The notes beneath the pieces were generated by a model that made no database searches, had not been told where the DNA came from, and was given only the letters and a program-made list of their open reading frames with translations. A stretch of DNA of 64,000 nucleotides from Diacronema lutheri. Its lineage: Eukaryota; Haptophyta; Pavlovophyceae; Pavlovales; Pavlovaceae. This document shows positions 1-64,000 of this stretch, in pieces. The translations under genes were made by a program, and so were the position numbers. The stretch spans positions 531,001 through 595,000 of the forward strand of contig JAGTXO010000019.1 of assembly GCA_019448385.1 (NCBI GenBank). Direction: 5' to 3'. Numbering within the stretch: the first letter of the stretch is position 1; each line of letters begins with the position of its first letter.

Positions 1-678
1 GCGACAGCACGCGCAGCCCGCGATGGCGGCGCACACGCACGCGCACAACCGGAGCAGCGCGTCCGCGCGCCGCTCAACCGGCGCGGCGCGCGGCGCGGTC
101 GGCGCCGCGCCGCGCGCCGCGTGCGTCGGCGCCGGCTCGAGCGCCGCGCGCACGAGCGTGGCGGCGGCGAGGCCGGCGCAGCCGCGCAGCGCGATCGGCG
201 CTGCGGACGGCACGCACGCGGCGCAGCCGCCGAGCGCGACGACGGCGAGCCCCGTGCGCCTGCGCGCGCCGCGCGGCTGCGCGAGCGCGTACGAAAGCGC
301 GTGCGCGAGGAGGAGTGCATGAAGCCCGCACCACTCGGCGGCCGGGCGAGACGACGCCCACGCGCCGAGCGAGCGCGGCGCGAAGAGCCAGAGCGCGAGC
401 GCGCTCACGGCCGCCGCGTGCGCGAGGCGCGCGCCGAGCGGCTCGCCCGCGCGCGCGGGGATTGTCAGGCGCGAGTAGGCGACGGGCACGCCGACAGCAA
501 ACGCGTCGTGGGTGAGCAGCCGGAGCAACGCGCCGCCCGCCGCGTCGACGTCGAACGCCCAGCCGAGCGCCGGCGGGGCGCGCAACGCAGCGGCAGCGAG
601 CGCCGCCGCCGCAGCGACCGCGGCCGCGAGCAGCGTCGGCACCGACAGCGACGACGGCCGTCCTGCTGCGGCGCGCAT
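1..678 (-). CDS. Partial multi-pass membrane protein, unidentified
   Basis: An open frame runs from an ATG at 678 to the window edge: 226 codons without a stop, so the 3' part lies outside the window. The product has an Ala/Leu-rich hydrophobic segment at about residues 13-35. Further hydrophobic stretches follow near residues 90-110 (ALALWLFAP), 120-140 (CGLHALLLAHALSYALA) and 150-185, separated by short Arg-rich loops, which is the pattern of a polytopic membrane protein. I recognise no family signature. The start is divided from the divergent methyltransferase start by only 23 bp. The opposite strand is also open here, but its translation is Arg/Ala noise typical of GC-rich shadows. Confidence 0.55.
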   Translation of the reverse strand, partial: MRAAAGRPSSLSVPTLLAAAVAAAAALAAAALRAPPALGWAFDVDAAGGALLRLLTHDAFAVGVPVAYSRLTIPARAGEPLGARLAHAAAVSALALWLFAPRSLGAWASSRPAAEWCGLHALLLAHALSYALAQPRGARRRTGLAVVALGGCAACVPSAAPIALRGCAGLAAATLVRAALEPAPTHAARGAAPTAPRAAPVERRADALLRLCACVCAAIAGCACCR

Positions 679-701
679 CACGTTTCCCTCGGGCGGCGAC
701 G

Positions 702-2633
702 ATGGCGCCTGCGCGCGATGGCGCAGCACGACGGCTCCGCGCGCGCGCACCGCGCGCTCCGCGCGGCCTCATCGTGGCACTCCTCGTGGGCGCGGCCGCA
801 TCGCCGGCCGCGCCCATCCGCGGCGGCAGCGCGTGCCGGCTGCCGTCCGCGCGCGTGCGCGCCGCCGCCGTCGACGCGCTCGTCCGGCTGTGGGGCGACG
901 GCGCGCCAGCCGAGCGCGCGCACGGCGCGGATGGCGGCGCCGCCTCGGCGCGCGTGGCGATGAGCGCGGAGAAGGCGCTCAAGCTTGCGCTGCGTGCCGC
1001 GCAGCGGGCAAGTTCCACGGACGGCGCGTCGGCCGCGGGCGCGGCCGACGGCGGCTTGTGCGAGGCGGAGCGCGCGCAGGTCGCCGACGGCGTGCTCGCC
1101 GTCGCGGCGCTCCGGCTGCGCCTCGAGCACATGCTCGCGTCGGCGCTCCGGCTGCTACCCGTGCCTGCACCCGCCGCGCGTGCCCTGTCCCGCCCGCTCC
1201 CGCCGCACGGCGCGTCGGTGCCATTGCCCGCCGCCGTGCTCGCGCTCGCGGCCGAGGCGCGCGCCGAGGCCCTGCTCGCCGCGCACGCGGCGCACGCTGC
1301 CCTCGGCGACAACGCGGCGGCCGAGCTGGCCGGTGCATGGCTCGGACGCGCGGCGCTCGACGCCCTCACCGGCTGCGAGCGGGACGCGCAGCCGTGCGAC
1401 CGCCCGGCGGCCGCCGCGGCGCTCGGCGCGGCGCTCGCCCGGGCCGCCGCCGACGCCGCGGAGGGCGCTGATGGCGGCGCGCTGTGGCCGACCGAGCCGA
1501 TCGATCGCGTGTGCGCGCAGCACAGTCTGCCGCGCTGGCTGGTCCTCCTGTGGCTGCGCTCCGAGCCGTTTGCAACCGCCGCCCGCGCGGACGGCGCGCA
1601 GCGCACAGAGCCGGGCGCAGCACTCGGCGCGGTCGCGCGCCTCGGCGCGTCGTGCTGCGCGCGCGGCCCGGTCGTGCTGCGCGCCAACGCGCTGCGCGGT
1701 TCGCGCGACGAGCTCATCGCCGCGCTCGCGCGCGAGGGCGTGAGCGCGCTGCCCACCGCCCTATCACCGCACGGCGTTCGCTTGCCCAACGGTCGGCCAA
1801 CGGGCGTGACGGGCGGCGGGCTGCGCAACCTGCGCGCGTGGCAGCGCGGGCTATGCGAGGCGCAGGACGAGGGCTCGCAGGCAGTCGCGCTCGCGACGCG
1901 CGTCGCGCCGGGCATGCGGCTGCTCGACCTGTGCGCGGGCAATGGCGGTAAGACGCTCGCGCTCGCCGCGGAGATGGGCGGCCGCGGCCTCATCGTCGCG
2001 CACGACGTCGACGGTACGCGCCTCGCGCAGATCGGCCCGCGCGCCGCGCGCGCGGGCGTGCCCGCCGGGCTTGTGCGCATTGCGCACGGCGACGCGCAGC
2101 TCGACGCCGCGGCCGCCGACGCGCGCGCGCTCGGGCGAACGGCCGACGTGCGGCTCCTCGGCGGTGGCGGCGACGACGACGGCGGCGCGGCGCGCGGTGG
2201 CCATGCTGTCGGCGCCTTTGATGTGGTGCTCGTCGACGCGCCATGCTCGTCAACGGGCGTGCTGCGGCGGCACCCATCGCTGCGCTGGGAGCTGCGTGCC
2301 GAGCAATGCGAGCACGAGCTACCCGCCGTGCAGCGGTCCCTCCTCGCGCGCGCCGCGCCGCTCGTCGCGTTGGGCGGCACGCTCGTGTACGCGACGTGCG
2401 CGATCAGCGCACCGGAGAACGAGGACGTGGCGCGTTGGCTGGGCGCGCACGCGGCGCTGCCGGGCGGCGTGCGGCTCGAGCCGCTCCCCTTTGGTCCGGA
2501 GGACGGGTTGCCTGTGCGTGCCGCCGGACTCGGTGGCCTCAGCGGCGGTGCGCGCGAGCACATGGCGTGGCTGCTGCCGCACGAGCACGGCACCGACGGC
2601 TTTTTCATCGCGCGCTGGCGGCGGTGCGACTGA
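702..2633 (+). CDS. RsmB/NSUN-type RNA (cytosine-5) methyltransferase
   Basis: Intronless, 643 aa. The C-terminal half holds the SAM-dependent m5C RNA methyltransferase core: SAM-binding motif I LDLCAGNGGKT at about residue 408, motif IV DAPCSSTGVLRRHP at about 513, and motif VI YATCAIS at about 563. Both family cysteines are present: the catalytic nucleophile in the TC of motif VI and the release cysteine in the PC of motif IV. RRHPSLRW and ISAPENEDV are typical of the RsmB/NOP2/SUN group. The N-terminal 330 residues are Ala/Arg-rich and less conserved; a hydrophobic stretch at residues 23-37 could be part of an organelle-targeting leader. The target (rRNA or tRNA) cannot be told from sequence. 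Gene ends converge on the amino-acid transporter across a poly-C tract. Confidence 0.88.
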   Translation: MAPARDGAARRLRARAPRAPRGLIVALLVGAAASPAAPIRGGSACRLPSARVRAAAVDALVRLWGDGAPAERAHGADGGAASARVAMSAEKALKLALRAAQRASSTDGASAAGAADGGLCEAERAQVADGVLAVAALRLRLEHMLASALRLLPVPAPAARALSRPLPPHGASVPLPAAVLALAAEARAEALLAAHAAHAALGDNAAAELAGAWLGRAALDALTGCERDAQPCDRPAAAAALGAALARAAADAAEGADGGALWPTEPIDRVCAQHSLPRWLVLLWLRSEPFATAARADGAQRTEPGAALGAVARLGASCCARGPVVLRANALRGSRDELIAALAREGVSALPTALSPHGVRLPNGRPTGVTGGGLRNLRAWQRGLCEAQDEGSQAVALATRVAPGMRLLDLCAGNGGKTLALAAEMGGRGLIVAHDVDGTRLAQIGPRAARAGVPAGLVRIAHGDAQLDAAAADARALGRTADVRLLGGGGDDDGGAARGGHAVGAFDVVLVDAPCSSTGVLRRHPSLRWELRAEQCEHELPAVQRSLLARAAPLVALGGTLVYATCAISAPENEDVARWLGAHAALPGGVRLEPLPFGPEDGLPVRAAGLGGLSGGAREHMAWLLPHEHGTDGFFIARWRRCD

Positions 2634-2696
2634 CGTGTTCTGAGAGACGTCGTGGACCAAAGAATGCCAGGAGTTTGGAAACATCGTGTCTCTAGA

Positions 2697-2704
2697 CCCC
2701 CCCT

Positions 2705-2739
<35 letters not shown>
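2697..2739. repeat. Poly-C tract between convergent genes
   Basis: Forty-three bases, all C except TT at 2704-2705; the pure run 2706-2739 is 34 C. It lies in the 146-bp gap between the stop codons of the methyltransferase and the amino-acid transporter, so it is in the 3' UTR of one or both. Confidence 0.95.
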
Positions 2740-2740
<1 letters not shown>

Positions 2741-2779
2741 CGCGAAGCTAGTGCTATGGGACCCCCCTCCCCCCCTCTC

Positions 2780-4369
2780 TCACGGCATGAGCGGCAGCAG
2801 CGTCGCGACCGTGCCGAGCACGCCGACGAGCACGCCGCACGCGCCAAACGCGCACGCGAACGCGAGCCGAGCGTGCGCGGCCATGCGCGCGCGGCGCGAG
2901 AGAGCCGTCGCGCCGTCGAGCAGCGCGCTCGCCGGCCCGTCGGCCTCGACGGCGGCCGCGCGCTCCGCCACACTTGGGCTGTTGGCGAGCCGTCGCGAGA
3001 GCGGCGTGCCGCTGAGCGCGCGGCGCTCCACGGCCGCGAGGCAGACGGCGGGGACGACAAAGATGACGCATGTGCCCGCCAGGGCCCCCGTCAGGCCGAG
3101 CGGCAGCTCGAGGGAATCGCACCCAAGTGAGACGGCGGCGCAGCCGAGAACGATCGCGAGCGTCGCGCCCCAGTGCGCGGCGGCCGAGAGCGCGCCATCG
3201 CCATCGCCATCGCCGCCGCCATCGCCCTCGCCGCCGCCATCGTGCGCGAGCATCGCGGTTGCGCCGAGGCGCACCGCGTACGCATAGAGCGGGAACGACG
3301 CGACGAGCACGCACACCGTCGCCACGCGCGCGATGGCGGCGGCGGAGTCGCCCTCGCCGAACGAGTCGAGCACGTTGGGCGCGACGGCGCCCGCGCCAAA
3401 GCTGAGCTCGCCGAGGATGGCGACGGCGAGGTAGAGGGCGAGTGCGAGGGCAAAGGTGGCCGCGAGCATTGCGCATACACGCGCCCATGTCGGCCGTTCC
3501 AGCTCGCGCAGCAGCGGGAGGAAGGGGACCTGGCAGTTGAAGGCGAAGAGGAGCAGCGGCATCGCCTTCCAGCCCTCAACCCAGCTCCTCTCGCCACCAT
3601 TGGAAGCCGCCCCGCGCACGAGCGCGCCGCGCGCGCGCCGCGCGGCCGCGCCGGCGGCCGCTGCGGCCGCGACGAGGCTCGGGCTGGGCGCGGGGGGCGG
3701 CGGCGGCGCGGGAAAGGAGGGCAGCAGCGCGAGTGCGCCAGCCTGCTCGCCCTCCCTCGGCAGCAGCGCCACGTGCAGCGCGAGGAGCGCCGCGACGTAT
3801 CCGACGCAGAGCAGCGCGACGAGCGACGTGTGGCGCAGCGCGTGGAGCGAGCGGGCGGAGGAGAGCGGGAGGACACCGCCGAGCACGACGACGGCGGTAA
3901 GAAGCTCGCGGCTCGCCCACGCGCCGCCCCACGGCGCGCCGGGCGCGCCCGGCAGCTCGGCACCCGGCCGCGCGGGCGGGCGCGCGATGTGCGCGCGCAC
4001 GTACGCCGCGACCTTGACGAGCTCCTCCTCGATGATCACGAGGTAGCCGATGCACGAGCCGAGGGCGTACGCGCAGCAGCAGCACTCGACGAAGACGCCG
4101 AAGCGCGCGCCGCACAGCCGCGCGCCGATCGCCGCGTACGTGTACGCGCCGCTCGCGCGCGCGCAGCGGTAGAGCACACAGCATGAGAGCGCAGAGCACG
4201 CGGCGGACGCGCAGATGAGCGCGCAGCCAACGGGCAGGCCGAGGCTCTGCATGGCGAACGGCAGCACGAGCACGCCTGCGCCGATAATCGCGTTCGCCAG
4301 GTTGAAGATCGTTGCGGCCAGAGTACTGCTTCCGCGCGCCTCGCCCCCATCGTACGGCGCGACCGCCAT
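2780..4369 (-). CDS. Amino acid/auxin permease family (SLC38-like) transporter
   Basis: Intronless, 529 aa from the ATG at 4369; an upstream in-frame extension has no ATG. The first transmembrane segment carries the AAAP hallmark NLANAIIGAGVLVLPFAMQ (residues ~20-38). About ten further hydrophobic helices follow, including FAFNCQVPFLPLLRELE and the C-terminal ACGVLVGVLGTVATLLPL. Known role of the family: proton- or sodium-coupled amino-acid transport at plasma or vacuolar membrane. Two low-complexity loops are inserted: a Pro/Ala loop near residue 250 and a Gly-Asp loop (GEGDGGGDGDGDGA) near residue 400. The ATG is only 20 bp from the divergent EMC4 start, so the two 5' UTRs must overlap or be almost absent. 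Confidence 0.85.
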   Translation of the reverse strand: MAVAPYDGGEARGSSTLAATIFNLANAIIGAGVLVLPFAMQSLGLPVGCALICASAACSALSCCVLYRCARASGAYTYAAIGARLCGARFGVFVECCCCAYALGSCIGYLVIIEEELVKVAAYVRAHIARPPARPGAELPGAPGAPWGGAWASRELLTAVVVLGGVLPLSSARSLHALRHTSLVALLCVGYVAALLALHVALLPREGEQAGALALLPSFPAPPPPPAPSPSLVAAAAAAGAAARRARGALVRGAASNGGERSWVEGWKAMPLLLFAFNCQVPFLPLLRELERPTWARVCAMLAATFALALALYLAVAILGELSFGAGAVAPNVLDSFGEGDSAAAIARVATVCVLVASFPLYAYAVRLGATAMLAHDGGGEGDGGGDGDGDGALSAAAHWGATLAIVLGCAAVSLGCDSLELPLGLTGALAGTCVIFVVPAVCLAAVERRALSGTPLSRRLANSPSVAERAAAVEADGPASALLDGATALSRRARMAAHARLAFACAFGACGVLVGVLGTVATLLPLMP

Positions 4370-4389
4370 CGCGCCACGGCGGGAGCGCG

Positions 4390-5120
4390 ATGTCGTCACG
4401 GCGCTGGGACTTCTCGCTCGCGACGGAGAGCAACACGAAAGGCGGGCGTGCGGAGGGGCCCAGCTCGTCGCACCTTCCGAAGCCGCCCGGCTTCGTCGAG
4501 CATGCCGAGGCGCTCGCAGCGCCGACGTCGGCGACGCTGACCAAGGCCAAGGGCGACGTGGCAAAGCTCAAGGTGAAGAAGGCGTGGGAGGTCGCCTTCT
4601 CCCCGGGCCCGCAGTTCGCGATGAACGCCTTCATGCTCGTGCGCGCGCCGCCTGCAGCGCGCGCGCCCAACACCGCCGCTGCCGCCTGGCCCACCGCGCG
4701 CGGCGCGCCGCGCGCGCGCCGCTCGCCGCGCCGGCCCGCGCCGCCCTGCGCACGGCCGTCGTCGACGCGCGCGCCACTCGCCACGCGCTTCGCGCCGCGC
4801 GTGCGCGCGCGCGCGCGCAGTGGATGAGCGGCAACCAGCCGAACATCTTTTCCATCATGATCACCTCGTACGTCATGTACAACCCAATCAAGGCCATCTT
4901 TGGCGCCGGGCAGACATTTGCGCGCTTCGGCGACGGCCAGACGGACGTCACGCTGCAGAAGATCACCTTCGTGCTGCTGAACGCGGCGGTGTGCGGGTTT
5001 GGCGTTCTCAAGATGTCCTGGCTTGGGCTGCTCCCGACGGAGCCGGCCGACTGGATCGCCTTCTACTCGGTCAGGACAGCCGCTGAGACCGCGACGGGCG
5101 GCGTGCCGCTTGGACAGTAG
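4390..5120 (+). CDS. EMC4: ER membrane protein complex subunit 4
   Basis: Two exons, 4390-4638 and 4821-5120, give 182 aa, the usual EMC4 length. The intron (182 bp) starts GTGCGCGCGCC, ends GCGCGCGCAG, and is phase 0. The spliced product reads KVKKAWEVAFSPGPQFAMN, then FML joined to WMSGNQPNIFSIM, then NPIKAIFGAGQTFARF and GLLPTEPADW. These match EMC4/TMEM85 landmarks in order: the basic KKAWE amphipathic stretch, two membrane helices, and a terminal GLLPT-x-x-DW motif. Known role: part of the ER membrane insertase for tail-anchored and multipass proteins. The junction is supported because the conserved MSGN segment begins exactly at the acceptor. Confidence 0.93.
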
Positions 5121-5854
5121 AAAGCGTAGCGGGTGAGTCAAGGTGACGGCCGGCGCACGCGCATCCGTGGCCGGGCGGGCGGCGCGCAGCCCCTCGAGCC
5201 ACTCGACGGGAGTTGAGGATGTCCGCTCCGACGATGGGAGCGGGATCGGCGGCGCACAGGGAGGTGCCGGGCTGGCGCTGGAGGAAGGCGCGCAGGAGGT
5301 GCCGCCCGTTCGCTCGACGTGCACAAAGGCGGGCGAGTGCGAACGCCGGGTGCGCCGCGGGCTGCGCCCGCCGAGGCGGCGACAGGCCGCGACGCGTTTG
5401 CGCCGTGCGGCTCGGCGACGGGCGCGCGCCGCCGGCCGGCCGGGCCGAGCGCTCCGCCGGCGGCGAGCGCACCGCGCGGGTTGAGCGCAGCGTGTGCGTC
5501 GCGCGCGGGCGCGGCTCGCACCGCGCCCGCGCCCAACCCATCGCGAGCATCGCGACACGCCCACGACGGCACATCCGCACGCGGACGCGGTCGTGGCCGT
5601 GCGCCGGCTGCTCGCCGCGGCGCGGCTTGGCGGCACTCGCGCGCGGGCAATGAGCGGCGCGTCCTCGTTGCCAGACTGCACGCTCTCCCCTATCGAAGCC
5701 GAGCTCGAACTTCATCCCTCCGTCTTGGTTCATCAGTTAGAGACTGGCGCGCATCGTGCGCCCGGCGTGGCGGACCCTCTCCCTCCACGGAGGGCCTCAC
5801 CAGGCGCGAGAACGCGCGAGGCGGGCACGCCCGCCGCGTCGGGAGCGGGCTGCG
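5121..5854. other. 734-bp gap: possible sulfotransferase-like remnant (-), HSF leader
   Basis: No complete gene is convincing here. On the minus strand around 5295-5335 the translation reads PAFVHVERTGGTS, resembling the 5'-phosphosulfate-binding loop of sulfotransferases (hydrophobic strand, then K/R-T-GGT). The natural continuation LRAFLQRQPGTSL lies in a neighbouring frame. A further coding-like stretch PVEWLEGLRAARP and LTLTHPLRFLLSKRH follows toward 5130. I could not build a consistent exon model. The remainder is probably the 5' leader and promoter of the HSF gene. Confidence 0.3.
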
Positions 5855-8002
5855 ATGAGCAAGGGGACGCAACGACCGCCGACGTTCATCGGCAAGACCT
5901 ACGCGGTCGTCTCGGACCCCGCGACCGACCACCTCATCTGCTGGGACCACGACGGCGAGACGTTTGTCGTGCGCAACCCCGAGCGGCTCGCGCAGGACGT
6001 GTTCCCGTCCATCTTCGCGCACGCGAGCTACCCGAGCTTCACGCGGGCGCTCAACGCCTACGGCTTTCGCCAGGTCTCGCGCAACAATTGGAAGCACGCC
6101 GACTTCCGGCGCGGTGGCGTGAGCACGCTCGACTCCATCCAGCGGCGGCGCAAGCCCGGTCGCAAGCCGCAGCCGGGCGCGGAGGACGGCAGCGTGGCGG
6201 ACGGCTCTGGCGGCGATGCGGAGCCGCACGTGCAGCTCGAGCTCCTCGGCTTCAACGCCGCCGGCTGCATGGCGCTGATCGAGTCGCAGCGCCGCTCGCT
6301 CTCCGAGCTGCAGACAGACATCGCGCAGCTCAAGGCTGAGCTCCGCTCGGCGCGCTCTGAGGAGCTCCAGTTGCAGTCAACGGTGACGGGCGTGCTCTCG
6401 GTGCTCGTCAATGAGTACGGTCGACAGGCCATCGAGAGCGCCCTCGGGTGCGCGCGCCTCGCCCGCCGCCGGCGCCGCGCGCCGCGGCGCGTGTGCGCCA
6501 ATCGGCGCCAGGTTGCGACAAGACGCGCGAGCTGCCGCACGAGACGGTCAAGCTCGCTGGTTGCGCTTGGCGCCGATAGGCACGCGGGCAGAGCCGCGCG
6601 CGCACGTGCACGCTATCCGCCCGCCCCCGTGCGACGCCCGTGACCCCCCCCCCCCCTCCCTCCCTCCCCCATCACACGCCCTCCCCAACGCGCGTCTCGC
6701 GCCGGCAGCGGCCCGCTCGATTCGTTCATGCAGTACGCCACCTCGCAGGGCGTGGGACGCGCGGCGCGCGAGTGGCTGCAAGCCCGCCAGCGCCAGCAGC
6801 CACGCATCACGTATGCGCAGCGAGGCGCTGCCGACGACGAGGACGCGGCGGGCGGGGCGGAGGGCAGGGCGGCCGGCGGCGGCGGGCAGGGCGGCGGTGG
6901 TGGCGGCGGCGGCAGCGGCGGCGAATGGGCGGGCGGGTCGGACTGCGGTGGGCCCGGCGGCGCCTCCTCGTGGGCGCCGACCGGAGCGCAGCTCCCGCGC
7001 GGCGCATCGTCTCCGCAGCTTGGCGGCGGCGGCGTCGGCAGCTGGCCCGCGTCGGCCGGCGCGGCCGGCGGCGCGGGTGCGGGCGCCGGCCCGCCGATGG
7101 TATCCGACCTCGTCTCGCTGCTCGAGAGCCTCGGGATGAAGATGGGCGGCGGCGCGGCCGTGCACGGCGCCGGTGCCGATCGGCACGCGCCTTACGCCGG
7201 ATCGGGTGGGTGCGGCGCGGCCGGCGGCGGCTTGCACGGCGCGACCGGCGCGCTCGGCGGCGCGGGCGGCGCGAGCGGCACAGTTGGCGGCGGCGGCGCA
7301 GGTGTCGCGAGCGCTGGCGGCGCACCGCAACTGCCGCCGCAGATCGCGCCGAGCCTCAGCCGTTTCGAGGAGATCTTTGGGGATGGAGCGGGTGCGGGCG
7401 CGGGCGTGGGCACGGATGGCGACGTGCTGGGCGCGGGCGGGGACGTGACGATGGCTGACGGCGAGTTGGACTGGCCGCTCTCGCCGCCGCCCTCACCCAC
7501 GCACCTGAGCATCAGCGCGAACGCGGGCGGCGCGAGTGGCGCAACCGCGCCGAGCGGCGCGCCGTCGCCGTCAGCTGTGTCCGCCATCGCTCGCTCGGCA
7601 GCCAGCTCCCCACGCCAGCGGCAACTGGCTGCGCTCGCAGACGCAGACACGCACTGGGCGCAGCCCGCGATGCTCGTCGATTGGCTGCTCACCGCGCTCG
7701 CCACGCCCAACGCGGACCTCGAGCACGCGGCCGTGGCCGCTGGCGGCGGCGGAGCGGTCGGCGGAGCGGGCGCGGCCGGCGGAGGCGGCGGTGGCGGATG
7801 CGGCCCGCGCGCGCCGTCGCGCAGCCCATCGGGAGTCGGCGCAGCGCTGCTCGATTCGGCGGCGCTCTTCGAGGAGCTCTTGCCGAGCGCGCCGGCCAAC
7901 GGAGGCGCCGTGGGCAGCGGCAGCCCCGCGCAGGGCAGCCCGAGCGGCGAGGACGGGTTGGCGTCGGCGTCTCTCCTCTCCTCGCTCTCGCTGCAGCAGT
8001 GA
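5855..8002 (+). CDS. Heat shock factor-type transcription factor
   Basis: Two exons, 5855-6447 and 6709-8002, encode 628 aa. The 261-bp phase-2 intron begins GTGCGCGCGCC and ends GCCGGCAG, with a C-rich tract just upstream of the acceptor. Residues ~9-105 form an HSF DNA-binding domain: FIGKTYAVVSD, ICWDHDGETFVV, FPSIFAHASYPSFTRALNAYGFRQV and NWKHADFRRG, matching the winged helix-turn-helix and its recognition helix. A coiled coil around residues 140-190 (IESQRRSLSELQTDIAQLKA) fits the HR-A/B trimerisation region. Exon 2 continues with a helical segment (LDSFMQYATSQGVGRAAREW), then a long Gly/Ala-rich disordered tail with short hydrophobic clusters (WPLSPPPSP, LLDSAALFEELLP) that could be activation motifs. 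Known role: binding nGAAn elements in stress responses. Confidence 0.9.
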
Positions 8003-8161
8003 GGCGCGCATGCCACGGCCTTCTGCACGGGTCAATTTTTCGAGCAGCTGTGAGTGGATCTGAAGCGTGCGATGGATCTGACGAGGGCGACGGATGGCCG
8101 CGCAGCGGCCCAGGCAAGGTGGCCGGAGATCACCGCGACGGGCGAGGTACGCAAGACCGCG

Positions 8162-8605
8162 TCATTGCACCAGCGTGATGATCACGGCAATCGCCACCGG
8201 CAGTTGGACGGCGAGGTGCACGCTGCTCGCGATCACGACCGGCGGCGAGCGCAAGGTGCGCGCGAGCAGGACGCTCGTCGTCGCGGTGAACACGATCGTG
8301 TGGATGCCGAGAAAAATTGCCGTCGCGAAGAGCGTCCTGGTGTCACCCTTGTTGATGGCGCGCAGCGACCGCACAGACTGCACGGCCGACAAGAAGCAGC
8401 CCGGCACCGCCATCACGATCGCGACGAACTGCTGAAAGACGAAGCTGGTCCCCCAGCCGGTGGCGCTTTGCGGGCGGTAGAAGAAGAGCATGAGCCCGTA
8501 TCCGATCCCGCAAAAGCACCACGCGATGAACACTTGGAGCAGCGCGCGCGCTCCCGTCGGCTCATTTTGGTGCGCTGTGCCGGCCGTGGACGTTGTTCGG
8601 CCCAT
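8162..8605 (-). CDS. Small four-helix membrane protein, unidentified
   Basis: 147 aa from ATG 8605, which sits in the favourable context CCAAAATGGG. An in-frame upstream ATG at 8704 would add 33 residues but starts 1 base past the stop codon of the upstream gene. Four hydrophobic helices: ALLQVFIAWCFCGIGYGLMLFF, SFVFQQFVAIVMAVPGCF, LFATAIFLGIHTIVFTATTS and IASSVHLAVQLPVAIAVIIT. A basic loop RSLRAINKGDTR lies between helices 2 and 3. I recognise no family. It lies immediately downstream of the DUF1769-PH-DUF547 gene on the same strand. Its leader (8606-8705) is clearly less GC-rich than its surroundings, as expected of a separate promoter. Confidence 0.6.
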   Translation of the reverse strand: MGRTTSTAGTAHQNEPTGARALLQVFIAWCFCGIGYGLMLFFYRPQSATGWGTSFVFQQFVAIVMAVPGCFLSAVQSVRSLRAINKGDTRTLFATAIFLGIHTIVFTATTSVLLARTLRSPPVVIASSVHLAVQLPVAIAVIITLVQ

Positions 8606-8705
8606 TTTGGCCGTTGCTGGGCAAAAGTATCGGTTGCCGACTTGCCATTGACTTTGGTCGCCGAGTTCCAAAGTTGAAAGACGTGGAAAGTTTTCAACGA
8701 ACATT

Positions 8706-10093
8706 TCAAGCCGGCGGCCTCCAGTCCGGGTGCCATTCGCGCAGCCTCGGGTGGCACGCCCACGTGAAGGGCGCGAACCGCACGGTGGGCTTTGGGCGCG
8801 CGGCGAGGAGCGCGCCCATCTGCGCGCGCGCCTCGCACTTTGCGGGCAGCATAGCCGCGACGGCCTTCGCCACCTCGAGCGGCGCGCTGTGCGGCGAGAA
8901 GTCGTGCGCGTACCACTCGACCATCTTGGGCAGCGTGATCAGCCTGCGCGCCGCGTCCACCTGGCGCGGCGAGCGGCGCGGCGAGCGGATTGCCGTCGCG
9001 CACGGCGCGCGCGCGCGCACGCGGTGTGGGCGCGGCGAGCAGCGGCGCGCGCATGCCCGCCTCGCCGCGCGATGGCGCGCGGCGCGACGGCAGCGGTGCG
9101 TGCGCGCGACGCCTTGCCTGCACGAACGCGTCGGCGCACTGCGCGACGTACGCATCGAGCTGCTCGTCGAGGGAGTGCGCGCGAAAGACGGGCACAACTG
9201 GCAGACAGCACAGCGAGCCTGCACCATCGCATGGCACGGGGGAAGGAAAGGGGCGGGAGGGGGGGGGGGGGTGTGTGTGGGCACAACTGGCAGACAGCAC
9301 AGCGAGCCTGCACCATCGCATGGCAAGGGGGAATTTGGGGTGTGTGTGTGTGTGTATGCGTGTGTGTGTGGGGAAGCGGCGTGCTGCCGCCGGCGTGCGC
9401 TCGTCTCGCGCGCGCGCATTGCGCTCAGCAACCCCCCCCCCCCCCCCCCCCCACCCCGTGCTCACCGGTGTTGAGGGCAAAGTTGAAAATCGGCGGGCAG
9501 CGCAGCACGCCGCTCGCGCCGAGCGCGGCGAGGCTGGGCGCGATGGGTGCGTGCCCCGCCTGCAGCAGCATCTGCACCAGCCAGCCGACACGCGGCCTGC
9601 TCAGCTGTGCGCGCAGCAGCCCGTGCTCAAGGTCGGACGGCGAGAAAGTGCCGTCGGCGAAGGCGAAACACGACGTGCGGTGAAGCGATGAGAAATGGCG
9701 AGGGCCAAGGGGCGGCCCAAAAGTGAGGAGCGAGTGCGCGATCAGCGTGTGGTACATGTTGAGCCAGCACGCCATGCACGCGCCGTGTGAGAGCGCGCCG
9801 CTGCCGCCGCTGCTCCCGCCCACATGACCCGCGCCACGCGCGGGCGGCTGCTGCTGCTGCGGCACGCCCGGCCACGCGTCCACCGCCGTGCACACGCGGA
9901 GCAGCGAGAGGGCGGAGTGCACGGCGGCGAGCTCGGCGCGCGGCGCGTTGGCCGAGAGATCGAGAACTGCCGCAAGAAGGCGCGCCGTGAGGTCGGGCAA
10001 AGAGGCGTATGACGACAGGTGTGCGGGCAGCTGCAGCGCGGCGGGGAGGGCGGACGGCGCACCCGCCGACGCGCCGGCGTGCGCGCCCACGCT

Positions 10094-10124
<31 letters not shown>

Positions 10125-11124
10125 AACGCGGGCGGCACGTCCGCGCGCGCGAGCACGTCGGGCTTGTCCCAGCGCATCTCCTTCTGGTTGAGCACGAGCC
10201 GGCCGCCGCCCCGGTTCCACGGGCGAAGCGTGAGGGCGTATTCGCTCGCCAGGCCCGAAGTGGGCCCGCCGCCATCGGCGGCAGGGTCGCCGTCGGGCTC
10301 GGCCGTCACCATCGACGCCGCGCGCGCGAGGGGCGACGAGGGGGCCGGCGGCGGCGGCGCGTCCGCCGCCGCGCTGCGCGTCGAGACGGAGCGACCGAGC
10401 GGCGCGCGCGCCGTGCCGCCGCCGCCGCCGGCGCCAGTACCGGCGGCGGTCGGCGCGAGCGGCTTGCCACCGAGCGAGGCTCCGACGGCGGCGGAGAGGG
10501 CGTCGCTCACGCGCTCCGCCGCGCCGTGCACCGCCGCGGCGAGGGAGCCCTGCCACGCACCCCACCCGTCCGAATCGTCCGTCGCTGCGCGCTGGCCGAT
10601 GCCCTCCTCCTCGAGCAGTTCGTCGACGCCCGGCCCCGCGCCGAGCCCCTCGCCGCCCGCGCCGCCGCTCGCGCCCGCGCCGAGCCGCGCGCGCCGCCGC
10701 TCAATCGAACGCGACACGGCGGCGACCCACGCGTCGCGGTCGCGCGCCGTGCGCACGAGCCAGTAATGCGTTCGCCCGACCGTTTCGGCGGCGACGCAGA
10801 AGAAGGAGGGCTCGAAGGCAAGCGCGGCCTCCGCGCGCACCGCGAGCACCGACGAGAGTGCGACGCTCACCGTCTGCGCGCGGCCCGCGCCACTCAGTGC
10901 GGCGACGCCGGCGCTCGGCCCGCCGCCGAGGCCGCCGCCGAGGCCGCCGCCGAGGCCGCCGCCGAGCCCGCCGGTGGATGCCGCGGCGCCGAGCGCGCCG
11001 CCGCGGCCGAGTGCGGCCTCGCCGCGCCCGGTGGCCACCGCCGCCTGGATCCCGTGGATGCCCTCCGCCGGATTGACGAGCAGCAGGCCTCTGCGCGCAC
11101 GCGCGTGCGCGAGCGTGCAAGGGG

Positions 11125-11161
<37 letters not shown>

Positions 11162-12211
11162 GCGGCGCGGTCGGCCTCGGCGCGGCGGTGCATGGCGGTG
11201 CGCGCATGCGGCGGTGCGCGCATGTCGCCACCGCGCATCAGCTCTGCGCGCGCACCGCTTGCAAAAGGTGAGGTGCGATGGCGTCAGATAGAGCCACGCT
11301 TCCTCAAAGGCGCTATCGTACTGCGCTCGCAGGACCGCACCCTCGACGAGCACGGGCTGCGTGTGCGCGCGGCCGGTGTGCTGCCATGGGGGATGCAGGC
11401 GCAGCGCGCTGTGACCACCGCTCACGCCATCGCCCTTGCCCTGCGCGCCGTCGCCTCCGCCCGCGCCCCCGAACGCGCGCGGCGGCTGCGCGCAAAAGTC
11501 GCGCGCGCATCGCGCCGCGCTGAGCACCGCGCCGTCCAACTCGCCGACGGTGGAGAGCGGCGCGAGCGCGGCCGCAGCGCCGGGCGCGAGCGCGAGCGCG
11601 AGCTGCGCCGACGCCGGCTGCGCGCGCGCGCCACCGCCGCAACCACCGCCGCTCGCGCCCTGCGCCATCGCGTTGGCGCCCAGCTGGGCGCCGGCGGCGG
11701 TGGCGGCGCCGTCCGCGCTCGGCCGGCGGGCGGGCGGTCGCTCGGCGGCTCGCCCTTCGAGCAGCGCGAGCAGGCACTCGGCCGCCACCTCCGACGCGCC
11801 GTCCGCGCTCACCCGATCGAGCCACGTGCCGAGTCGGAGCAGCCGTGCCTCGAGCGGCGGCAAATAGGTCGGCTGTACGCGCACAAACTCGGGCAGGCCG
11901 TCGGACGCGCGCGGCGGCGGCGGCTGCGCGCGGCGCGGGCTGAGACGGCCGCCGCCGACGGCGGCAAACATTGCCGACGCCGCCGCGGCCGACGACGACA
12001 ACGATGCCGATGACGATGCCGTCGCGCCGCCCTTGCCGCCGCCGCCGCCGCCGCCGCCGTCGCCTCGGCGGTGGGTTGCGCGCGTTGGCGCGAGCGCTGC
12101 GCGCACGTGCGCCTCGGTGCGCACGACGACGCTCTCCACGTCGGGCGGGCCCGCCGCGCTGGTGGCGGGCGCGCCGCCACAAGTGCTGCCCCATAGGCCT
12201 CCAAAGCCGCT

Positions 12212-12249
<38 letters not shown>

Positions 12250-12844
12250 GCGCCGCGCCGGCCGCCGCGCGTTGCGCCGCGTGGCATGCGCGGCCGTCGC
12301 GCACGCGGAGGAGGAGCGCGAGCTCGCCGCCGGCGCAGCGCAGCCACGCGACGGCGCAGATGCGCACGGGCTGTGCGCCACCCTCATGCGCGCCGAGCCC
12401 GCCCTCGCCCGCCGCCGCGCGTGCGAGCGTTGTGCCGCGCTGCGCGAGCGCCGCGGCGAGCGCGCGCGGCGCGCCGGCCGGCGCGGCGGCCGTCGGCGAC
12501 GCGCTCGCCGCGACGCTCGCGTCGGCCCGGCCGCTGGCCCACGTGCCAAAGAGGCGGCGCGGCGAGCGCGGCCTCGGGTGCTGCGCGCACGCCGCGCCCG
12601 CCGCCAGTTGGGGCGCCGCGCCGGTCGTCGCGGCCGGTGCGGCGCCGGCGCCGGTGGGCGTAGCAAAGTGCGCGATGGGCTGGGAGGAGGAGGGTGACTG
12701 CGAGCTGGGCGCGTCGTCGAAATGCTCGGCGTCGTCATCGCTGCCGCTGCCGCTGCCGCCGCCTATGCGCGCGCCGCTGCGCGCGCCGCCAGCCGCGCCG
12801 CCGCCGCCGCCCAGCCCGCCGAAGACGCCGCGCAGCGAGAAACG

Positions 12845-12880
<36 letters not shown>

Positions 12881-14050
12881 GCCGCCGCCGCTGCCGCCAT
12901 CGCTCGAGCCGACGCGGGATCGGCCCTCCCCGCCGCCGCCGCCGCGCGCGCCGCCGCCCGGCCAGCCGCCGAGCGAAGTGGCAGACGAGGCGGCGACGAC
13001 TTCGCACAGAGACGGCGCGCCACCGCCCGCCGCCGCACCGCCGTGCCAGCCGGCGGCGCCGCCAGCGGCGCTGGGCGTGTCGCGTGCGCGCGCGCGCGGC
13101 GTGCCCGGCGCGGCGCGCGGCGCGCCGGCCGCCGCCTCGTCGTCGCCGCCGTCGGCGCGTTCGACGCGCAGGTTCGACTCGTGCTGGCACTCGAAGCGCA
13201 AGAAGTAGCGCACCGACGCCTCCGCGTGCGCGGGCGCGGGCGCGCCCGCGGCGGGCGGGCGGGCGTGCACGTCGGGCAGGTCGTAGCAGACGAAATGAAA
13301 CGGCATCGTGCCCCAGAACTGGTGCAGGTCGAGATTCGGCAGACCGGGCAGGTTGCACGCCTCCCAGCCGAGCAGGTCGACGTACGCCGAGTGGAAGCTC
13401 ATCGTGTACAGCCAGCCCTGCCTGAAGCCGCCATGCGCCCACTTGCCGCGCCTGCGCGCCGCCACGTCGTCGGCGGGCTCGTCAATGTCTCCGCCGAGCT
13501 CGGGCGCCAGCGCCGCGCCGCCGCCGTCCGCGCGGAGCGGCGTCGCGACGATGCGATCCATCGTCGACGCGAGCGGGTAGCAGATGTGCGGCAGCTCGGA
13601 GCCGTCGGCGGCGCCAAACGAGACGCGCATCTCTCGCGCGAGGCGCTGCAGCACCTTGAGAATCATCGCGCAGAGGCTGCGGCTGACGAGCGAGAGGGCC
13701 ATCGGGCGCGGCACCTGGCAGCCAAAGTAGACCGTGCCGCTCGGCTGCTGCAAGAACTCACCCTGCAGCTGCACCTCAAACATGCGCTGCCGGCCTTCGA
13801 AGCGCGCGCGGCCGAACGCGGCGAGAGGGCGCGTGCGCACGAGCACGAGCACCCTGCCGCGGAAGAGCGGCGTCTCGAACGGGATCGGGCCCGCGTTGGG
13901 GTAAAGCCGGCCGGGTGGCCGCGGCGCGTCGAGATTGCGGATGCGGAGCGAGGCGATGTTGCCCGCCTCGGGGCCGGGCGGCGGGAACTCAGACGGCGGC
14001 AAGGCGACGCCCTCGCCGGCCCGCGCCGGCAGCTTTCTCGCCGGCGCCAT
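8706..14050 (-). CDS. DUF1769 - PH-like - DUF547 multidomain protein
   Basis: Four exons: 14050-11256, 11090-9466, 9197-9118 and 8960-8706, all in phase, give about 1,584 aa. Residues ~40-330 resemble DUF1769 (PFETPLFRGRVLVLVRT, FEVQLQGEFLQQPSGTVYFG, GTMPFHFVCYDL, YFLRFECQHESNLRV). The middle is Gly/Ser/Pro-rich and probably disordered. Around residues 895-1120 a PH-like domain is interrupted by intron 1 (WLYLTPSHLTFCK before it; FFCVAAETVGRTHYWLVRT and DRDAWVAAVSRSIE after). Residues ~1375-1584 are DUF547 (NMYHTLIAHSLL, CFAFADGTFSPSDLEHGLLR, CPPIFNFALNT, ITLPKMVEWYAHDFS). Intron 1 (GTGCGCGCGCAG to GTGCGCGCAG) and intron 2 (GTGAGC to TGCCAG) are clear. Intron 3 is best read as GC-AG (CAG/GCAAGG) but a GT three bases upstream is possible. 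Function unknown; PH suggests membrane lipid binding. Confidence 0.75.
9190..9325. repeat. 47-bp direct duplication carrying a 3' splice site
   Basis: Two identical 47-bp copies at 9190-9236 and 9279-9325 inside and at the 3' edge of intron 2 of the DUF547 gene. Read on the minus strand each copy contains the acceptor sequence CTGTCTGCCAG/TTGTGCCC; the copy nearer the exon (AG at 9198) is the one that keeps frame. The separator is a G-rich run plus a TG dinucleotide run. Confidence 0.9.
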
Positions 14051-14538
14051 CTACTGTAGCTGCCGGCGCCAATATACTAACGACGCTTTCCGACGGGTCA
14101 ACAGATGGGGTCAGGAAGTGCGCAGCGCCAATATGAGCACCTTTTGAGAAAAAAATGTCACGCGGGGCGCGAATGGCGACACCGCGTGCGCGAATGGCGG
14201 ACCTGAAGAGCCTCGCACGCGCGGCGTGAGCCATCATACGCCCGCTCGAGCAAAATACGACGCGAGCTGAACCAGGCGTGGAGGCCGCGGTCGACGGCGC
14301 CGCGGGCTGGCCTCGTTGTTCGCGCGCCGACCTGCGCCCACCGCCTCGGCACGCCACCCCACGCCGGCCAAGGAGGGCCGGCGTCGCCAAACACGTGTGC
14401 GTTGCGAGTTGTGCTGTCTTGTGAGTTGTGCTTTGAGCCTTTGACGTCCAACGCGTTTCTCTTTGACCGCGATGCACAGTGGACACTCGCCGGCCAAACC
14501 CCTTCCGGGAAGTCTCTGAGCAAAAATACTGTACCGCG
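14051..14538. promoter_or_regulatory. Divergent promoter between DUF547 and adenylyl cyclase genes
   Basis: 488 bp between the two divergent ATGs. Two copies of GCGCCAATAT (CCAAT-like) lie at 14066-14075 and 14125-14134. An A-rich island (GAGAAAAAAATGTCA) follows near 14146. The segment is markedly less GC-rich than the flanking coding DNA. No ORF in it looks genuine. Confidence 0.45.
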
Positions 14539-17500
14539 ATGGAAGAGCCCCCAGGAGGCAGCCTAGCGGCGCTCTCGGCGAGCCGGGAGACGGCCGTGGC
14601 GCACATCCGGCGGATCCTCGACCTCGAATTTGGCGCCGAGCTTGAGACTGATGACCTCGACGCCATCGCTGGCGCGGCCGGCGCGCGCGCCGTCGAGACG
14701 GTCTACAACGTGGGCATGAGCCTCACGCTCGCCGGCGACGAGGTGCGGCAAATCGTCTTCCTGCTGCAGGGGGACGCGGACGTGCTGATTGGCGGGAAGG
14801 TGGTGACGACAATGCACGCACCCTGCCTGATTGGCGAGAGCCCGCTCCAACTCCTCGTCGACAGCCGCGTCGCCGCGCATGACGGCGGCGCGGCGCCGTA
14901 CGGGCACGGCGTGGCGCCGCGCTCGTCGACGACGGACGGTGCGTCGTCGAGCAGGCGCACGCACTTTGTGGCTGACGCGCGGGCGACCGCAAATGTGCGC
15001 ACCATCTCGCCGTGCGCTGCGTACACCGTCGATGCCGAGGACATGCTCGCCGCGATCCGCGCGCGCCCGTCGGCGATGCGCGCATTCCGGGCGCGCGCGC
15101 AGAAGAATTTTGTGCGCGGGCTCTTCCGGCGGATCTGCGACATGTCGTTCGCGGAGGGCGGGCTGCTCGATCTACTCTGGCAGGCGCTTCGTCACCGCGC
15201 TTACCCGCCCGGCTCTATCCTCGCCGCCGAGGGCGAGCCCGAGTCGTGCATGCAGCTGCTCGCGCGCGGCGAGGTGCACCGGCTGCGCGCGTCGTCGGGC
15301 GGCGCGATCCTCGAGGTGCTCGAGGTGCCCGCGCACTTTGGCGAATCGGCACTGCTGGTCACACCGAAGGCGTACGACTCAACTCTCGTCGCCGCCACCG
15401 AGTGCAATGTCTACTCCCTCGAGCGCGTGCAGTTCAACGCAATCTCCGAGCACTACCCCCGCTTCCGAGCGCCGCTCGTGCACATGGCCGAGGCGGCCGC
15501 GCGGCGCGACGCGACGCGTAACGTGTCGACGGCGCGCGCGCTGGCGCGTTTCACGCCGAGCGTCGTGCTCCAGCGCCTCGTCTCGTCGCCCCTCGTGCGC
15601 GAGGAGATGAGCCGTTTTCCCGCCGCTGTCGGTTTCGTCGACATCTCGGGCTTCACCAAGCTGTCGATGCTGCTGCACGACAGGGAGGGGCAGCGCGGCG
15701 CGGAGACGCTCAACCAGATCGTCAACGCGTACATCTCGGCGCTGATGGGCCGGATCGAGGCGTCCGGCGGCGACACGATCAAGTTCGCGGGCGATGCGAT
15801 CCTTGTCGTGTGGGGCGGCAACCAGCAGCGTCAGTGGGCGGGCACCACGTTCGCGTCCGCCGCGCCCGGCCAGCCGGCCGCGCGCCCGACCAAAGCGCTG
15901 CACGAGCTGCTGCAGGACGCGTGCCGCTGCTGTCTCGAGCTGGTGACCAAGTACGACGACTTCCCCACCATCTTCTCCGAGCACTCCCTCCGCCTTCACG
16001 CCGGCCTTTCTGCGGGCGAGGTGTGTGGCTGCTACACGGGCGGCAACCAGTCCATGTGGGAGTACGTCGTCGCGGGGCCGCCCATCGATCAGATGAGCGA
16101 CGCGGCGAACGAGGCGGCGTCGGGCGAACTCTTCGTCGCACGCGAGGCCCTCGCCCTCCTCGAGGCGCACTATTCGGCCGTCGCCGTCGTCGGCCGCGCG
16201 GGCGACGAGCTCGACGCGGACGGCGTCGCCAAGTCGAGCGCCCTCGCCGCCTTCGAGCCGCCGGACGCGCTCCGCTCGGAGCCGCTGCCTCTGCCGCAGG
16301 TGGGCGCTGGGATCAAGCTCACCTCGCACTCAGAGGGGGCTCTGCGCTCCTTCGTTCTGCCCTTTGTCGAGCGCCGCGCCACCTCGGGCCAGACGTCCAA
16401 CTGGATGAGCGAGTTCCGCACGATGACGATGCTCTTCGTCAAGATCAACGGGCTCTCGTACACGGGCGCGGAGAAGGACGTGCTGCAGGGGCTGCAATCG
16501 GTGGTGTGGACGGTGCAGCTCGTCGTCAACATGTTCGAGGGCACGGTCCTCCGCCTGATCGTCGACGACAAGGGGACTCGCTTCAAGCTCGCCTTTGGCC
16601 TCACCTCGCACGCGGACGATCCGGCGCGCGCCGTCCGGATGGCCGTCAAGCTGGGCGAGCACATGCGCCTCGCGACCAAGGGGCGCGTGAGCTGCAATAT
16701 CGGCATCACGACGGGCACGACCTTCCTCGGCGACGTCGGCTCGGACGCCCGCTGCGAGTACACGACGACCGGCGCGCACGTCAACATGGCCGCGCGGCTG
16801 ATGAGCGCCGCGGCGCGCGCCGACTCGATCGGGCCGATCTTGTGCGACGAGGAGACGCGCAAGCGCGCGCTCATGAGCGACGCGTATCTGCAGTTCCGGC
16901 AGGGCGCGCCGCTCACGCTCAAGGGCATCGCCGCGCCCGTCCTCGCCTACGCGCCCGTCGTGCGCGAGATCGCCGTCGTGAGGCCGCTCGACGCGTCGGC
17001 CGCGGTCGCGCAGCTCGTCGTCGGGCAGGAGACGATGCTGCGCGACATCTTCGAGCACCTCGACACGCCGCCCACGGTCGCGCACGAGGAGGGCGGCCCG
17101 CCGCGCATCTACGGGCGCGTGGCCGTCGTCGCCGGCCGGCAGGGCGACGGCAAGTCGACGATCGCGCGCGAGGTGGCCGCGCGCTGGGTGCGCTCGGCGC
17201 CCGACCGGCGTGCGATCGAGATTCAGCTCAACGTGCACGCCGAGCGGCCGCTGCGCGCGTGGCAGCTCGTCTTCGCCCACTTGCTCGACGACCCGCTCGC
17301 CGCCGAGCTCAAGCACGACGTACTCGCGCTCGGCGGCACGCACCGCGACACCGGCGGCGGCGGCGGCGGCGGCGGCGACGACACGCACGAAGCTGCAGAC
17401 GCGCTTGCGCCGCTCCCAGCCACCGGCGGCGCTGCGGCCGGCGCCGCCACGGGTGCACCGGCCGGCGGAGGCGCCGACGGCGGCGGCAACGGCGTGTTGA

Positions 17501-20500
17501 TCCCGCAGGTGCTGCAGCGCAAGGAAACGCGCCGCCTCGACCGCAAGGAGAATGGCGCCCGCCTCGGCCAGCTCAGCTCAGCCGTCGGCAGCGCGGCTGG
17601 CGCCGTCGGCGCGCGCGCCGCACGCCGCTCCGACCCAACCGCGCACGGAAACGGCGGCGGCGACGACGGCGCGGACAGCGCGCGCGGCGCGGGCGGCGGC
17701 ACGTCCGCGATGCGCCGCGCGCGCCAGTCGCTAGCCAGCGCGCCGACGCGCGCGTGCGATGGCGCCGCCTCCTCCGGCGCGTCGCCGCCGCTGCCGCCGC
17801 CCGACCCTGGCGGCGAGGCAGCAGACGGCGCGCCCGCGCTGAGCTCGCTCTCGCCGCGCGCGGGCGCGGGCGCAAGCCGCTTCAACGCTGGCAGACCCGA
17901 GGCGCTGCGTCGGATGACAACGAGCGGCTCGCTCACGCGCACCGTGCACGAGAACGCGGCGAAGCTCGCGCACACGCTCTCGCGCTCGACGCGGCCCGAG
18001 GCGCGCGACGGTCGGAGCACTGCCGTGGAGAGCGGCGCGCTCGCGTGGCCGGCGCAGCAGCCGCCGCCGCCGCCGACGCAGCAGCAGCAGCTGCAGCCAT
18101 CCATCTTCTCGCAGTTGATGCAGTCCGCCGCCGCGCAGCTCGAGCGGCCGCTCGGCCGCTGGTCCAACGAGCAGCCCGCCGCCGCCGCCGCCGCTGCCGA
18201 CGGCGGCGCCGGCGGCGGCGGCGCGCCGGTCGGCGCCGACGCGTCCACGCCGCTCGCGTCCGAGCTGGCCGCGAGCGCGTTCAAGCTCGCGCTTCGGCTG
18301 GTCGGCTCGATGCGCAACGGCGCGATCGAGCCGCACGTCGAGCGTCTCGGCTCGCGCGGCGCGGGCGTGGGCGCGCCGCCCGCAGCAGCCGCCGGCGCGC
18401 CCGCCGCACCGCCGCGGCGCGCGCGCGTGCCGCCCGCGCCTCACGTCGGCGTTGCCGCGCCCGAGCAGGGCGACCGCGCGTCCGCGGCGGGCACGCCGCG
18501 CGCGCAGGCCAAGCCGAAGAACCTGCGGCTGCGCAAGCGCTTCCAGGCCGCGCACGCGCACGCGACGGGCGGTAAGGGCGTTTTGACCGCGGGCGGCGGC
18601 GGCGGCGGCGCGCCCGCGTCGCCGTCGGGCGTGTCGAGCCCGCCGCACGGCTCGGCGCAGCCCGAGAGCGCGCGCGGCCGGCGCGCGCAGTTCACGCCGC
18701 AGTCGGCGCTGCTGCGCGCGCAGCCCGAGTTGGCGAGCTCCCTCGTGCTGCTCCGCCCGCTGCTCGACGCGCGCTCGGTGTCGCAGAAGGTCGACCCGAA
18801 CATCGAGCGCTTCGCGCAGCTCGTCGCGCTGCTCCTCTCCGAGCTGCTGCGGCTGCTCGACACCGAGCTGCTCGTGTGCATCGATGACGCGGAGCAGCTC
18901 GACCTCCTCTCATGCCTTGTCCTCGCGCACCCGTCCGTCGCGCGGCTGCCCTTCCACGCGCTCCTTGCGCTGCGCAAGCCGACGCTGCAGCAGGACAAGC
19001 TGCTGCGCGATATGAACCGCACGGGCGCGCGGCTCATGTGTCAGGCCGAGCGCGCACGCGCGCACGGCGCCGGCGCCGACGGCGGCCCGCCGCGAATGGA
19101 TGCATTGACCGTTGGCGAACACGGCGACGGGCCGGGCCGCCACGACCGCGTGCTGCGCGTGACGATCAAGCCGCTCGGCAAGGCGGAGATGGTGAGCCTC
19201 TTCAAGCGCACGCTCGGCGTCGAGCACGAGCTGCCCACGCAGATCGAGGGCGCGCTCCTCGTGCGCGCGGGCGGCTCGCCGTACGTCGTGTGCGAGATGG
19301 CGAGCTACCTGCTCGAGAACGGCTTCGTGCTCGACGAGGCCGACGAGCCGATCAACCTCGCGCGCGCGGGCGCGGGCGCGCGCCATCTCTCGCCGGCGGT
19401 GAGCGCGTCCGACCTGCAGGAGATGCCGACGGTGGAGCACCGCGTGCTCCTCTCCAAGATGGACCGGCTGCCGCCCGGCGAGCAGCGGTTGCTGCGCACG
19501 TGCTCGGTGCTTGCGCTCTCCGACGCGTCCTTCTCCGTCGCCGACGTCGAGCAATTGCAGCGGCTCGTGATCGAGGAGAACCTGATGAGCGCGCAGGAGA
19601 CGGACGACGGGCTCGTCTCGAGCGGCGGCGACTACTTTGGCGTCTACTCGCAGCTGATGGCGTTGCAGAAGCGGCAGATGCTCCGCCTCGCCGACGAGTT
19701 TGCGGGCGGCGCCGTCGTGCAGGGGCCCGGCGGCGGCGGCCCGTCCGAAGAGATCTTGTTCGTCTTCCGCAAGCCCGTCATCCGCGAGGTGGCGTACTCG
19801 ACGATGACGTACACGCAGCGCAGGCAGATCCACGCCGTCGCCGCCAAGTGGATGGTGCGCAGGCGCGAGGAGGCGCTGCTCGAGGAGGCCGCCGCCGTGA
19901 CCGCGGACAACGGCCTGCTGCCCGGCGCGATCACGACGCTCGCCGAGGATGTGTGGGGCTGGCTCGACTTTGTGTGGCTCGCGCGCCATCTGGGCAACGC
20001 GGCGTTGCATTGGCAGGCGGCCAAGGCGTGGCAGGACGCGAGCGCGACGGCGATGGCTGACGCGTGCTTCGAGGAGGCGATCGTCTTCATCGCCGCCGGC
20101 ATCAACGCCTTCTGCACCGCGCGCGAGCGCGTGCCGAACGGGCAGGCGGCGCTCGCGCCCGCCGAGCGCCCATCCCACTCGCTGCTGTGGATGCTTCTCG
20201 GCATGGCGCTGCACCACCTGGGCTTCACAGCCGATGCGTTTGGCGCCTTTGCCGACTTTGGCTTTGGCGGCGGCGGCGGCGGCGGTGGCGGCAGCAGACG
20301 GCCGTCGACCGTCGCCGCGCCCGACGCGGCCGCCGCCGCCGCCGCCGCCGCCGCCTCGCTCTCGCCGCGCGCCAAGCGCTTCTCAATCGGGCTGATCGGG
20401 AATGGCCAGCTCGCGTACACGCACATCGCCGAGGGGCGCGCCAACGGTCCGGCGGCAGCCGGCGGCGGCGCGGCGGGCGGCTCGGCGCGCGCGAGCACGC

Positions 20501-23172
20501 GCGAGGCCGACGGGCCCAACGGCGGCGGGGCGTCGTCGGCGTCGCGCTCGCGCCCGCGCAGCGCGCGCGTGCAGCGGCGCAACTCGGCGACGCCGCTCTC
20601 GCTCAAGGTGAAGAATTACTTCTCGCCGCCGCTCCTCAAGACGCCCGCCGCCTTCGCGCGGCCGCTGCACCTGCGGCTGCTGCCGCACGACGAGATGACC
20701 ATCGACACCGTCGCGCTGCTGCACGTGGCCGCCGGATCGATCGGCGGAGCCACCGCTCTCACCACGATGGCCGACGCGGAGCTCGGCGCGCGCGCGCTCG
20801 CGCTCGCGTCGCGCGTCGAGCGGAAGAAGCGGTACGACCTCGCGCCGCTCTGCGCCGCGCTCGTGCCGCACGCCAACTCGAGCGGCGCGGCGACGGGCAA
20901 GCTGCTCGACAAGTACGTGCACGTCGCGCGCCCGCTGCTCGACGCGGACGAGGGCGACTTTGACCTGGAGGTACCGCTCGTCGCCGCGTGGGACGCGGCC
21001 GGGCGCGCTGCCGTGCCGATCGTCCGGCTGTGCCGGCTGTGCGCGGTGCACCTCTTTGCGCTCGCCTACCTCAAGGAGGGCGACGTGCAGACGGGCCGCC
21101 TCTTCGCGGAGGCCGCGCTCGAGGACGCGATCGAGGCGCGCTCGATGCAGTTGTGCCACTCGGCGTGCCTCTCGCTCGCCTTCGTGCTGTGGGAGCAGGG
21201 CGGCCTCCTCGAGGCGGGCCACCTCTTCTCGTACGCGCTCTCCGTCTCGCACGACCTCGCCGACGCGGCCGGCGCGCGCTACATGCAGGGCGCGCTCGCG
21301 GCGACGGCGGCGATGCTCGCGCGCGAGGCGGGGGAGGAGGCGCTGTGGCAGCAGGCGGCGCAGCTCGCCGCCGCCTCACGCATTCCGGCCATCGAGGCGT
21401 TCGTGCTCCTCCGCCAGCCCGCGCCGCCGCGCGCCGACGTCGACCGCGCGCTCGCGCTCCTCGACGATGAGGAGCACTGCCCGACGGAGCAATGCTGGTA
21501 CAACTTTCTCGTCACCTACGCGCACACGCAGGCGCTCGTCGCGCTGCTGCGCATGGGCGCGACGCCTTCAACGCCCGCGTTTGTGCAAGAGCTGCTGCGC
21601 CGGCGCGCGCGTGCGCTGGTGGGCAAGCTGCGCGCCTCGGCGGAGCAGTGGGTGGTGCTGCGCCCGCGCGCTCTCCTCTTCGAGGGCGAGCTCGACGCGC
21701 TCATCGGCGCGACGGGCGCGGCGCATTCGTCGCTCGTCAGCGCGCACGCCCTCGCCGTCGATGGCGAGCTCGACCTGCTCAAGGCGCAGGTGGCGCGCGC
21801 GCGCTCGCTGTGTGCACCACCATCGTCTTACAAGCGGAGCCTGCGTCTGCGCGAAGCCTCGGAGCTCTACGAGCGGCTCGAGCTGTGCGCGGACGCGATG
21901 GCGTGCGAGCGGGAGATGGCCGCGCACGGCGGGCCCACGCGCGAGCCCATCCCGCCGCGCGGGCCCGCGCAGTCCGAGCAGTATGGCGATCTCGACCAGA
22001 TGCTGCGGCGCGCGCTCGCGCACTCGGCCGCGCCCGTCAGCGCGCGACCGCCCGGCGGCGGCGGCGGCGACAAGGCCGTCGGCGCGGACGGCGCGGCGCC
22101 GCCGTCGCCATCGTTGCCTCGCCACGCGGGCCCCCGCCACGCGGGCAAGCGCCCGTCCGCGCTCTCCGCGCGTGAGTCGTCCGCCTCCGCCGCGTCCGAG
22201 CACGACGACTCGGCGCGCGTCCGCTCGGGCGGCCGCTCCGGCGGCTTATCCGGCGGCGGCTCGTGGATCAAGGACCACATCCTGCTCATCGCGCAGACGC
22301 ACACGCACGACGTGTCCGCGCAGCGCATGGCCGAGGTGATCTCCGACCTCGGCCGCTCGCGCCGGCTCGTCGACGAGAATGCGACGCAGGACATCTCGAA
22401 GCGGCTGCGCCATTATCCGCAGGCCGCGGCGCATTCGCCCGGCGATGCGGCCGCCGCCGCGGCCGAGCTGAGCGCCGCAGCCGCCTTCTCGTCGAGCGGC
22501 GCGCTGCTCCGCGTCGACGCGCCCGGCGGCGGCACGCGGCGCACCTCGGCGACCAAGCAGGCCGCCGCCGTCGCCGCCGCCGCCGCCGCCGAGCTGCGCG
22601 ACGGTGCGGGCGGCGTGGGCGCGCGCGACGATGACACGCGCGGCGCGCCGCAGGCCAAGCGCGCCGCGCATCGGTTGGGAAAGCCGGCGGCGAGCGCCGA
22701 GCGCGGCGCGTCGCCGCGCTCCGCACGCGCGCACAAGCTCGCCGCGTCGCCGCGCCGGCCGCACGCGTCGCCGCGCGCGCGCAGCACGCCACGCGGCGGC
22801 GGCGGCGACGGGGCGGGTGCGCAGGCGGGCGCGGGCGCGCGCGGCTCCGAGCAGGACGACGGTGCGCCGCGCTCGGCGCGGCGGCGGCCATCTGTGACGA
22901 TGCGGCCGTCTGTCTCGCCTGGCGCCAACATGCGACGCTCGCAGCGCAACTCGAACGGCTTCACCGAGGCGCGGCGCAGGTCGGGCGAGGCGTCGGTGGG
23001 CACGTCGCCGCCGGTGCCGGCGCGCACGACCTCGGCCAACCAGCGCGGCCGCGCGTCATCGCTCGTGGACGACCTTGGCAGCTTTAGCCGCGCGCCGCGG
23101 CAGCCAGCGTTCCGTGTCGACCGCTCGACCGGCGGCGGCGGCGGCGAAGCGCTCGACGCGCTCCGCGCGTGA
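14539..23172 (+). CDS. Soluble-type (ADCY10-like) adenylyl cyclase with N-terminal cNMP-binding domains
   Basis: Intronless, 2,877 aa from the first in-frame ATG at 14539. Residues ~45-310 hold two cyclic-nucleotide-binding-like folds (VFLLQGDADVLIGGKVV; YPPGSILAAEGEPESCMQLLARGEVH and HFGESALL). Two class III cyclase domains follow as in mammalian soluble cyclase. C1 at ~362-560 has both metal aspartates (VGFVDISGFTKL and FAGDAILVVW). C2 at ~625-800 (MTMLFVKINGLS, VDDKGTRFKLAFGL, CNIGITTGTTFLGDVGS) has lost them, giving one predicted active site. Then comes a STAND/AAA-like ATPase with P-loop GRQGDGKST (~867) and Walker-B-like LLVCIDDAEQLD (~1444), split by about 480 residues of Gly/Ala/Pro-rich insert, then helical TPR-like repeats and a disordered basic tail. 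Expected reaction: ATP to cAMP, in ADCY10 stimulated by bicarbonate and calcium. Confidence 0.88.
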   Translation: MEEPPGGSLAALSASRETAVAHIRRILDLEFGAELETDDLDAIAGAAGARAVETVYNVGMSLTLAGDEVRQIVFLLQGDADVLIGGKVVTTMHAPCLIGESPLQLLVDSRVAAHDGGAAPYGHGVAPRSSTTDGASSSRRTHFVADARATANVRTISPCAAYTVDAEDMLAAIRARPSAMRAFRARAQKNFVRGLFRRICDMSFAEGGLLDLLWQALRHRAYPPGSILAAEGEPESCMQLLARGEVHRLRASSGGAILEVLEVPAHFGESALLVTPKAYDSTLVAATECNVYSLERVQFNAISEHYPRFRAPLVHMAEAAARRDATRNVSTARALARFTPSVVLQRLVSSPLVREEMSRFPAAVGFVDISGFTKLSMLLHDREGQRGAETLNQIVNAYISALMGRIEASGGDTIKFAGDAILVVWGGNQQRQWAGTTFASAAPGQPAARPTKALHELLQDACRCCLELVTKYDDFPTIFSEHSLRLHAGLSAGEVCGCYTGGNQSMWEYVVAGPPIDQMSDAANEAASGELFVAREALALLEAHYSAVAVVGRAGDELDADGVAKSSALAAFEPPDALRSEPLPLPQVGAGIKLTSHSEGALRSFVLPFVERRATSGQTSNWMSEFRTMTMLFVKINGLSYTGAEKDVLQGLQSVVWTVQLVVNMFEGTVLRLIVDDKGTRFKLAFGLTSHADDPARAVRMAVKLGEHMRLATKGRVSCNIGITTGTTFLGDVGSDARCEYTTTGAHVNMAARLMSAAARADSIGPILCDEETRKRALMSDAYLQFRQGAPLTLKGIAAPVLAYAPVVREIAVVRPLDASAAVAQLVVGQETMLRDIFEHLDTPPTVAHEEGGPPRIYGRVAVVAGRQGDGKSTIAREVAARWVRSAPDRRAIEIQLNVHAERPLRAWQLVFAHLLDDPLAAELKHDVLALGGTHRDTGGGGGGGGDDTHEAADALAPLPATGGAAAGAATGAPAGGGADGGGNGVLIPQVLQRKETRRLDRKENGARLGQLSSAVGSAAGAVGARAARRSDPTAHGNGGGDDGADSARGAGGGTSAMRRARQSLASAPTRACDGAASSGASPPLPPPDPGGEAADGAPALSSLSPRAGAGASRFNAGRPEALRRMTTSGSLTRTVHENAAKLAHTLSRSTRPEARDGRSTAVESGALAWPAQQPPPPPTQQQQLQPSIFSQLMQSAAAQLERPLGRWSNEQPAAAAAAADGGAGGGGAPVGADASTPLASELAASAFKLALRLVGSMRNGAIEPHVERLGSRGAGVGAPPAAAAGAPAAPPRRARVPPAPHVGVAAPEQGDRASAAGTPRAQAKPKNLRLRKRFQAAHAHATGGKGVLTAGGGGGGAPASPSGVSSPPHGSAQPESARGRRAQFTPQSALLRAQPELASSLVLLRPLLDARSVSQKVDPNIERFAQLVALLLSELLRLLDTELLVCIDDAEQLDLLSCLVLAHPSVARLPFHALLALRKPTLQQDKLLRDMNRTGARLMCQAERARAHGAGADGGPPRMDALTVGEHGDGPGRHDRVLRVTIKPLGKAEMVSLFKRTLGVEHELPTQIEGALLVRAGGSPYVVCEMASYLLENGFVLDEADEPINLARAGAGARHLSPAVSASDLQEMPTVEHRVLLSKMDRLPPGEQRLLRTCSVLALSDASFSVADVEQLQRLVIEENLMSAQETDDGLVSSGGDYFGVYSQLMALQKRQMLRLADEFAGGAVVQGPGGGGPSEEILFVFRKPVIREVAYSTMTYTQRRQIHAVAAKWMVRRREEALLEEAAAVTADNGLLPGAITTLAEDVWGWLDFVWLARHLGNAALHWQAAKAWQDASATAMADACFEEAIVFIAAGINAFCTARERVPNGQAALAPAERPSHSLLWMLLGMALHHLGFTADAFGAFADFGFGGGGGGGGGSRRPSTVAAPDAAAAAAAAAASLSPRAKRFSIGLIGNGQLAYTHIAEGRANGPAAAGGGAAGGSARASTREADGPNGGGASSASRSRPRSARVQRRNSATPLSLKVKNYFSPPLLKTPAAFARPLHLRLLPHDEMTIDTVALLHVAAGSIGGATALTTMADAELGARALALASRVERKKRYDLAPLCAALVPHANSSGAATGKLLDKYVHVARPLLDADEGDFDLEVPLVAAWDAAGRAAVPIVRLCRLCAVHLFALAYLKEGDVQTGRLFAEAALEDAIEARSMQLCHSACLSLAFVLWEQGGLLEAGHLFSYALSVSHDLADAAGARYMQGALAATAAMLAREAGEEALWQQAAQLAAASRIPAIEAFVLLRQPAPPRADVDRALALLDDEEHCPTEQCWYNFLVTYAHTQALVALLRMGATPSTPAFVQELLRRRARALVGKLRASAEQWVVLRPRALLFEGELDALIGATGAAHSSLVSAHALAVDGELDLLKAQVARARSLCAPPSSYKRSLRLREASELYERLELCADAMACEREMAAHGGPTREPIPPRGPAQSEQYGDLDQMLRRALAHSAAPVSARPPGGGGGDKAVGADGAAPPSPSLPRHAGPRHAGKRPSALSARESSASAASEHDDSARVRSGGRSGGLSGGGSWIKDHILLIAQTHTHDVSAQRMAEVISDLGRSRRLVDENATQDISKRLRHYPQAAAHSPGDAAAAAAELSAAAAFSSSGALLRVDAPGGGTRRTSATKQAAAVAAAAAAELRDGAGGVGARDDDTRGAPQAKRAAHRLGKPAASAERGASPRSARAHKLAASPRRPHASPRARSTPRGGGGDGAGAQAGAGARGSEQDDGAPRSARRRPSVTMRPSVSPGANMRRSQRNSNGFTEARRRSGEASVGTSPPVPARTTSANQRGRASSLVDDLGSFSRAPRQPAFRVDRSTGGGGGEALDALRA

Positions 23173-23316
23173 CTGTGTGAGCTCTGGGCCCGCGGCTTTC
23201 AGCGGCAGGCCGACGCGCCTTTGACTTTGCCGGCGTTGAAAGTCGTTCCTCACATCAGGAGCGTCAGAGCGTCCGTAGATGCAGCCGCAAGGCCAGCAAC
23301 CTCGTCTGGGCGTGCG

Positions 23317-26300
23317 TCAGATGCTGCGGCGCATGTCGCGCATGTTGCCGGGCCGCTCGCGCTCAGGCGGCGCCGCCTGCACGCCCGCGAGGCTGAACGT
23401 CGCGACCTCCGCCGCCTGGCGCGCGCGCCGCTCAGCCTGCTGCGCGCGGAACAGCTGGAATTGCGCTTGCGAGTACTCCGTGCGCAGTGCGGCATGCGCC
23501 TTGGCGCGGTCGAGCCCCTCGCGCAGCAAAATCTCCTCGACGTGCTCGCGGCTCGGCGCGCCCCAGCGTGCGCACGCTCGCACGAGCTGCTGCGAGAGGA
23601 TGAGCAGTTGCTGCGCGGTGGCAGCCACGCGGAGACGTGCGGTGCGGTCGGCGCGCGCGCACGGCGGCGTGAGGATGCAGCTCGCGCACCGTGCGCGCGA
23701 TGCGCCGGCGCGCGCGCGCGCGCGGTCCGCGGCCGCGGCGCGGCGCGACGAGGGCGGCACGGTGGGTGCGGGCGCGCACGCGCGATTTGTCCGAGTCGTA
23801 GCCGACCATGTGGAGCGCGCGCTCGAGGATCGCGTCGCTTGGCTCGCCCGCGTCGGCGAGGAGCGCGCGGTCGCGGCGCAGCGCGGAGAGCGAGAGGAGG
23901 TGCTGATGTGCCTTTTCGGCGTCGAGGCCGTGCTGGTGCAGAATCGCCTCCAAGTCCTCGGCACAGGGGGCGCGCGCTGCGTGCTGCGCGGCCGCGTGCG
24001 CAAAGCCCGCGTACGCGCCGCTCTCCGCCTTGCGCTGCAGCTCGTGCATGCCCCGGAGGAAGCGCTCGAGCCGCGCTGCGTCCCAGCCGTATCTGCGGCG
24101 AAGCGCGGCGGCGGGGAAAGGGGACGCGCGCGCGTGAGAGCCGCGCGCGCCAGGGCTGCGCACCAAAGTCGACGCCAGGCTGCGCAACGCGCGGCGGCGG
24201 CGCACTGGGCGAGGAGCTTGTCGATTGTCTCGGCGCAGAGCCCAAGGTCCAGCTGCTTGGAGAGCTCGGCCACCCCGTGCGCGGCCGTGAGCTTTGCAAG
24301 CGCGACCGCCTCGTCGCCGTTGCATGCGTGCAGCACCTCGCGCGCACGCGAGCGGCTAGGCTCGCCGTACGGCTGCGCTGCGGCGACAAAGGCGTCGAGC
24401 TGGCGCCAGTGCGCGAGGATCTCATCGTGCGTCACCTTTACGCGATGCGCGACGCCGTGCGCAGCATACGCGCGCACGGCCGCGTACTCGAGCTCCGAGC
24501 GCGCGAGCTTGGGCGCATGCAGCTGGGCCTTTGCGACCTGCGCACGGCCGGGCGGGCAAACAGGCGCGGTGGATGGCGAAGCGCGCGCGCGCGCGCGCTG
24601 AGCTCGCGTCACACTGCGCATCGACCCTCGCATGCGCGTGCTGCGCGACGGCTTTTGGCTTGGGTAGCAAGGCGTAGTGCAGTCCGCGCGGTCCGCGCTC
24701 ACCCTGACGAGGAAAGCGACAGCGTCTTCCTCGCTCCAGCCGGACACCACGAGCGCAACCTCGGCGGCGGCGCGCGCGTGCGGCGCGACGGTGACGGCGG
24801 TGAAGTTGGACGCGAGCGCGCGGCTCGAGTCGACTGTCCGGCGCACGACGAGATTTGCCGCGGTGAGCACGTGCCTGACGACGCGCCCGTCGACCTTGTG
24901 CGCCGCGGAGAGAGCGCTCGCCGGCTGCATCGCGCGCCTCCGATTGACGCGCGGGCTAATCAGCCGGTACACAGCGCGCAGCTGCTCGATCGCGCGACTC
25001 GGCCGCCAGCTCGCGCGCTCGAGCGCGGCGAGCAGCACGCCGCGCGACGGCGAGCCGACCGCTTGACGGTGCGTGCGCACGTACTCATTCAGCCGGAGCA
25101 GCGCGCGCACGCGGCCCTCGTCCCCGCCAAACTCGATGAGAAGCGCTTCGGCGTCGGCGCGGCTGACGCAGCCGAGGCCGGCGGTGTCGGGGGCCGAAGC
25201 GTCGCGCAGCAGCGCCGTGGTACAACAGAGCAGACGCTCCGCCTTGAGCAGCTCGAGCTCGGCGAGCGGCGTGTCGGCGGACACGTCGGCGGGCGCAAGG
25301 GATGCGGGCAGGCCGCGCGCGAGAAGCGCTTCGACGTGCGCTCGGCCTGGGTAGAAGGAGCGCACGGCCGCGGGCGGCGCGACGGCGTGGGCACTGCGGC
25401 CGGCAGACTCGCGCTCGCCGATGCCCTCCTCCTCATCCACCACCACGCTCGGCGGCATGAACGGAGCAAGCCGCTCGGCGCGCCCACCCGCCGTCGCGGC
25501 GCGCGCGTCCGTTGTGCACGAACGCACGTCCGTCGCGAGCTGGCCGAGCAGCGCGGCGCGCGAGTGCGAGTGCGCGCGCGCGGCCTCGGCAAAGCGGCCA
25601 GTGCGCAGCCGGTCGAGCAGGTCCTCGAGCGCCTCGCCCTGCGCGATCTGGCGCAGATGGCGCATGTCAGCCGCCCACTGCTCGCGGAGCGCGGCCGCCG
25701 CCGCGTCGCGGTTGGCGCGCGCGAGCGCGACCTCCCACACCACCTGCTCGCGCGTGGGGAAGCCGGTTGCCGAGGCGAGGCCCGAGGTGGCGAGCAGCTC
25801 GGTCGTCGCCGCTTCGATCTCGGCCTCGTTGTCCAGCGCGTAGCTGCGACGGGGCGCGCAACGCGCGCGCACGCGCGCGGGTCGCGCGCGCGCCATCTGC
25901 GTGAGCGGCCGGTGCGACGACCGCGGCGGTGGGAGCGGAGCGAACGGCCACGCGCGCGAGGCGCGAGAAGGCGCGGCCGTCACGCAAGGCCGTTGCGAAA
26001 GGCCGTCGCGACGACCATCGCAGCGCACGTCGCGCGCACAGCGCAATGTCCTGGTCCGCGCGGCAGATGGTGAGCACCTCGGCGCACCACTCGCGCGTCG
26101 AGTAGCCGCGCCGCAGGCCGACGAGGCGGTCGAGCGCGTCGCAGCGCGCGCGCCAGAGCTTGTATGCGGCCTCGGTGCTGCTCGCTTGCGAGAGCGCGAA
26201 CTTGAGCTCTTCCGTCGATGGCGGTGTCGGCCTACGACCTGCGCGCGACGGCGCCGTGGACGGCGTGGAGGCGCGTTGCGCGGCCGGAGCGCGTGCGCGC

Positions 26301-27774
26301 GGTGAGCCAGGAGGCGCGCGTGCGATCGCGCGCGCGCGTGGCCAAGCGAGCGCGCGCGCGCACCGGCGGTGCGCGACTTGCGGATGCGCTCTTCGAGCGC
26401 AGCGACCTCTTCGTCTTGAACGAGGACCTTCTTGCCCAGCAACCGGTTGAGGAGCAGCGGCTCGTCGATCAGCGGGCACGCACTGCACATGTCGGCCGAC
26501 GCGAGCGACACGCGGCGGGCAAGGGCCGAGCTCGACCGCGCCTCGACGGCAGCGGCGGCAGTGGCGGCGGTGGCGGCGGCCGCGGCCTCGACGGATTTGG
26601 CCGCCGCTGCGCGCGCGCGCGCGAGCACCGCGGCGCGCGCCCGGTCGAAGCGCTCGCGCAGCGCGCGCTCGGCCGGCGCGCCGCGGCCGTCGTCGTCGTC
26701 CGCCTCGACGAGCGCCGCGCGGCACGACGGTGCACGGCCGTTGACAACCTCGACAATGAAGACGACGCGGTGCGGCACGCGGCTGAGCGCGAGCAGCTGG
26801 TGCGCCGGGGGCAGCTGCGACGGGCGGCAGGCGAAGAGGAAGAGGCTGACCGAGCACACGTGCGCGAGGAGACCCCGCTCGGCGGCCACGCGCTCGTCAC
26901 AGTCGGCAGCGAAGTCTACTTCAGACGCGGAGCTCGACGTAGAGACGGAAGCGCTGGGCGTGGTGGGCGCGAGCGGCGCAGCGCCGTACGGCTCGAGCCC
27001 ATTGCTCGCGCCGCCGCCGCTCGTCGCGGCGACGGCCGCTGCGCTGGAGCGTCGCGCGGACGACGGCCGCACGCCGTTGACGCGCTCATGCGTGTTGTAC
27101 GGCGGGAAGGAGAGGGTGTAGCGCAGCGAGTAGCAACCCCACGGCGTGAGAAGGCGCTGCGAGTGCTTGCCCAAGTCGAGCGCGAGCCCGCCTGTCGTGC
27201 GCGCCGACAGGTCGTCGGGCGCGGCCGTCGGGATGCCGCGCTCGTCAAAGGCGAACTGCAGGTCTGTGTTCGTGACGGGCGCGGCGCTCCTGTTCGCAAG
27301 GATCGAGACGAGGTCGGCGAGGACGAGCAGATCGATCTCGTCGGCGTGCGTCGCGCCGTCCGCCGGGCCGTCCGCGCCGCTTGCGATGTTGGCGTCGTCG
27401 ACGCTGCCGTCAGCGCGCGGGCCGTCGGTGCCGGGCGCGTCGAGGGCGGGCGAGCGCAGCATTCGCGACGCGAGCGAGAGGAGCACGTTAGCGACCGTGG
27501 CGGAAAATTCGTCAAGCAGGACGATGCCGTCGTTCTGCCTGGCCGCCTCGTCGTACGCATCGAGCGCGCACCGCTCCGCCGCGAGCGGCTCGAGGGGCGG
27601 CTCGGCCGTGTCCGCGCGCTCGTGCAAGAGCTGCGCGACAAGCGTTGGAACTTCTGCGCGCGAGATGAGCGCGGATACATCGAGTTCAACATTTCCACCC
27701 GACAGGCGTGGACGGCGCGCCTCGGGAGCCGAGAGCCGGCGCGCCTCCACGCCGGCGGTGAGCGGGCCGGTCAT
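23317..27774 (-). CDS. Large protein with UBA-like helical repeats, unidentified
   Basis: Six exons: 27774-26364, 26238-26040, 25843-24703, 24537-24206, 24092-23780, 23610-23317; phases agree throughout and give about 1,229 aa. Introns are 113-196 bp, four starting GTGCGC and one GTGAGC, all ending CAG. From exon 3 onward three-helix units recur with a pattern like UBA/CUE domains: ADAEALLIEFGGDEGRVRAL, REVLHACNGDEAVALAKL, DLEAILHQHGLDAEKAHQHL, EHVEEILLREGLDRAKAHAA. The N-terminal 470 residues include helical segments and an Ala-rich coiled region. No enzyme motif is visible. UBA folds usually bind ubiquitin, so a ubiquitin-linked scaffold is possible but unproven. The start is the first ATG; upstream in-frame codons lack one. 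Confidence 0.65.
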   Translation of the reverse strand: MTGPLTAGVEARRLSAPEARRPRLSGGNVELDVSALISRAEVPTLVAQLLHERADTAEPPLEPLAAERCALDAYDEAARQNDGIVLLDEFSATVANVLLSLASRMLRSPALDAPGTDGPRADGSVDDANIASGADGPADGATHADEIDLLVLADLVSILANRSAAPVTNTDLQFAFDERGIPTAAPDDLSARTTGGLALDLGKHSQRLLTPWGCYSLRYTLSFPPYNTHERVNGVRPSSARRSSAAAVAATSGGGASNGLEPYGAAPLAPTTPSASVSTSSSASEVDFAADCDERVAAERGLLAHVCSVSLFLFACRPSQLPPAHQLLALSRVPHRVVFIVEVVNGRAPSCRAALVEADDDDGRGAPAERALRERFDRARAAVLARARAAAAKSVEAAAAATAATAAAAVEARSSSALARRVSLASADMCSACPLIDEPLLLNRLLGKKVLVQDEEVAALEERIRKSRTAGARARSLGHARARSHARLLAHRAHALRPRNAPPRRPRRRRAQVVGRHRHRRKSSSSRSRKRAAPRPHTSSGARAATRSTASSACGAATRRASGAPRCSPSAARTRTLRCARDVRCDGRRDGLSQRPCVTAAPSRASRAWPFAPLPPPRSSHRPLTQMARARPARVRARCAPRRSYALDNEAEIEAATTELLATSGLASATGFPTREQVVWEVALARANRDAAAAALREQWAADMRHLRQIAQGEALEDLLDRLRTGRFAEAARAHSHSRAALLGQLATDVRSCTTDARAATAGGRAERLAPFMPPSVVVDEEEGIGERESAGRSAHAVAPPAAVRSFYPGRAHVEALLARGLPASLAPADVSADTPLAELELLKAERLLCCTTALLRDASAPDTAGLGCVSRADAEALLIEFGGDEGRVRALLRLNEYVRTHRQAVGSPSRGVLLAALERASWRPSRAIEQLRAVYRLISPRVNRRRAMQPASALSAAHKVDGRVVRHVLTAANLVVRRTVDSSRALASNFTAVTVAPHARAAAEVALVVSGWSEEDAVAFLVRVSADRADCTTPCYPSQKPSRSTRMRGSMRSVTRAQRARARASPSTAPVCPPGRAQVAKAQLHAPKLARSELEYAAVRAYAAHGVAHRVKVTHDEILAHWRQLDAFVAAAQPYGEPSRSRAREVLHACNGDEAVALAKLTAAHGVAELSKQLDLGLCAETIDKLLAQCAAAARCAAWRRLWCAALARAALTRARPLSPPPRFAADTAGTQRGSSASSGACTSCSARRRAARTRALRTRPRSTQRAPPVPRTWRRFCTSTASTPKRHISTSSRSPRCAATARSSPTRASQATRSSSARSTWSATTRTNRACAPAPTVPPSSRRAAAADRARARAGASRARCASCILTPPCARADRTARLRVAATAQQLLILSQQLVRACARWGAPSREHVEEILLREGLDRAKAHAALRTEYSQAQFQLFRAQQAERRARQAAEVATFSLAGVQAAPPERERPGNMRDMRRSI

Positions 27775-27893
27775 GCCGGCGGGGAGCTCGCGATACAAAG
27801 TGTCCCCAAAAGGGCCTCTCTCCCGCGCTTTTTTTGTGGGCCCACGTCTGGGAAATAATTATTTTAAAAATTGCATCGCTTCCAACCGTCGGT
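27775..27893. promoter_or_regulatory. 119-bp bidirectional promoter with AT-rich core
   Basis: Lies between the ATGs of the UBA-repeat gene (-) and the IQ-motif gene (+). It contains AAATAATTATTTTAAAAA near 27853-27870, one of the most AT-rich spots in the window, and a T-run CGCTTTTTTTG just upstream. Such an island in 70%-GC DNA is a plausible core promoter for both genes. Confidence 0.5.
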
Positions 27894-28751
27894 ATGAACT
27901 CGCTCGTGCGGCATGCGGCGGAGCATGTGGCGTCGCACGAGCGGCGGCTCGAGCGAATGGCCGCGTTGCGCCGGATGGAACGCGAGTACCTCGCCGTTCG
28001 CCAAATGACCCCGCGCGAGGCGGCCGCCTTCTTCGATTCGAAGGGCGACGTGGCCGCGGCGCGCGTGCAGAGCGCTTGGCGCGGCGCGCGCGTGCGGCGC
28101 TCAATCGGGCTATTCCGCTCGACGCTCGGCGAGGCACGGCGCGCGCACGCCGCCGCGTCGATTCAGCGCGTCGAGCGCCGCCGCAGGCACGTGCGCCGCA
28201 AGCACGCGGAGCTACGGGCCGAGCGCGACAGCGCGCGCGCCGCGCTCGAGCTCGAGCTGCCGCTCATCCAGAAGCGGATCGTGGACGAGGCGACGCAGTT
28301 CCGGCTAGTGGAGGCGAAGACGCCCGCTCAGTTCGTCGTCGAGGCCGAGCACACCCTCGCCGACTGGGCCGAGCTGCGTCGGCGGTCGGCGATCCGCGCC
28401 GCGCAGCGCCAGGCGGCGCGTGCGGACGCGCGCGACATTGTGCGCTCGCTGCAGGCGGCGAGGCTGGTCGACCCGGACTGCGCGCACGAGGCCATCGCGC
28501 ACCTTCGTCCGCTTGCGCGCCGCGGCGCCGACGCGCCGCCCGCGCCCGAGCACGCCCGGCTGCACGTGTCGATGACACGGCTGGCGCAGCTCGACGCGGA
28601 CGTGGCCGCCAAGGCCAAGGCCGCGAGCGCCGACGCGGTGCGGCGCACGGCGCACGCCGACGCGGCGCGTGCGCGCAGCCCACGCGGCGCGGTGGGCCCA
28701 GTGCTCGCCGAATTGCCGGCCCCGCGCTCGGCCACGTCGGCGGGCTTGTGA
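27894..28751 (+). CDS. IQ-motif (calmodulin-binding) protein
   Basis: 285 aa, intronless. ATG 27894 is the first in frame that does not read into the promoter. Residues ~55-75 contain an IQ motif (AAARVQSAWRGARVRR) and a second degenerate one follows (AASIQRVERRRRHVRR). Most of the rest is charged alpha helix and probably coiled coil (ERRLERMAALRRMEREYLAV, RAERDSARAALELELPLIQ). The tail is Ala/Arg-rich. Known role of IQ motifs: calcium-dependent or -independent calmodulin binding. The protein could be axonemal or basal-body associated given the neighbouring receptor, but that is inference. The next gene starts 87 bp downstream on the same strand. Confidence 0.7.
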   Translation: MNSLVRHAAEHVASHERRLERMAALRRMEREYLAVRQMTPREAAAFFDSKGDVAAARVQSAWRGARVRRSIGLFRSTLGEARRAHAAASIQRVERRRRHVRRKHAELRAERDSARAALELELPLIQKRIVDEATQFRLVEAKTPAQFVVEAEHTLADWAELRRRSAIRAAQRQAARADARDIVRSLQAARLVDPDCAHEAIAHLRPLARRGADAPPAPEHARLHVSMTRLAQLDADVAAKAKAASADAVRRTAHADAARARSPRGAVGPVLAELPAPRSATSAGL

Positions 28752-28838
28752 GTTATGACGCATTCGGTCCGGCGTGCACGGGCACGCCTCTCTAAGTACT
28801 TAATGGCAACAGGAGACGAAACGACGGCGGAATCTACG

Positions 28839-31800
28839 ATGGTGCGCCTCCTCGTCGTCTTGCTGACGTTTTTGCGAGGGGTTGGCGCAGGGTGCGTGCA
28901 AGACGAGCTGGACGCGTACTGCGACCGGCTACATCGTGGCTCGGTGTCTCGTTACGTGCAGCACCACGGGTTCTTCTGCTTCGCGCAAGTCGAGGACAGC
29001 CGGCTCGCCTCCGAGTGCGTCGATGACTCCGCGCAGCGCGCCGCGACCGTCCCCTGCGAGTCGCACTCGCAGGTGGGCTGGCACTCGCACGAGCACGTGG
29101 TACTACAGCAGCAGCGTATGTCTGTATGCCCCAACGGCCACAGCACAGGGCCGCCGCGCCGCTCGCCGCCGCCGCCGAGCCCGTCACCGCCGCCGAACCC
29201 GTTGCCGCCTCCGAGCCCGTCGCAGCCGCCGCGCTCGACTCTATCTCAATCAATGCCGCCTTCGCCGCGGCTGCTGCCGCAAACGATATCTCCGCCACCG
29301 CTGCCGCGGCCACCACCGAGCTCAAGGGCGCGCGCGAGCGCGTCGCCCCTTCCCAGCCCACCCGCCTTCTTGGACCGCCCGACCGTTGTGCTCCGGCTCG
29401 CGCCGTCGGGCGCGGCGCCCGGGGAGGGCGCGCGCGCGCTGCTCGCAGCTTCAGCGGCGGTGCGCATCCGCACAGACTTTGACGAGCGGTCTGAGGAGCT
29501 CGCCGCGAGCGGGCACGTCGTGTGGGCCTTCCGCTGGGCCGTCACGCCGGTGGCGCCCGCGGACGGCGCGCCGTCACGCCTCGCGCCGGCTACGGCGCTC
29601 AACCTTGACGACCCGGCCGTCTGCCCGAGCGGGCGCGTCTCGCGCAACCTGCGCCTCGCGCCGCGCGTGCTCTCGGCTGGCGCTTCGTACCGCTTCGAGC
29701 TGGCCGTCTCCGCGCGCTCGCCCGGCGCACCGACGGGCGGCGACGCAGCCGCGTCCAGCGCACATGCCTTTGCCGCGCTCACAATTCAAACGAACGGCCC
29801 GCCAACGGGCGGCGTGGTGCGCGCGAGTCCGGCGGCGGGCACGGAGCTGCAGACGCGCTTTGCGCTGCTTGCTACTGGCTGGGAGGACGAACATCTGCCG
29901 CTCTCCTTCGCGTTCGGCTACCGCGCTGCGCTGAACGGCGGAGGCGCGCGGGCACGCCCTCCGGCACACGGCGGCAGCGGTGACGGCGGCGGGTTTGTGG
30001 AGGGCGCGGAGGAGCTGAGCGCGGCGGGCGAGGAAGCGTGGGCGCAGGCCGTCTCCGCCACCGCGCTCACAGGCCGCACCGCCTCATTGACGGCCTCTGC
30101 GATCCTACCCGCTGGCAGCTGGACCATCGTCGCCATCGTTGCCGATGGGCTCGGCGCAATGGCGGCCGGGCGCACGCGCGCGCCGCTGCTCGTGCGCCCG
30201 ATCGCGCAGATGGACAGCGGCGCGTTGCAACGCGCGCTCGCGCACGCCGCCTCCGCGCCGCCGCTCGAGGCCGCGCAGGTGTGCGCCGCCCTTGCCGCGC
30301 GGCTGAACGCGGACGCGGACGCGAGCGCGGCGGAGGCGGCCGGCGCGCTCGGCGCACGCGGCGCGGGCGGTGGCGGCGTCGCGTACGGGGACGCGGCGGC
30401 GGCGCGCGAGCAGATGCTCGGCGTGCTGCTCCGCCAGACGGCGCCATCGCTTGGCGAAGGCAGCGCCGACGGCGGATCGGACGGCGCCATTGGAAAGAAT
30501 GGCGCCCCGTCAGTTGAGGAGCTCGCGCAACGGTCGGCGACCGTTGCCGCGGTCGTTGGCCGGCCGGACGAGCTGACCGGAGGCGCGCAGAGCGTGGCGG
30601 CGCAGCTCGTCTCGCGGCTCGCGCGCGCGTCCACCGTCATTGGCCTCGACGCGCGCGCCTCGTCTTCGCTCGTCGCCTCGCTCTCCGCCATCCTCGCGGC
30701 GAACGATACCTTCCTTGACGCGCAGAAGCAATCGCAGCTCGGGGCAGACGTGCGCGGCAGCGCGGCGGCCATCTCGCGCGCGCTGCTTCGCGAGGCGCTG
30801 CCGGGCGAGCCGCCCTCGCTCGTCAACTCCGAGCGTCTCAACATCTCCGCGCAGCGCGCGCTCCCTGCCGACCTCGCGGGCGCGCGCGCGCCGCTGCCTT
30901 CCGGCGATGATGGTGGCGGCATCGTCGCATTCCCCGCGCGCGTGCTCACCGACTCGCAGCGGCGCGGCGCCGAGGCGGAGGGCATCGACGTGCGCATGAT
31001 CGCTTTTGGTCGCAATGTGCACAGCAGCCTTGCTGTGCAAGAGCGGCTGCCCCAGCCGCTGGCAGCCAACGGCACGCGGCGGGACGGCGCGCGCATGGCC
31101 GACGATGGCGGCGGCGATGGCGGCGGCGATGGCGATGGCGATGGCGGCGGCGATGGCGGCGACGATGGCGGCGATGGCGGCGGCGGCGCATCGGCGACGC
31201 GCCTCCCGAGCGGCAGCCTGGGCGGCAGCCTGGGCGGCAGCCTGGGCGGCAGCCTGGGCGGCAGCCTGGGCGGCAGCCTGGGCGGCAGCCTGGGCGGCAG
31301 CCTGGGCGGCAGCCTGGGCGGCAGCCTGGGCGGCAGCCTGGGCGGCAGCTCGAATGACACGCTCGATCGCGTGGCCGCGTCGGCGGTGCTGGGCGCTCCG
31401 GAGTTGTCCGGACTGGCCGTTTCGCTCGCCCTAGCAGCTGCGGGCAGCGGGCGCGCGTTGCGCATCGCGGGCCTCGCCGAGCCGATCGTGTTTGCGCTCC
31501 CGCTGCGCGAGGCCGAGCCGCAGAGGCTGCGCGCACGCGCGGCGCGCGCGCTGCTCGCGGAGCGGACGGCGGCGCTCGACGCGGCTGACGGGCTCCTCCG
31601 CGCCGCGGGCTGCGCAGAGGAGGGCGGTGGACGCGACGCGAGCGCGGCCGTGCCGCCTCCGCCAGCGCCGTCGCCGCCCTCCGCCGCGTCGCCGGTGCCG
31701 CCGCTGGCATCGGTCGGGCCCTGCGCGCTCGCAGACTCCACGCAATTGCCGTGCGCCGCTCTGCGCGAGGCGCTCGCGGCCGCTCGGCCGGCCGTTGCGG

Positions 31801-34149
31801 AGGCGAGCGTCCGGCTCGCATTTGCGCTGCGAGCGCTGCCCCGCTGCGTCTATTGGTCAACGGATGAGGACGCGTGGTCCTCGGACGGTTGTCTGACGCT
31901 CGCAGGCCCGCCGGAGCGCGTGCGCGCTGCCGGCGGCGCCGGCAACGCCGGCAACGGTGACGGCGGTGGAGGTGGTGGCGGTGACGGTGACGGTGGCGGT
32001 GACGGTGACGGTGACGATGCTTTGCTGTGGTGCGCGTGCACGCACCTCACCGACTTTGCGGGCGTCACCTTCCCGCACTCCGCAGACGAGCTGCTCGACG
32101 AGCTCACGTCTGTGCACGTGAACACCTTCTCAGTCGCACAGGCCGCTGACGCATTGACGCACCTTGACTGGAAGGCCAATGCGCACATCTACGGGGCGGT
32201 GATCGCGTTGAGCGCGGCGAACGCGCTGCTGCTCGCGCTCGCGTGCGCCGTGGACGCGCGGCTCGCGAGGCGGCGGCGCGCCGAGCAGAAGGCGGCCGTC
32301 GCGCGCATCTTCTCCGCGCCAACTGCGGCTTACGCGCCCGCCGCGCGCGCACCGCGCACAGCGCACGCCGGCGCCGTGCGCACGCCGGGCGGTGCGGGTA
32401 AGGCCGGCGGAGCTGGCTGGGGAGCTGCGCGCGACGCGAGCTCGTCCGCGGCAGCCGGGCGCTCCGCCGCTGCTGCGCTGCGTGCGCAGCTCGCCGGCAA
32501 GCTGCGCGATGAGCACACACTGCTCGCACCCTTTTTATCGCACGGCGGCGCCTTCTCTCGAGCACAGATGGTACAGGTGCGCCGTGCAGTGCACACAGCG
32601 GCGATGCGCACGCTCCCGATCGGGACGAGCTGAGGGGGCCGCACGCGCGCGCGCGACGGCTGGCCCCTCTGCGTGTGCGCCTCCGCCTCCGCGTCCGCCT
32701 CCGCCTCCGCCTCCGTGCGCGTATGCCGCGTGTTGCCGCGCACTGCGCTGCCCTGCGCTGCGCTGCCGTTGCCAGATCTTCTTCAATGTGCTTATGCTCG
32801 AGCTCGTGACCGAGTGCATGCTCTTTGCACCGGCAGGCATGGGCAGCATGGCCGCCGCTGGGCTGAACGGCTCGGACGCCATTGCTATTGCCGTCGGCGG
32901 CATCGATGGCGGCCCCACCGGCTGCGTGCTCGCAAACGCGACGACGTTGGGCCTCGGCGCGCTTGGCGCCGATGGCACGACGGCAGAAGTGGCTGGCTCT
33001 GACGGCACAGGCGGCGGTGCGCACGCGTTTGTGCCGTGGCTGGTCTCGTCGCTGCTCTGCGCGGCGGTGTGCATGCCTGGGTTGATCCTCTTCAAGGCCG
33101 TCTGGGGCATGCGCGAGTGGCCGCTGCTGCGCGCCTGCGTGCGCGAGCCAACCGCCGCCGAGCGCGAGGGCGCGGCCGTGCTGCTGCAGGCCAAGGCGCG
33201 CGGTCATCTCGCGAGGCGAGGCGCGCGGCAAAGGCGAGCGCAGGCGCGGCTGAACGCTGTCCACCACCATGCTGCCGTTACGGCGATCCAGGCGGGGTGG
33301 CGCAGGCGCATGGCCGCGTGGCGCGCGCAGCTCGAGGGTGAGGGCGTTGCGCTTGGGCGCGAACCGGTGCGCGCCGCGGCAGTTGCGTCGGGGGCGGAAG
33401 ACATGGGCGACGGCGCGCAGCGTGGCGATGCGTACGCGCTGCAGCAGCGGCGCACGGCCGCATTGCACGAGCTGTCCGCCCTTGACCACGAGCTCTTTGC
33501 GAAAGCGGGCGCGCTGCACTCCGAGCGACGCGCCGCACCGGCAGCGGCACACTGGCACGCGCCCCACGGCCGCTTGGTGCTCAGCCGGCTCGATCGCCTC
33601 GAGTCGCTGCGGCGGCTGCGCGCGAGTCCGGCAATCGCAGTGGCCGTCAAGTCCGGCGGTCCGGCTCGGCAGTACGCTCGTCTCTCCGACGAGGGCGACG
33701 AGGGCGGCATCGGCGGCGGTCGCAGTGCGGACGAGCTTGAAAGCGCGCGGCGCGGCACGCGCGTGGCGCCGGGCGGCACGCGCGCGAAGCGCGTGCGCGC
33801 GCTGCGGCGGAGGCGCGTTTGCCGCTTGTCCGCCGTCTGGTTCGATGCGCTCGCGTGGGTGGCAATGTTCGGCTGCTACGCGCTGTGCGCGGCGGTCGTG
33901 CTCGTGTACGCCGACGTGTTTGGCGAGGAGCAGACGACGGAGCTGCTGCTCTCGTGGTCCGGCGCGATGGGTCAGACGTTCGTGCTGCAGGAGCCCTTCT
34001 GGCTCGCGGTGGTCGTCGGTCTGCCGCACACGCTGCGCTTCCTCTCCGCGCTGCCGTGCGTCGGTGGCGCGCTCGGAGCGCTCGAGGCGCTCGGCATCGA
34101 GACGGAGGGCTGTGTCGAGTCGCTTGCATGGCTGTCGGATGCGTGCTGA
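28839..34149 (+). CDS. Polycystin-1-like receptor: Pro-rich, REJ-like, GPS, multi-TM, IQ motifs
   Basis: Two exons, 28839-32576 and 32776-34149, encode about 1,703 aa. ATG 28839 begins a signal peptide (MVRLLVVLLTFLRGVGAG) followed by a Cys-rich stretch, then a Pro/Ser hinge at ~100-180. A REJ-like region follows (RFALLATGWEDEHLPLSFAF; many SAxxL repeats). A GPS motif (CVYWSTDEDAWSSDGC ... WCACTHLTDFAG) lies at ~1000-1070 and a TM helix at ~1115. The intron (199 bp, GTGCGCC to GCCAG) joins GGAFSRAQMVQ to IFFNVLMLELVTECMLF, matching the F-T/S-R-x-Q start of the second polycystin TM bundle. The usual PLAT domain between TM1 and TM2 is absent. Two IQ motifs (LLQAKARGHLARR, AIQAGWRRRMAAWR) sit in a cytoplasmic loop at ~1375-1430. 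Confidence 0.75.
31213..31348 (+). repeat. In-frame 12-bp tandem repeat (GSLG)n in the receptor ectodomain
   Basis: About eleven tandem copies of GGCAGCCTGGGC encode repeated Gly-Ser-Leu-Gly in the extracellular part of the polycystin-like protein. Copies are nearly identical, so the array is young or homogenised. It keeps frame because the unit is a multiple of three. Confidence 0.9.
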
Positions 34150-34164
34150 TCGAGCGGTGTCAGG

Positions 34165-34242
34165 GGCAGACTGAGGCGCAGACAATTCTCGGCAGACTGA
34201 GGCGCAGACATTTCTTGGCAGACCGAGGCGCAGACATTCCGC
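34165..34242. repeat. Three tandem 26-bp repeats downstream of the receptor gene
   Basis: Three near-identical 26-bp units, each starting GGCAGAC and containing GAGGCGCAGACA, in the 248-bp gap between the convergent polycystin-like and YCII genes. A run of about 34 G follows at 34358-34391. Confidence 0.85.
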
Positions 34243-34354
34243 CGCTAACGCTGACACGACGCCATTCCAGATGTTGCCCTTGTGGCCATGCCACGGCGTG
34301 CGTGCGCATGTCTATCCAAGGTGGACCTTCTCGGCCATTCAGTGCTGGCTGACT

Positions 34355-34392
<38 letters not shown>

Positions 34393-34397
34393 TGGAG

Positions 34398-35990
34398 CTA
34401 TTCGCTGCCCGAATCGACATCATTGGCCGTGCTCGCCCTCCGCCGACGGGGCGCCGGGCCGCGCCGCTTGTCGGCGTCATCGTCGTCCGCCCCCTCCATC
34501 GCGGGCTCTGCGATGAAGGGCCAGCCCGACATGTCACCGTCCTCGTCCGACTCGCGCCAGAAGACGCGCTGTACCTCGGGCTCGTCGAGGCCCACAATCT
34601 GAATCAAAGGCTCCGAGTCGATGCGCCCGTTGCGCCCGTCCGTGCCTGCGGGCGAGGCAGCGCGCGCGGAGGCGGGCGGGCAGCACGCGCGTGAGGCGAG
34701 TCAACAGTGCACGGCGGCGCGACACGCGACGGCGCGTGGCGCCTCGGCGGGCGCAGCGGCTGCAGGACGGGACGACGCGCGGCGCGAGCGAGCGGCGCGG
34801 CGCGGCGCGGCGTGCAGGGCGGTGCGAGGGCGCAGCGTACCGAGGCGCATACGCTCCAACGACTCTGCCCACCGCTCAACCTCCGCCGAGTCCTCCTTGG
34901 CCTCGTCGTCCTGCAGCTCGCGCGCGCTCGACCGCCATGCGCCATCCTCGGTGAAATTGCCCTGCGAAAGATCAAGGTCTGCGGTAGGCACGAAAAGCGG
35001 CGGCGCCTGCGCGTGCTCCTCCGCCGTCCACCACTCGGACATGGGCGGCCCGGGGCAGTTGGGCAGCGCGCGGTTGACCACATCGAGGGACGTCCACGGA
35101 AGGACGGTTGCGCTTTCAAAAAGGCCGCTCAGCGCATACGGGTCGCGCGCGGCCCACGCCTGCACGTCCTCGAGCGATTCGCCGCACACGAGCATGAGCG
35201 AGCCCACCGCCTCGCGTTCGGCGCGCGCGCCGTCACCGCCGCCATCGCCGCCTGCCGACCGCTCGTCGTCCGCGAGCAGCGCGCCGACGAACGCGATGCG
35301 CTCGGCAGAGGCGCGCAGCCACTCGAGGTGCGCGGGGCGCGTCGCCTGCCTGAGCGCCCTCTGGCCGGGCTTGTCGCGGCAGTAGACGAGAAACGGCGGT
35401 GTCGTGAGGTAGTTGTCCAGCTCGGGCTCCGCGACCCGCCGCCACTCGTTGACGTGCAGCTGCGCGAAAAGGCTCGCCGAGCAGAGCGGGTCGTCCGCCG
35501 CGAGCGCGCGCGCCGCGTCGGCCGACTCGGCGCCGACCAGGAAGAGCGTGCCCGCCGCGCTCTGCAGGTGCGGGTGGAGGAAGTAGCCCGCCTCGTAGAT
35601 CGCACAGCCGCGCAGCGAGCGCCAGTAGGCGACGTGCTCGTTGTGCAGCGCGAAGCGCACGTCCTCGAGCGACTCGTGGTCGCGCCCAAAGATGGCGAAG
35701 AGCGCGCGGGGCGGCATCTCGGCCACGACGTCGCCGCGCGCGACCGAGGTGCTCTCGAGGCGCGCGAACATGTCGCCGGCCTCAACGCCGCCTGCCTGCT
35801 CGGCGGCCTGCCCGGCCTGCTCGGCCGCCGCCTTCTTTGACGGGCGCGCGAGCATGCACGATGCGCCGCGCGGCGTGGTGGGCGCTCGCGCGAGTCGTGC
35901 GCTCGCGCCGCAGGCGGAGCGGCCGAGCTGCACGCGCCCAAGTGCCACATTTGCGAGCAGCGCAAGCAGCAGCGCGCGCTTCAAGGCCAT
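34398..35990 (-). CDS. Tandem YCII-domain protein, probably plastid-targeted
   Basis: Two exons, 35990-34841 and 34645-34398, encode 465 aa. The 195-bp phase-1 intron runs GTACGC to CCCGCAG. The start is the first ATG. Residues 1-18 are a signal peptide (ALKRALLLALLANVALG) followed by a Ser/Arg/Ala transit-like stretch, suggesting plastid delivery. Two YCII (YciI-like, dimeric alpha-beta barrel) units follow: residues ~70-185 (RALFAIFGRDHESLEDVRFA ... GTLFLVGAESADAARALAAD) and ~190-320 (FLVYCRDKPGQRALRQATRP ... GSLMLVCGESLEDVQAWAAR). The second holds the better-preserved strand-helix pattern DPYALSGLFESATVLPW. The C-terminal exon is acidic (VQRVFWRESDEDGDMSGWPF) then basic. Known YCII proteins bind small ligands or act as dehalogenase-like enzymes; the substrate here is unknown. 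Confidence 0.75.
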
Positions 35991-36249
35991 GGGTCGAGCT
36001 CGCGGCGTCCACGCGACGAGCACGATGGCGGCGACGTGGGCGTCCTCCGGCGCGAAGGAGAAGAGCAGCTATTGCGAGGTTGGAAAGTGGAAACTTGGAA
36101 AGCTGAAACCGCGGTTGCAACTTTTTTTCGAGGGACGGGGACACGGAGAGCGACGCGCATCGGCCGAGTATGGGTATGGACGGCCGTGTCGAACACGCCA
36201 TTTTACTCGAACACGGCCGTGTTCGACACGATCGTCCACTCTCGGCGCG
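35991..36249. promoter_or_regulatory. Divergent promoter with nested inverted repeats
   Basis: 259 bp between the divergent ATGs of the YCII and GT2 genes. A 13-bp inverted repeat (CGTGTCGAACACG at 36185-36197, its reverse complement at 36218-36230) overlaps a perfect 18-bp palindrome CGAACACGGCCGTGTTCG at 36208-36225. Purine-rich direct repeats (GGAAAGTGGAAACTTGGAAAG) and a T7 run lie at 36080-36128. This looks like an operator-style regulatory site. Confidence 0.5.
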
Positions 36250-38349
36250 ATGCGCGTCGCACTCCTTGTCCCCGTGACGTCGCGCGGCACGCCGTGCGTC
36301 GGAACCAACGTGCGCGCGCTGCTCGCCAGCGTGCGTGAGACGGCGCGGCCTCCGTCGGGCGACAATCTCGCCATCCTCTTTGGCGTCGACCGCGGCGATC
36401 CGGTGTGCGACCCGGCCGCGAACGGCGCGCTCGACCTCGCTCGCATGGCGCGCGAAGCGTTGCCGCGCGCGCACGTGTCCCTCCACCTCTGTGCCCACCC
36501 ACCGGGTCACATCTGCAGCATCTGGCGTGATCTAGCGCGCCGCGCCTTTGCCAAGCCATGCAGCGCTGACCTCGCAGTGCTGCTTGGCGACGACGTGCGG
36601 CTCGTATCTGTAGGCTGGGCGGACGCGCTCGCCAGCGCTTTTGAGGAGGTCGCTCGCGAGCGCGGCGTCCCGCTCGGCTTTGGCTGCGTCGCGTTTGCGG
36701 ACGAGAGCTTCCCCTCGTTCCCCTCGTTCCCCGTCATCCACCGCGTGCACGCCGCATGGATGCCGACCATCATTCCGCTCTCGTTTGTCAACCAGGACGC
36801 CGACCCCTTTCTCTTCCAGATCTACCGCGCGTTTGGCGCGGCGCGCATCGTAACCGGGGCGCGCCTGTGCAACACGGTCGGCGGCGCAGGGGCCGCGCGG
36901 TACGACAAGGTGCGCGTCGCATGGAATGGCCGCATGCTGGACGAGGCGCGCGACGCCGCCGCGCAGTGGTTGTGCTGGTACCCGAACCAAGCGCCGGCCG
37001 AGCGCGTCGGCTCGCACCCATCGCACCCGGCGCTGGCGCTGACGCTCGACGTGCTCGTGCCGACGTACCGCGCGCCGCTCGCCGCGCTCGAGCGCATTCT
37101 CGCGCTGCGCGTGCCCGAGGGCATGAGCACGCAGTTCATCGTCGTGTGCGACCGGCCAGGCGACGCCGACGCCGAGGCGACGATGGCCGCGCTGCAGGCC
37201 AAGCATGCGCACAACGCGATGGTGCACCTTCGCACCAACCAAGCCAACATTGGCGCCGGCCCGACGCGCAACCGCGCGCTCGACGAGTCGGCCGCCGATT
37301 GGGTCCTTTTCCTTGACGACGACGTCGTCCCCGACGACGGCATACTCGCCGCGTATGCGCGTGCGATCGCGACGCATCCCAGCGCGTTTGGCTTGGTGGG
37401 CACCGCCGAGCTCCCACCGGCGGCGAACGCACGGCAGGCGGGCGTGTGCCTTGCCGGCGTCAGCTTCTTCTGGAGCGCAGCGCGCACTTTCCCGCTCGAG
37501 CGCGAGCTGCCGTGGGGCGTCACCGCGAACCTGTGCGCTCGCCGTCCGCACGCCGTTGGCGAGCTGGGCGCGGTGCGTTTCGGCGCGCACTTCCCGCGGA
37601 CGGGCGGCGGCGAGGACATTGATTTTTGCCTGCGGCTCGGCTCACAGATGCGAAGCGAGCTGCCCGGCGCGTACGGCTTTGTCGCCACGCCCGACGCGCG
37701 CGTCGTGCACCCGTGGTGGGACGGCGGTGAGCCAAGCGCCGCGCACTTTGCCGGCTGGGCGTATGGCGACGGCATGCTCGCGCAGCGCTTCCCCGAGCAC
37801 GCGTACGTTGCGTGGCCCAACCTGGCCGAGACGCTCTGCGCGCTCGGGCTCGTCACCGCGGCGCAGCTCGGCGTCGCCATGCTTGCCACGCTCGGCGGCG
37901 GAGCCACGCTCGACGCGCGCAGCGCCGGCGCGCCGCACGTCTCCGCCCTGCTCCGCGCCTGCGCGCGATCGCGGATGATTGTCGCTGCGGCCGTCGCGTG
38001 CGTCCTCGCGGACCTCGGCTACGACGCCTGGCGCGAGCTCGTCGCCAGGCCGTGCGCCGAGTGCGCGCACCTTCCGCTGCGCGCGCGCGCGCGCGCGCTG
38101 CCGCACGGGCTGCTCATCCGCACCGCGTCGGAGGCAGGGCGGCTGCGTGGGCACGCCTCGCGAGGCGCGCTCCTGACAAACGTCTGCCGCCGCTTCAATT
38201 GGTTTGCGCACATGTGGCACGGCGCCCGTGCGGTCGAGCGCGCGGACTCGTTGCACCGCACGGTCGCGCGCGCGACGCTCTGCGCGGCTGTGCTGGCCGT
38301 CCACGCCGTCCACGTGCGCGAGGGCGTGCGTGATCCGAGCGACGGTTGA
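36250..38349 (+). CDS. Tandem family-2 glycosyltransferase
   Basis: Intronless, 699 aa. The N-terminal ~260 residues form one GT-A-like unit (RVALLVPVTSRGTPCVGTNV; AVLLGDDVRLVSVGW with the acidic DD). Residues ~264-520 form a second, better-preserved GT2 unit (LDVLVPTYRAPLAALERIL, FIVVCDRPGD, NIGAGPTRNRALDESAADWV, LFLDDDVVPDDG). The DDD is the metal/nucleotide-sugar binding motif; GGGEDIDFCLRLGS is the ED motif that marks the acceptor side. The C-terminal ~180 residues include two hydrophobic helices (CALGLVTAAQLGVAMLATLG; MIVAAAVACVLADLG), so the enzyme may be membrane-anchored. No N-terminal signal peptide is obvious. Donor and acceptor are unknown; surface polysaccharide or scale glycan synthesis would fit an alga. 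Confidence 0.8.
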   Translation: MRVALLVPVTSRGTPCVGTNVRALLASVRETARPPSGDNLAILFGVDRGDPVCDPAANGALDLARMAREALPRAHVSLHLCAHPPGHICSIWRDLARRAFAKPCSADLAVLLGDDVRLVSVGWADALASAFEEVARERGVPLGFGCVAFADESFPSFPSFPVIHRVHAAWMPTIIPLSFVNQDADPFLFQIYRAFGAARIVTGARLCNTVGGAGAARYDKVRVAWNGRMLDEARDAAAQWLCWYPNQAPAERVGSHPSHPALALTLDVLVPTYRAPLAALERILALRVPEGMSTQFIVVCDRPGDADAEATMAALQAKHAHNAMVHLRTNQANIGAGPTRNRALDESAADWVLFLDDDVVPDDGILAAYARAIATHPSAFGLVGTAELPPAANARQAGVCLAGVSFFWSAARTFPLERELPWGVTANLCARRPHAVGELGAVRFGAHFPRTGGGEDIDFCLRLGSQMRSELPGAYGFVATPDARVVHPWWDGGEPSAAHFAGWAYGDGMLAQRFPEHAYVAWPNLAETLCALGLVTAAQLGVAMLATLGGGATLDARSAGAPHVSALLRACARSRMIVAAAVACVLADLGYDAWRELVARPCAECAHLPLRARARALPHGLLIRTASEAGRLRGHASRGALLTNVCRRFNWFAHMWHGARAVERADSLHRTVARATLCAAVLAVHAVHVREGVRDPSDG

Positions 38350-39213
38350 AGCGGGCCGGCTGGTGCTGCGCGCTCGGCCGTGGGCGGCGGCGTGCACGGG
38401 CGTTCCGCGCGCGACCTGGGCAGAGCCCGCATAGCGTCGTCGCGTCGACCGCTGCGCAGCTCGGCCGTGCGTCAACGCCGGCCGCGCTTCAACCCGCACG
38501 CGCTGCCGCCGGCGGCACTGGCGTCCGCAGCTTCGCGGGTGGAGTTGCGTGCGCGCAAAACTCGGCGGCGTGCCCGCCAGCGGTTCTGGCTGGTGGGCCT
38601 CACGCCCGCTCGCCCAAGAGCCATCCGCCCTTGAGGGGCTCGGAATACTAACGGCGCTTACGTCAGGACAGCGGGGTCAGCACCAGCTGCGGGGGAATCG
38701 AGTAGCCACCAATGTCGTCGAGGGGCTCGGAATTGGCGGGAGGCGAATCGGCCGGCGGCTTGTGCTCCTTGAGCGCCGCCCGTATGACGAGGTCGCCGGA
38801 CGTCGTCAGCCGACGACTGTCGCCTTGCCCGCGAAGCTGGCGGGCACAGGGCCGCCGGACGTCGTCAGCAGGCGCACGGTGCGTCACGGCGGGAAGGGCT
38901 CGGCGGTCCGTTGGTCACAATCGTCCACTCAACCCTTGCGTCCACTCCTCCCTTGCAAATCATCCTCCCGCCACACCCTCAACCTCAGCAGGTGATCAAC
39001 GACGGCTGCTGGCGGCGGTGCTCCTTCCGCCACCGCAAGAGCCGACCCGCAGGCACGTTGCGCATTCCGGCAAGCGGTGCCAGCGCGCCGCCGCGCACCG
39101 CCATTGCGGCCACGGGCGTGCCAGCATGCCGTGCTGGCGTGCGGTGCGCGCGTCCCGCCGTCCCGCTGGAAAGGGGTGACGGCGAGAGCGACGCGCGCGT
39201 GCGCGGGCACGCG
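38350..39213. other. 864-bp gap with no convincing gene; C-terminus-like minus ORF
   Basis: The most notable content is a minus-strand frame at 38663-38887 ending LDDIGGYSIPPQLVLTPLS, which reads like a real C-terminus but has no recognisable upstream exon. Within it CTGACGACGTCCGGC occurs twice about 50 bp apart, suggesting a local duplication. The rest is lower in GC and probably 3' flank of the glycosyltransferase and of the carrier gene. Confidence 0.3.
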
Positions 39214-40164
39214 CTACTTGAAGGAGCCGAGGCCCGAGAGGATGCGCAGCCGTTCGTACGTGACCCAGAAGACGAGCTGCCACGGGGCGAGACGGAACCA
39301 GCCGGGGAAGAAGCCCTTGTACAGCGCGAAAAAGCCCTCCTCGTTGACCGTCTTCATCCAGCAGTGGAACGTGCCCTTGTACATAAGCTCGCCGTTCGGG
39401 CCCGGCTTCTGGTTCATGATGCGCGACTTGGCAACGTCCGCGGGCGTCGAGCAGAGCGACGCGACAAAGCCCGAGCAAAAGGCGGAGAGGAGGTGGCAGC
39501 GCAGGTCGTCGCGTGAGAGGCCCATGTTGTCGACGATCGCATTCTTCGCCGAATCGTACGTCGTCAGCTCGCCCAGGTTGACGAGCGCCGCGCGCTGGAT
39601 GGCGGGCGTCGCGCCCTTGTAGAAGCCAATGTAGCCCTCCTCGGCCTTGATCTTGACAAAGGCATCCATGAGGCCGGTGTAGCGCGGCTTGTCGAGCTTG
39701 CCAGCCGCAACCAGGCGGCCGTCGCCCTGCATGCGCACCTTGATCAGATCGCACGGCACGGCGATCGCCTGGCCGATCGCACCCGCAGTCATGCCGGCGA
39801 GCGCCTTCGCGTAGAACGGCGCGCTCGTCGCATCCTTGCCGCAGAAGAAGGCGCGGATGTACTCGTAGCCAATCGCGCGGAAGCCAGTGTACGGGATGTG
39901 CCGCGCGAGCGCGGGCGTGAAGCCCGAATACAGCCCGCTCATCCCCTCCGTCTTGACGATGTTGCCCATCATGCCGAAGAAGGAGAACTTGGTGCCCGTG
40001 AAGCCCGCCTCGCCCTGCAGCTGCAGGCGCGTCTTGGTGAAGTCGATGGGGTAAGTGGCGCCCTCGGCGCACATCGACGAGACTGAAGTGAGGCAAAACT
40101 TGTACCCGAGCACCAGCACCTTGGGCGTGTTCGGGTTCACGTTGAGGTCGGGTCCCGCGCCCAT
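39214..40164 (-). CDS. Mitochondrial carrier, uncoupling-protein-like (SLC25)
   Basis: Intronless, 316 aa, the usual carrier length; ATG 40164 precedes MGAGPDLNVNPN. Three carrier repeats each hold the signature PX(D/E)XX(K/R)X(K/R): PIDFTKTRLQLQG, PCDLIKVRMQGDG and PADVAKSRIMNQ. YKGFFPGWFRLAPWQLVFWV near the C-terminus is closest to the UCP4/UCP5/SLC25A30 group. Known role: six-helix inner-membrane exchangers; UCP-like members move protons, anions or dicarboxylates. The ligand is not deducible. The gene heads a divergent pair with the plastid lactonase, 95 bp between ATGs. Confidence 0.88.
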   Translation of the reverse strand: MGAGPDLNVNPNTPKVLVLGYKFCLTSVSSMCAEGATYPIDFTKTRLQLQGEAGFTGTKFSFFGMMGNIVKTEGMSGLYSGFTPALARHIPYTGFRAIGYEYIRAFFCGKDATSAPFYAKALAGMTAGAIGQAIAVPCDLIKVRMQGDGRLVAAGKLDKPRYTGLMDAFVKIKAEEGYIGFYKGATPAIQRAALVNLGELTTYDSAKNAIVDNMGLSRDDLRCHLLSAFCSGFVASLCSTPADVAKSRIMNQKPGPNGELMYKGTFHCWMKTVNEEGFFALYKGFFPGWFRLAPWQLVFWVTYERLRILSGLGSFK

Positions 40165-40259
40165 GGCTCCTGTCGACCTCGGTCCCGCAAAACACACCCT
40201 CGGCGATTCGCATTTTGAAAAGAGGCTGATGAAGGCCGGGGGAGTTCGAAAAGCGGGCA

Positions 40260-41237
40260 ATGGCGGCCGCGGTGCTCGCTGTCGCGCTCGCCACGGCCTT
40301 CGCGCCACCGGTCCGTTCGCTCGCGGGCCGGGGCGCGTCCGTGGCCATGTCCGTCGCACCGGTTGAGCCCACACGCGTCGTAGTCAGCGCCGACGCCGAC
40401 GCCGTCGCTGCCGCGCTCTGCGCGCGGCTCGAGGCGGCGGCGGCGGCCGCGATCGCAGAGCGCGGCCACTTTGCGCTCGCGATCCCGGGCGGGAGCATCC
40501 TCAAGATGCTCGAGGGCACGTCGCCCGCGTGGGCGGCGCAGACCACCCTTGCCTACGTCAACCACAAGGCCGTCGCCATGTCCGACGAGCAGCTCGCGAC
40601 GCACGCCAAGGCGCGCAAGCTCTTCCTCGACGGCTGGCGCGGCGTGCGCGCGCTCGTCATGGGTGGCTCGGCGGACGCGGCGGCGGAGGCCAAAGCGTAC
40701 GAAGCTCAGCTCCGCGCGCTGCCGCCGCACGTGCTCCCGCGCGCGCCCGACGGCCTGCCCATCTTCGACCTGATGCTGATCGGCGTCGGCGACGACGGGC
40801 ACGTGGGCAGCCTCTGTGCGCGCGCACGCCGCACCGACCGGCGCGCGCGCGCCGCTGCGTGCGTTGGCCGCTCATCGCACGTCCCGGGCCGCGCGCCCGT
40901 GCGCCGCGTGCCGCGCGCCGCGCCCGCAGACCCCGGCCGGCCCGAGGTCGGCGCGGCCGGCGCCGAGTGGGTGCTGCCGGTCGAGATGAAGGTACCGGGC
41001 TCGATCACGCTTTCGCTGCCGGTGATGGCGCACGCCAAAGAGGTGCTCATCGCCGCGTGCGGCGTGTCGGACAAGTACCCGCAGGGGAAGAGCGACGCGA
41101 TGCGGCGCGCGATCGAGGCGGGCGACGAGTCAGCGGGCACATTCCCGGCCGTCGGGCTGCGCGGCTGCGCGGTCTGGCTCGTCGACGAGGCCGCTGCCTC
41201 CAAGCTCTCTGATCGGTACACGCGGCACCGGGGCTGA
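40260..41237 (+). CDS. 6-phosphogluconolactonase, plastid-targeted
   Basis: Two exons, 40260-40815 and 40930-41237, encode 287 aa. The 114-bp phase-1 intron (GTGCGCGCGC to GCCCGCAG) is a multiple of three and lacks stops, so an unspliced frame also stays open; splicing restores GVGDDGHVGSLYPGRPEV, the conserved lactonase motif. The core also has AIPGGSILKML and VNHKAVAMSDEQLATHAKA, and the C-terminal SITLSLPVMAHAKEVLIAACG typical of the family. Reaction: 6-phosphoglucono-lactone to 6-phosphogluconate in the oxidative pentose-phosphate pathway. The N-terminus (AVLAVALATA-FAPPVRSLAG) is a signal peptide followed by a Phe-led transit sequence, the ASAFAP-type signal of secondary plastids. Confidence 0.9.
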   Translation: MAAAVLAVALATAFAPPVRSLAGRGASVAMSVAPVEPTRVVVSADADAVAAALCARLEAAAAAAIAERGHFALAIPGGSILKMLEGTSPAWAAQTTLAYVNHKAVAMSDEQLATHAKARKLFLDGWRGVRALVMGGSADAAAEAKAYEAQLRALPPHVLPRAPDGLPIFDLMLIGVGDDGHVGSLCARARRTDRRARAAACVGRSSHVPGRAPVRRVPRAAPADPGRPEVGAAGAEWVLPVEMKVPGSITLSLPVMAHAKEVLIAACGVSDKYPQGKSDAMRRAIEAGDESAGTFPAVGLRGCAVWLVDEAAASKLSDRYTRHRG

Positions 41238-41310
41238 AAGTGCGCGCCCTCGGGGCGGCAACCGGAAACGTCGGAAACTTGTGTCAAATCGCACCGTCAT
41301 CAGAGCGACC

Positions 41311-43049
41311 ATGTTGAGCGGCGCTTTGCTCTGCGCTTTGCTCTGCCGAGAACAGGATGCGCTCGCCGGCGCGCCTCGCTTGCGCGTCGAGCGCCGCCTG
41401 TTCTCAGCTTCGCGCTCGAGCAGCAGCAGCTCGCGTAGCTATGGCGGCTACCACTACCCGTCGTCGTCGACCTCGTCGTCCTCGCCTGGCCGTTACTCGT
41501 ACCCAACGGCGTCGAGCGGCGGCGCGCACGCATCGCAGCAGCCGCCGGCGTACACGGCAACGACAAGTGGCAGCTCGCACACGGCGAATCCGCCGCCGTA
41601 CACGGCGGCGATGAGCGGCACCGCGTACGGGGCCAACCCGCCGCACTACTCGACGACGACTTCGACGACGACGACGACGACGCACCCGCCGGGGTACAAC
41701 CCGACGATGAGCGCGCCCAATGCCTACCACGCGCCGTCCGGCGGCTCCTCGTCCATGTCGCCCGGCACCGCCGCGGCGGCCGGCGCGCTCGCCGGCGCGG
41801 CCGTCGGCTACGTCGCCGGCTCGTCGAGCAGCTCGAGCGCGTACGGTGCGGCCGGCGGCTACGTGCACGGCGCGCCTGGCAGCGTCGCGTACGGCGGTGC
41901 CGCAGGCTCGAGCTACGGCTCGAGCAACGCCAGCTACCACGCGCATCACTCGGGCGGCGGTCTGCTCGCGACGCTCGTGAGCGTGGCGCTGGCGCTCGCC
42001 CTCACGGCGTGCGCCTGCGCCCTCATCTACAGAGTGACGCAACCGTCACGCAAGCCGCCGTCGCCGACACTGCCCCAGTACGCGCTCGGCGTCGAGGCTG
42101 GCGCGGCGGCGGCTTTTGCACCGCCGTACGCCGCCGCTGCCGCCGCGCCGCCGCCCGCGCCGCCGGTCGACGGCGCGCACGCCGCGCGCGTCGCCGAGTT
42201 GACGGGCGTGGGCCCTCAAACGGCAGCCCAACTTGTGCGCATGCGCCACGGCCTGCAGCACGGCGCCTTCGTACTCGTCGACGACAGCGCGCAGGGCGCT
42301 CGGCCCTTGTCGCCCGGCTGCGTCGAGCACTCGGCCGCGGGCGCGCGCGGACCGCCGACGGTCTGGGGGGACATGCTCGCCACGTGCCACGAGCTCGCAT
42401 CGATGGTGCTCGCGGTCGGTCCGCCGGCGCTGCAGCCCGGCGCCGCGCCGCAGCCGGTCGTGTGGCTCAAGTTCCTCAACGATGCGGAGCCGTGCGCCAT
42501 CGATGAGCATGGCGCCCTACGCAACCTCCTCGCTGACCGGCAGCCATGCGGCGCTGCAGACCTCCGCCCGTCCCTCGCGCCGCTCCTCGCGCAGCACGAG
42601 GGCGCACCCGCTGTGCCCGGTGGCAGGCTTGTCGTGCTGCTGCTCGGCGACCTGCCCGCCGAGCCGCAGCTGCCCGAGCTGGCCGAGCTCTTGCGCAGCA
42701 AGGCGAGCGGCGCGCGCGCGCGCGCGCGTGCGAGGCGGGGTCGCGGCGCCCGGGCGCGCGGCGTCGTGGCGCGCCGCGCCCACGCGCGCCGCGCGCCCTT
42801 GCCGCCCACCGCCACGCGCAGGCGGCGTGGGTGCGCGTGTCGCTCGTCGTGTGCGGCGACGATGCGCAAGGCGGCGCTGCGCAGCTCGCGGCTGCGCTTG
42901 GCGGATTGCCGGGCGTGTCGGTGTGCGGGGCGTACACGCTCGCACGGTCAGCCGCCGCGTCGCACGGCGTGCCACTCGGGTTGGCAGAGCACGTCGCGCA
43001 CGCGCTGCTGCCGAGTGGCAAGGCCGCCGGCTACGGTGCGGCAGCCTAA
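41311..43049 (+). CDS. Signal-peptide protein with Ser/Tyr-rich ectodomain, unidentified
   Basis: ATG 41311 starts a signal peptide (MLSGALLCALLC). Exon 1 is 41311-42702 and exon 2 42822-43049, about 539 aa. The acceptor (CACGCGCAG/GCGGCGTGG) is clear; the donor is best read as GC (AGCAAG/GCGAGC), since nearby GTs give poor phase or context. Residues 35-215 are Ser/Tyr/Gly/Thr-rich with Pro-Pro-Tyr-like motifs (QPPAYTATTSG, NPPPYTAAM). A single TM helix follows at ~220-245 (LLATLVSVALALALTACACALIY). The C-terminal part is a compact domain (VVWLKFLNDAEPCAIDEHG, RLVVLLLGDLP, VRVSLVVCGDD) of unknown family. A run of eleven A follows the TAA stop at once. The next gene ends only 20 bp away on the other strand. 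Confidence 0.6.
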
Positions 43050-43069
43050 AAAAAAAAAATCAGCCTTAA

Positions 43070-44134
43070 TCAGCCGCCGTAAAAGGGCGAGTCAAACCAC
43101 TGCTCCGCGGCGGCGAGGAGGTCGGCCACCTCCCCGTGCAGCAGCTGCGACTGCGGGTCTCGCTCGTAGGAGAGCGAGCCGACGATTCGGCGGAGTGTCA
43201 CCTCAAAGTGGCGCGCATCGTCGGGCTGCATCTCCGCGAGGCTCGCCCAGAGCAGGTCGCGTCGGCCGGGCGCGGGCACGGCCATCACGCTGCGGAGCAC
43301 GTCGATGTCCGCGCGGTAGTCACGCTCGAGGATTGCGTGCGTGCCCTGCCGAATCAGCCGGAGCACGAGCTGCCACTGCGACGGCAGCTCACCGTCGGCC
43401 GCCTCGGCCGCCGCGATCGCGAGCGCAAGCCAGTTGACAAAGTCGGCGTCGAGCTGCGAGGCTTCGTGCAGCTGGAGCGCGAGCGCGTGCAGCGCCGGCG
43501 TACCGCCGCGTGCCGCCGCCTGGCACAGCGCCGTCACCTTGTCGAGCTGCCGCTCGTGCAGCTGCGCGAGCGTCGAGTGCGTCGAGTTTGCGACGGAGAG
43601 GACAAACTCGTTCAGGCGGAGGAGCGCGCCGAGCTCGGAGGCGGAGCCGGCGGCGGAGGCGGCGCGCAGCCGCTGGCGCATCACACGCAGGTAGCCTGGC
43701 GTGAGCAGCGCGCCCAGCCGCGACGACGCGAGGTAGGGCAGCTGCTCGGCGCGGCCCGAGCGGAGCGCGCCGAGCAGGCCGTCGACAAAGCGCTCGTCGT
43801 CGGCGGAACGAAGTCGGCCGTCCGCCTCCGACTCGACGAGGGCGGATGCGATCGTATCGAGCAGCGAGAGCGTCGTCGACCGCGTGTCTTCGCCGCGCGC
43901 CGCCGTCGATGCGACCGCCGCCGCCGAGGCCGAGGCCGGCGGCGCGAGCGCGCCGCCGCGCGCGTCGTCGCCGTTCGCGGCCGAGCGCGCCGGCGTGCGC
44001 GGCGGCGGCAGCGGGTCGCCGAGGGCGAGGCGCGGGGTAGCGCGGCGCGGCGCGCCGATCGCGCGCGCGCGCGCCCGCGGCGACGAGAACCCTGCGCTCG
44101 CGAGGAGCAAGAGCGCGAGGAACGTGCCGCCCAT
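43070..44134 (-). CDS. Plastid-targeted conserved helical protein, unidentified
   Basis: 354 aa from ATG 44134. The N-terminus MGGTFLALLLLASAG-FSSPRA is a signal peptide followed by a Phe-led transit-like segment, so plastid import is likely. Residues ~80-354 are mostly amphipathic helix: LLDTIASALVESEADGRLRS, YLASSRLGALLTPGYLRVMR, LGALLRLNEFVLSVANSTHS, LHALALQLHEASQLDADFVN, LLWASLAEMQPDDARHFEVT, ending QWFDSPFYGG. No catalytic motif is apparent. The regular helices and lack of low complexity in the C-terminal half support a real, conserved protein. It forms a head-to-head pair with the CDF transporter (98 bp between ATGs). Confidence 0.65.
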   Translation of the reverse strand: MGGTFLALLLLASAGFSSPRARARAIGAPRRATPRLALGDPLPPPRTPARSAANGDDARGGALAPPASASAAAVASTAARGEDTRSTTLSLLDTIASALVESEADGRLRSADDERFVDGLLGALRSGRAEQLPYLASSRLGALLTPGYLRVMRQRLRAASAAGSASELGALLRLNEFVLSVANSTHSTLAQLHERQLDKVTALCQAAARGGTPALHALALQLHEASQLDADFVNWLALAIAAAEAADGELPSQWQLVLRLIRQGTHAILERDYRADIDVLRSVMAVPAPGRRDLLWASLAEMQPDDARHFEVTLRRIVGSLSYERDPQSQLLHGEVADLLAAAEQWFDSPFYGG

Positions 44135-44232
44135 CGCGGAAGCCGGAATTGTGGGCGGGGGGGGGGGACGGTCGTGCGCCTTCCGACGCGAAGGCGCAGC
44201 ACAGAGGCACAGCGGCGGCACCGGGGCGGCAT

Positions 44233-47200
44233 ATGGGACGTGCGCGCGTGCGCGCTCGGCGCGAGATGGGCGCGGGTCTGCTCCTTCTCGCTGTCGCACG
44301 CGGTGCCGCGGTGTGCGTGGCGCGCGCGCCCGCTTCGCGCCCGCTCTTGCGCGCGCGCGCGAGCGACGCGCGTGGATCTCGCGGCCGGGGGCTCGGCATA
44401 GCGCCCGGCGCGCCGCGCTTGGCGACGATGCACGGCGGCCACCACAACGGGCACGGGCACGAGCATGACGACACTCACGACGACGAGAGTGGCGGCGGGC
44501 TTGGGGCCAACTTTTTGGCGCGCGCGCTCCGCGGCGTGTCGACGCACCGGTGGTGGGCGGCGTCGGCGGGCGAGTGGCCAGCTGTCGCGCCGGCGGGATC
44601 GGGCGGCGCGAGGACGGGCTGGCAGGCGCTTCTGCCGCACGAGGAGGACCGCGTGACCGCCCTCGGCGCTGTGCTCAACGTCCTCCTATCCGTCGTCAAG
44701 CTCGCAGCCGGCGTGTACGGCCGGTCTGCGGCGATGGTCGCCGACGCCGGCCATTCCTTCTCAGACCTCGTCTCGGACGCGATCACCTTCTGGTCGGTGC
44801 GCATGGGCAGGCTACCGCCCGACGAGGATCACCCATACGGTGCGTGCCGCTGTCGCCCCGCGCGGCGCGGGAAGGCGCATCGCCCCCTTAGCGCGGGAAG
44901 GCGCATCGCCCCCTCAGCGCGGGAAGGCGCATCGCCCCCTCAGCGCGGGAAGGCGCATCGCCCCCTCAGCGCGCGCCTCGCATCGCCCCCTCAGCGCGGG
45001 AAGGCGCATCGCCCCCTCAGCGCGGGAAGGCGCATCGCCCCCTCAGCGCGGGAAGGCGCATCGCCCCCTCAGCGCGGGAAGGCGCATCGCCCCCTCAGCG
45101 CGCGCCTCGCATCGCCCCCTCAGCGCGGGAAGGCGCATCGCCCCCTCAGCGCGGGAAGGCGCATCGCCCCCTCAGCGCGCGCCTCGCATCGCCCCCTCAG
45201 CGCGGGAAGGCGCATCGCCCCCTCAGCGCGCGCCTCGCATCGCCCCCTCAGCGCGGGAAGGCGCATCGCCCCCTCAGCGCGGGAAGGCGCATCGCCCCCT
45301 CAGCGCGCGCCTCGCATCGCCCCCTCAGCGCGGGAAGGCGCATCGCCCCCTCAGCGCGGGAAGGCGCATCGCCCCCTCAGCGCGCGCCTCGCATCGCCCC
45401 CTCAGCGCGGGAAGGCGCATCGCCCCCTCAGCGCGCGCCTCGCATCGCCCCCTCAGCGCGGGAAGGCGCATCGCCCCCTCAGCGCGGGAAGGCGCATCGC
45501 CCCCTCAGCGCGCGCCTCGCATCGCCCCCTCAGCGCGGGAAGGCGCATCGCCCCCTCAGCGCGGGAAGGCGCATCGCCCCCTCAGCGCGCGCCTCGCATC
45601 GCCCCCTCAGCGCGGGAAGGCGCATCGCCCCCTCAGCGCGGGAAGGCGCATCGCCCCCTCAGCGCGGGAAGGCGCATCGCCCCCTCAGCGCGCGCGCCTC
45701 GCCTACGGCCGGCGTCCGTCCGTAGGGCACGGGCGGTTCGAGGCGCTTGGCTCGCTGCTCATCGCGGTCATGCTCGTGGGCACGGGCTGGGCGATCGGCT
45801 CGCACGCCCTCGCGCAGGGCGCGCGCATCCTCGCCAGCCAATCCGCGTTCGCGGCCGCGCTCGCGGCGGGCGCGTCGCACGCGCACGCGCACGCCGCACA
45901 CCTCGCGCCGGGCGTCCCGGGGGTGGGCAGCCTGTGCGCGGCGGTGCTCAGCTTGGCGCTCAAGGAGTGGCTCTACCGCGTGACCGCCGCCGTCGGGCGC
46001 AAGCTCGGCTCATCCGTCGTGCTCGCCAACGCGCAGCACCACCGATCGGATGCGCTCTCCTCCATCGTGGCCTTCCTCGGCATCTGCGGCGCCATGAGCG
46101 GCGTGCCGCTCCTCGACCCGATCGCGGGCATCTCGGTCTCGGCGATGGTCGCGTACACGGGCTTCGAGGTCGCGGCAGACGCGCTGCTGCAGCTGACCGA
46201 CGCGGTCGACAAGTCCATGGCGCGCGCATCGCGAGACGCGCGCAACGCGCCGCGCGCCGCGCCGCCGGCGCGCGCCAACCGCCGCTCGCCCGACGCGCGC
46301 CGCGCCGCGCCGCGCCGCGCCGCGCCGTGCCGTGCCGCGGGGCAGGTGCGCCGCATCACGGCGATCGCGCGCGAGACCGAGGGGGTGATCGGCTGCTCGT
46401 CTGCGCGCGTGCGCTGGTCGGGCCAGCGCGTCTTCGTCGAGGCGTGCGTGCAGATCGACCCGACCATCTCGGCGTCGGCGGCCAACTCGGTGTGCGAGCG
46501 CGTGCGCCTTCGGGTGCTCGCGCGCGTGCCGCCTTCGCGCGAGGTCCTTGTCCATTGGACGCCCGTGCTCACGCCGGACGTGCAGCGCACGCACGGGGGC
46601 ACGACGCGCGCATCCGGCGCGCCGGCCGGCGACGTGCTCGGCGCGGACGACGCGGCGGCCGGCGCGGCGCGCGCGCGCGGGACGGGCGGCGTGGCCGTGT
46701 TGCCGCCACCGCCAAACTGCCCGCTGCAGCTGCACGCACGCAGGCCGCAGCGCGAGGTCGAGGCGGACGTGCGCGGAGCTGTCGAGGCGCGGTGCGGGCG
46801 CGACGTGAGCTCGATCGCGCACCTCACCGTGCACTACCTGCAGTTCGACACGGCCGTCGAAGTTGCGATCAAGGTGCGCGCGCGGCGGCGTGCGGGCGGC
46901 GTGCGCGCGCGCGCGCGCGCGCGCGCTTGGCCGCGCGCCTCGTGCCGACGCGCCGCCCATGCCGCCCGCACGCCGCCGCGCCGGCCTTGGGCAGGTGGCC
47001 GACGAGCTGACTGTGCGACAGGCGAGGCGCATTGCCGAGGCCGCGCGCCAAGCGATCGTGTCCGACGTGCGAGACGTGCGCAGCGCCGACGTGCACCTTG
47101 ACCTTCTCGACCAGAGCCCTCGCTCGATGTACTTTGGCGAGGCGGAGTCGGAGCTGGACGGTGGCGCGGGCGAGCAGGGAGGCGAGGGCGTGATGGAGCT

Positions 47201-47237
47201 GCGCGGCCCGCTGCGCGGCAGCGAATCGCGTCCTTAA
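44233..47237 (+). CDS. Cation diffusion facilitator (CDF/ZnT) metal transporter
   Basis: Four exons: 44233-44839, 45726-46219, 46346-46873 and 46995-47237, about 623 aa, all phases consistent. The start could also be ATG 44266; both give a signal-peptide-like leader. A His-rich cytosolic segment (HGGHHNGHGHEHDDTHDDE) precedes the TM domain. The CDF metal site is seen as AMVADAGHSFSDLVSDAITF (TM2) and QHHRSDALSSIVAF (TM5). Exon 1 ends in DEDHPYG and exon 2 resumes HGRFEALGSL, the conserved HPYGHGRxE motif, which fixes the intron. The cytoplasmic CTD follows (RRITAIARETEGVIGC, RVFVEACVQIDPTISASA). Intron 1 is 886 bp and contains a minisatellite. Intron 2 is best read as GC-AG (TCCATG/GCGCGCGC). 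Intron 3 is GTGCGCGCG to GGGCAG. Confidence 0.85.
44878..45703 (+). repeat. Intronic minisatellite, 32 units of 25-26 bp in two types
   Basis: Fills almost all of intron 1 of the CDF gene. Each unit has the core GCATCGCCCCCTCAGCGCG followed by either GGAAGGC (type A, 26 bp) or CGCCTC (type B, 25 bp). Order of types along the plus strand: AAAB AAAAB AAB AB AAB AAB AB AAB AAB AAAB. Units are almost identical. Every core contains a pyrimidine run followed by CAG, i.e. a splice-acceptor-like string. There are no unique spacers, so it is not a CRISPR array. Confidence 0.95.
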
Positions 47238-47514
47238 GGAGCGGCGCGTCAAGACGTGGGCTCACCAGTCGCCATTCGCCACCAGGTCGCCACTCTCCTG
47301 TGACCAGTTACCAAAGACATAGCATGAACTCGGAACCGGCGGGAAAAGAACGAGAAGCCGGCAAGTTTCGCCGAGCCGGCCGAGGGTGGTGGCCTCGGGC
47401 GCTCGTGCACGCGCCCGCCGCTCCTCCACCTGCTCCGGCGCACCTTCTGTCTCCACCTAAAGCCGCTCCGCCGTCTTTTCCTTCCACCACCTGCCCTTTT
47501 CCGCACCCCTCGCC

Positions 47515-48426
47515 ATGCGCCGCTTCCTCGATAGTCCGGCGGTCAAGTCGACGCTGCGCGGCGTGAAAAACAGCCTGATCGACTTCTCGCCCGGCGAGCT
47601 CGCTGTGCGCGATGCGACGTGCAACTCGGCACACATGCCCGAGGCTAAGGATTTTGCGGCCGTTGCGGCGTTCTACCGCACGACCGAGTGGCCGAAGATC
47701 ATCGAGATCATGCGCAAGCGGCTCGGCACGAGCAGCAACGCGTACCACCCGTTCAAGAGCCTGCTCCTGCTCGACCACCTGCTCGGCACGCTGCAGGGCA
47801 ACGACTGGGAACAGCTTTACCGCACCGTTCTACTTGAGGAGATGGGGCGCATCGACGAGCTGCGCTCCTTCAAAGCGCCGTCCACCGCCGAGGCGGAGGT
47901 GGACGCGTCGGCCAAGGTTTGCGCGCTCGCGGCGCAACTGGCCGAGCGCGTCCGCCTCGAGATGCGCGGGCGCGACGAGCGGTCCGTTGGCAAGCTTGCG
48001 CCCAAAAGGCACAGCTCTGTGGCAACCGCAGACGCCGCGGGCGTGGGTGGGTCACTCGTCCCGCCTGGGCTGCCGGCGCGCCGCGGCAAGCGCAAGACGG
48101 AGGAAGCCTTGCCTCCTTCTGCGCCCGAACCGATCGGCGACCTGCTCGGCGACCTGGCCGGTGGTGGGAGCGCACCCGCGCTGCGCGAGGATGAGGTCCC
48201 GCAGCCGCGCTCGAAGCGCATCAGCGTCGAGCTGACCAACCCGTTCGCGCGGGCGGACCTGCTCGGCGCAGCTGTGGCTAGCGCACAGCGAGACGGCGGC
48301 GCTCACCCGTCTGGCGGCGGCGGCACGCCGCCAGCGGGCATGCCCGGCGTGCTTGCCGCGCCGCCGCCGTCGCGTGGGCCGCGCACGCGCGGCGCGGCGG
48401 TGGCCCACATCGGCTCGCTCGTGTGA
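47515..48426 (+). CDS. ENTH-domain protein, epsin-like
   Basis: Intronless, 303 aa. The N-terminal ~135 residues are an ENTH domain (VKNSLIDFSPGELAVRDATC, EWPKIIEIMRKRLGTSSNAY, HPFKSLLLLDHLLGTLQGND). The N-terminal MRRFLDSPAVKSTLRGVKN could form the lipid-inserting helix 0. The disordered C-terminal half carries a DLLGDL acidic/hydrophobic box at ~212 and one NPF motif (LTNPFARAD) at ~243, the ligand for EH domains. Known role: binding PI(4,5)P2 and recruiting clathrin, adaptors and EH proteins during vesicle budding. ATG 47515 directly follows a pyrimidine-rich leader. Confidence 0.88.
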   Translation: MRRFLDSPAVKSTLRGVKNSLIDFSPGELAVRDATCNSAHMPEAKDFAAVAAFYRTTEWPKIIEIMRKRLGTSSNAYHPFKSLLLLDHLLGTLQGNDWEQLYRTVLLEEMGRIDELRSFKAPSTAEAEVDASAKVCALAAQLAERVRLEMRGRDERSVGKLAPKRHSSVATADAAGVGGSLVPPGLPARRGKRKTEEALPPSAPEPIGDLLGDLAGGGSAPALREDEVPQPRSKRISVELTNPFARADLLGAAVASAQRDGGAHPSGGGGTPPAGMPGVLAAPPPSRGPRTRGAAVAHIGSLV

Positions 48427-48587
48427 CGAAGGACGTGGGGCACTGGGGGTGGGACACGAGCGACAGAAAGCTTAACGTGTTTCGTCCGGAGCATCGCGTC
48501 GTAATTACTGCAGGCACCAATCAAAGTCTCAAACCTGCGGGAGCCCACTTTGCGAAGTCGGCGTCCGCGTCCGGTGCTGCCCCAAAA

Positions 48588-49387
48588 ATGTGCGCACGCA
48601 TCGGCGCGCGGGGGCACGCGCACTCGGCAAGGCGTGGAATCTGCGCGCGCGTGTGTGCGATGGCGCTCGCGCCGCGTCACCGTGCCGCGTTGCCATCGCG
48701 CCGCCCCGCCATCGCGCCGCTCCGCCGCGTCGCGCGGCGCGGCGTTGCGCGGCAGGAAGGTCGGGGACGCGCGCTCACGCGCGCGCTACGCCGGCGCGCC
48801 GCACGCCCTCCGCTGCTCCCCTCGCCGCCCGCAGGACCATCTCCGACCAGCTGCCGACGTCCGCCCCGCCAAAGCCGAGCGCGCCAACGGGCACCGTGCA
48901 CGCGCCAGCGCACCACGAGCACCCGCAACAGCACACGCTCGCCGAGATGACGGGCGTCGCCGCCGTGTCGCTCTCCGGTACGCTTGGCGCCGAGTTCCGT
49001 GACGTGCCGCCCGCATACGAGAAGCCCGAGGCCGCCCCACCCAAGCTGACCGCCGAGCAGATCCACGCCAACGCGATCCAGGCGGCGCACGCGCAGCACG
49101 GCCACGCGCACGCGTCGAACGGCTACTTGCACGACGCCGTGCCGGGCGTGAGCTCCCTGTCGGGCGGCGTCGGGTCGGCGCTCGACTCGACGCCCGCCGC
49201 GCTGCCCACCGCCGGCGCCGACCACGTGCATCACGCGGCGGACGTGCGCACGCACGTGGGCGGCATCCAGCGCCGCAACTCGCAGGAGCTCGTCAAGGAG
49301 GCGGTAGAGGCGGACGCGCGCAAGAAGGCGGAGCAGCAGAAGGAGCTTGCTCTTCATCAGGAGATCGAAGCCGCCAAGCGCCACTGA
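48588..49387 (+). CDS. Small His/Ala-rich protein; start codon apparently split by an intron
   Basis: The main exon 48835-49387 is open and begins after a clean acceptor (CTCGCCGCCCGCAG). No ATG lies near its start: the first in-frame one is 40 codons in, at LAEMTGV. Upstream, CCCAAAAATGTGCGCAC at 48581-48597 contains AT/GTGCGC: splicing 48589 to 48835 rebuilds ATG-ACC-ATC and yields MTISDQLPTSAPPKPSAP..., 184 aa, in frame. So exon 1 would contribute only two coding bases. The protein is hydrophilic with His clusters (PAHHEHPQQH, AQHGHAHASNGY) and a charged C-terminal helix (QELVKEAVEADARKKAEQQK). No family recognised. The intron model is inference; the exon itself looks real. Confidence 0.5.
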
Positions 49388-49647
49388 GCTGCCCCGGCGG
49401 CGCGACAGGACCGGAACGGAATGACCCACTGACAGCCGCAGATTGTCAGGCAGACCCGCGTCCTGGACCCCCGCATCTCGACATGCGCGCCAGCGCTCGA
49501 GCCTCTGCGCCGCGCGAAGGCCCTGTCCGCGGCGACCGACTTGGGCCAGCTCAGTGTCCGAGAGGCCTCTGAAGACAGCAAAGGGAGGAAAATCGGCGCG
49601 CCCAACGGTCGAGCAGGTCGGCGGCCATCGCCGGCCGACGAGCTGAC

Positions 49648-50079
49648 ATGCCGGCGCACCAGCCAATGCTTTCGTCGCTTCCGCTGCAGGTGCTTCTCTT
49701 CTTCAACGGATGGTACGATCTGGTTTACGTCGTCGTCGCGCTGATCGAGTACATCTACAAGGGCTCGCGCCTGCCGTACCCCGCAAGCGTGCTTGGGCTC
49801 GAGATCTTTGGCATCCTGATGGTCGCGCTCATTGAGCCGTGCAGACTGTTGCTTGCGAGCCGCGGCAACAAGACAGAGTCAATCGGACCGATTGCGTGGA
49901 ATCTCGGCCTTTCGCTCCCCCTCTTTGGCGCGTACACCTACTACCTGCGCTTCCAGGCATTTGTCCTCCGCCTCGACCAGGTGCTCAACATCATCGCGAT
50001 CGTCATCCTCGCCGTCGAGTGGCTGCTCGGCGCCATCACGGCACTAGTCTTCTGGCAAAGTAGGAGGACACGTGCCTAG
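49648..50079 (+). CDS. TMEM216: Transmembrane protein 216 (ciliary transition zone)
   Basis: Intronless, 143 aa, four TM helices. The sequence follows TMEM216 from end to end: LSSLPLQVLLFFNGWYDLVY, YKGSRLPYPASVLGLEI, ALIEPCRLLLASRGNKTESI, YYLRFQAFVLRLDQVLNI, LAVEWLLGAITALVFW. The length equals that of animal TMEM216. Known role: MKS/tectonic complex of the ciliary transition zone, mutated in Joubert and Meckel syndromes. Its presence shows that the organism builds a flagellum at some stage. The related TMEM17/TMEM80 group is a less likely alternative. Confidence 0.88.
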   Translation: MPAHQPMLSSLPLQVLLFFNGWYDLVYVVVALIEYIYKGSRLPYPASVLGLEIFGILMVALIEPCRLLLASRGNKTESIGPIAWNLGLSLPLFGAYTYYLRFQAFVLRLDQVLNIIAIVILAVEWLLGAITALVFWQSRRTRA

Positions 50080-50270
50080 CCGCGCGCTGCGCGAAGAAGG
50101 GCGCACCGGCGGCAACCTCGTCCGGCCCGGGCGGTTCTGCGCGGGGGGTGGGGCCAACGGCGTGCCTTCCCATGGGCGTCTTGTACGGACGCGGGGAAGG
50201 GGGGGGGGGGGGGGAGCAGAGGCACGCAGCCTGTGACCCAAGAAGCTTGCCAAGAGTGCAGCGACTGTGC

Positions 50271-51353
50271 ATGGCGTCGTCGTCGCGCCGCTGCCTGCCG
50301 CTGCTCGCCCGCGGGCCAAGCCGGCAAGCTCGTGAGCCGGGCGGTCATCCATTCTTTGAGAGCGAGAAGGTCAAGAAGAGCGCAATGTCGAGCTCGAAGC
50401 GCGGCGGTTGAGCGTGACGCCGAGCTCGCCGCTCTCTCTTCAGGGTGCCTTCATTTAGCAGCGACCAGCGGCGCGCCTCGCTCAGCAGCGCGCCCTCGTC
50501 GACAGCGCCCGGGCCGTGCGTGCATCCGCGCACGGCACCAGTATCAACGCCGTCACTGAGAATCAGTGGCGGCACGACTGCGGACCGCGCGGTGGTCGTA
50601 GGGAGGAGGGATGGTGGACGCCACCTCTCGCCAGCGCCGCTGCTTGACGGAGCCGAGCCGGCCAGCTCCGAGCGCCGATGTGGCCACCGCGTGTGCGCGC
50701 AGTGTCGCTACATGCCGTCGGAATGTCAATGGCCGCGTTCAGTCATGACGTGAGGGAGCTCCCGCGCCTCCGGCAGTGGTTCGTGGGCTAGCGTGCGTGG
50801 GTCGGCGGCGCTCGCGGCGGCGTGCAGGTGCTCCAGATGACCGCATCCATCTTCGATGGGAACCATGGGACGGCTTTCCGCCTCCTCCTCGAGTGCGCGC
50901 CCACATTGATCGGCGCGCGCGCGCTGCACGTGGACACGCTCCGCCGTGCGAGCCGCGAGCACGCGATTGCGGCCGTGCGGCTTGCCGCGATGTTCGAGCA
51001 CTGGCTGTCCTGTGAGGTGGTTGCCGCCGAGCCCGTGCAGGCGCCACGCAGGTATCCACCGTGGGCTGGCTTCGCGAGTTGGCGGCTGCGCGTCGCAAGG
51101 CCGCCGGCACCCTCGACGATGTGCCAAGCCGCCTTGCGCTGCTCCCACCCCCATTAACAGCGGCGACTACGAGCGCCTTCGTGACCGCGTGTTCCGCTCG
51201 CTTGCACGGGCCGTGCTGGCCGACGCGCGCGCACACTTCGGCGCGCGGCGCGAGCGCGACGACAGCGCCGTGCTCACGGACGTGCTGCGGGCGTGCGGCG
51301 GCGCCAACTGCCACGCGGCGTCGCACCAGGGCCTTGTCAAGGCCTTGCTCTAA
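50271..51353 (+). CDS. Five-exon gene, unidentified
   Basis: Best model: 50271-50406, 50469-50591, 50703-50749, 50828-51051 and 51161-51353, total 240 aa, all phases fitting. Introns are short (62, 111, 78 and 109 bp). The last three exons are the firmest: VSLHAVGMSMAAFSHD / VLQMTASIFDGNHGTAFRLL ... FEHWLSCEVVAAEPVQAPR / SGDYERLRDRVFRSLARAV, ending at TAA after HQGLVKALL. The final intron has a good donor (CGCAG/GTATCC) and acceptor (CCCCCATTAACAG). Exon 2 (QQRALVDSARAVRASAHGTS) also looks coding. Exon 1 (MASSSRRCLPLLARGPSRQ, a mitochondrial-presequence-like start) is tentative. Mainly alpha-helical; no family signature. Confidence 0.4.
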
Positions 51354-51792
51354 GCGCTCGCCACGGCCGACGGTGCGAGCGACGCGGCTTCGCAGGCGCT
51401 CGAGCGCCCCGTGGATGCAATGGCCGTGCATGCCGCCGCGCCGGCCGCCCGTCACGACTCGCAGCCGGGCGAAGGGGCCGCGCCCATCTGCGGTCGCCTG
51501 AGGTCGTCGCTGCGACTCGCCTGCTGCCGGCCGCTGGCCAGACGGCGGCGGCGGCAGGCGCGACGCGCGTCGCAGCGACGACCGCAGGCGAGCGCAGACG
51601 CACCGCCACGCGCGCGTGGCAACGCGCCCGTGCAGCCGCCGCCGGGCGACGGCGGCCGCTGCGACGGCGGCCGCGGTGGCTGCGGCCGCGGCCGTGGCCG
51701 TGGCGGAGGCCGCGGCGGCGGTGGGCTCACCGGCCGCGGCGGTCGTGCCGGTGGCGGAGGCCGCGGTGGCGGCGGTCACGGGGTCGGCGAGA
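51354..51792. other. 439-bp GGC/RGG-rich gap
   Basis: Between the five-exon gene and the next ATG. It contains two frames of simple-sequence translation, an RGG-like Gly/Arg frame and an Ala frame from 51616-51792, with no recognisable domain. It is probably the 5' leader or promoter of the downstream gene; I see no RNA gene. Confidence 0.4.
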
Positions 51793-53611
51793 ATGGCGTC
51801 GACGGACGACGACGCTGACGGAGGAGAGTTGGCGCCTGTGCCGGAGGGTTACGCGTTGAGTGGCGTCCACGCGGCGCTGGAGCTGTTCGCGGTGTGCGCG
51901 CCCGTGGTCGAGCGGATGCTCGAATTGGAGCGCACCGCGAGCGCGCCGGGCAGCTGTGAGCTCGACGCGGCGCGCCCAATCCGAGAGCGGGCGCGCTTCG
52001 AGCTGCTGCGCGGCCTGATGCTGCGCGCGGCGCGGCCGCCAGGCGAGCGCGCGCAGCCGTGCGACAGGCTGCTGCGTCTCGCGCAGCAGGGCGCGGGCGG
52101 CGGGCGTAGCTCGCGCGCCCGGCGGACGGGCGCGGCGAGGGACGCGCGCCGCACCGTCGAGTGGCTTGCGGCCGAGATCGATCGCGCCTTTGCCCTGGTG
52201 CCGATCTTCGCCGGCGCGCCCGCCGCCGCCGCCGAGCCGCCGGCGCGCACGGCGTCGCCTCCGCTGCCGCACGTCCGCCCCGGCAAGTGCACCGTCGAGG
52301 CGCAGCTTGCCGCGGGGGCGCCGTGCCGCGCGCAGCACGCGCTCGCCGTCGCCGTCGACCCCCCTCCCCGCGCGCGCGCGGGCGGGCGCAGCCACGCTCG
52401 TCGGCGAGCCGCGCGCCGCCGGCGCTGGCGGCACGCTGCGCCTCGTGACGACCGACGCTGGCAGCGTGGCGTACGTGCTGAGCGGCGCGATCGTCCAGCG
52501 CACCGTCGGCGCGTGCGCCATGCTCGCACGCGGCGCGAACGGCGTCTGGCGGCGGGTGGACGGCGGCGGCGAGGCGGTGGTCGAGGTGAATGAGCGCGCC
52601 GTGGCGCTGCTGTACGTGCGCGGCGAGCCGGTCGCGCCGGCGCGCGCGGCCGCAGGCGGCCCTGCCGACGTATCCGTCCCACCGCTTCTGCGCACCGGCG
52701 CGGACGTGGTCGACGCGCACGGCGCGCACATCGCGCGGTGGCGCGTGAACACGGCGCCACCGCTGCGCGTGGTGCTCGAGGCGCTGCGCGACGGAGACGC
52801 GTCGGGCGCCACGACGTGCGACGCGCTCGTGCGCCCCGAGCTCGCCACCGCCGCCGCCACCGCCGCCGCCGAGCTCGCCGCGCTCGTTGCCGCCGGCGAG
52901 CGCGCCGAGGGTGCGTGGGTCGTCCGCGACGGCGATGCGCTGTGCGCCGAGGCCGGCGCGCGGGCAGGCGCCGCCAACGGTGGCACCGGACCGCCGAGTC
53001 GCGCTGGGCAGGGCGCGCACCCGCTCGGACCGGAGCTCGCCATCGCGCTGCGCGGCGGTGACGACCGCCAGGTCGCAGCGCTGCTCGTCGGGCTGCCGCC
53101 GCGACCGCCCGGCGCCGCTGCGGTAACGGTGCTCGTCGCGCAGCGCGGCACGGCAGGGTGCTCGCGCGGCACGGAGGCCTACGAGCAGGCGCGCGAGGAG
53201 CTCGGCCCTGGCTGGGCGCAGCCGCTCGTCGCGCACGTGGCCGACGAGCGCATGAGCGCGCACGCCTTTGCGCTCGTCGTCACGCTGCTCGCGCGCGCGG
53301 TCGCGCACGACGGCTTCGGCGACGAGTTGGCGCAGTGCGCCGACGCGGCCGGCGTGGCCGAGTCTGCAAACCGGCGCATTGCAAGCCTGTCCGACGCGCG
53401 CGTCGGCGGTGTGGTGCGCGCGGCGGCGGCCTTGGCGCCGAGCGCTGCGCCGAATCGGCAGAGCGGCGCAGGGCGTCGCGCCGCTCGCCCGTGCGGTCGA
53501 GCGCGCGAGCGGGCAATCGGCCAACGCGCAGCGGTCGACGCCATTCGAAAGCGCGCTGCGTGCGCTGCTTGACGCGCTGCACGCGTGCGGCGCGGGCGCC
53601 GCGCTCTGCTG

Positions 53612-53697
<86 letters not shown>

Positions 53698-54871
53698 TCC
53701 GCAGCCGCCGAGCGCGGACACCGCGCAGCTCGTCGCCGCGGCCGCCTGGTCGCTCGTCGAGCTGCGAGGCAGCGCGGGCACGCTGAGCGGCACGCACGCC
53801 GTGAGCGTCGCCGTGTCGCGCCAGCTCACGGCGCTGGGGCGGCGCGGCCTGCCGCCGATGGTCGTCGTGCACGCCACACACGCGCGCACGCCGCTGCGCG
53901 ACGTGCCCGAGCGGCTCGAGCCAATCGTTGCCGGCGAGGTGGCGGCAGACAGCGCGGGTGTGGTTGGCGGCGTGTATACACGGTCCGCCGCCATGATGCG
54001 CGACCCAAGGACGGAGCGGGAGCGACTCGTCGGCTGTGCCGCCGTCGCATCCCGCGCGCGCGTCTGGGCGCGGCTCGCCGGCGAGAACGTGCACGTGTGC
54101 ACCGAGCAGGCTGTGCGTGCGGGCGAGCCGCTGCTCGTTGTGTACGCGGCGCATCGGTGCGGCGCGCGCGCCGGCGGCGAGCCGAGCGCGCGTGCCGAGC
54201 CTGCGGGCGCGTTGGTGGCCGGCGCGCCGCCGGTGGAGCCGGCGAGCGGCCGCGTCTCCAAGGCGCCCCGCACGTGCCATCCCGCCGCGCGCAGAGCGAG
54301 GCGGCGACGTGGGGAGCGCGCGCGGCCGATGTGGCGCGCGTGCAGGCAGCGGCGCGAGTGCGACACGAGCGCGGCAACCCCCCCCCCCCCCCCCCCCCCC
54401 CCCCTCCACACACACACACGCTCCACGGCACGAGCGCGGCAAAGCCCCCCCCCCCCCCCCCCCCCCCCTCCCCCCCTCCACACACACACACGCTCCACAG
54501 CACGAGCGCGGCAAAGCCCCCCCCCCCCCCCCCCCCCCCCCTCCCCTCCCCCCCTCCACACACACACACGCTCCACGGCGCGAGCCTGTCGGCGTACAAA
54601 GTGGGCGCGCTGCAGGGCGCGTTGACCGAGGTGCCGGGGAAGATTGTCGGGCTCGAGCTGGGCGCGATTGCCGAGGCTGCGGCCAAGCAAAGGCGGCCGT
54701 GGACGATGGCGCTCCCCGAGGTCGCACGCGACGCGCTGGACACCGCGTCGAGGTGCAGCACGCGGGTGCGGCACGCGGGTGCCGTCGCCGCGCGGTGCGC
54801 TGTGTGCAAACATCAGCACCGTCGTGACGAGGCCGCGGTGCGCTGTGTGCGAACGGCCCGTGGTGAGCTGA
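51793..54871 (+). CDS. Multi-exon protein with two weak USP-like C-lobe repeats
   Basis: Best model has seven exons: 51793-52327, 52392-53413, 53472-53615, 53705-54156, 54297-54357, 54616-54752 and 54817-54871, total ~801 aa with all phases fitting. Exon 2 and exon 4 are the surest. Two stretches resemble the C-terminal lobe of ubiquitin-specific proteases (hydrophobic strand, W, acidic turn, V, Y/R end): YVLSGAIVQRT ... NGVWRRVDGGGEAVVEVN ... ALLYVRG, and LPPMVVVHATHARTP ... RARVWARLAGENVHV ... LLVVYAAHR. The catalytic His of the GHY motif is replaced in both, and no catalytic Cys box is seen, so if related it is a pseudoenzyme. Intron 3 holds a (GGC)n run and intron 5 three copies of a poly-C/(CA)n module. 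Donor 1 is probably GC. Assignment is weak. Confidence 0.35.
53618..53695 (+). repeat. (GGC)n trinucleotide run in an intron
   Basis: About 25 GGC triplets in the proposed 89-bp intron 3 of the USP-like gene (53616-53704). The intron length is not a multiple of three and the flanking coding frames differ, so the run has to be removed by splicing or the frame is lost. Confidence 0.85.
54366..54590 (+). repeat. Three tandem modules of poly-C, (CA)n and CGAGCGCGGCAA
   Basis: Three copies, each a C run of 20-30 bases, then CTCC(AC)n, then GCTCCACGGC and GAGCGCGGCAAAG; copy lengths differ mainly in the C run. They fill the proposed intron 5 (54358-54615) of the USP-like gene. Each copy is an exaggerated pyrimidine tract. 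Confidence 0.9.
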
Positions 54872-55498
54872 CGCCCAGCCGGCGCGGCCGTGGAGCGGCT
54901 TGTCGGAAGCGCCGCGCGAGGCGTCGGACGGTCGTCGGACGACTTGGCGGACACGTCAGGTGCCGCGCCGCCGCCTTCGCCGCCGCCGCCGCAACCACCA
55001 CCGCCGCAACCACCACCGCCGCTGCTGCTGCCGCCGCCGCCTCGGTAGCCTCCGCCTCCGCGGCCATCGCCGCCGCCACGGCCGCGGCCTCCGCCTCCGC
55101 CTCCGCCTCCGCCTCCGCCTCCGCCTCCGCACCGACAGCGCCTGGACGACCGCGGCGCGCGCGCCACGCGTCTCGTCCCCATGCAGCTGGCGCGATCGCG
55201 TCGACAAGCGCGGCGACGGTGCAATAGCGGCTGCGCGCGGCAACGTGTACGGCGGGCGCAGCGCGGGCGCGTCCGCGTCCGCTGCCGCGCCGAGAGCGCT
55301 GCCGGGTACGGGCCTGTGCGTCACCGACGAACGTCTGATTGTAAAATCAGACGTTCGTCGGTCGTCACGCCTCGCCCCCGCTCAGCTACGATGACTTCGG
55401 CCACGCGACGTCGCGCCTGAGCCGCACATGCAACGCATTGTTCACTTTGACTTCGGACTCTCCCCCACCACCCCCTCCTCCCGCCGCAGCTGGCGATA
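54872..55498. other. 627-bp convergent gap with Ala-codon-like simple sequence
   Basis: Lies between the 3' ends of the USP-like gene (+) and the LRR/SPPP gene (-). It contains CCGCCGCAACCACCACCGCC-type and (TCCGCC)n simple sequence at 54960-55135 and a perfect hairpin at 55323-55362. No convincing gene; the long frames through it are Arg/Ala or poly-Ala noise. Confidence 0.5.
55323..55362. other. Perfect 18-bp hairpin, 4-nt loop
   Basis: Left arm ACCGACGAACGTCTGATT (55323-55340), loop GTAA, right arm exactly complementary (55345-55362). It sits in the convergent gap about 140 bp beyond the stop codon of the LRR/SPPP gene. It is low in GC for the region. Possible roles: transcript-end structure, a regulatory-RNA precursor stem, or a residue of a small inverted-repeat element; none is shown. 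Confidence 0.9.
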
Positions 55499-58400
55499 CT
55501 AGACGCGCCCCGTGGCCACAACCACGACCGGCAGCCCCGCCACGGACGCCGGCGAGCGGCCTTTGGCCGCAAGCCGACGGTGGCGGAAGCGCCTGATGAC
55601 GAGCACCGGCAAAATGGTGAGCAGCACGACGCCAACGAAGCCGCCGAGCACGCCACCGACAATTGCGCCAGTTCGCGCAAAGACCACACGACCTGAAATC
55701 TCACCCGAGGGTGAAAGCGTGAAGACAATCGTCTTCGTTACGCGCGGGTCGGACTCGACGGCAAAGCCGGTCTCCTGCGCGAGCGCCTCCTTAAGCCTGC
55801 GCACGACGGTTGCGTCGCGCAGCTTACCTGCAACCGACAGTGCATCAGTGTACACGCCCGTTCGCGCGTAGGCTACGAAGCTGATGAGGACAGACGCGGC
55901 AGTAACGCGCAAGACCCTCACCTCTGCATTGAGGATGCGCTCAGTGGCGCGCTCAAATGCGCCCTTCTTGTCGTCAGTCCATGTGGACACGTCGCCGCCC
56001 ATGACAATCTCGCCTTCGGTCTCCGTACGCTCGGCAAAAGCTGGGGAGAGCGGCGATGGGCTCGGCGGAGGCGGCTGCGGGCTTGGCGGCGGGCTTGGCG
56101 GCGGGCTTGGCGGCGGGCTTGGCGGTGGGCTTGGCGGCGGGCTTGGCGGCGGGCTTGGCGGCGGGCTTGGCGGCGGGCTTGGCGGCGGGCTTGGCGGCGG
56201 GCTTGGCGGCGGGCTTGGCGGCGGGCTTGGCGGCGGGCTTGGCGGCGGGCTTGGCGGCGGGCTTGGCGGTGGGCTTGGCGGTGGGCTTGGCGGCGGGCTT
56301 GGCGGCGGGCTTGGCGGCGGGCTTGGCGGCGGGCTCGGTGGCGGGCTCGGTGGCGGGCTCGGTGGCGGGCTTGGTGGCGGGCTTGGCGGCGGGCTCGGCG
56401 GCGGGCTCGGCGGCGGGCTTGGCGGCGGGCTTGGCGGCGGGCTTGGCGGCGGGCTTGGCGGCGGGCTTGGCGGCGGGCTTGGAGGCGGGCTTGGCGGTGG
56501 GCTTGGCGGTGGGCTTGGCGGTGGACTGGGTGGCGGGCTCGGCGGCGGGCTCGGCGGCGGACTCGGTGGCGGACTCGGTGGCGGGCTTGGCGGCGGGCTT
56601 GGCGGCGGCGGGCTTGGCGGCGGGCTTGGCGGCGGGCTTGGCGGCGGGCTTGGCGGCGGGCTTGGCGGCGGGCTTGGCGGCGGGCTTGGCGGTGGGCTTG
56701 GCGGCGGGCTTGGCGGCGGGCTTGGCGGCGGGCTTGGCGGCGGGCTTGGCGGCGGGCTTGGCGGCGGGCTTGGCGGTGGGCTTGGCGGCGGGCTTGGCGG
56801 CGGGCTCGGTGGCGGGCTCGGTGGCGGGCTCGGTGGCGGGCTTGGCGGCGGGCTTGGCGGCGGGCTTGGCGGCGGGCTTGGCGGCGGGCTCGGCGGCGGG
56901 CTCGGCGGCGGGCTTGGCGGCGGGCTTGGCGGTGGGCTTGGCGGTGGGCTTGGCGGTGGACTGGGTGGCGGGCTCGGTGGCGGGCTCGGTGGCGGGCTTG
57001 GTGGCGGGCTTGGCGGCGGGCTCGGCGGCGGGCTCGGTGGCGGGCTCGGTGGCGGGCTCGGTGGCGGGCTCGGTGGCGGGCTCGGTGGCGGGCTCGGTGG
57101 CGGGCTTGGCGGCGGGCTCGGTGGCGGGCTTGGCGGCGGGCTTGGCGGCGGGCTCGGTGGCGGGCTTGGCGGTGGCGGGCTCGGTGGCGGGCCCGGTGGC
57201 GGGCTCGGCGGCGGTTTTGGCGGCGGGCTCGGCGGCGGGCTTGGCGGCGGACTGGGCGGCGGGTTGGGCGGCGGAGTGGGCGGCGGGCTCGGCGGCGGGC
57301 TTGGCGGTGGGCTTGGCGGTGGGCTTGGCGGTGGGCTTGGCGGCGGTGGGCTTGGCGGCGGCGGGCTCGGCGGCGGCGGGCTCGGCGGCGGGTTTGGCGG
57401 CGGCGGGCTCGGCGGCGGGCTCGGCGGCGGGCTTGGCGGCGGGCTCGGCGGCGGGGCTGGTGGCGGGCTTGGCGGCGGGCTTGGCGGCGGGCTCGGCGGC
57501 GGGCTTGGCGGCGGGCTTGGCGGCGGAGTTGGCGGCGGGCTCGGCGGCGGGCTTGGTGGCGGGCTTGGCGGTGGGCTTGGCGGCGGTGGGCTTGGTGGCG
57601 GGCTTGGCGGCGGGCTTGGCGGTGGGCTTGGCGGCGGGGTTGGCGGCGGGCTCGGCGGTGGGCTTGGCGGCGGTGGGCTTGGCGGCGGGCTTGGCGGTGG
57701 GCTTGGCGGTGGGCTTGGCGGTGGGCTTGGCGGCGGGGTTGGCGGCGGGCTTGGCGGCGGTGAGCTTGGCGGCGGGCTCGGCGGCGGGCTCGGCGGCGGG
57801 GTTGGCGGCGGGCTCGGCGGCGGGCGTGGCGGCGAGCTGGGCGGTGGGCTTGGCGGCGGGCTCGGCGGCGGGCGTGGCGGCGGGCTGGGCGGCGGATGCG
57901 GTGGCGGGCTGGGCGGCGGGCTGGGCGGTGGGCTCGGCGGCGGACGCGGTGGCGGGCTTGGCGGCGAGCTTGGCGGCGGGCTCGGCGGCGGGCGCGGTGG
58001 CGGGCTGGGCGGCGGGCTCGGCGGCGGGCTGGGTGGTGGACGCGGTGGCGGGCTGGGCGGCGGGCTGGGCGGCGGGCTGGGCGGCGGCGAACTGGGCGGC
58101 GGGCTGGGCGGCGGGCTGGGCGGTGGCGGGCTGGGCGGCGGGCTTGGCGGGCTCGGCGGCGGGCTCGGCGGCGGGCTGGGCGGCGGGCTGGGCGGCGGGC
58201 TGGGCGGCGGGCTGGGTGGCAGGCCGGGTGGCGGGCTTGGCGGCGGGCTTGGCGGCGGGCTGGGCGGCGGCGGGCTGGGCGGCGGACTCGGCGGGCTTGG
58301 CGGTGGGTTTGGCGGTGGGCTGGGCGGCAGGCTGGGCGGCAGGCTGGGCGGCGGGCTGGGCGGTGGGCCCGGTGGTGCCGGCGGCGGGCTCGGTGGTGGC

Positions 58401-59802
58401 GGGGCGGGGCAGTCCGGCACGTCGAATGCATCTTCAATGCCAATGCGCACGGGGCCATGGTTGCTCGTGTCGCAAATGTCCTTTATGGAAGCACCGTACT
58501 GGCTAAGCCTGCAACGGGGAAGGTTGGGTGGGGGGGGGGGGGGGGGGGTCAGAGGGTACGCGAGCAGGAGATGACCGTGCCGTGCGAGCATGTCCTCGCA
58601 GCGCATACGTTCCAGCTTGTATCAAGCTGTCGTAGTCCGCGATAGAGATTGCAACAACGTCTGCATTGTTCTCGAAATATCTGCAGGGCACACGCATTGT
58701 GCGCGCGCGAGTGGGTGTCAGCGACGGCGCGCCAAGGCCAAAGAGCGCGTGTAGGCGCAATTCGCCCCGCGTACAAGCTGCTTAGCGCCGTGAGGCCGCT
58801 CAGGCTCGGTATGGCGGCAAACATTGGATTTGACGTGGCAGAGCTGTGGGCATCAACGCGCACAAGAGCAGCGGCAGGGTGCGAGGGGGCGCAGGGCCGT
58901 TTGGTCAAGCCGTGGCCGCTTTCTCAGCGCGGTGCACCGCGGCTCGCCGATCCGCAGCTGCGTACAGAGATGAAAGCGCAGTGAGGCCGCTCAAGCTTGG
59001 AAGGGTGGTGAGGAGGGCGTTCCCCTCTACCCATAAGGTTGTCAGCGCGTTGCTCAGCGTAGGTAGAGACAGTAGGGCATTGTTGACTTCGACTCGAAAT
59101 TCGTGGGGCGCTGTGAGGCCGCTGAGCGTAGGCATTGAAGCCAGTTTGCTGTTCGACTGGATGGTTCTGTGGACCAGAGGGCACGGGGAGCGGCATGGCG
59201 GGCACGGTCAGGGTCAGTGGTTAGGCGCGTTGGGCGGCGCGCTCACGCCTGCACGCGCGGCGCAAAGGTGCTCACAGCTTGGCCAGGCTGGTGAGGCCGT
59301 TGAAGCCAGTAATCGTTGTCAGCTCGGAATGCCCACTTATAGTTCTGCTCATTCGCACGGCGCGCAGCAGGCAGCGTGGGAAACGCAGGGGCATTGCTGG
59401 CGATGATCGCGCCCACACTGCACCCTGCTTCGAACAGGGGCACCTGGCGTGCACTCGCTCAGTCACACGCGCACCGCGCGTACAGCTCTGTGATCATGGT
59501 GAGGCTGCTCAGGTCTCCAATTGACACGAGGTTCGGAAAACTTCCAAGGATCCTTCGCACAGCGAATGCGGAACACGGGAGGGGGTTCACGCGCACACAT
59601 TGTGGGGTTGGGGTTGGAGTGGGAATGGCGGGGGGTGTGAGTGTGTGTGTGTGGGGGGGGGGGGGGGGGGGGGATGTGGCTCCGCATGTGAGGGGCACAA
59701 AGAGCTGTGCGCGCGTACAGCCTTCTCAGAGTACCCAAGTTGTTCGTGACGTCGTCAGCAGAACCAACGACGATGCTGGTTGCTTGCGAGCTATACAACG
59801 AG
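55499..59802 (-). CDS. LRR - (SPPP)n - single-pass membrane protein (5' end unresolved)
   Basis: Seven downstream exons read in one frame: 59802-59713, 59552-59475, 59344-59276, 59166-58948, 58843-58757, 58680-58600 and 58508-55499. All six introns are phase 2. The short exons encode leucine-rich repeats (SADDVTNNLGTLRRLYA, LVSIGDLSSLTMITELYAR, LTTITGFNGLTSLAKL, LASMPTLSGLTAP, ALLTTLPSLSGLTALSSLYA). Donors are GT or GC (GCGCAC, GTGCGC, GTGAGC, GCGAGC, GCCTAC, GCGAGG); acceptors mostly follow pyrimidine tracts. The last exon carries about 780 residues of SPPP repeats, then a folded domain (VMGGDVSTWTDDKKGAFERA, GKLRDATVVRRLKEALAQET) and a TM helix (GAIVGGVLGGFVGVVLLTIL) with a short basic tail. 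It resembles algal hydroxyproline-rich cell-surface proteins. Upstream exons must exist beyond 59802. Confidence 0.7.
56055..58395 (-). repeat. 2.3-kb 12-bp repeat array encoding (SPPP)n
   Basis: Roughly 195 tandem 12-bp units, GCCAAGCCCGCC-like on the minus strand, encode Ser-Pro-Pro-Pro with occasional APPP, RPPP, TPPP, NPPP, GPPP and single-codon PSPP slips. The 3' half (56055-57240) is nearly uniform SPPP. The 5' half (57240-58395) is more diverged, so the array seems to be growing or homogenised from its C-terminal end. Frame is kept throughout. Ser-Pro-rich repeats are substrates for prolyl hydroxylation and O-glycosylation. Confidence 0.95.
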
Positions 59803-60041
59803 CTGTGGGGGTGGGGGTGGGGGGGGGGGGGGGGGGGGAAGGGGGAAGGGGGCAAGCGGTAAGTGCACACGCTTTGTGAAGTAGTGGCGTATGGTGGCTG
59901 AGCAAAATGGCACGCGACCGGAGCGCCAGTCAGGAGCAGCGCACCATAATTCCTTGTTGGCACACGGCCCCGTGAGGGCAAGCTCAGTCGCGGCGCCAGG
60001 TGCCATGCGCGCGCACATCGTAAACGCCAGCATGAGACGCG

Positions 60042-61430
60042 TCACCGACCGATTGCACCTGGAGGCCCTGCACTGCGCGGCCGCTGCACGCCATGCACAA
60101 CAGGGGGGGGGGGGGGGGGGGCGAGGAGCGCACGCCAAGACAAGCGGTATAGGCGGCGAGTTTGGCGGCGAGGGGTGTGTACGCGGCAGGGCGCGTGTTC
60201 GCCGCGCATGGTGCCCGAACCGGCGTCGCGGTTGCATCTCGCTGCCGTCTCCGTCTCCGTCTGCCTGATCGTCGATTGCCCCCAAGCAGCGCCAAGCAGC
60301 ACGATCGCACACACGCACGAGCACAGCGCGACTGTGGAGAGCGCAACGCGCGGCGGCGACTCTCCGCCCTCGCGCGCACAGTGCTCGCGCGCGCGCGGCA
60401 TGCGCACGCAGCACGTGGCTGTGTGCATGCTCGCCCCACGAGCTGTTGCGTGCGTGCTCACGCAGGCGGAAAGGGCGGCGGGCATCGTCCAGACACCAAA
60501 CGTGCGGGCGATGGGGCGAGGTGGGCGCGCGCTGGCCGCAGCGTCGAATGACGCAAAGAGAGCAGTCGCGTCGGCGTCGGGCGCGCGTTGCCCAAGGACG
60601 GCGATCATTGTGGCCAGCTCGACGGGAGCGCCGTCGAGCGCGCGCGCGCCGTGGGCGCGCACTTGGCCGCGTGCAGCTTTGATCTCGTCCATGCCACCGT
60701 CGCCCAGCATGACCCCCGCCGGCACGCGTGTGGGGGTGCCCGTGCTGTGGAATTTACCGTTGGGCGTGGCGGCGCACGAGCTGCGCGACGCCATCGCGAC
60801 GGCTGCACGTGGCGGGCGCGACAAGCGGCCAAACGGTGAGGACGGGCGGGCGCCCAAGGGCACACTGACCTGGGCGGCCTCGTCGTGCGCCGTCCGACGC
60901 TGCGCGCTGCGCGAAGGCCGAGTGCGGGAGCCGTGCGTGCAATGGCTGCCTAACGAGCCGCTGGTCTTGAGAGAGGGAGTCAGGTGCGCAGCGCCGCGCG
61001 CGCCCGTGCTCACAAACGCGCCGAGGATGCCGCGCACGGCCGCCGTGCCCGTACCGGTGACGTGGTCCCCAGCCTGGCCCTCGGCCGTGGGTGGGCGATG
61101 AGCATGCTGAATGAGGTTGGCCTTGAGCACGCGTGCGACCGGCATCAGGCACGTGCGTCGTTCTGGAAGCGACGTCGGGACTCGTGGCGCGGAGCGCGGC
61201 CATGGTGCGCGTGGACCCGGATCCTCGCCGGCTGGCGGCGGCGACAAAGGCGAGAGCGGCGAAGGCGAATGCGATGGGCATGGTGGCGATGGAAGCAAAT
61301 GCGCGCGCGGGCAGTGTAGCGCGCCGGCGACGAGCGCGAGGGCCCACGGCGCCACAAGCGGCATGTCGGCGTGCGCGCGCCTAGGTTGGTTGGACACGGG
61401 CGCGGCGCAGCGCGCGTCAGCGCAGCGCAT
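60042..61430 (-). CDS. Long minus frame, possible 5' part of the LRR gene; tentative
   Basis: A minus-strand frame is open from 61430 to 60042 and has non-random stretches: MPLVAPWALALVAGALHC (signal-like, ATG near 61364), GTAAVRGILGAFVSTGARG, MDEIKAARGQVRAHGARALD, VELATMIAVLGQRAPDADAT and a hydrophobic helix STVALCSCVCAIVLLGAAWG near 60320. It runs into a C-rich tract (60103-60122 on the plus strand as G) typical of the 3' end of an intron on this strand. It may therefore supply N-terminal exons, including a signal anchor, of the downstream LRR gene. Competing frames in the same region also contain a signal-like start (MPIAFAFAALAFVAAASRRG). I cannot decide the exon structure. Confidence 0.25.
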   Translation of the reverse strand: MRCADARCAAPVSNQPRRAHADMPLVAPWALALVAGALHCPRAHLLPSPPCPSHSPSPLSPLSPPPAGEDPGPRAPWPRSAPRVPTSLPERRTCLMPVARVLKANLIQHAHRPPTAEGQAGDHVTGTGTAAVRGILGAFVSTGARGAAHLTPSLKTSGSLGSHCTHGSRTRPSRSAQRRTAHDEAAQVSVPLGARPSSPFGRLSRPPRAAVAMASRSSCAATPNGKFHSTGTPTRVPAGVMLGDGGMDEIKAARGQVRAHGARALDGAPVELATMIAVLGQRAPDADATALFASFDAAASARPPRPIARTFGVWTMPAALSACVSTHATARGASMHTATCCVRMPRAREHCAREGGESPPRVALSTVALCSCVCAIVLLGAAWGQSTIRQTETETAARCNRDAGSGTMRGEHAPCRVHTPRRQTRRLYRLSWRALLAPPPPPPVVHGVQRPRSAGPPGAIGR

Positions 61431-61935
61431 GCGTCAGCGCAGCGCGCGCTGCGCGATTGACGCGCGCGGGGCAGAGGCGAGGCCGCAAGGCGAGGCTGGC
61501 GCGCGCGCGGCAGGTTGCAGCGTACGAGGTCGAGTGTCGAAATACAGCGCGCTTGAGCCGAGGAGCGGGACTTGTTATGAGGGTAAAGGCTTAGGCGCGT
61601 ATGGGGACCCGATCACATGGAAGCGTTAAAAAACTGCCGATCACATGGGAGCGTTGAAAAACTGCCGTCTCGTCATCCGACGTCGTCGTTCCAACGCGCA
61701 CGCTCTATGAGACGACAGTGATGGCTCGCTGCTCACTTGCTAGACTACTCGATCGACGTGTCGACCCCGCAGGGCAGATCGGGCGACAGCTCCAGCTCCC
61801 TATCTTCGTCGGGCAGATCGGGCGAGCTGAGCGCCACCTAGTGCTCGGCGATGACCTCTTTCACCTCTTTTTCGGAGAGCGTTTAAGAAGTCCCAGCGAA
61901 CGTTTCAGAACGTCCGACCCGGAGGCGGCCGGCAA
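61431..61935. other. Gap with a 28-bp tandem duplication
   Basis: Holds two adjacent 28-bp copies at 61609-61636 and 61637-61664 (CCGATCACATGG core, two mismatches) in unusually AT-rich sequence. A pair of near repeats GGGCAGATCGGGCGA lies at 61771-61830. A minus frame here reads VALSSPDLPDEDRELELSPD before a stop and could be a terminal exon after the acceptor CACTAG, but nothing confirms it. Confidence 0.35.
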
Positions 61936-62603
61936 CTACCGCCGCCTCACGGGGAGGGGTGGGCGCGCCGCTGGCCAGGCCCCGCACCGCCCGCCGCCAC
62001 CGAAGAGTGAGCCGCCCGCCACCCTTAATCTCAGCCCTACCCAGGCCGTCGCGTCGGCGGCGGGCCACGCGCGCGCACCGTCGAGCGGCTCGGCGGCGGC
62101 GCGCAGCAGCCGCGGCTCGGCGGCTCGAGCGGCTCGGCGGCGGGCGTTGCTCACGCGCTCAGCAGCCGAGCGCGCGCAGCGCGGGCAGCACGCCCATTGC
62201 CGCGCGCGAGGCCGCACGCGTCGACGCTGGCCGTCATCAGCTTGTCGATGCACGGCGCGCTCGGCTGCGCCGGCGGCGGCGTTAAGCGCGTGTGCGACGG
62301 CCTTCGGCAGAGTAGCGCGGCCGCGCGCGCGTTGCACGCGCTCTTGAACTCGGGCGCGGGCGCGAGCCCGAGCTCGAGCGGCGGCGGAGCGGGCGCCGCC
62401 GCGCACCACGCCGCGCCGTGCCGCGGTGATAGCGCCCACCAGCTCATCAAGCCCCGAGCATGGGGCTCCGCGTGGGCGTCGCGCGGCGCGCCCAACGCGC
62501 GCGCGCGCGCGCGCGTCGTCACACGTGTGACGCCTCTCGTCACACGTTACACGTCCGAGCGCGCGCGTCGCGCCCGGCACGTCGTACTGCACGATGAGCG
62601 CCG

Positions 62604-63815
62604 CGCCATCGCTGCGCATGACGAGGGCATAGACACGCGCCGCCATCGCTGCGCATGACGAGGGCATAGACACGCGCCGCCATGCATGACGAAGGCATAG
62701 ACACGCGCCGCCATCGCTGCGCATGACGAAGGCATAGACACGCGCCGCCATCGCTGCGCATGACGAGGGCATAGACACGCGCCGCCATGCATGACGAAGG
62801 CATAGACACGCGCCGCCATCGCTGCGCATGACGAGGGCATAGACACGCGCCGCCATCGCTGCGCATGACGAGGGCATAGACACGCGCCGCCATGCATGAC
62901 GAAGGCATAGACACGCGCCGCCATCGCTGCGCATGACGAAGGCATAGACACGCGCCGCCATCGCTGCGCATGACGAGGGCATAGACACGCGCCGCCATGC
63001 ATGACGAAGGCATAGACACGCGCCGCCATCGCTGCGCATGACGAAGGCATAGACACGCGCCGCCATCGCTGCGCATGACGAGGGCATAGACACGCGCCGC
63101 CATGCATGACGAAGGCATAGACACGCGCCGCCATCGCTGCGCATGACGAAGGCATAGACACGCGCCGCCATCGCTGCGCATGACGAGGGCATAGACACGC
63201 GCCGCCATGCATGACGAAGGCATAGACACGCGCCGCCATCGCTGCGCATGACGAAGGCATAGACACGCGCCGCCATCGCTGCGCATGACGAGGGCATAGA
63301 CACGCGCCGCCATCGCTGCGCATGACGAGGGCATAGACACGCGCCGCCATGCATGACGAAGGCATAGACACGCGCCGCCATCGCTGCGCATGACGAAGGC
63401 ATAGACACGCGCCGCCATCGCTGCGCATGACGAAGGCATAGACACGCGCCGCCATCGCTGCGCATGACGAAGGCATAGACACGCGCCGCCATCGCTGCGC
63501 ATGACGAGGGCATAGACACGCGCCGCCATCGCTGCGCATGACGAGGGCATAGACACGCGCCGCCATCGCTGCGCATGACGAGGGCATAGACACGCGCCGC
63601 CATCGCTGCGCATGACGAAGGCATAGACACGCGCCGCCATGCATGACGAAGGCATAGACACGCGCCGCCATCGCTGCGCATGACGAAGGCATAGACACGC
63701 GCCGCCATCGCTGCGCATGACGAGGGCATAGACACGCGCCGCCATCGCTGCGCATGACGAAGGCATAGACACGCGCCGCCATCGCTGCGCATGACGAAGG
63801 CATAGACACGCGCCG
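62604..63815 (-). repeat. Minisatellite of 37- and 31-bp units
   Basis: About 26 long (37-bp) and 8 short (31-bp) units. The long unit contains GCCATCGCTGCGCATGACGA and GGCATAGACACGCGCC; the short unit lacks 6 bases (CGCTGC) and is otherwise the same. The predominant higher-order pattern is long-long-short (105 bp). A second A/G variation (GACGAAGG or GACGAGGG) also alternates. Every minus-strand frame is stop-free, giving spurious ORFs over 400 codons. On the minus strand each long unit reads CGTCATGCGCAG/CGATGG, an acceptor-like string; the 6-bp loss in short units removes exactly that AG. Confidence 0.95.
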
Positions 63816-63871
63816 CCTTGCTCGCGCCCGTCGCCGCCGAAGCCGTTCGGCGCGTCGCGCAGGCCGCGCAC

Positions 63872-64000
63872 GTCGTCCGGGGGCGAGCAGCGCGCCACCG
63901 CCGCCGCGCGTCGCGAGCACGGCCTGCGGCAGGTCGGCGTGGCGCGCGTCGACGATGGCGCGCGTCGCGTGCACGCCGAGCTCCACGCCGCGGTAGAAAG
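63872..64000 (-). CDS. Possible exon of a gene running off the right edge
   Basis: A minus frame enters from the edge as FYRGVELGVHATRAIVDARH followed by ADLPQAVLATRGGGGALLA, which is not of the Arg/Ala noise type. A consensus-like donor (GACGAC/GTGCGCGG) lies at 63871-63870. If used, the following intron would contain the 1.2-kb minisatellite. Continuation may lie left of the array, e.g. DGAALIVQYDVPGATRALG at ~62550-62605, directly after the last acceptor-like AG. No family recognised. Confidence 0.35.

Follow-up and report, generated by a model that had tools for sequence, protein, structure and literature searches.

The first intron of a cation efflux (CDF) gene of the haptophyte Diacronema lutheri consists for the most part of a minisatellite, nearly every unit of which carries a CAG resembling a splice acceptor. 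This raises the question of how a single AG comes to be used among so many, and whether the array has a bearing on splicing or is an ordinary repeat that has grown within an intron. Positions are those of the window, the 64,000-nucleotide stretch of genomic DNA that was analysed, and the introns and arrays used for comparison come from the surrounding 164 kb.

Exon-intron structure of the CDF gene

The 612-aa product of the four exons (Table 1) matches PF01545 with 129.1 bits (curated cut-off 26.6) and ZT_dimer with 68.1 bits (cut-off 26.7), and with both cut-offs exceeded the protein is assigned to the CDF family. In Pfam profile searches the exon 1 and exon 2 parts give 58.7 and 60.3 bits to PF01545 when searched separately, versus 131.4 bits (E 4.7e-38) when joined. 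Eight PDB matches to the spliced protein were obtained, named FieF or cation efflux protein, and in the two displayed alignments among these eight (bacterial FieF-type pumps) the junction DEDHPYG|HGRFEALG is ungapped. The sequence directly after exon 1, if 44839 is spliced to 45726, is GGCACGGGCGG.

Both ends of intron 1 were placed exactly by a home-made gene model before self-training, and again after self-training with a least intron length. The starting training set of the model was 16 CDF matches, two of them from the gene studied here. Self-training without a least intron length used the AGs of the array to divide it into numerous tiny introns; that run was discarded, and in its replacement introns had to be at least 45 long and splice weights were fixed. 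Intron 1 begins with GT and ends with AG, and taking it out leaves the frame intact and a conserved domain whole; it is accordingly classed as a spliceosomal GT-AG intron, with a donor score of 7.58 against a median of 7.57 for 28 other introns. The HPYG/HGRFE junction proposed in the initial annotation thus fits the Pfam match, the gene-model runs and the ungapped PDB alignments.

Intron 2 is best read as a GC-AG intron. It was called an intron by one gene-model run and coding by another, and since its length is a multiple of three and its sequence is open, in-frame retention would be possible. Counted exon by exon, the genome contains 16 PF01545 matches, two of them from this gene. One CDF paralogue, L014 (C30), has an apparent intron a few residues past the matching place; a stretch of poly-C and a His-rich repeat lie downstream, and its match ends at profile position 68.

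The gene model predicted 123 introns, 44 of which passed a coding-flank filter. Removal of intron 1 itself, of introns not starting with GT and of introns outside 50-500 nt left 28, all ab initio calls of which some may be wrong. These 28 GT introns measure 51 to 374 bp, within a filter that allowed only 50-500, and among the 43 other introns passing the coding-flank filter a single one, of 1,077 bp, is longer than intron 1, in keeping with the earlier remark that intron 1 exceeds most others in length.

Table 1. Features of the CDF gene and of its first intron (window positions)
Feature	Position	Strand	Basis or remark
Exon 1, ATG to donor	44266..44839	+	Ends HPYG, phase 1; Pfam and PDB matches
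Intron 1, GT-TAG, 886 bp	44840..45725	+	Two gene-model runs; begins GTGCGTG, ends CCGTCCGTAG
Unique 5' part of intron 1	44840..44877	+	Terminal GCGCGGGAAGGCG resembles a diverged A-type unit; 91% partial match there
31 full units: a TTAG variant in first place, with 21 A of 26 bp and 9 B of 25 bp, each type uniform	44878..45674	+	TRF
Last unit, B-like with two extra bases, continuing into unique 3' tail and used acceptor	45675..45725	+	
Candidate branch adenosine (CCTCAG), just 5' of AG-free zone	45687	+	Putative
AG-free zone of 35 nt preceding used AG	45689..45723	+	
Candidate branch adenosine (CCTACG), inside AG-free zone	45705	+	Putative
Exon 2	45726..46219	+	Opens (G)GG CAC GGG CGG TTC GAG = GHGRFE
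Intron 2, GC-AG reading, 126 nt	46220..46345	+	Gene model; not certain
Exon 3	46346..46873	+	ZT_dimer domain
Intron 3, GT-AG, 121 nt	46874..46994	+	Gene model
Exon 4 to stop	46995..47237	+	Completes 612-aa spliced product

Organisation of the array

The array has 32 unit starts, the units measuring 26 or 25 bp, and is reported by TRF at 44853-45692 (period 26, 32.6 copies, score 1335), so that the description of an 886-bp intron filled by repeats stands. Its units are near-identical and lie head to tail, the 21 A and 9 B units showing no change within each type, as is expected of a minisatellite. A core had been claimed for every unit; exact CATCGCCCCCTCAG is present in 31 of the 32, the exception being the first, which has CTTAG instead of CTCAG. 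The A units carry an additional AG (GGGAAG). Beyond the used one, intron 1 contains 55 AGs, 32 of these being YAG, and AGs are 1.8 times as dense in it as in the other introns on average, a density above that of 25 of the 28. GT is absent from the array and occurs six times in intron 1, always in the unique ends; 48% of 637 26-mers taken from other introns likewise lack GT.

The units follow the order CAABAAAABAABABAABAABABAABAABAAAD. A string of 15 units recurs 8 units later, overlapping itself, a recurrence attained in 0.68% of 5,000 permutations and in 2.7% of 3,000 permutations with BB forbidden. The best lag match of the unit order, 0.83 at lag 8, was attained in 1.3% (5.5% with BB forbidden). 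That the higher-order arrangement of A and B units is real is therefore moderately supported, and growth by multi-unit duplication, put forward in the initial annotation, is likely from the recurrence and the lag match.

Acceptor likeness of the units

An acceptor matrix was built from the 28 other introns, with intron 1 excluded. The median score is 5.19 bits for held-out true acceptors and 2.18 for 131 inner AGs from the other introns. On this scale the used TAG reaches 4.79 bits and the CAG present in 31 units lies slightly higher at 4.93, bearing out the view that the units are acceptor-like. The second AG found in most A units reaches 4.16 bits, and the TAG of the first unit 2.43. Segments of this kind are common. 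Of the 637 26-mers from other introns 16% contain an AG scoring as high and 34% a YAG, and among 5,000 random 26-mers from the 164 kb the figures are 17% and 39%. A single segment with an acceptor-grade AG is thus unremarkable and tandem copying supplies the rest, and the acceptor likeness of the units is probably an incidental by-product of copying.

Acceptor choice and the branch point

For human introns, PMC1431707 describes a scanning model that takes the first AG 3' of the branch point as the acceptor, with AGs occurring at normal frequency upstream of an AG-free zone. A branch search zone drawn after that report, consisting of the AG-free zone and about 15 nt more, offers adenosines 45676, 45687 and 45705 as candidates. 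Were the branch point to lie in an upstream unit, an inner AG would be chosen. The usual branch motif requires U at -2, which is present at 45687, within the CTCAG of the last unit, and absent at 45705. A branch point at 45687 would imply that the repeat motif may equally be branch-point-like.

The initial annotation held that the splicing machinery must ignore about 32 decoys. A special burden of this sort is unsupported, since the 35-nt AG-free zone is unique to the used AG, the other AGs of intron 1 being spaced 7, 15 or 23 bases apart, and chance AGs are common. The decoys are nevertheless not to be dismissed, as the placement of the branch point is itself inferred. The branch-point motif yTnAy was found in 6 of the 28 introns against 4.6 expected, which is no enrichment, so that these introns lend the scanning argument no local support. 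AG-free zones ahead of the used AG in the same 28 introns span 4 to 179 nt, so that either the rule is loose or some intron calls are wrong. Thirteen YAG decoys, nearer the donor than the used site is, would give introns of a usual length (51-374), and intron-definition machinery might prefer them.

If several repeat CAGs were used, the transcripts would either carry inserts of varied length between HPYG and HGRFE or be frameshifted and unproductive, with copy number tuning output. The decoys do score on a par with the used site, 12 of the 32 YAG decoys preserve the frame and meet no stop before HGRFEALG, and an intronic minisatellite in C. elegans, CeRep25B, is linked to alternative splicing in PMC4039745. 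The remaining 20 shift the frame, among them the decoy closest to the used site (45688). Exon 1 joined to a repeat CAG would be followed by CGCGGGAAGG or CGCGCGCCTC. Against such usage, an insert would disrupt the conserved HPYGHGR stretch, the AG-free zone sets the last site apart, and two of three scored neighbouring intronic units lack AG altogether. We consider this arrangement very unlikely, and it is likewise very improbable that a share of the transporter transcripts is spliced to internal CAGs with repeat number determining which isoforms are made in what proportion, or how much of the RNA is unproductive.

RNA structure was also considered as a pointer to the true acceptor and was rejected. 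The predicted fold of intron 1 is less stable than every one of 20 shuffles (z +6.3) and so gives no sign of a selected structure, and the used AG, with a predicted unpaired probability of 0.13 versus a mean of 0.50 for the repeat CAGs, is more paired than the decoys. An inverted repeat, CTACGG...CCGTAG (45703-45725), places the used acceptor within a predicted hairpin, which may be a chance feature.

Distribution of the repeat in the genome

A genome search for the core, proposed together with the initial annotation, was carried out over 43,492,796 bases in 103 contigs. The exact core was found at 31 places in the 43.5 Mb, every one within the array and none outside (reversed control 0), and the tail used as query gave no match in the genome beyond the array. 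With up to 3 mismatches allowed, forward matches of an 18-base core numbered 216 and reverse matches 206, compared with 72 in either orientation for the reversed control, an excess that we ascribe to base composition. With up to 2 mismatches, matches outside the array were only scattered single places, three of them on C34 at 7-11 kb from one another. No second array was seen among the core matches listed, which are complete to 2 mismatches; more diverged arrays are possible. Longer array patterns had no exact match in viral or prokaryote contigs, among which near relatives may be missing.

These searches bear on the idea that intron 1 was recently gained, or is an introner, and brought the internal repeat along. 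L011, by eye the nearest-looking CDF paralogue, lacks an intron at this position, as a gain would predict, although absence from one paralogue may equally reflect loss. Introners would be expected as similar copies in many genes, and the confinement of exact core and tail to one locus, with no dispersed copies, gives no sign of a mobile element. A recent gain of this kind we regard as very unlikely.

The array, or its copy number, could also be an error of assembly. Its units are identical, so that short reads cannot fix copy number. If the published assembly of Diacronema lutheri NIVA-4/92 (73.25% GC) is the one used here, it rests on approximately 315-fold PacBio coverage with Illumina polishing (PMC8379373); an intron of 886 bp is far below PacBio read length, and the A/B order is structured. 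Taken together these points make an artefact highly improbable. Should copy number vary, the array would be usable as a strain marker.

Other tandem arrays nearby

A census of tandem arrays in the 164 kb (unit at least 7, copies at least 4, score at least 150, overlapping rows merged) yielded 13 distinct arrays. Seven, the intron 1 array included, fall entirely or for the most part within predicted introns, one of which holds two arrays, and six are predicted coding. Periods are divisible by three in all six coding arrays and in two of the seven intronic arrays, a contrast that is supportive at most since the gene model is itself sensitive to period. Among the six array-bearing introns the coding-flank filter was passed by intron 1 and by the intron at 67163-67536, most of the others being weak calls. 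The intron 1 array is in itself an ordinary intronic minisatellite, probably with several of its kind in the genome.

Splice-site likeness differs among these arrays, as would be expected if it were incidental. A weakly called intron holds, at 66126-66218 (L050; window coordinates, 2.1 kb beyond the window), an array of 8.5 units of 11 bp, GTGCGGCTGAT, in which every unit contains a donor-like GTGCGG (the local donor being GTGCG), so that it mirrors the intron 1 array. Its host is a TPR gene with an RPAP3_C match of 20.2 bits, under the cut-off of 23. Another intronic array, in a gene with an HMG-box match, has a unit with neither AG nor GT. A 37-bp array at 62604-63817 (34 copies, higher-order periods 105 and 142) carries on the minus strand an acceptor-like GCGCAG scoring 5.62 bits per consensus unit; the gene model around it is weak, and the part searched gave no Pfam match. 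A 41-bp array at 67378-67544 (L050; window coordinates), in a minus-strand gene, extends 8 bases into a predicted exon, and its unit contains the predicted donor GTAGGAGCG. The window also contains, at 56073-58368, a very long repeat of low complexity in which a 12-bp unit recurs about 190 times; it is modelled as coding, with a GC skew of +0.41 and an AT skew of -0.85.

That the intron 1 array is itself exonic or retained, and appears as a translated tandem repeat in the protein, is scarcely credible: the exon 1 frame is open across the array into a shifted exon 2 frame (stop at residue 862) and the exon 2 frame is open across it as well, which means little where stops are rare in such GC-rich DNA, while retention would shift the frame (886 = 1 mod 3) and lose the second half of the CDF domain, the two displayed homologue alignments have no insert at the junction, and units of 25 and 26 bp are not multiples of three, unlike the periods of the predicted coding arrays.

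Probable growth of the array in place

The reading we prefer, at a probability of roughly 0.8, is that intron 1 is an ordinary spliceosomal intron lengthened in place by a minisatellite made from its own sequence, with the repeat AGs upstream of the stretch searched for an acceptor and their acceptor likeness incidental. Without units 1-31 the intron would consist of the first 38 nt and the last 51 nt, and at 89 nt would fall within the 51-374 range of the 28 others. The A units continue the left flank of the array and the B units its right flank, which points to slippage or unequal exchange, presumably between short GC-rich repeats, as the likely origin. The identity of the units and the multi-unit repeats lend moderate support to recent growth by multi-unit copying or to homogenisation; the pattern is plain, and its cause we infer. 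Splicing most likely joins 44839 to 45726 by way of a branch adenosine no more than about 50 nt from 45725, and the repeat AGs would then sit 5' of the stretch scanned for the acceptor. The acceptor likeness of the units would have been handed down from one ancestral segment.

Comparison with known systems

Intron 1 offers a compact natural test of how the spliceosome chooses one AG among some thirty equal-looking ones, set in a GC-rich genome whose introns, as far as compared here, yielded no branch-point motif. Minisatellites bearing splice sites, and repeats in algal introns, are already in print. Among the narrow set of literature matches listed, no title or opening of an abstract mentions the locus described here or a haptophyte array with an acceptor in each unit. 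One study, by its title, reportedly concerns minisatellite repeats that supply donor splice sites to a transcript. Both there and in intron 1 the repeats bring splice-site sequences, but those are donors whereas the intron 1 array carries putative acceptors.

The 31-bp VNTR of CBS, c.1444_1467+7, is similar in unit length, lies beside a splice site and varies between 16 and 21 copies (PMC2630376). By its name it spans the exon end and the donor, while the intron 1 array is wholly intronic. CeRep25B of C. elegans introns (PMC4039745) is likewise an intronic minisatellite suspected of acting on splicing, but forms a family in many genes, whereas the intron 1 array is a single locus. The intron repeats of Chlamydomonas and Volvox are also tandem arrays in algal spliceosomal introns; according to PMC3887541, introns have the highest repeat density in these two green algae and GT/AC is the top intron motif. 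D. lutheri differs from them in being a haptophyte, and its array in having a GC-rich unit of 26 or 25 bp with CAG in nearly every copy.
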